Assembly: GCA_946481335.1 (NCBI GenBank)
Contig: CAMLMR010000010.1
Span: forward strand, 1-32,372
Direction of reading: 5' to 3'
Source of the DNA: an uncultured Lactobacillus sp.
GTDB taxonomy: Bacteria > Bacillota > Bacilli > Lactobacillales > Lactobacillaceae
Length of the DNA: 32,372 nucleotides
Shown in pieces: positions 1 through 32,372 of this stretch. The stretch's first letter is position 1, and each line of letters starts with the position of its first letter. The notes beneath the pieces were generated by a model. That model was given only the letters and a program-made list of their open reading frames with translations, ran no database searches and was not told the DNA's origin. Position numbers and translations under genes: made by a program.

Positions 1-635
1 TCCATTTCAGGTGTTAATGGTGTGTGTAAGGTAACGACATCAGATTCTGATAATAGGTAGTTAACATCGACATATTCGACCGTGTCAGCTAAATCAGTTC
101 GTGGAACTGGATCGTAAGCTAATACACGAGCACCTAACGCTCTAAAAATACGCGCGGATGCACTTCCAATGGTGCCTGCCCCGATTACTCCAACTGTTAA
201 GTTGTGAATTTCACGGGCTTGCGCACCAGTCCAACTAAAATCATTACGTTCCTCACGTTTACTGTAATCTTTCAAGTGACGTAATAACGCCATGGTGTCG
301 GCTAAGACTAATTCACTAACAGAACGAGGAGAGTATCCTGGAACGTTGGTTACCTTTAAGTTGTACTTATCAGCTAATTTAAAGTCGATAATTTCGTATC
401 CGGTACTACGTAAAGAAATTTGTTTGATACCATTTTCGGCCAAACGTTTGTATACTTCTTCACCGGCAAGTTCACCGTGTTGTTGAACGGTGATGGCGTC
501 GTAGTCCTTAGTTTTATCAACGTTATCGATTGTTAAGGCATCATTTGTGTGATCAATTTGAACATCTAATTCCTTAGCAATTTTTTCAAAAGTTTCTACT
601 TCGTAGGGTTGGGTATTGAACATTAATAATTTCAT
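1..635 (-). CDS. D-2-hydroxyacid dehydrogenase (D-lactate dehydrogenase family), 3' end truncated by the window edge
   Basis: Minus-strand reading from ATG at 635 gives MKLLMFNTQPYEVETFEKIAKELDVQIDHTNDALTI...LTVGVIGAGTIGSASARIFRALGARVLAYDP, with a Rossmann GxGxxG and NAD-binding D-2-hydroxyacid dehydrogenase features. The SD (GGAGG) lies inside the end of the upstream aminotransferase gene. Confidence 0.88.
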   Translation of the reverse strand, partial: MKLLMFNTQPYEVETFEKIAKELDVQIDHTNDALTIDNVDKTKDYDAITVQQHGELAGEEVYKRLAENGIKQISLRSTGYEIIDFKLADKYNLKVTNVPGYSPRSVSELVLADTMALLRHLKDYSKREERNDFSWTGAQAREIHNLTVGVIGAGTIGSASARIFRALGARVLAYDPVPRTDLADTVEYVDVNYLLSESDVVTLHTPLTPEM

Positions 636-1811
636 CTAGTTATCCTCCACAAACTTAGTGATGCGTTTTACCGCTTCTTTTAGATTGTCTTCACTGGTTG
701 CATAACTCAGACGGAAATAACCCTTTCCAGATTTACCAAACGCACTACCAGGCATTGTTCCCACCTTAGCTTCTCTGGCAATTCGACGACAAAATTCAAA
801 ATCGTCATCGCCGAATTTTTCTGGAATCTTACCAAAGATGTAGAATGCTCCACTGGGATTGGCACTTTCAATTCCAGCATCTGCTAACCCTTGGCGTAAT
901 AAATTACGACGTTTTTCGTAAACCTTTCTCATTTCAAGTCCATCATCTTTACCATTAGTTAGCGCTTCAATGGCTGCGTATTGGACGGGACCTGGTAATG
1001 ATGTTGCGTTGTATTCGTGAATTGAACGAGCGGTATGAATGATTTCTTCTGGTCCGTAAACCAATCCGACTCTCCATCCGGTCATTGCGTGTGACTTAGA
1101 TAGTCCATTAAATACAACTGTACGTTCTGGAATGAACTTAGCAATTGATTCATGTTCTTGATCGTAAGTTAATTCACTGTAAATTTCATCACTAAAACAG
1201 ACGAGGTCATGTTTTTCAATCACATCAGCTAATCCCTTCAATTGTTCTGAAGTGTATGAAACCCCAGTAGGATTATTTGGTGTGTTAATGATGACAATTT
1301 TGATATTTGGATGTTCCTTAATCGCTGCTTCTAATTTTTCGGGAGTTAGAACAAATCCATCGTCGGATGTATCTACTTCTACCGAATGAGCACCATAGAA
1401 TTCAACATTGTTAAAATATGGAGAAAACGCGGGTGAAGGCACCACAACGCCATCCCCAGGGTTTAGCAATGCCCCAAAAGTAATAAATAGCGCTTCGGTA
1501 ACACCTACAGTGGAAATGAACTGTGTTTCTGAGTCGTAATGTAAATCGTATTTGTCTGCTAAAAATTTAACGGCAGCATCGCGCAATTCCTTAACACCAC
1601 GTGAGTCAGTGTAGTGACTGTGATTGTTATTGATTGCTGCAATTGCTGCCTCCTTAATGTGATCTGGTGTATTAAAATCTGGTTCCCCGATTGTTAACGG
1701 AATTAAATCTTCAACATCAGAAATAGAGTTACTGAAACCTAATAAGACATCAGGTTGTACGTCACTCATTCTGTCGCTAATTTTGTTAATTAATTTTGAC
1801 ATATTAATCAA
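636..1811 (-). CDS. PLP-dependent class I aminotransferase (AraT/PatA-like)
   Basis: 391 aa ORF with the fold-type I pattern INTPNNPTGVSY ... CFSDEIYSELTYD ... NGLSKSHAMTGWRVG (PLP lysine). Its stop abuts the start codon of the dehydrogenase gene. Confidence 0.9.
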   Translation of the reverse strand: MINMSKLINKISDRMSDVQPDVLLGFSNSISDVEDLIPLTIGEPDFNTPDHIKEAAIAAINNNHSHYTDSRGVKELRDAAVKFLADKYDLHYDSETQFISTVGVTEALFITFGALLNPGDGVVVPSPAFSPYFNNVEFYGAHSVEVDTSDDGFVLTPEKLEAAIKEHPNIKIVIINTPNNPTGVSYTSEQLKGLADVIEKHDLVCFSDEIYSELTYDQEHESIAKFIPERTVVFNGLSKSHAMTGWRVGLVYGPEEIIHTARSIHEYNATSLPGPVQYAAIEALTNGKDDGLEMRKVYEKRRNLLRQGLADAGIESANPSGAFYIFGKIPEKFGDDDFEFCRRIAREAKVGTMPGSAFGKSGKGYFRLSYATSEDNLKEAVKRITKFVEDN

Positions 1812-1852
1812 CCTCCCTTTACAAATATTAGAAAATAATTAGAAACGTTATC

Positions 1853-1885
1853 GACATACTATTACCTTTGTATGTCTTATGTCAA
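1853..1885 (-). promoter_or_regulatory. Putative promoter of the aminotransferase-dehydrogenase operon with an inverted repeat over the -10 region
   Basis: Minus strand has TTGACA (plus 1880-1885), 18 nt, then TAGTAT (plus 1856-1861). The perfect inverted repeat GACATAC-N10-GTATGTC (1853-1859/1870-1876) overlaps it. Confidence 0.5.
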
Positions 1886-1943
1886 CATAATTATTAAATT
1901 TGTATTAGAAAGATGAATTTATTTCATCACCATACTGGGAGAA

Positions 1944-1980
1944 AATAAAAAAGAACCCCGTTAAAGGGTTCTTTTTTATT
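1944..1980 (-). terminator. Rho-independent terminator of the MFS gene
   Basis: Perfect 15-bp inverted repeat AATAAAAAAGAACCC (1944-1958) / GGGTTCTTTTTTATT (1966-1980) with U-runs. It overlaps the stop codon of the MFS ORF. Confidence 0.85.
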
Positions 1981-3157
1981 CTGAATATTTAGTTACTTTT
2001 TTGCGTGAATATCTGGCGATTAATTCTGATCCAAGAATAATTACCACACACGTGATTGTACAAATGATGAACAATAATCCATACGAAGTGGCATCAATGA
2101 TGATTCCACCGACCAAAGGTCCAATCGCCTTACCAATTGCGGCCCAGGCATTGGTTAATCCTTGGTACTTACCCTTTACTTCAACCGGCGTTAATTCATT
2201 GACCAACGCTGGAATTGAAGGAATAACGGATGCTTCTCCTAATGTTAGAACAATCATTGAGATGACAAATCCGGTGTAGGTATGCGTAAAGATTAGTGTG
2301 AAGAATGACAAACCAATAAATAGAATTCCAAAGTAAATTTGGAAGTATAGACTGTCGTGTTTTTGCGCAATCCAATTAATCAGTAGTTGGAATACTACCA
2401 ATAAGAATGCGTTTAACGTCCACAATAGACTGTACATTGATAATTTAATACCAGATCCGGTGATGTATACCGACATGTTTGATACCCATTGTTCATAGAC
2501 AATCCAAATGATGGCTAGCGTTACGAAGAATGTCGTGACAATAATCCAGTTTGGACGAGGTAACTTCACCTTTGTCTTCTTCATGGCATCACGTTTGATT
2601 GGGTAAATCGAACCTTTTTTATGATAAGTCAGAATGGCGCTAATGCCGTAAATAATCAATATGGTAGTTGTTAGCATGAAGACGTAACCAATTCCGATTG
2701 GATAGATAAATCCAACCGCAATCGTTCCAAATACCACGCCGACGTTTTGCGCTAAATACAACATGTTAAAAATAAAACGGCCAGATTTCAATTTTACAGT
2801 AGTCCCTAAGGAATTAATCATCGTTAGGTTCCAACCAGTCGTAAAGCCAAATAATACCAATCCAATTGGATAATATGGCCAGCCATTGAAGAAAATTAAT
2901 CCAAACGATATCAACACGGAAGTAATAATCCCCATTATCGTCAAAATATAGCGATTATGGCGGTCAAATAGTTTCCCCGATATATAATTACCCAGAACGT
3001 TAGAACTTGAGTATAGGAACAAAATTATGCCGACCTCGGTTAATGACTTCCCCAACGCATCATGCATATAAACCGTCGTAAGCGGCCAGACCGTACTTAC
3101 CGCAATGTTATTGATTAATGATCCTAGAAATAACCAATGCAGTTTAATTTCATTCAT
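1976..3157 (-). CDS. MFS transporter
   Basis: About 12 hydrophobic segments with MFS motifs. The start is placed at MNEIKLHW (3157) rather than the track start at 3196, because GGGGGTGAGAG precedes this ATG and the longer version runs into the dnaB terminator. Confidence 0.85.
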   Translation of the reverse strand: MNEIKLHWLFLGSLINNIAVSTVWPLTTVYMHDALGKSLTEVGIILFLYSSSNVLGNYISGKLFDRHNRYILTIMGIITSVLISFGLIFFNGWPYYPIGLVLFGFTTGWNLTMINSLGTTVKLKSGRFIFNMLYLAQNVGVVFGTIAVGFIYPIGIGYVFMLTTTILIIYGISAILTYHKKGSIYPIKRDAMKKTKVKLPRPNWIIVTTFFVTLAIIWIVYEQWVSNMSVYITGSGIKLSMYSLLWTLNAFLLVVFQLLINWIAQKHDSLYFQIYFGILFIGLSFFTLIFTHTYTGFVISMIVLTLGEASVIPSIPALVNELTPVEVKGKYQGLTNAWAAIGKAIGPLVGGIIIDATSYGLLFIICTITCVVIILGSELIARYSRKKVTKYSE

Positions 3158-3179
3158 TCTCTCACCCCCGAATTTTGAC

Positions 3180-3209
3180 AAAAAAATCCTTAGCAAACGC
3201 TAAGGATTT
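3180..3209 (-). terminator. Rho-independent terminator downstream of dnaB
   Basis: Minus strand AAATCCTTAGC-GTTT-GCTAAGGATTT-TTTT. The 11-bp stem is at 3184-3194/3199-3209. Confidence 0.85.
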
Positions 3210-3217
3210 AGTTTTAA

Positions 3218-4606
3218 TTAACCCTCATCATCTGGATTGTAGGCAATCGATGAGAATTTATTATGTGATTTGATAAATAGTAACTTAACAGTTCCACGAG
3301 GACCTGAACGGTTCTTTTCGATAATTACTTCAACTTCACCTACGTCGTTGTTTTCTTCTACTTCTGATTCTTCTTCATCATCGTCGCCGTCTTCTCTTTC
3401 GTAATAATCATCACGGTATAGGAAGGCAACGATATCGGCATCTTGTTCGATTGATCCAGATTCACGAATATCAGATAGAACCGGACGCTTGTCTTGTCGT
3501 TGTTCAACACCACGAGACAATTGGGATAGCGCAATAACTGGAACTCCTAGTTCCTTGGCAATCTTCTTCAATTGACGTGAAATGTATGAAACTTCTTGTT
3601 GACGGTTTTCTTGGCTACCACCATCAACTAGTTGCAAGTAATCGACCACGATTAGACCAAGGTTGTTAGTATCCTTGGCCAAACGTCTTGATTTGGCACG
3701 AATTTCGGAAATCTTTGTTCCGGCAGTGTCATCGATGTAGATGCTGGCATTGGATAGACTACCCATTGCCATGTAGACACTTTGCCATTCTTCACCAGTC
3801 AATTGACCAGTTCTCAAGTGGTTGGCATCAATACTACCTTCGGCACAAATCATACGACTGACTAGTGATTCGGCACTCATTTCCAAACTGAAAATGGCAA
3901 CTGCTTTTCCAGATTTGGTACCAACGTTTTGCGCTAAGTTCAAGGCAAACGCAGTCTTACCAACGGCTGGACGAGCAGCTAGAATTACTAATTCATCATC
4001 ATGCAAACCGGTTGTCATTTTATCTAAGGCTGGAAAACCAGTCGACAAACCGGTAACGGTTGATTTTTGTTGTGCTAATTCTTGAATACTGTCTAGGGAT
4101 TGTCCTAAAACATCCCCAATGAACTTGAAACCATTACTATTACGGTCTTCTGAAACATTTAAGATTGAACGTTCAGCGTTATCCAGTAATTCATCAATGT
4201 TTCCGTTATTGTTATAACTTTCGGTCACAATGTCAGTAGCTGTCTTGATCAGACGTCTAGCCACTGCCTTTTGATGAACGTTTTTGGCATAGTAAACCGC
4301 ATTGGCGGCAGTAGGTGTTGTGGTTGCTAGTTCAGCTAAGTAAGCCACACCACCGGCATCTTCTAGATTATGGCCACCTTCAAGTTCAGTTCTTAAAGTC
4401 GACGCATCAATTGGTTCATCCTTGTCACCCAAGGTCTCCATAGCGGCGAAAATCAACTGATGAGCATGTCGATAAAAATCATCAGAGGTAATAAATTCTT
4501 GGGTTTCTGCTAATTTTTCGTTGTCTAATAGGACAGCACCCAAGACGGCTTTTTCACCATCTAAATCTTGTGGTGGTGTTTGACCATTCATATACTCGTT
4601 ACTCAT
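3218..4606 (-). CDS. dnaB: Replicative DNA helicase DnaB (DnaC in Bacillus nomenclature)
   Basis: 462 aa with PPQDLDGEKAVLGAVLLD, Walker A AARPAVGKTAFALNLA, LIVVDYLQLV and SQLSRGVEQRQDKRPVLSDIRESGSIEQDAD. Follows rplI. Confidence 0.97.
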   Translation of the reverse strand: MSNEYMNGQTPPQDLDGEKAVLGAVLLDNEKLAETQEFITSDDFYRHAHQLIFAAMETLGDKDEPIDASTLRTELEGGHNLEDAGGVAYLAELATTTPTAANAVYYAKNVHQKAVARRLIKTATDIVTESYNNNGNIDELLDNAERSILNVSEDRNSNGFKFIGDVLGQSLDSIQELAQQKSTVTGLSTGFPALDKMTTGLHDDELVILAARPAVGKTAFALNLAQNVGTKSGKAVAIFSLEMSAESLVSRMICAEGSIDANHLRTGQLTGEEWQSVYMAMGSLSNASIYIDDTAGTKISEIRAKSRRLAKDTNNLGLIVVDYLQLVDGGSQENRQQEVSYISRQLKKIAKELGVPVIALSQLSRGVEQRQDKRPVLSDIRESGSIEQDADIVAFLYRDDYYEREDGDDDEEESEVEENNDVGEVEVIIEKNRSGPRGTVKLLFIKSHNKFSSIAYNPDDEG

Positions 4607-4630
4607 ACTACCCCTCGATTTCCTTTAAGA

Positions 4631-5083
4631 TTATTTTTCACTAACATGAACTCTGATTGTAGCAGTAACTTCCTTGTGTAGTTTAACTGGAACGTTAGTG
4701 TAACCTAAGGTTCTAATTGGTTCACCCAATTCAATCTTACGCTTATCAATCTTTAAGTCATGTTGTTTTTGCATTTCTGAAACAATTTGTTTTGAGGATA
4801 CTGATCCGAATAAACGGCCGTCAGCACCAACTTTAGCAGATAATTCAACGACTGTTTTATCATCTTCTAGTTTTTTCTTTAAGTCTTTGGCTTCTTGTAA
4901 TTCAGCAGCAGCTTCTTTAGCTTCAGCATGCTTTTCACCTTGAAGTTGGCTTAATGCTGAGTTAGTTGCTTCTTTAGCTTTACCTTGTTTAATTAAGAAG
5001 TTTTGTGCATATCCGTCGGAAACGTTCTTGATTTCTCCACGTTTACCTTTACCGCGAACATCTTCTAAAAATATAACTTTCAT
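4631..5083 (-). CDS. rplI: 50S ribosomal protein L9
   Basis: [36 protein letters not shown] is the canonical L9 N-terminus; 150 aa. Confidence 0.98.
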
Positions 5084-5150
5084 TCAAATCACTCCTCTTA
5101 ATGTCTTTATATTATTATAAACTCTCTGGGTGTTTTTTTAAATGAATGAA

Positions 5151-7187
5151 TTAATTGTCTTCGGATTCTTCAGGAGCTTCTTCGCTCTTAACTTCATTGA
5201 TGGAGTCTAAAAGCATTTGTTCTACTTCTTCAATTGTCTTGTCAGCAATTTGGGTAGCACCACTTGATAAGTGACCACCACCGCCTAGTTCTTCCATCAC
5301 TCTTTGCACGTTGACTTCACCGTTACTTCTAGCAGAAATACCGATTAAGTCATCTGGACGATGAGAGATTACGTATGAAGCTTCCACGCCTGACATGTTT
5401 AGCATTGAATCAGCAGCTTGAGCAGCAGTGACTGGATCATAAACCTTATCCTCTTCACCCGCTACATACATCATGTTTTCGTGACCATCTACGACTTTAG
5501 CCATTGAAATTAAGTGCATTCTTGCCATGTAGGCATCAGGATTTTCACGCATGAATTGTTGCATTTCTTCTGAATCAGCACCGGATGAACGTAGATATGA
5601 TGCGGCATCAAACGTTCTAGTTCCAGTACGTAAAGTGAATTGCTTAGTATCAACGAAGATACCAGTTAACATTGCGGTTGCTTCTAATTTGCTTACTGGT
5701 TCAGCATCTTGTGATTGATATTCAAACATTTCGGTAATCAATTCACAGGTTGATGAAGCGTATGGTTCGATGTAAACCAAAACTGGGTTTTCAGGGAATT
5801 CTTCACCACGTCTATGGTGGTCAATAATCATGACCTTGCTTTCCAATCTGTTGTATAGGTCTTCAGACACACTCATTGATGGTTTAGAGTGGTCAACCAT
5901 AATCAAAAGACTGTTATCAGTAGCTAATTGTAAGGCTTCATCTGGTGTGATGATGTCGGAAGCTAGTGTTTCGTCTTCCTTAGTCTTATCGATTAAACGT
6001 TGAACATCAGAATGGAATGTGCCATCTGGAATAACAACATAGCAGTGCTTATTGTTCATCTTAGCTAAACGATGAATACCAAGACCGGCACCAATTGAAT
6101 CCATATCTGGTTGGCTGTGACCTTGAACGAAAATAGTATCTGCTTCTTTGAATAGTTCTTGTAGGGCTTGAGAAATCATACGAGCACGCACTCTGGTACG
6201 TTTTTCCATTGGGTTGGTCTTTCCACCATAGAAACGAGCTTCGTGGTCTTTGGCCTTCACAACAACTTGGTCTCCCCCACGACCTAAAGCTAAGTCCAAA
6301 TCACTTTGGGCTTGTTCAGATAGGTCGTTTAGGTTGTCTTCACCATAAGCAATCCCAATACTCAAGGTAACTGGGTAGTTTTGCTTAGAAGTAGATTCAC
6401 GAATTTCATCCAGGATACTGAATTTATCGTCTTCAATGTCTTTTAAGACCTTTGAGTAGGCCATCATAATATAGTGATCTTCATCGACTTGTTTGATGAA
6501 GAAACCAAATTTTTGCGCCCAAATAGTCAATTCGTTGGTAACGTAGTTATTTAGGTTTGAGATTTCTTGGTCGGTCATTGATTGAGTAATTTCATCATAG
6601 TTATCCAAGAAAACTTGACCAACGGCTATTTTTTCGTCGTTATAGTCTTTTTCAATTTGGTAATACTTAGTAATATCCATCATGTAAATGGTGCGATATT
6701 CCTTTTGAATCAACATTGTAAAGTAATGGTCTTCCCATTTAACGGTTGCATAGTCAGGATTATCCCAATTATTTTCTAGGATATCGGATAATTCTTCGTT
6801 TACTTCTTCAACGGTCTTACCAAGTAAATCTTGATCACCAAAATAAGGGGTCAAGTATGGGTTTACCCATTCGATTGCTCCTGTTTCACTGATCATTAAT
6901 ACACCCACCGGCATTTCCAAAAGTGTTTCTTGTTCGCCGCGGTGCATACGGTATGAAAGGTCTGAAATGTAATTATCGGTGCTGACACTTAGGTCGTTCA
7001 TTTTCTTAAAGATGTAAGATAACAATGAACATACGAATACTAAGAAAATGACACCGGATTTCCAATCATATAGGAAAGATACAACCAGACCGAAGATTGA
7101 TAATACGGTTAGGGCTAACGCAATCCATCTAAGAACTTGGTTCTTTAAAAATGGAGGTAGGTTAGTTAGTGAGAACAATTTTTTCAT
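5151..7187 (-). CDS. gdpP: Cyclic-di-AMP phosphodiesterase GdpP (PAS, degenerate GGDEF, DHH/DHHA1)
   Basis: 678 aa with two N-terminal TM helices, a PAS-like domain, a degenerate GGDEF, DHH motifs (GHSQPDMDSIGAGLG, VDHSKPSM, IDHHRRG) and GGGGHLSSGA. Adjacent to rplI-dnaB. Confidence 0.95.
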   Translation of the reverse strand: MKKLFSLTNLPPFLKNQVLRWIALALTVLSIFGLVVSFLYDWKSGVIFLVFVCSLLSYIFKKMNDLSVSTDNYISDLSYRMHRGEQETLLEMPVGVLMISETGAIEWVNPYLTPYFGDQDLLGKTVEEVNEELSDILENNWDNPDYATVKWEDHYFTMLIQKEYRTIYMMDITKYYQIEKDYNDEKIAVGQVFLDNYDEITQSMTDQEISNLNNYVTNELTIWAQKFGFFIKQVDEDHYIMMAYSKVLKDIEDDKFSILDEIRESTSKQNYPVTLSIGIAYGEDNLNDLSEQAQSDLDLALGRGGDQVVVKAKDHEARFYGGKTNPMEKRTRVRARMISQALQELFKEADTIFVQGHSQPDMDSIGAGLGIHRLAKMNNKHCYVVIPDGTFHSDVQRLIDKTKEDETLASDIITPDEALQLATDNSLLIMVDHSKPSMSVSEDLYNRLESKVMIIDHHRRGEEFPENPVLVYIEPYASSTCELITEMFEYQSQDAEPVSKLEATAMLTGIFVDTKQFTLRTGTRTFDAASYLRSSGADSEEMQQFMRENPDAYMARMHLISMAKVVDGHENMMYVAGEEDKVYDPVTAAQAADSMLNMSGVEASYVISHRPDDLIGISARSNGEVNVQRVMEELGGGGHLSSGATQIADKTIEEVEQMLLDSINEVKSEEAPEESEDN

Positions 7188-7245
7188 TGTAACTCCTCTT
7201 TTTTTAATTTTTTATATCTTTATTTTATCACATTAGACGATTATT

Positions 7246-7284
7246 CAAAAAAAGGAGCCACAAACATTGTTTGTATCCCCTTGA
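7246..7284 (-). terminator. Second (distal) hairpin terminator downstream of rpsR
   Basis: Minus strand GGGGATACAAAC-AAT-GTTTGTGGCTCC-TTTTTTT: imperfect stem with wobble pairs, 7254-7265/7269-7280. Confidence 0.6.
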
Positions 7285-7302
7285 TATCAGTATTTATGAG
7301 CA

Positions 7303-7337
7303 TAAAAAAACTGAGATTGATAAAATCAATCCCAGTT
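7303..7337 (-). terminator. Terminator of the rpsF-ssb-rpsR operon
   Basis: Minus strand AACTGGGATTGAT-TTT-ATCAATCTCAGTT-TTTTT. The 13-bp stem (one G-U) is at 7309-7321/7325-7337. Confidence 0.8.
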
Positions 7338-7349
7338 AAAAAGTTATTT

Positions 7350-7586
7350 TTAGTCTTCTGAAACGAATGGCATTAAGCCCATGATACGTGCACGCTTGAT
7401 AGCAAGAGTTAACTTACGTTGGTTCTTTGCGCTAGTACCAGTAACACGACGTGGTAAAATCTTACCTCTTTCAGATACGAAACGACTTAATAGGTTAGTA
7501 TCTTTGTAATCGATGTATTCGATGTGGTTTGCGGCGATGAAGTCAACCTTACGGCGACGACGGCCACCTCTTCTTTGTTGAGCCAT
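7350..7586 (-). CDS. rpsR: 30S ribosomal protein S18
   Basis: [75 protein letters not shown]; canonical S18. Confidence 0.98.
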
Positions 7587-7614
7587 TAAATTTCCCTCCT
7601 CTTTTATTTACACA

Positions 7615-8112
7615 TTAAAATGGTAAATCATCATCGGAAATATCAATTTGATCACCAGAGTTAGCGAACGGATCCGCTGAGTTGTTACCACCATTAGATG
7701 GGGCAGCATTGTTTGATGAATCAAATGGATTGTTATTTCCTGCATTTGCTTGAGGAGCATTGTTGCCGGCGTTGTTGTTACCTTGGTTACTTGAACGAGG
7801 TTCTAGTAATGCAAAGTTTTCTACAACTACTTCAGTAACATATACTCTTTGGCCTTGTTGATTTTCGTAATTTCTTGTTTGAATACGTCCATCAATACCA
7901 ACCAAAGCACCCTTATGGGTGAAGTTAGCAAAGTTTTCAGCGGATTTACGCCAGATAACACAGTTGATAAAATCTGCTTCTCTTTCACCTTGTTGGTTAG
8001 TAAAACTACGATCAACAGCTAAAGTGAAGTTACCTACGGCTGAACCGCTTGGAGTGTATCGCAAATCAACATCCCGTGTTAATCTACCAGTTAAAGTTGT
8101 ACGATTAATCAT
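7615..8112 (-). CDS. ssb: Single-stranded DNA-binding protein
   Basis: [35 protein letters not shown], an Asn-rich linker and the acidic tip DISDDDLPF. Confidence 0.98.
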
Positions 8113-8154
8113 GCTGAAAATTACTCCTCTCTTTTTAAACGTTTAAATTCTAAA

Positions 8155-8445
8155 TTATCTTCTTACAGTCATTTGACGTAGAATGTCATCACTGAATTTT
8201 GATTGACGGTCGAATTCGTCTAGAGCAGTCTTGTCTGCAGTAGTTAGGTTAACGATGTGGTATACACCTTCATTGTAACCGGCGATTTCGTAAGCGAAAC
8301 GACGCTTTGACCAGTCTTTTGAATCAATAATCTTAGCACCATTGTCAGTTAGAACCTTGTCGAACTTAGCAACTAAGTCGTTCTTAGCTCCTTCTTCCAT
8401 ATCTGGACGAATGATGTAAGTAATTTCATATTTGTGTTCTTCCAT
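8155..8445 (-). CDS. rpsF: 30S ribosomal protein S6
   Basis: [29 protein letters not shown]...[22 protein letters not shown]; canonical S6. Confidence 0.98.
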
Positions 8446-8452
8446 GAATTAC

Positions 8453-8500
8453 ACCTCCTTGTGGACTTTAGACCCAACCTCTTGGGTTGAGTAAGGAGTA
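8453..8500 (-). promoter_or_regulatory. Candidate rpsF leader (S6:S18-type) structure sequestering the Shine-Dalgarno
   Basis: RNA sense: CUCCUU (8493-8498) pairs with the rpsF SD AAGGAG (8455-8460). An adjacent inner stem ACUCAACC-CAAGA-GGUUGGGU (8485-8492/8472-8479) leaves an 11-nt asymmetric bulge CUAAAGUCCAC (8461-8471). Confidence 0.6.
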
Positions 8501-8564
8501 CGAGTTATTTATAACCAATACTCACGTTCAATAAGTTTAACATTAAAAAATAAAATATTCAATA

Positions 8565-8627
8565 CAAAAAACGGGATTGTTTTTCTGCGATACATTTATA
8601 TATACGCAAAGAAACGTTCCCGTTATT
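8565..8627 (-). terminator. Long imperfect hairpin terminator downstream of the secreted-protein gene (possibly bidirectional)
   Basis: AACGGGATTGTTTTTCTGCG (8570-8589) pairs imperfectly with CGCAAAGAAACGTTCCCGTT (8605-8624). The minus-strand 3' side is TTTTTTG. Confidence 0.65.
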
Positions 8628-8629
8628 TT

Positions 8630-9718
8630 TTAAAAGTTATTAATAGTAAATAGTTGTGATCCACGAATTGTTAGGATGTATCCTAAACCAGCTTGGTTAA
8701 AGGCAACCCCTTCGAATTCTAGGTTAGTCTTGAACTTGGTTGTACGAACATCTCTAGGACGTAACTTGTTTAATCTGTTTACCGGAACTGATGAAATTAC
8801 ACCATCGGAAACTAGATATAAACGATTACTCTTAGGGTTGTAACCCATCCCTTGTGTTTGGAAACCTTGACCATTTGCTAGACCTTGCTTGATAGCGCGG
8901 AAAGTAACGTGGTTCTTTTTAACTTGTCCCTTGAAGATAACAATTCTACCAGCGGACTTGCCATGCATACGGTACTTAACGTATGTGTAGAAGTTACCTT
9001 TTTTATCAATCGCTAATTCATTATTGATTGAATATGAGCGACTAAACTTAAATTTAATTTGTTTAATTGGTTTTAAAGTGTTGGGACTAACTTCAACCAA
9101 TGAAGGTGCTCTTGAAACAACATCCATTTTTACATACCATAGCATGTTTGTCTTTGGATTCAATGCTAATGATTGTCCGTGACCAGCGTCAAACTTAGGA
9201 CCAAACTTAATTGCTGACATGATTTGTGGATTGCGGCTTCTAACACCAAGTCTTAATGAAGCCATGTTGGTAGTATCAACGCCTAAACTATGTAGTTTCC
9301 AAAGGTCGTATCTAACGATGGTAGTCTTAGCTTCTGGATACATCACATAAGCGTATTGACCAGACTTTGAAATAACAACACTTTGTGGATTTCCAAGATC
9401 GCCACTCCAGTTATAACTTACTGGTAAATAAAAACTAGTTACAGCGTTTCGACGGTAGTTCCCACCCTTAGCGTACATCGTGTATGGAGCGTTTTGGTAA
9501 GTTGAGTTTTCATAGTATCCATCACTAGATCCATAACTGTACTTAGGAATGTATGCATAATTTCCATTTTTTACGAAGTGTGTTGCATAGCCACCCTTCA
9601 AAGCATATCCCTTTTGATGGTAAGTCTTAATGCTAGCATTAACATTAATTCCCATGGCCATCAATAGGAAAAATGAAAAGACAAATAACAATGTCTTTAA
9701 ATCTCTTTTTAGACTCAT
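8630..9718 (-). CDS. Secreted protein of unknown function, beta-propeller-like composition
   Basis: 362 aa ORF with signal peptide MSLKRDLKTLLFVFSFFLLMAMGINVNA and Tyr/Gly-rich repeats such as 'SKSGQYAYVMYPEAKTTIVRYDLWKL', 'LALNPKTNMLWYV' and 'NPKSNRLYLVSDGVISSVPV'. No family recognised with certainty. Confidence 0.7.
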   Translation of the reverse strand: MSLKRDLKTLLFVFSFFLLMAMGINVNASIKTYHQKGYALKGGYATHFVKNGNYAYIPKYSYGSSDGYYENSTYQNAPYTMYAKGGNYRRNAVTSFYLPVSYNWSGDLGNPQSVVISKSGQYAYVMYPEAKTTIVRYDLWKLHSLGVDTTNMASLRLGVRSRNPQIMSAIKFGPKFDAGHGQSLALNPKTNMLWYVKMDVVSRAPSLVEVSPNTLKPIKQIKFKFSRSYSINNELAIDKKGNFYTYVKYRMHGKSAGRIVIFKGQVKKNHVTFRAIKQGLANGQGFQTQGMGYNPKSNRLYLVSDGVISSVPVNRLNKLRPRDVRTTKFKTNLEFEGVAFNQAGLGYILTIRGSQLFTINNF

Positions 9719-9810
9719 ATGAATATCCCCTCAATCTTTATATAACTTAATTCTATCATCAATTTAATGGGGGGTTAATTAAGATTTTATTAATTTATTA
9801 GTTATTTGAT

Positions 9811-11100
9811 TTAGTTAATTTGTTCTGCATGCTCCTCTACATATAAATCATCTTTTTTAATGTTTCTAACGAATTGAGAAATACTCAATACCGTGTAAAC
9901 AATTAGGATTAATCCACTAATTACCATGATGTAGCTGCCACGTGGAAACATATCATATAGCCATGTGTAGACCAGTGTTCCAAATGGCATGATTGCGTAT
10001 CCGACAGTATATAGGGTCGAACTAACCCTGCCCAAAATATTATGTTCGACGGTACTTTGAAGACGAATCTCAATGGCCAAATCAAAGATGGCAAAAGATA
10101 ATTCCATTAATAAGGACAATAGCATCCCGATTACCGACACAATCATTTGGTTTCTAGTAACGGTAAATAAAGCACCCAATCCAACCAAACTAATGCCGAC
10201 TAAAATCATTGTCGACATAATCTTAATCCCAAAATGATTTTGTTGTCTTAAACGACTAGTGATTAAGCTGCCAGTTAAATAACCGATTGAATATCCGGTT
10301 TCTGTCCAAATCACGACCGAATTGGGCAAACCCAATTGGTTAACGATAATGAATGGACTACCGGTAACGACAGCCGTGTAGAAGAAATTAACCACAATTT
10401 CGGCCACAATGCTGTCTCGAATAAATGGACGTTTTTTAACGTATTTAATTGTTTGTTTAAACTGTTCTTTTTGCGATAATCGTTCTCGTTTTTCATCATG
10501 CACTTCAAAGAAGTGAAGCGACATCATGATAAGCATCGCCACCAATGTCGCAGCGATTTCTAAAGCAATCAATCCCTCAACACTGATTAAAGCATAGAGC
10601 GTAATTCCTAAGACCGGCGATAATATTCTAGATGCAGATGCCACTGCGGTGGTGAGCGAGGTCAGTTTGGCCACATCCGTCATTCTGACTAATTGGCGAA
10701 TTGAAGCCGAATAAGCTGTGTTTCTCAAGTTTACTAGGATTGAATCAATCGCAATAAAAATGGCGACCGGAATCAACAATGATCCACCATGGAAAAATGG
10801 TAATGCTAACGCCAAAGCTAAAAAACCAATCATTCTGAGGACATATCCCCAAAAGATGATGCGCTTATGGTTATGCGTATCAACGAAATTTCCAATCGGA
10901 ATAAACGTCAATAAACTAATCAATGGACCAACCGCAATATTCATTCCAAAACTCAATGGAGAATGGGTGGCATGTAATAGCATGAAACTAATCCCATATT
11001 GGAAAATCCCATAACTAAAAGCTCCTAATCCATTACTGGTCAATGACTTAATAATTTGTTGGTTTGATTCGCTTTGAGTTAATTGATTTTGGTTTTCCAT
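9811..11100 (-). CDS. MFS transporter (efflux-type, MFS_3/EntS-like)
   Basis: 429 aa with about 12 TM segments. Motif IPIGNFVDTHNHKRIIFWGYVLRMIGF corresponds to MFS motif A in exporter families. Confidence 0.8.
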   Translation of the reverse strand: MENQNQLTQSESNQQIIKSLTSNGLGAFSYGIFQYGISFMLLHATHSPLSFGMNIAVGPLISLLTFIPIGNFVDTHNHKRIIFWGYVLRMIGFLALALALPFFHGGSLLIPVAIFIAIDSILVNLRNTAYSASIRQLVRMTDVAKLTSLTTAVASASRILSPVLGITLYALISVEGLIALEIAATLVAMLIMMSLHFFEVHDEKRERLSQKEQFKQTIKYVKKRPFIRDSIVAEIVVNFFYTAVVTGSPFIIVNQLGLPNSVVIWTETGYSIGYLTGSLITSRLRQQNHFGIKIMSTMILVGISLVGLGALFTVTRNQMIVSVIGMLLSLLMELSFAIFDLAIEIRLQSTVEHNILGRVSSTLYTVGYAIMPFGTLVYTWLYDMFPRGSYIMVISGLILIVYTVLSISQFVRNIKKDDLYVEEHAEQIN

Positions 11101-11167
11101 TCGCTCACCCCCCGTTTTTCTAAGTGTGTTAAGGCCTCATTATAGATTTATTGGTACCTAACCACAA

Positions 11168-11217
11168 TAAAAAAGCTTTCATCATAGGATTTTATGTCCT
11201 ACATGAAAGCTTTTTTG
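11168..11217 (-). terminator. Terminator of the gyrase operon
   Basis: AAAAAAGCTTTCAT (11169-11182) / ATGAAAGCTTTTTT (11203-11216), with an inner AGGA/TCCT pairing. Confidence 0.85.
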
Positions 11218-11225
11218 TTTAACGA

Positions 11226-13763
11226 TTATTCTTCATCGTTGTTATTTGTTTCATCAGTTGATTCTGCATTATCAGAACTTACTTCAGCAGTTTGTTCTTC
11301 AGCATCATCTTCTGTTTCGTCTTCTTTTTGAACACGGGCAACAGTTGATACTCTAGAATCTTCATCAATCTTGATTAAGTGAACCCCTAGAGTAGCACGA
11401 CCGGTTTGTGAAACATCAGCAATACTAAATCTGATCATAACACCCTTGTCAGTAACAAGCATGATATCTTCATCACCAGAAACAGTAGTCAATCCAGCTA
11501 ATGGACCATTCTTTTCAGTCACGTTAACTGTCTTGATACCTTTACCACCACGGCCCTTGATTTGGTATTCGGAAGCAGGAGTTTGCTTACCATAACCATT
11601 TTCAGAGATAACAAAGACGTTGTCGTTTGGATCTAATACATCCCCACCAACTACGTAATCATTTTCTCTTAGGCGAATACCACGAACCCCGGTAGCAGAA
11701 CGTCCCATTGAACGAACGTCTGAAACCTTGAAGCTGACACAGTAACCTAAGTGAGTACCAATAATAATGTTTTGGTCTTCAGATACTGTTGATACACGCA
11801 TCAATTCATCTTCATCTTTCAAGTGAATAGCCTTTAGACCATTACTTCTGATGTTTTGGAATTCATCGATTGGTGTACGTTTTACAGTTCCCTTTAGGGT
11901 TGTGAAGAATAGGAATCTACCGTCGTTACTTTCGTTATCATCAACTGGAATAACAGCTTGAATCTTTTCATCTGTATCAATTCCTAATAGGTTGATGATT
12001 GGAATACCCTTAGCGGAACGACCGTATTCAGGGATTTCGTAACCCTTCATTCTGTATACCTTACCTAGGTTAGTAAAGAATAGTAATGAATGGTGGGTAG
12101 TCGTTGCTAATAAGTGTTCGATAAAGTCATCATCGTGGACACCCATTCCTTGAACACCACGACCACCACGGTTTTGGCTCTTGAATTCTGAAGTAGCAGT
12201 ACGCTTAATGTAACCGTTGTGAGTCAATGTAATCATGATATCTTCTTCAGCGATTAAGTCTTCGTCTTCGATACTTAGAACTTCACCAACACGTAGTTCG
12301 GTCTTTCTTTCGTCACCATATTTTTCTTGGATTTCTAGTAATTCTTGATAGATTAATTCATTAATCTTTTCGCGACTACCTAGAATTTCCTTATAGTGTT
12401 CGATGTCTTTTAATAGTTCAGCATGTTCGCTAACAATCTTGTCGCGTTCCAAACCAGTCAATCTAACAAGACGCATGTCCAAGATAGCTTGAGCTTGCTT
12501 ATCAGTTAGTGAGAATTCACTCATTAATTGATCCTTGGCGATAGCTGAAGTTTGTGATTCACGAATGATTGTAATAACACGGTCAATGTTATCCAATGCC
12601 ACAATCAAACCGGCTAAGATATGAGCACGGTTTTCAGCTTTGGCTAATTCGTATTCAGTACGACGTTTGATAACGTTAACTTGGTGTTCCAAATATTCAT
12701 TCAAGATTTCTTTCAAACTTAAAATTCTTGGAGTACCGTCAACGATAGCTAGCATGTTAAAACTAAAGCTAGTTTGCATTAATGTTAGCTTGTATAGATT
12801 GTTTAGAACAACTTGAGCAGATGCATCACGTCTAACATCAATCACTATTCTCATACCATCACGGTCAGATTCATCATTGATATCAGTAATTCCATCTAGT
12901 CGTTTATCACGAACTAGGTTGGCGATATGTTCGATTAACTTCGCCTTGTTAACCATATATGGAATTTCAGTGGCGATAATGCGTTGCTTACCACTCTTTT
13001 GTTCTTCAATTTCAGTCTTGGCACGTAGCACGATGCTACCCTTACCAGATTCATAAGCTCTTCTAATTCCAGATTTACCTAAAACAACCCCACCAGTTGG
13101 GAAGTCAGGTCCAGGTAATGCTTCCATCAAGTCAGCAGTAGTAGCTTCTGGATTGTTCATCAAGATATGAATTGCTGAGATTACTTCGCTTAAATTGTGA
13201 GGTGGAATGTTTGTAGCCATCCCAACGGCAATTCCGGAAGCACCATTAACAAGTAGGTTAGGGAAACGAGAAGGTAATACTTCTGGTTCTCTTTCACTAC
13301 CATCGAAGTTATCTTGGAAATCGACAGTGTCCTTGTTAATGTCTCTTAGCATTTCCATCCCAATTTTACTTAGTTTTGCTTCGGTATAACGCATGGCAGC
13401 GGCACCGTCACCATCGACAGAACCGAAGTTACCATGTCCATTAACCAATGGATATCTGTAACTAAATGTTTGGGCCATTCTAACCATTGATCCATAAACT
13501 GCAGCGTCACCATGGGGGTGATACTTACCAAGAGTATCCCCTACGATTCTGGCAGACTTACGGAATGGTTTATCAGGAGTCAAACCAAGTTCACGCATAT
13601 CGTATAGGATTCTTCTGTGAACTGGTTTCATTCCGTCTCGAACATCAGGAAGGGCACGCGCAACGATAACACTCATTGCGTAGTCCAAGAATGATGTTTT
13701 CATTTTTTCAGATAAGTCAACGTTTTCAATACGATGGCTTGATAAATCTTCATTATTGGCCAA
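11226..13763 (-). CDS. gyrA: DNA gyrase subunit A
   Basis: [36 protein letters not shown] and the C-terminal beta-pinwheel repeats. The track start (13778) is a TTG inside the SD; TTG at 13763 lies 8 nt after GGAGG and is the more likely start. Confidence 0.97.
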
Positions 13764-13799
13764 TGTTTTTACCTCCAATTCATGGTCGTTACATTAAAA

Positions 13800-13815
13800 T
13801 GTTTCACATGAAACA
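13800..13815. promoter_or_regulatory. parS-like 16-mer (one mismatch to consensus) in the gyrB-gyrA gap
   Basis: TGTTTCACATGAAACA versus parS TGTTNCACGTGAAACA. Its reverse complement is identical to the site at 25501-25516. Confidence 0.6.
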
Positions 13816-13821
13816 TTTGTG

Positions 13822-15786
<1,965 letters not shown>

Positions 15787-15791
15787 TCAGA

Positions 15792-16907
15792 CTATTCTTC
15801 TACGACTTGCCCACTTGAAATATTGAACACCTTTGGATCAGATATTAAATCGCGAGCAATTCCGCTTAGACTCGTAGTCGTCAAAAACGTTTGCACTTTA
15901 TCTTGAATTGACTTTAGTAAATGAGTCTGACGATTATCGTCTAACTCGGATAAAACATCATCCAACAATAGGATTGGATATTCGTTCGTTTCTTCCTTCA
16001 TCAAATCAATTTCGGCTAACTTAACCGAAAGTGCGGATGTTCTTTGTTGGCCCTGTGAGCCAAACGTCGAAACATCTTTTCCGTTGATAATAAACTGTAA
16101 ATCATCACGATGCGGACCATATAAGGTATTTCCCTGTCTAATTTCCTTGTCCTTATTTTCTTCAAACAATTCCTTTAAACCGGTATAAATATCATTTTCG
16201 TTGGTCTGCTGTTTTTTCTTTAATGCGCAGACATATTTAAATTTCAACTCTTCTTTACCTTGTGAAATTTCAGAGTGAATATTTGCTGCCCATCCCTGCA
16301 ATTTCTTTAACAATTCCAAACGTTGAAAGATTAACTTGGCACCGTATGCAGCTAATTGATCGGACAAAACATCTAAGTAGAGTTTATCTGAGGCTTCTTT
16401 TAGCTGTAACTGCTTCAAGTAGTTATTTCGTTGTTTTAGAATCTTGCGGTATTGAGAATTATTGTATAAATACTGACTGCTCATCTGACCAAATTCCATG
16501 TCCATGAAGCGACGGCGCACTGTCGGTGCTCCCTTAACGATGGATAAATCCTCCGGAGCAAACAAAATCACGTTTAGTTCACCCACGTATGAGGATAATT
16601 TGGCCTGTTCGAGTTGATTTACCTTTGCACGTTTGCCTTTCTTTCCCAAATCGATTTCCAACTTGGTGGTGCCTAGCTCTTTTTCAACCTCTCCATAGAC
16701 CTGAGCGTTTTCATTTTCCCAATTAATCAAATCGCGATTATTATTGGTACGATGACTACGCGTTAGAGCTAAAACGTATATTGCCTCTAACATATTGGTC
16801 TTTCCTTGGGCATTGTTTCCCAACAGTACGTTGATTGAAGGTGAGAACTGCACCTCTACATCGCTATAATTACGAAAATTACGTAATTTGAGTTCTTTTA
16901 ATTTCAT
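15792..16907 (-). CDS. recF: DNA replication and repair protein RecF
   Basis: MKLKELKLRNFRNYSDVEVQFSPSINVLLGNNAQGKTNMLEAIY (Walker A) and LLDDVLSELDDNRQ (Walker B). Confidence 0.98.
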   Translation of the reverse strand: MKLKELKLRNFRNYSDVEVQFSPSINVLLGNNAQGKTNMLEAIYVLALTRSHRTNNNRDLINWENENAQVYGEVEKELGTTKLEIDLGKKGKRAKVNQLEQAKLSSYVGELNVILFAPEDLSIVKGAPTVRRRFMDMEFGQMSSQYLYNNSQYRKILKQRNNYLKQLQLKEASDKLYLDVLSDQLAAYGAKLIFQRLELLKKLQGWAANIHSEISQGKEELKFKYVCALKKKQQTNENDIYTGLKELFEENKDKEIRQGNTLYGPHRDDLQFIINGKDVSTFGSQGQQRTSALSVKLAEIDLMKEETNEYPILLLDDVLSELDDNRQTHLLKSIQDKVQTFLTTTSLSGIARDLISDPKVFNISSGQVVEE

Positions 16908-16916
16908 AAATAAAGC

Positions 16917-17135
16917 CTACTTTTTGCGAATAAAAAACAAACCAACATCAATCACTTCAACGTTATCCCCGTCGTATAATTTCTTACCACGACGATTTTC
17001 AGGTTCATCGTTTAGTTTCACTGCATGGTCCTTTAAATACCACTTAGCTTGACCACCGGAAGATACGACATCTTCTTCCTTCAACAACTGACCTAATGTT
17101 ATATATTCGGTATCGATGAAAACATTCTTTTTCAA
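16917..17135 (-). CDS. yaaA: S4 domain RNA-binding protein YaaA
   Basis: Small S4-domain ORF (TLGQLLKEEDVVSSGGQAKWYLKDHAVKLNDEPENRRGKKLYDGDNVEV) directly upstream of recF. The track gives a GTG start at 17147; TTG at 17135 is better spaced from AGGTGG. Confidence 0.88.
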   Translation of the reverse strand: MKKNVFIDTEYITLGQLLKEEDVVSSGGQAKWYLKDHAVKLNDEPENRRGKKLYDGDNVEVIDVGLFFIRKK

Positions 17136-17298
17136 AACTTCACCCACCTTTTCCTATGTATTATTATACCCTTTTGAAGGTCAAAAGTATAGTTTATAAG
17201 CTGATTTCCGCCTTTCTAAGCAATTATATAAATAAGCTTAGTAGTTTGTTAAATTCATGCCAAAATCGCTCATATCCTTAAAAAATCACTTTAAACGC

Positions 17299-17340
17299 AA
17301 AAAGAACCCCTTAGATAACTTTCTAAGGGGTCTTATTTTA
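17299..17340 (-). terminator. Terminator of the pepQ-like gene
   Basis: Minus strand ACCCCTTAGA-aagtta-TCTAAGGGGT-TCTTTTTG. The 10-bp stem is at 17306-17315/17322-17331. Confidence 0.8.
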
Positions 17341-18432
17341 TAAATATTTAATTTCTTTAGGTGTATGGGTAAATGGTTCGCATCCATCTTCGGTTACGTA
17401 TACGCAATCTTCGATTCGAACACCCGCAAATCCTGGAACGTAAATTCCGGGTTCAATTGAGAAACACATTCCTGGTTTTAAGACCATCTTGTTTCCTTCC
17501 ATGATTGATGGGAATTCGTGTTCAGACATCCCCATTCCATGGCCTAAACGATGAATAAAGTACTTACCATATCCAGCCTTTTCGATGATGTCTCTTGCGA
17601 CCTTATCGACTTCTTCAGCTGTTACACCTGGTTTTACGAATTCCATCGCAGCTAATTGAGCTTCTAAACAGACATCATATATTTCTTTTTGTTTATCGCT
17701 AATTTCTCCAACGGCAACGGTTCTAGTGGCATCTGAGATGTATCCATCATGAACTGTTCCTAGATCAAATAGCACCATTTCATTTTCTTTAACTAAATTA
17801 TCGGAGGTTGCACCATGTGGTTCAGCAGCATGTGCTCCTGCTTGAACTAAGGTATCAAAACTCATTTCCATGACACCCTTTTGTTTTAGTGCATATTCCA
17901 ATTCAGCGACTACTGATTTTTCAGACTTACCTGCTTTTAATGCTGCGAAACCTTTTTCAAAAGCAAAATCTGCTTCTTTACCCGCTTCTTTTAACTTTTC
18001 GATTTCGTCTGGAGTCTTAATCAAACGCATTGTGTTCAAGTAATCAGTAACATCTGTCTCGAAAGTTACATCTTGCAACTCTCTGTGTAAATTTTCTAGA
18101 CGGGCAACTGTTAGGTTTTCTTTTTCAATTCCTGCTGATTTTGGCGTTTCCACTCTTTGTTGAACATGAGCAGCAATCTTTTGCCATGGATTTTCATGAT
18201 CTAAGTATCCATAAACATCGTATGGAAAACCAGTGTCTTTAATAGCTTCTACTTCCAATGCGGGTGCAAACATAAACGGATCCTTTTCAGGGAATACGAT
18301 TAATGCTAATACCCTCTCTACTGGGTCACTATAGAATCCAGTTAAGTATTGAATTGTTTTCGGATCACTTAGATATGTGAAATCTAATCCGTTGTTGTAG
18401 GTCCAGTCCTGGATTGACTTTATCTTAGACAT
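17338..18432 (-). CDS. pepQ: M24 family metallopeptidase, Xaa-Pro dipeptidase (PepQ-like)
   Basis: 364 aa pita-bread fold: LFDLGTVHDGYISDATRTVAVG, HRLGHGMGMSEHE, CFSIEPGIYVPGFAGVRIEDCVYV carry the expected metal ligands. Confidence 0.82.
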   Translation of the reverse strand: MSKIKSIQDWTYNNGLDFTYLSDPKTIQYLTGFYSDPVERVLALIVFPEKDPFMFAPALEVEAIKDTGFPYDVYGYLDHENPWQKIAAHVQQRVETPKSAGIEKENLTVARLENLHRELQDVTFETDVTDYLNTMRLIKTPDEIEKLKEAGKEADFAFEKGFAALKAGKSEKSVVAELEYALKQKGVMEMSFDTLVQAGAHAAEPHGATSDNLVKENEMVLFDLGTVHDGYISDATRTVAVGEISDKQKEIYDVCLEAQLAAMEFVKPGVTAEEVDKVARDIIEKAGYGKYFIHRLGHGMGMSEHEFPSIMEGNKMVLKPGMCFSIEPGIYVPGFAGVRIEDCVYVTEDGCEPFTHTPKEIKYL

Positions 18433-18506
18433 GTAAAACCCCTCCTTTTAGTATATCTTAGACTAAAATTACAAAAATTAAAACAATTATTAATTCGTAA
18501 ATTAAA

Positions 18507-18541
18507 AAACGCGACCTCTTTATTAGACAGGAGTCGCGTTT
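18507..18541 (-). terminator. Terminator downstream of dnaN
   Basis: AAACGCGAC (18507-18515) / GTCGCGTTT (18533-18541). The minus-strand 3' side runs into TTTTTTAAT. Confidence 0.7.
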
Positions 18542-18564
18542 TATTAGATGAATTATTAAAATCC

Positions 18565-19701
18565 CTAGAAAGTACGTACTGGGGTGATTAATTCGATGAA
18601 GTTTTCAGCATCTTCAGAAGGAACAAGGGTGAATGGACGTAATGATGATGTGAATGAAACATTGATCATTGAGTGTCCAAAGGCACGTAGGGCGTCCTTC
18701 ATGTAGTCAGGGTTGAAGGAAATTTCTAAATCATTTCCAGCAACTTCTTTGCTTTCAACTTCTTCTTCAACGTTACCAACGTCTGGAGAGTTACCAGAGA
18801 TAGTTACTTGTTTAACATTAGCCTTGATAGTTAACTTAACAACGTTATTTCTTGATTCGTGAGATAGAAGTGAAGCTCTTTCGATAGCTCCAAGTAGTTC
18901 GTATGCATCGAATTGAACGTTAGTTTCTGATTCTTTTGGAATCAATCTAGAAGTATCTGGGTATGTTCCTTCAAGTAATCTTGAGTAGAAGTATGTGCTG
19001 CCAATAGTGAATAGCACTTGGTTTTCTGTAATCTTCATCTTAACATTTTCAGTATCATCTGAAATCATCTTTGATAGTTCTGAAAGACTGCTACCAGGGA
19101 TAATAACGTCGTATTCGCCTTGGTTATCTGGTAGAGCCACTTTACGTTGACTTAGACGGTGTGAATCAGTTGCTACAGCAAATAAAGTACCGTCTTTTAG
19201 AACAAAATGAACACCAGTTAAAATAGGGCGACTTTCTTGGTTTGATACGGCAATAACAGTTTGGTTAATGATTTCCTTGAATACATCACCTGATAATGAA
19301 ATTTCGTTATCATTTTCAATTTCAGGTAAGTGTGGGTAATCAGCTGCATCTAAACCATTGATAGTGAATGATGAAGTTCCTGAAGTGATTTCAGTTTGGA
19401 AACCATTTGCAACAGAAAGTGTCATTTTATCACTAGGTAATTTCTTAACGATTCCACTGAAGAATCTAGCAGGTAAAACGATTGAACCTTCTTCTTCAAT
19501 GATTAGTTCGTTATCTGCATCGTTTTTATCAATAACAGTTTCGATAGAAACATCAGCATTGCTACCAGTTAAAATCAAACCTTCGTTTGATACTGTTAGC
19601 TTTAGACCAGTCAAAATAGGAATAGTGGTTTTTGATGAAATTGCTCTTGAAACCATGTTGATTCCTTGAATGAATGCTGATCGTTTGATTGAAAATTTCA
19701 T
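18565..19701 (-). CDS. dnaN: DNA polymerase III beta subunit (sliding clamp)
   Basis: MKFSIKRSAFIQGINMVSRAISSKTTIPILTGLKLTVSNEGLILTGSNADVSIE...LITPVRTF; 378 aa. Confidence 0.98.
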   Translation of the reverse strand: MKFSIKRSAFIQGINMVSRAISSKTTIPILTGLKLTVSNEGLILTGSNADVSIETVIDKNDADNELIIEEEGSIVLPARFFSGIVKKLPSDKMTLSVANGFQTEITSGTSSFTINGLDAADYPHLPEIENDNEISLSGDVFKEIINQTVIAVSNQESRPILTGVHFVLKDGTLFAVATDSHRLSQRKVALPDNQGEYDVIIPGSSLSELSKMISDDTENVKMKITENQVLFTIGSTYFYSRLLEGTYPDTSRLIPKESETNVQFDAYELLGAIERASLLSHESRNNVVKLTIKANVKQVTISGNSPDVGNVEEEVESKEVAGNDLEISFNPDYMKDALRAFGHSMINVSFTSSLRPFTLVPSEDAENFIELITPVRTF

Positions 19702-19712
19702 TTTGAATGTCT

Positions 19713-19864
19713 CCTCGCATGTATTATTTAATATTAATTAATATATATAGTTAAAACAGTAGTAGTAGGGCCTGTGTATACTGTGGAAAAGTTATTTCGC
19801 ACTTACGGACACAGAGTTTTGCACATGTGGATAACCTGTGGATAAGTTACCATGTTTTTCCACA
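19713..19864. other. oriC downstream element (dnaA-dnaN intergenic): AT-rich DUE, DnaA-trio, GC-rich block, DnaA boxes
   Basis: AT-rich 19725-19757; TAGTAGTAG 19760-19768; GGGCC; box-like TGTGTATAC (19773-19781) and TGTGGAAAA (19782-19790). Two perfect TGTGGATAA boxes at 19826-19834 and 19837-19845; TTTTCCACA 19856-19864. Confidence 0.88.
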
Positions 19865-19868
19865 CCCA

Positions 19869-21212
19869 TTATCTCTCTAATGTTTCCTTTAGTTCTTTAA
19901 TTTGTTCCTTGATTGTTGAATCTGATTGAACTGCTTCTGCAATTTTATCGTAAGCATGAATAACAGTTGTATGATCCTTACCACCAAACGCGGTTCCAAT
20001 CTTTGGAAGAGAACTGTTGGTTAAGGTACGGCTTAAATACATTGCTATTTGACGAGGGATAACAATTGTTTTCACACGTTTTTTCCCTTTTAAATCGTCT
20101 ATAGAAACGTTGTAGTAAGTTGAAACTGATTTAATGATGTTCTCAACCGTAATTTCAGGTTTTGAATCGCCTCGATTAAGGCCGCGCAAGGCTTCAGAGA
20201 CTAAATCAGTTGTAATTGGAACTTTTTTGAAGTTAGCAAATGCATGTACACGTGACAATGCACCTTCTAGCTCACGAACGTTTGAATCAAATTGACCAGC
20301 TATGTAGTTAAGCGTATCTGGGGGAACTTGAATCCCGTCTGCTTCTGCTTTCGCACGCAAGATAGCAATTCTAGTTTCTAAGTCTGGAGGGGTAATATCT
20401 ACCGGAAGTCCCCAGGCAAATCGAGAAACCAAACGATCTTGTAATTTGGCAATTTCGTTTGGTAGACGATCAGAAGTTAAGACAATTTGCTTTTTATTTT
20501 CATACAAATCATTGAATGTATGGAAGAATTCTTCTTGAGTTCCATCCTTATCAGCAAAGAATTGAACATCATCAACTAGCAATGCATCAACGTTTCTGTA
20601 TTCACGTCTGAATGCTTCGGTTTCATTATTTTGAATCGCATTAATGAAATCGTTCGTAAATGATTCACTAGTTACGTACATAATGTTTGCACTTGGATTG
20701 TCTTGCAAAATTTTGTTACCAATTGCGTGCATCAAGTGGGTCTTTCCTAATCCAACACCTCCGTACAAAAGAAGTGGGTTATACATTTTTCCTGGATCTT
20801 CGGAAACAACTAGCGCCGCTGCATGCGCCATTTGATTTCCTTTACCGATAACGAAGGATTCGAATGTATAGTTAGGATTTAGATGACTGTTTTGTAAGAA
20901 TTCATTAACTTTTTCGCTGCTTGAATTCTCTTTTGCCGCGTCATCTTGCTGAGCTGAATTACTACTCTCTCCTTCTACAATTAACTTTGGAACGATATCC
21001 CTTTTAGTTATTTGGTATGAATACTCTACGAAAGAGTCTTCTAACTTATCTTCCCAATAATCACGGTGGAGAGGAGATGGAAGTTCTAGCGTTAGCTCAT
21101 TGCCGACTAAACTAATGGGTTTAACAGTATCAATCCATGTTGAATACGTTGTAGTGGAGTAATTTTTTTCAAAAGCTTCACTGATTGCTTCCCATAATGA
21201 GTCTTTATCCAT
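19869..21212 (-). CDS. dnaA: Chromosomal replication initiator DnaA
   Basis: NPLLLYGGVGLGKTHLMHAIGN (Walker A), DALLVDDVQFF, SRFAWGLPVDITPPD, and a C-terminal DNA-binding domain TIVIPRQIAMYLSRTLTNSSLPKIGTAFGGKDHTTVIHAYDKI. Confidence 0.99.
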   Translation of the reverse strand: MDKDSLWEAISEAFEKNYSTTTYSTWIDTVKPISLVGNELTLELPSPLHRDYWEDKLEDSFVEYSYQITKRDIVPKLIVEGESSNSAQQDDAAKENSSSEKVNEFLQNSHLNPNYTFESFVIGKGNQMAHAAALVVSEDPGKMYNPLLLYGGVGLGKTHLMHAIGNKILQDNPSANIMYVTSESFTNDFINAIQNNETEAFRREYRNVDALLVDDVQFFADKDGTQEEFFHTFNDLYENKKQIVLTSDRLPNEIAKLQDRLVSRFAWGLPVDITPPDLETRIAILRAKAEADGIQVPPDTLNYIAGQFDSNVRELEGALSRVHAFANFKKVPITTDLVSEALRGLNRGDSKPEITVENIIKSVSTYYNVSIDDLKGKKRVKTIVIPRQIAMYLSRTLTNSSLPKIGTAFGGKDHTTVIHAYDKIAEAVQSDSTIKEQIKELKETLER

Positions 21213-21266
21213 GAATCATTTCCTCCCGTTAAAAATCTTTAGTAATTTTACCATTAAAAAAAAAAG

Positions 21267-21571
21267 TTTTCCACAAGCAGATTTACTTGTGTATAATTGT
21301 TTCACACCCTGTTAATTTCATTTTCCACATCCTGTTGATAACTCGATTAAAATTATCTCATTTTTTAGTTTTCCACAGAAAATTGTTAATAATCCACAGG
21401 TGAATATAACCGATATATCAATAAAAATAAAAAGTTATGCACAACTTGTGAATAAAAATAATAACAGGCTGTTTACTTGTGGAAAAGTTGTGGAAAACCC
21501 TGTTAATTGGAAAATTTTAATTAACAAGAAAAATATAAAAATGTGTATGAAACAAATTAAAATGTGGATAA
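21267..21571. other. oriC upstream element: DnaA-box cluster between dnaA and rpmH
   Basis: DnaA boxes/near-boxes: TTTTCCACA 21267, TGTGTATAA 21288, TTTTCCACA 21321, TGTTGATAA 21333, TTTTCCACA 21369, TAATCCACA 21390, TTATGCACA 21435, TGTGAATAA 21447, TGTGGAAAA 21478 and 21489, TGTGGATAA 21563. Confidence 0.9.
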
Positions 21572-21653
21572 AAAATGGATCCCTTTAGGGAAAGATTTTG
21601 ATTTTTATGTTTCATCATTAATTTTTTTATGGTATTATGTTTAGGAAATGTAT

Positions 21654-21682
21654 TTGACATAGAAAAGAAACATACAAAATAT
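21654..21682 (+). promoter_or_regulatory. Putative rpmH promoter
   Basis: TTGACA (21654-21659), 17 nt, AAATAT, followed by the SD GGGAGGG and ATG at 21700. Confidence 0.5.
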
Positions 21683-21699
21683 ATAAGGGAGGGTTAGTA

Positions 21700-21834
21700 A
21701 TGAAGAGAACTTACCAACCAAAGAAACGTAAGCACGCACGTACTCACGGTTTCCGTAGTCGTATGAGCACTAGCAACGGTCGTAAAGTTTTAGCTCGCCG
21801 TCGTAAAAAGGGTAGAAAGTCATTGACTGTATAG
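21700..21834 (+). CDS. rpmH: 50S ribosomal protein L34
   Basis: [44 protein letters not shown] (44 aa; absent from the supplied track because of its size). Confidence 0.98.
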
Positions 21835-21860
21835 ACCACTGACCATTCAGTGGTCTTTTT
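21834..21860 (+). terminator. Terminator/attenuator between rpmH and rnpA
   Basis: GACCACTGA-CCAT-TCAGTGGTC-TTTTT. The 9-bp perfect stem begins at the last base of the rpmH stop codon. Confidence 0.8.
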
Positions 21861-21894
21861 CATTATATTGAACAAAATTTAATGGAGATGGATT

Positions 21895-22257
21895 ATGCGT
21901 AAGTCATATCGCGTCAAAAAAGAAGCAGAATTCCAAAGTGTTTTTGAAAAACATAATTCAGTTGCCAATCGGACTTTTGTTATTTATCAAATGGAAAAGC
22001 CTGATCAACCTCATTTTAGAGTCGGTATCTCAGTTGGTAAGAAGATTGGGAATGCCGTTCACAGAAATTGGGTTAAGAGACGAGTAAGACAAAGTTTGAC
22101 TGAATTAAAGCCATACTTGAGACAAGACGTTGATTTCTTGGTTATCGCTCGTCCAAGAGCAGACCAACTGCCAATGGCAGAGGTTAAAAAGAATATGGTT
22201 CATGTTTTAAAATTAGCAAACTTGCTTGATTCTGATTATGTTGAGGGAGAAGACTAA
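21895..22257 (+). CDS. rnpA: Ribonuclease P protein component
   Basis: [32 protein letters not shown]...[22 protein letters not shown]; canonical RnpA motif. Confidence 0.98.
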
Positions 22258-23090
22258 TGAAAAAATTTAAAAAGTATCTTTCACTTTCTTCAATTTTAGG
22301 ATTAGTATTTTTCTTGACTGCATGTAGTAATAAACCAATTACTTCACACAGTACTGGTCTATGGGATGGAGTTATTGTACTTAATTTCTCAAGAGCCATC
22401 ATTTGGTTAGCCAAATTCTTCGGTTCTAACTATGGAATGGGTATCGTTGCTTTCACCATCATCGTTCGTATCATTATCTTGCCTTTGATGATTTATCAAA
22501 CCAAGAGTATGAAGAAGACCCAAGAATTACAACCTAAGTTAAAGGAACTTCAAAAGAAGTATTCATCAAAGGATACTGAAACTGTTAAGTTACTTCGTGA
22601 AGAACAACAAAAGCTATACGCTGAAGCAGGAGTTAACCCTGTTGCTGGTTGTTTACCACTAGTAGTTCAATTACCAATCTTGTGGGCCTTATACCAAGCT
22701 ATCTGGCGTACAGATATTTTGAAGTCAGGTCATTTCCTATGGTTACAATTAGGACACAAAGACCCATACTTTATTATGCCGGTTCTAGCCGCCGTATTTA
22801 CTTTCATTAGTTCATGGCTAGCAATGAAGTCACAACCTGAGCAAAATGGGATGACTAAGGGAATGATGTTCGGAATGCCCGTTATCATTTTCTTCATGGC
22901 ACTAAATATTCCTGCTGCGATCTCAATTTATTGGGTAGTAACAAATGCCTTCCAAGCTGTGCAAACACTATTCATTCAAAATCCTTGGAAGATTCAAAGA
23001 GAACGAGAAGAAAAGCTTCGTGCCGAAAAGCAACACAAAAGAAATGTTGAAAAAGCAATTCGAAAAGCTAAAAAATCTCGTCGTAAATAA
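22257..23090 (+). CDS. yidC: Membrane protein insertase YidC/OxaA (lipoprotein form)
   Basis: Lipobox LTACSNKP and YidC core (NYGMGIVAFTIIVRIIILPLMIYQTKSMKKTQELQPKLKELQKKY). Start overlaps the rnpA stop. Confidence 0.97.
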   Translation: MKKFKKYLSLSSILGLVFFLTACSNKPITSHSTGLWDGVIVLNFSRAIIWLAKFFGSNYGMGIVAFTIIVRIIILPLMIYQTKSMKKTQELQPKLKELQKKYSSKDTETVKLLREEQQKLYAEAGVNPVAGCLPLVVQLPILWALYQAIWRTDILKSGHFLWLQLGHKDPYFIMPVLAAVFTFISSWLAMKSQPEQNGMTKGMMFGMPVIIFFMALNIPAAISIYWVVTNAFQAVQTLFIQNPWKIQREREEKLRAEKQHKRNVEKAIRKAKKSRRK

Positions 23091-23091
23091 T

Positions 23092-23127
23092 AAAAAAGCG
23101 TCTGATTTTACAATCAGACGCTTTTTT
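23092..23127 (+). terminator. Terminator between yidC and jag
   Basis: AAAAAAGCGTCTGATT-TTAC-AATCAGACGCTTTTTT, a 16-bp perfect stem. Confidence 0.88.
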
Positions 23128-23196
23128 TGTGTATCATTACACCGCCGTTTTGTGATATTATTAATAACATAGTTTATTTTTAAAAGGAGTCCCAAC

Positions 23197-23925
23197 ATGT
23201 CAACATTTACTGCTAAAACAGTCAGTGAAGCGATCGAGGAAGGACTAAAGTCACTAAACGTTGATAAGAGCAATGCTGATATCAACATTGTTCAAACAAA
23301 CCGTAAAGGCTTTTTTGGAATCGGAAAACGTGATGCAATCGTCGAAATCGACGTTAAACACAATCAAAATGCATCAAAATCTCAAGAAATCGCAGCAACA
23401 CCAACAAAAAACATTAAGATTAACAACCAACCAGAAGAAACAAAAGAAACTAATAAACGTCATCATTCAAATGAACAAGCCATGGAAGATTTAGTGGCTT
23501 ATTTGAAGCCAATTATTGAAGAATTGGGCGTTTCAGCTGAATTACAAATTAAGATTATTAACCGTAAGTTCGCTAGGATTAACTTCAAGACTGAACAAGA
23601 AGGTTTATTAATTGGTAAGCATGGTTTAACCATCAATGCTTTACAAAACTTGGCACAAATCTATTTGAACCACATCGGTTACAGCCGTTTATCAATTCAA
23701 CTAGATACAGCCGATTATCGTCACCGTCGTACTGAAATTTTGAAGAAATTAGCTGAAAAGACAGCTAGAGAAGCGGTAGCAACAGGACAACCGGTATACC
23801 TAGATCCAATGCCTTCTTTTGAAAGAAAGGTTATTCATAACCAACTAGAAGACAGTCTATACGTCAACACATTCTCATCAGGTCGAGAACCATACCGTGC
23901 TGTCGTTGTAGAACCACAAGGATAG
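23197..23925 (+). CDS. jag: Jag/KhpB RNA-binding protein (Jag-N, KH, R3H)
   Basis: MSTFTAKTVSEAIEEGLKSLNVDKSNADINIVQTNRKGFFGIGKRDAIVEI, GLLIGKHGLTINALQNLAQ, R3H-like RREPYRAVVVEP-type end. Confidence 0.95.
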   Translation: MSTFTAKTVSEAIEEGLKSLNVDKSNADINIVQTNRKGFFGIGKRDAIVEIDVKHNQNASKSQEIAATPTKNIKINNQPEETKETNKRHHSNEQAMEDLVAYLKPIIEELGVSAELQIKIINRKFARINFKTEQEGLLIGKHGLTINALQNLAQIYLNHIGYSRLSIQLDTADYRHRRTEILKKLAEKTAREAVATGQPVYLDPMPSFERKVIHNQLEDSLYVNTFSSGREPYRAVVVEPQG

Positions 23926-23934
23926 TCATATAAA

Positions 23935-23963
23935 TTGACAAAACCGGATAAAGTTTTTATTAT
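23935..23963 (+). promoter_or_regulatory. Near-consensus promoter of mnmE (-mnmG)
   Basis: TTGACA (23935-23940), 17 nt, TATTAT (23958-23963), about 140 nt upstream of the mnmE ATG. Confidence 0.75.
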
Positions 23964-23969
23964 ATAAGG

Positions 23970-24103
23970 TATCATTCTTATCAGAGATAGATGAAGTAGT
24001 CAAAGTGCTTTATCCATGCTGAGTTTTTTTGGCGTGGAGTGGGCACTTTTTTTGTGCGCTAGGCCACAAAACGGATTTTGATAATTTAGAAGGGAAGAGG
24101 AAC
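23970..24103 (+). promoter_or_regulatory. Structured mnmE 5' leader, candidate attenuator or riboregulator
   Basis: Outer stem AAAGTGC/GCACTTT (24002-24008/24043-24049) encloses inner stem TCCATGC/GCGTGGA (24013-24019/24032-24038) and is followed by a T-run. An alternative GTGG-GCAC...GTGC-CCAC hairpin (24039-24067) competes for the same bases. Confidence 0.5.
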
Positions 24104-25495
24104 ATGGCAACGACTACAGATTTTGACACAATTGCAGCGATTTCAACACCACCTGGTGAAGGGGGAATCTCCATCGTTCGAATCAGTGGGGATGACGCTT
24201 TAAAAGTAATTAGTAAAATTTTTAGAGGCAAGGACTTAAACAAGGTTGCCTCACACACCATTAACTACGGACATGTTTTTGATCCAGATACGAACGAAGA
24301 TGTCGATGAAGTAATGGTATCAGTAATGAGAGCACCAAAGACTTACACGTGTGAAGATGTGATTGAGGTTAACTGTCACGGTGGTATCTTAGCCACTAAC
24401 ACCATTCTTCAATTGATTTTAAGTTATGGTGCCCGTCTTGCTGAACCAGGTGAATTTACTAAACGTGCATTCTTAAATGGACGAATTGACCTTTCACAAT
24501 CAGAAGCGGTTATGGATGTTATTGACGCTAAAACTACCCGCTCTATGAAGGCTGCTGAAAGCCAACTTGAAGGAAACCTTTCAAGACTAATTAGAACGCT
24601 TAGACAACAAATTTTGGATGTTTTAGCAAATGTCGAAGTTAACATTGATTATCCTGAATATGACGATGCAGAAGTGATGACTTCTAAGTTATTGAAGGAA
24701 AATGCGGTTGATTTAAAAGCTAAAGTTGAAAAACTACTAGAAACTGCCAAACAAGGACAAGTACTAAGGGATGGACTTGCTACTTCAATCGTTGGTCGAC
24801 CAAACGTTGGTAAATCAAGTATCTTAAACCACTTGTTACACCAAGATAAGGCCATCGTTACAGATGTTCCTGGAACCACACGTGACGTGTTGGAAGAATA
24901 CGTTAACGTTAAGGGTGTTCCTTTGAAATTAGTCGATACTGCCGGAATCCGTGAAACCGAAGACAAAGTTGAAAAAATCGGTGTTGAACGTTCAAGAAAG
25001 GCGATTGCTAGTTCAGACTTAGTTCTATTAGTATTGAACTACTCTGAAAAACTTTCTGATGAAGATCGTCAATTAATCGAATTAACTAACGATTCCAAAC
25101 GAATTGTTATCTTGAATAAGACTGACTTGCCTCAACAAATTGATGTTGATGAAGTTAAGAAGTTAGTTGGTGCAGAAAATGTAATTACTACTTCTGCAAT
25201 TCAAGACAACGGAACTGAACCACTTGAGGAAATGATTGCTAAACTATTCTTTACTCAAGGGATTCAAAGTTCACAAAATGATGTCATGGTTACAAACGCC
25301 AGACACGTTAGTTTGTTACACAATGCTAAGGAATCACTAAACAGCGTAATTAACGGATTGGATGAAGGTCTACCGGTTGATTTAGTTCAAATGGACATGC
25401 ACGCATGTTGGGAATCACTAGGTGAAATTACCGGTGATAGCTATAACGGTGAATTATTAGATCAACTATTCAGCCAATTCTGTCTAGGAAAATAG
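24104..25495 (+). CDS. mnmE: tRNA uridine-5-carboxymethylaminomethyl modification GTPase MnmE
   Basis: [58 protein letters not shown]-terminal FCLGK. ATG at 24104 has an upstream SD-like AAGGGAAGAGG; the track start at 24029 is an in-frame extension. Confidence 0.97.
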
Positions 25496-25500
25496 TCAAT

Positions 25501-25516
25501 TGTTTCATGTGAAACA
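25501..25516. promoter_or_regulatory. parS-like 16-mer (one mismatch to consensus) in the mnmE-mnmG gap
   Basis: TGTTTCATGTGAAACA versus parS TGTTNCACGTGAAACA. Identical to the reverse complement of 13800-13815. Confidence 0.6.
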
Positions 25517-25537
25517 TTTTAAAATGGAGGAGAACAA

Positions 25538-27466
25538 ATGAGCCAAATCGTAAGCGAAGAAAACATTCAATACGATGCCGGTCAATACGACGTTATCGTC
25601 GTTGGTGCCGGACATGCTGGTAGTGAAGCAGCACTTGCTTCTGCCAGAATGGGAAACAAAACAATGTTAATCACAATTAATTTGGACATGGTAGCATTCA
25701 TGCCATGTAATCCATCACTTGGCGGACCAGCCAAAGGAACTGTGGTTAGAGAAATAGATGCATTAGGTGGGGAAATGGGTAGAAATATCGATAAGACCTA
25801 CGTACAAATGAGAATGCTAAACACTGGTAAGGGTCCTGCTGTTCGTGCATTACGTGCACAAGCTGATAAGCATGCTTACCACCGTGCAATGAAGGAAACT
25901 ATCGAAAAACAACCTAACTTGGATTTAAAACAAGGAATTGTTGACTCACTAATCGTTGAAGACGGTGTCTGCAAGGGGATCGTCACTTTCACAGGTGCTA
26001 AGTACTACTCAAAGACTACTGTTATTTGTGCCGGAACTGCTGCCCGTGGAAGAATCATCATCGGTGAATTGAGATATTCTTCAGGTCCAAATAACTCTCA
26101 ACCTGCTTTGAAGTTATCAGAAAACCTAGAAGAATTAGGTTTCGAATTGAAACGTTTCAAGACTGGTACACCTCCACGTGTTAACGGTCGTACAATTGAC
26201 TTCTCTAAGACAGAAGAACAACCAGGGGATGAAGAAGTTAACCACTTTAGTTTCGAAACTCCTGATGACAAGTACATTCCCGTTAAGGATCAACTATCAT
26301 GTTGGTTAACTTACACCAACGAACACACTCATCAAATCATTCGTGACAACCTAGACCGTGCACCTATGTTTACTGGTGTTATCGAAGGGGTTGGACCACG
26401 TTATTGTCCATCAATCGAAGATAAGATTGTTCGTTTCGCCGATAAGAACAGACACCAGGTTTTCTTGGAACCTGAAGGTCGTGAAACCAACGAATACTAC
26501 TGTGATAGTCTTTCAACTTCTCTTCCAGAAGAAGTACAACAAAAGATGTTACACAGTGTTGCTGGACTAGAACACGCTGAAATGATGAGACCTGGTTACG
26601 CCATCGAATACGATGTCGTAGCACCTTACCAATTAAAACCAACATTTGAAACTAAGATTGTTAAGAACCTATACACTGCTGGTCAAACTAACGGTACTTC
26701 TGGATACGAAGAAGCCGCTGGACAAGGATTATACGCCGGAATCAATGCGGCGCTACGTGCTCAAGGCAAGGATCCAATGGTGCTAAAACGTAACGAAGCC
26801 TACATTGGTGTTTTAGTTGATGATTTAGTAACTAAGGGGACTAACGAACCATACCGTCTATTGACTAGTCGTGCTGAATACCGTCTACTTCTAAGAAACG
26901 ATAACGCTGACTTTCGTCTAACTGAAAAGGGTCATGAATTAGGTCTAATATCAGACGAAAGATACAACCAATTCCTAGAAAAGAAAGAAGCAGTTATCAA
27001 GGAATTAGATCGTTTAGACCATACTCGTATCAAACCAAGTGATGAAGTAAACGAATTCGTTGAAGCTCACGGTGACAAGCCACTTAAGGATGGTATCCTG
27101 GCATCTGTATTTCTACGTCGTCCATACGTAACTTACAACACATTGTTGAAGTTCATTGAACCAGCCGAAAAGCCATTAGGTCGTCGTGTGGTTGAACAAG
27201 TAGAAATCAGAACTAAGTACGCTGGATACATCAAGAAGGCCGAAGAAAACGTTGCTCGTATGAAGAAAATGGAAGCTAAGAAGATTCCAGATGACATCGA
27301 TTACGATGCAATTGACAGTTTAGCTACTGAAGCTCGTCAAAAACTAGAAAAGATTAGACCACGTACTGTGGCTCAAGCTTCTAGAATTTCAGGTGTTAAC
27401 CCTTCTGATGTCGCCATCTTAGGTGTTTACATTCAACAAGGTAAAATCGCTAAAATTAAGAAATAA
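25538..27466 (+). CDS. mnmG: tRNA uridine-5-carboxymethylaminomethyl modification enzyme MnmG (GidA)
   Basis: [62 protein letters not shown]; 642 aa. Confidence 0.98.
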
Positions 27467-27468
27467 AG

Positions 27469-27504
27469 AAAAAGCCATCTAAACATTGTTTAGATGGCTT
27501 TTTT
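27469..27504. terminator. Bidirectional terminator between mnmG and the convergent membrane-protein gene
   Basis: AAAAAGCCATCTAAAC-ATT-GTTTAGATGGCTTTTTT, a perfect stem with A/T tracts on both sides. Confidence 0.88.
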
Positions 27505-27505
27505 A

Positions 27506-27997
27506 TTATCTGATGCAGCTATTTAAAATCGTGTACATGAATGACGAAATGATTCCCGGGATTAATACACCTTTTAGTAGCGTAAATTGATATTTAAAGT
27601 ATTCAGATGATTTTTGTCGATTAAGTTTAACGGATCGATGTTTTAAAATAGAATGATTAGCCGAGACGGTGAAGCAAATGATGGAATTAGTTAGTAGCAC
27701 CCACATAACCGCCCAAAAAACGGCGTAGAAGTAGTTTCCATCCATTATGTATATAATTACGGCCGAAAGGTTTAAAGCGTCAATATAGACGGTATAAATT
27801 GATAAGAATGCTAAGAAGATTCTAGTGCGTAGCATTGAAATGATTGCATATAAGACAGCAACTTCGATAAAAATTAGCATTTGCGGGATTGCCGTTATAA
27901 AGTTAGCTTTTAAAATCACATGTAGTGACATGGATTCTTTATTAACATTGAAAATTCCCCATAGGACAGACAGTAAAAACCATACTAGAAAGGCCAC
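27506..27997 (-). CDS. Predicted polytopic membrane protein of unknown function (N-terminus uncertain)
   Basis: 163 aa with several hydrophobic segments. The called GTG start lacks an SD and the reading frame stays open upstream to about 28043. Confidence 0.6.
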   Translation of the reverse strand: MAFLVWFLLSVLWGIFNVNKESMSLHVILKANFITAIPQMLIFIEVAVLYAIISMLRTRIFLAFLSIYTVYIDALNLSAVIIYIMDGNYFYAVFWAVMWVLLTNSIICFTVSANHSILKHRSVKLNRQKSSEYFKYQFTLLKGVLIPGIISSFMYTILNSCIR

Positions 27998-28182
27998 GAG
28001 AATGTATTTATGTATGTTCAGTTTTCCAATTCTTTTGATACTTGGTCATTCCTTCTATTATGTAGTTAAAATATTAACAATTAAATTATACTTATAAGTG
28101 CGAATTATCACAAGGAAATTATTTAAAACAATTTGTGAAATAATGATACAATGGGATTATCAAAATTAGGAGCAACGAAAAA

Positions 28183-28821
28183 ATGGAAAAATCTACCAAA
28201 AATACAAAAAATAAATTTTTAAAAGAATGCCTTAGCTGGCTAATCTACCTAGTTGTACTAGGAGGAATTTACCTAACAATTACTCATTTCTTTACAATGG
28301 CGACTGTTGATGGAACATCAATGGATCCAAACTTATACAATGGAGAAAAGATGTTGGTATTAAAACAATCTGAAGTCAAGCGTAATAGCGTCATCATCTT
28401 TGATGCGCATGGTGAAGATCCGGAGGCTACCGCCAATGATTATTATGTAAAACGTGTTATCGGACTACCAGGTGATACTGTTTCATACAAAGATGGTAAG
28501 TTATACGTTAACAACAAGCTTGTTGACCAAAGCTTCATCAGTAAAAAAGAACTAAATGTAGGAACGCGTTATAAATTTAATGGTGACACTATCAAAAACT
28601 GGGATATTTCTAAATTATCTAGCACCAAATGGGTATACAACCAAGATGCAAAGGTTGTACCAAAGGGTGAATACTTTGTTCTAGGTGATAACCGAAGTGT
28701 CTCAAACGACAGTAGATACTGGGGATTTGTTAAGGAATCTAAGGTATTAGGAGTTGCTAAGTTATTCCCATGGTCTGGTACTGCTAAGCACCGTCATAAT
28801 ATTAATGATTTAGCTGAGTAG
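28183..28821 (+). CDS. lepB: Signal peptidase I (copy 1)
   Basis: N-terminal TM, catalytic Ser in GTSMDPNLYNGEKMLV, catalytic Lys in DYYVKRVIGLPGD, and FVLGDNRSVSNDSRYWGFV. Confidence 0.93.
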   Translation: MEKSTKNTKNKFLKECLSWLIYLVVLGGIYLTITHFFTMATVDGTSMDPNLYNGEKMLVLKQSEVKRNSVIIFDAHGEDPEATANDYYVKRVIGLPGDTVSYKDGKLYVNNKLVDQSFISKKELNVGTRYKFNGDTIKNWDISKLSSTKWVYNQDAKVVPKGEYFVLGDNRSVSNDSRYWGFVKESKVLGVAKLFPWSGTAKHRHNINDLAE

Positions 28822-28836
28822 AGGGGAATTTAATCC

Positions 28837-29472
28837 ATGAAATTAACGGAGAAACAAAAAGGTTTAATATCATGGTTTATCTACCTGTTATTCTTGGTAC
28901 TAGCCTGGTTTACAATTAAGAGTTTTGCGACGGTAGTAAAGGTTGACGGTCATTCAATGGACCCCAACTTACATACTGGACAACGGGTTCTAGTGATGAA
29001 AAGGGATGCAGTCAAACGCAATAGCGTGATTGTCTTTGATGCTCACGGTGAGGATCCGACCAAGACTACCACCACGTACTATGTAAAGCGTGTGGTTGGG
29101 ATTCCTGGCGATAAAATCGTTTATAAAGACGGTAAAATATATATAAATAACAAGCTATATAAGCAAAACTATATTAGCAAAGAGCAAGTTAGTGTTGGAA
29201 CACGCTATAAATTTCAAAGTGATGTCATTAAGAACTGGGATATTGCTAAGTTATCTAAAGAAAAATGGGTAGATGACCAGGACGAGAAGGTTGTCCCTAA
29301 AGGGATGTACTTCGTTTTAGGCGATAATCGATCAATCTCAAATGACAGCCGTTATTGGGGATTCGTTGAAAAGAAAAAGGTATTAGGTGTTGTATATGCA
29401 TTCCCATGGTCCGGAAATGCAACACAGCGTTATAACATCAATCAATTAAAAAATAAAAAAGCGTTGAATTAA
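28837..29472 (+). CDS. lepB: Signal peptidase I (copy 2, tandem paralogue)
   Basis: Ser in GHSMDPNLHTGQRVLV, Lys in TYYVKRVVGIPGD, and FVLGDNRSISNDSRYWGFV. Very similar to the upstream copy along its length. Confidence 0.93.
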   Translation: MKLTEKQKGLISWFIYLLFLVLAWFTIKSFATVVKVDGHSMDPNLHTGQRVLVMKRDAVKRNSVIVFDAHGEDPTKTTTTYYVKRVVGIPGDKIVYKDGKIYINNKLYKQNYISKEQVSVGTRYKFQSDVIKNWDIAKLSKEKWVDDQDEKVVPKGMYFVLGDNRSISNDSRYWGFVEKKKVLGVVYAFPWSGNATQRYNINQLKNKKALN

Positions 29473-29488
29473 AATCAACGCTTTTTTT
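29455..29488. terminator. Terminator after the tandem signal peptidase genes (also positioned for the convergent gene)
   Basis: AAAAAAGCGTTGA-ATTAAAA-TCAACGCTTTTTT, overlapping the copy 2 stop codon. Confidence 0.85.
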
Positions 29489-29497
29489 GTTGTATAT

Positions 29498-30073
29498 TTA
29501 GTTGTTATTTGAAGCAACATTTACATCATTGTTTAGTGATGATGAGTTAGTAGAAGTTGCAACGTTGCTGTTTTGGGCAGTATTTGAACCATTTTGATTA
29601 TTAAAGTCATGGTGTCTTGCTTTTTCATGCTTAACTACAAATGAATCGTCAAACATACGATTACTTAGGCTTAAGTCATAAGCACTTGTATCTTTTACAA
29701 TCATCTTTTTAGCATGCTTAGCAGTCTTTTTCTTTTTAGTATTTTTTTTGACTACCTTTTTGGCTTTTTTCACCTTTTTAACGGGCTTTACAAGTTTTAA
29801 TTGGTATTCAGGAACATAACCACCTAATTTTGGTAAGAATAGGAAGTTTGATCCATTGAAACGAACGCGGTTACCAACGTGCATGTGACCAATTCGTTTG
29901 AAGTAACGGTATCTCATCATTGTGTGACGACCGTGACGTAATTTTCCATATTTGTAGACGTTAACAAATTCACTACGGTTAGTATAAGTTTGGTTAGCGG
30001 ATGCATGGACAGTGGTACCGATTAAAAATACGGCACCCACAGCTGCTAAAGCAGCGGCTACTTTCTTTTTCAT
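29498..30073 (-). CDS. Secreted, very basic low-complexity protein of unknown function
   Basis: Signal peptide MKKKVAAALAAVGAVFLIGTTVHASA, Lys-rich block KPVKKVKKAKKVVKKNTKKKKTAKHAKK and an Asn/Ser-rich tail. The ATG at 30073 has SD AGGAGG; the track start at 30148 is an over-extension. Confidence 0.8.
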   Translation of the reverse strand: MKKKVAAALAAVGAVFLIGTTVHASANQTYTNRSEFVNVYKYGKLRHGRHTMMRYRYFKRIGHMHVGNRVRFNGSNFLFLPKLGGYVPEYQLKLVKPVKKVKKAKKVVKKNTKKKKTAKHAKKMIVKDTSAYDLSLSNRMFDDSFVVKHEKARHHDFNNQNGSNTAQNSNVATSTNSSSLNNDVNVASNNN

Positions 30074-30201
30074 TATCGTTTCCTCCTGGGAATGTAAAAA
30101 TATTCTCATATATATATAATAATTTACCAGTAAATACAGAAATATCAAGCTAAATCGACTGATTTAACTTAAATGTAACTTTTAAATTATTTATCCACAT
30201 G

Positions 30202-30229
30202 TTGACAACTCTAATCAGTTCGATATAAT
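30202..30229 (+). promoter_or_regulatory. Promoter of the isoleucine-epimerase-like gene
   Basis: TTGACA (30202-30207), 16 nt, TATAAT (30224-30229). Confidence 0.75.
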
Positions 30230-30243
30230 CAATTATAATTAAA

Positions 30244-30276
30244 TTAGAAAATGATTAGAAATTAATCGTTTTCTAA
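30244..30276. promoter_or_regulatory. Operator-like inverted repeat downstream of the -10
   Basis: TTAGAAAATGATTA-GAAAT-TAATCGTTTTCTAA: 14-nt arms with one non-Watson-Crick position. A related sequence lies upstream of the other aminotransferase (1828-1845). Confidence 0.6.
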
Positions 30277-30302
30277 TAAATATATGGAATGAGGTGTTCA
30301 AT

Positions 30303-31640
30303 ATGAAAAATCAAGAAATTTTGCATGACGAAGACGAATGTTTCGCATCAGCTTCACGTATCAAGTACTTCGATATGGTCATTGAATCGGGTGAAGGAGC
30401 GATTTTAAAGGACGTCGAGGGAAACGAATATATTGATTTATTAGCGAGCGCATCATCAACTAACACTGGTCACAGCCATCCACACGTGGTTGAAGCCATT
30501 GCTGAACAAGCAAAGAAACTAATTCAATACACTCCTGCATACTTTGCGAACTTACCGGCTGCGCAACTATCCAAACGATTGACAGCGTTAGCACCAATCG
30601 ATGGACCGGCTGAACTATCATGGGGTAATTCAGGATCCGATGCAAACGATGCATTAATCAAGTTTGCTCGTGGTTACACCGGACGTCAAGATGTTGTTAG
30701 TTTTACTGGAGCATATCACGGTTCAACATACGGTTCAATGAGTGCTTCAGGGGTTAGTTTGAACATGAATAGAAAAATGGGACCTCTAATGAGTGGATTT
30801 TATAAAGTACCATTCCCAAGCCCATGGTATCGCGAATCTTATGAAACAGAAGATGAATTCGTTGATCGCATGTTCGAAGAGTTTAAGTTACCATTTGATA
30901 CATATTTACCTGCTGACGAAGTCGCAGTCATCTTGATTGAACCAATTCAAGGTGACGGTGGAATCGTGAAAGCACCAGAAAAGTACCTAAAGAAAGTATA
31001 CGAATTTGCCCATGAAAACGGCATCCTATTTGCGATTGATGAAGTTAATCAAGGAATGGGCCGTACTGGTAAATGGTGGTCAATTCAACAATTTGATGGC
31101 ATCTATCCTGATTTGATGACAGTTGGAAAGTCAATCGCATCTGGTTTACCACTTAGTGCCGTTATCGGTAAAAAAGAAATTATCGAATCACTAGAGGCAC
31201 CCGCCAACGTTTATACAACTGCTGGTAATCCTGTAACAACTGCCGCTGCGATGGCTACTATTGATGTAATTGAAGATGAACATCTATTGGAACGTAGCGA
31301 GAGTTTAGGTGCCAAATCCAAAGTATTCTTTGATAGAATGAAAGAGAAGTACAGTTTTGTTGGTGACGTTAGAATGTACGGATTAGATGGTGGTATTGAT
31401 ATTATCGATCCTGAAACCGGAAAGGCTGACGTTAAAGTGGCAACAAAATTAATCTATCGTATGTTTGAACTAGGGGTAATCATGATTACCGTAAGGGGAA
31501 ACGTACTTAGATTCCAACCACCTTTGGTAATTACCGAAGAACAACTAGAAAAGGCCTTTGACGTTATCGATCAAGCGATGGATGACGAAGCAAATGGTCG
31601 TATCCAATTTGATAAAGCAATTGGTTGGAGTACTGATTAA
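30303..31640 (+). CDS. Class III PLP aminotransferase family, isoleucine 2-epimerase-like
   Basis: IDLLASASSTNTGHSHPHVVEAIAEQAKKLIQYTPAYF, WGNSGSDANDALIKFARGYTGRQ, LIEPIQGDGGI, AIDEVNQGMGRTGKWWSIQQF, TVGKSIASGLPLSAVIGKKE. From memory this closely resembles the Lactobacillus buchneri isoleucine 2-epimerase. ATG at 30303 follows SD GAGGTG. Confidence 0.82.
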   Translation: MKNQEILHDEDECFASASRIKYFDMVIESGEGAILKDVEGNEYIDLLASASSTNTGHSHPHVVEAIAEQAKKLIQYTPAYFANLPAAQLSKRLTALAPIDGPAELSWGNSGSDANDALIKFARGYTGRQDVVSFTGAYHGSTYGSMSASGVSLNMNRKMGPLMSGFYKVPFPSPWYRESYETEDEFVDRMFEEFKLPFDTYLPADEVAVILIEPIQGDGGIVKAPEKYLKKVYEFAHENGILFAIDEVNQGMGRTGKWWSIQQFDGIYPDLMTVGKSIASGLPLSAVIGKKEIIESLEAPANVYTTAGNPVTTAAAMATIDVIEDEHLLERSESLGAKSKVFFDRMKEKYSFVGDVRMYGLDGGIDIIDPETGKADVKVATKLIYRMFELGVIMITVRGNVLRFQPPLVITEEQLEKAFDVIDQAMDDEANGRIQFDKAIGWSTD

Positions 31641-31663
31641 TAAGATAATTAGGGGTGTAATTA

Positions 31664-32372
31664 ATGGCTCATACTAAGTTAACGCAAGCAGACTTTGACG
31701 CAATGCGTGAACAATATGACAAAAATCCAAAAAATAAGGTATTGCAACGTTCCGTTATGAAAAACGGTATCAACAATACTGCAAGGGATAACCGAGTTGT
31801 GGCTAATTTAAACCACACATACTCCGTTGAAATCGACACTGGGAAGGTCTCAAACCAAAAGCGTTCGGGCCGTTGCTGGTTATTCTCATTGTTAAATGTT
31901 TTAAAGCACGACTTTGCGAAACGCTATGACGTAAAGGATTTTGAATTGTCACAAAGTTACCTATTCTTCTGGGATAAGGTAGAACGTGCCAACATCTTTT
32001 ACGACCGAATTATCGATACTGCTGACAAGCCTTTCGATGATCGTGAACTTCGCTGTTACCTAGCTGCACCTGGTGCAGACGGTGGTGAATGGGGGATGGC
32101 GGTTGCACTGGTACAAAAGTATGGTGTAATGCCAACTTCTGCCTTTCCAGAAAGCAACGTTACAGAAAATACAGCTGATTTAAAGGAAGTATTAAACCGT
32201 AAACTACGCCGTGATGCGATGGTATTACGCGACATAATTCATGCCGGTAAAAGTGATTCTGAAATCGCTGAAAAGCGTAAGGAAATGCTAAAAGAAGTTT
32301 ACAAAATTGCCGGTTTTGCATGTGGTGTTCCACGTGAAACATTTGACTTTGAATACCGTGATGACAAGCAAA
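31664..32372 (+). CDS. pepC: Aminopeptidase C (C1B peptidase, bleomycin hydrolase family), 3' end truncated
   Basis: MAHTKLTQADFDAMREQYDKNPKNKVLQRSVMKNGI...QKRSGRCWLFSLLNVL (catalytic Cys region) and QSYLFFWDKVERAN. Confidence 0.93.
   Translation, partial: MAHTKLTQADFDAMREQYDKNPKNKVLQRSVMKNGINNTARDNRVVANLNHTYSVEIDTGKVSNQKRSGRCWLFSLLNVLKHDFAKRYDVKDFELSQSYLFFWDKVERANIFYDRIIDTADKPFDDRELRCYLAAPGADGGEWGMAVALVQKYGVMPTSAFPESNVTENTADLKEVLNRKLRRDAMVLRDIIHAGKSDSEIAEKRKEMLKEVYKIAGFACGVPRETFDFEYRDDKQ
32326..32341. promoter_or_regulatory. parS centromere-like site (ParB binding)
   Basis: TGTTCCACGTGAAACA is an exact match to the Gram-positive parS consensus TGTTNCACGTGAAACA, inside pepC (codes for G-V-P-R-E-T-F). 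Confidence 0.88.

Follow-up and report, generated by a model that had tools for sequence, protein, structure and literature searches.

The window (the whole stretch of 32,372 nucleotides analyzed here) encodes dnaA at positions 19869 to 21212, with the gyrB-gyrA gap on one side and the mnmE-mnmG gap on the other. Each gap holds a copy of the parS-like palindrome TGTTTCATGTGAAACA, which has a TG center. The gyrB-gyrA copy lies at 13800 to 13815 on the minus strand and the mnmE-mnmG copy at 25501 to 25516 on the plus strand, 7.4 kb to the left and 4.3 kb to the right of where dnaA starts, respectively. The palindrome differs from canonical parS (TGTTTCACGTGAAACA) by one base, giving a CATGTG center instead of CACGTG. 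The coordinates, strands, and one-base difference given in the original prediction were all exact on re-check, as was its 22-nucleotide sequence common to both gaps (TGTTTCATGTGAAACATTTTAA; positions 13794 to 13815 on the minus strand and 25501 to 25522 on the plus strand). A further parS, which has the canonical center (TGTTCCACGTGAAACA) and is absent from the original prediction, is found at 32326 to 32341 on the plus strand. It lies 11.1 kb to the right of the start of dnaA, inside the pepC frame, where it is read as V-P-R-E-T. Scanning the window with up to three mismatches returned six matches, against 1.9 expected in shuffled sequences. Right of mnmG, two signal peptidase I genes are arranged in tandem (28183 to 29472).

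The source genome (G000) comprises 1.35 Mb in 89 contigs, with 97.9% completeness and a GC content of 38%. The original prediction had proposed counting the 16-mer genome-wide relative to oriC, and the count revealed no scatter: three exact copies of TGTTTCATGTGAAACA are present, all within 14 kb of dnaA, while 0.0017 copies are expected from composition in 1.35 Mb. The third copy is located on contig C21, the first 55 positions of which are identical to the last 55 bases of the window contig (window 32318 to 32372). This overlap makes the two contigs neighbors on the chromosome, and the copy corresponds to window coordinate 35166, 14 kb from dnaA. Due to the same overlap, the parS at 32326 is scored twice in raw genome searches. 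A canonical copy of TGTTTCACGTGAAACA was identified on contig C72, with flanks resembling those of the -24.7-kb site of a relative (G004). The origin region includes five sites, at approximately -24.7 kb (C72, placed by orthology with G004), -7.4 kb (gyrB-gyrA), +4.3 kb (mnmE-mnmG), +11.1 kb (pepC), and +14.0 kb (C21), and the genome mixes CATGTG and CACGTG forms.

Comparison across the genus (g1, 16 genomes) identified exact TGTTTCATGTGAAACA copies in 15 of the 16. The gap alignments that the original prediction had suggested as a check found the site retained rather than absent, in 16/16 genomes at gyrB-gyrA and in 15/16 at mnmE-mnmG. The exception, G009, carries a one-mismatch copy (TGTTTCATGTGAAACG) at the mnmE-mnmG position, at a matching distance from dnaA. 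Among divergent members of the genus, the outer 14 bases never vary, while identity in the intergenic sequence next to the sites is 50% and 41%. In 14 genomes, the dnaA contig itself carries exact copies, 47 in total, and none of these is more than 66 kb from dnaA; the single-contig 1.29-Mb genome G015 is among the 14. Further copies sit between unrelated genes near the origin. The two genomes with the most distant DnaA, deepest in the genus (G012 and G014), carry canonical CACGTG at both gaps, which indicates that the reported sites are orthologous to textbook parS. Together with the clustering of copies around dnaA, these canonical counterparts bear out the part of the original prediction that placed ParB-type sites on both arms of the origin. 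In the mnmE-mnmG gap of G010 (L131) and G008 (L132), we also observed tandem parS-like palindromes, TGTTTCACGTGAAACA followed by TGTTTTACATGAAACA.

A survey with the outer bases fixed and the center left free recovered 65 sites in the genus, with CG at 8, TG or CA at 57, and no other center. The CATGTG variant is thus the majority parS form in the genus. A given orthologous position can hold a CG, a TG, or a CA center in different species. On the gyrB-gyrA coding strand, one group of genomes has CATGTG, another has CACATG (G005, G006, G007, G008, G009, and G010), and a third has CACGTG; at mnmE-mnmG, the center is CG in G008, G010, G012, and G014 and flipped in G015. The T is found in either half of the site but never in both among the 65 sites, although 12.5 TA centers would be expected if the halves changed independently. 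Across eight representative species, the excess of one-sided centers has a P value of 2e-4, which is only indicative, given some dependence among sites and among species. We also considered whether the asymmetric base has a fixed direction with respect to replication and rejected this (21 leading and 26 lagging among 47 copies; P = 0.56). The original prediction correctly described the two window copies as having the same orientation relative to transcription; since the strand that carries the T changes from species to species, with no bias to either replication strand, this shared orientation is incidental.

The pepC gene extends from 31664 to the contig end, and its canonical parS is in frame. 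The 16-mer is coded by GGTGTTCCACGTGAAACATTY in 15 of the 16 genus genomes, with no synonymous change in any of the copies listed (19 rows, counting one place on overlapping contigs twice), among them second copies at a distance of 1.3 kb. The encoded GVPRETF motif was absent from 45 other genomes searched with the same pattern. Solved relatives (aminopeptidase C, 4k7c, and human bleomycin hydrolase) have G-N-P-P, in the form GNPP(E/T), where pepC has GVPRETF. It seems that a centromere site has been built into PepC and has reshaped one of its motifs.

The genome encodes SMC and one ParB-family protein, the latter in an RsmG-ParA-ParB cluster on contig C1 (L089). This cluster is situated away from the origin, with parB approximately 238 kb from dnaA in the closed genome G015. 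The protein possesses GKSR, a conserved N, and GQAR, which correspond to the parS contacts seen in the Caulobacter structure (PMC7383237), and its R173 and G201 are in the parS-specific state. The recognition helix and GQAR, compared by eye, are alike in the CATGTG-rich genus g1 and the virtually CACGTG-only genus g55, which suggests that center preference is not written in those residues, and we rejected them as the cause of the difference between genera.

At the family level, 116 of 151 Lactobacillaceae genomes contain one or more sites matching the outer consensus. The centers in these 116 genomes are CATGTG (191), CACGTG (185), and others (16), and some of the last group may be chance matches. 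CATATG was found in two g43 genomes, in one of which (G178) it lies approximately 30 kb from dnaA. The share of CATGTG, counted among genomes analyzed together with their parB, is 1/44 in g55, 3/24 in g17, 47/61 in g16, 16/17 in g14, and 12/12 in g43. A site occupies both gaps in g43 and the mnmE-mnmG gap in g14; no site was found within approximately 10 kb of dnaA in Agrilactobacillus and one Lactobacillus. CATGTG centers near dnaA were also identified in Shewanella and Vibrio (TGTTCCATGTGGAACA and TGTTTCATGTGGAACA), in another gammaproteobacterium, and twice in a cyanobacterial metagenome-assembled genome (loci L050, L052, L059, L073, L074, and L078), so the variant is not restricted to the Lactobacillaceae. 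TGTTTCATGTGAAACA was not found printed in the literature searched, and an earlier notice in the main parS survey (Livny et al. 2007) is possible; none of six CATGTG or CACATG cores was found in the parS literature searched. What is new is the pattern: CATGTG is as common as CACGTG in the family, other centers are rare, and genera differ sharply, in step with neither base composition nor any visible change in the ParB recognition helix.

Judged from sequence and genomic context, both palindromes are very likely chromosomal parS sites and putative nucleation sites for ParB. Their single mismatch falls within the two that comparative work on parS accepts (PMC10197239), their copies cluster at the origin, the only ParB of the genome lies beside ParA and carries the parS-contacting residues, and the site is conserved beyond its surroundings. 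The CACGTG core that defines a canonical parS is intact in pepC and altered at both reported positions. The altered center that most sites in the genus carry offers a useful natural test of ParB tolerance and is not a new kind of element. In a ParB dimer, each of the two recognition modules would read one half-site of the 16 bp; going by ParBs studied elsewhere, the protein would then close as a CTP clamp and spread. The clamped protein would serve ParA and SMC, as in studied systems, to organize and segregate new origins.

ParB would be expected to bind both CACGTG and CATGTG centers. We give roughly even weight to the hypothesis that it needs one perfect half (GTTTCAC) and tolerates T in place of the innermost C of the other. 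Mutation would then turn CACGTG into CATGTG or CACATG, and the doubly changed CATATG would mostly be removed by selection. The half-site of Pseudomonas aeruginosa ParB is GTTCCAC or GTTTCAC (PMC10419367), which means that CATGTG leaves one half perfect and alters the last base of the other. In the same species, changes in both arms impair binding more than changes that leave one arm intact, and affinity depends on an intact CACGTG core (PMC4368675), so CATGTG could be weak. The combination of one perfect and one tolerant half fits both the toggling of the center and the rarity of CATATG, and the occurrence of CATATG at least twice in g43 indicates that the doubly changed center is not absolutely excluded. 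The half-site rule alone leaves the near-exclusive use of CACGTG in g55 and g17 without explanation. Alternatively, the one-sided center itself may be preferred in many Lactobacillaceae, with ParB loading there as well or better through parts outside the recognition helix, such that the centromere sequence switches between lineages with the DNA-reading residues unchanged; we consider this unlikely.

Other accounts of the center were weighed against parS tolerance. CATGTG could be a weaker parS kept on purpose, with a mix of strong and weak sites setting the local loading of ParB and SMC. Such grading would agree with the presence of both forms in G000, the reduced binding of P. aeruginosa parS sites with core changes (PMC4368675), and the differences in strength among natural parS sites of Bacillus subtilis (PMC8357415). 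However, the dependence of the center on species at a given orthologous position suggests that no site is held weak or strong, and G004, G006, and G015 carry only CATGTG copies of the TGTTTCA-TGAAACA form; we regard deliberate grading as somewhat unlikely. It is quite improbable that the change, a C-to-T transition, reflects only mutational or restriction pressure on CACGTG (AT bias or site avoidance) without tolerance by ParB. Avoidance of CACGTG as a restriction site is rejected by its observed/expected ratio of 1.13 elsewhere in the genus, i.e., no avoidance. Base composition is rejected by the lack of correlation between the CATGTG share and parB GC3 (rho = -0.11 over 89 genomes and -0.02 over genera), with g16 showing 77% CATGTG despite a GC3 of 0.66. 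Unconstrained mutation also predicts appreciable CATATG, against 0/65 seen in the genus. Mutation or restriction as the sole cause is not supported, while AT-biased mutation can contribute within the parS reading.

The original prediction also raised an RNA or regulatory element common to the gyrase and MnmEG operons. Such an element, whether an RNA hairpin or a transcription factor operator, we now consider highly improbable. Both window copies do follow a stop codon and precede a Shine-Dalgarno sequence, with matching orientation, and the gyrB-gyrA gap transcript is predicted to form a hairpin of -7.4 kcal/mol (z = -1.7), but shuffled sequences fold as well as the mnmE-mnmG gap (z = 0.02). 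Predicted hairpins were weak overall (z-scores from 0.02 to -2.1), and RNA folding was discarded as an explanation. At orthologous gaps of other species, the asymmetric base is found on the opposite strand, and the remaining copies occupy unrelated intergenic places, restricted to the origin region regardless of gene. At mnmE-mnmG, close relatives have ACATTTTTAATGG where the 22-mer would run, and its last six bases are not kept, which argues against a function of the 22-mer beyond the 16 bp. Noc, the nucleoid occlusion protein, is a paralogue of ParB, and many genomes of the family contain a second ParB-like match, which speaks for a Noc site or a ParB with Noc-like specificity. The Noc-type half of the original prediction did not hold up: G000 has no second match, which makes Noc unlikely in this genome, and its single ParB-family protein has the parS-specific R and G. 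In each half of the Noc site, positions 1 and 6 differ from parS (PMC7383237); both are unchanged at the reported sites, and a Noc-type element is extremely improbable.

These findings bear on parS more generally: scans and engineering usually treat it as an invariant, perfect palindrome. In the Lactobacillaceae, approximately 190 natural sites depart from the palindrome at its dyad, mostly in a single half, and the orthologous positions concerned change state from species to species. Related ParBs whose recognition helices look the same by eye accompany nearly all CACGTG in one genus and nearly all CATGTG in another. Such natural pairs make the rule for the parS center, and its role in ParB loading, directly testable. 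Scans for perfect parS matches would miss most of the sites in the genus.

Among known systems, the chromosomal parS of Bacillota (TGTTNCACGTGAAACA type, with ParABS and SMC) is alike in its 16-bp length, its identical outer 14 bases, its clustering around dnaA, the presence of ParA, ParB, and SMC in the genome, and the use of both intergenic and coding sites. In contrast, the center here is TG/CA rather than CG, the palindrome is broken at the dyad, and parAB is far from dnaA. The imperfect sites parS5 to parS10 of P. aeruginosa (PMC4368675) include core-changed examples, such as TGTTCTACATGGAACA, that are bound by ParB in vitro. Those sites are minor, of low affinity, mostly dispersed, and with two mismatches, whereas the one-mismatch center is the main origin-proximal form here. 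Relative to half-parS (GTTTCAC or GTTCCAC; PMC10419367), the CATGTG parS holds exactly one perfect GTTTCAC half, and its second half is kept except for the last base in all sites. The Noc binding site is likewise a 16-bp palindrome but is read by a ParB paralogue, which a ParB-family search did not detect in the 97.9% complete G000, and its bases 1 and 6 in either half are not those of parS.
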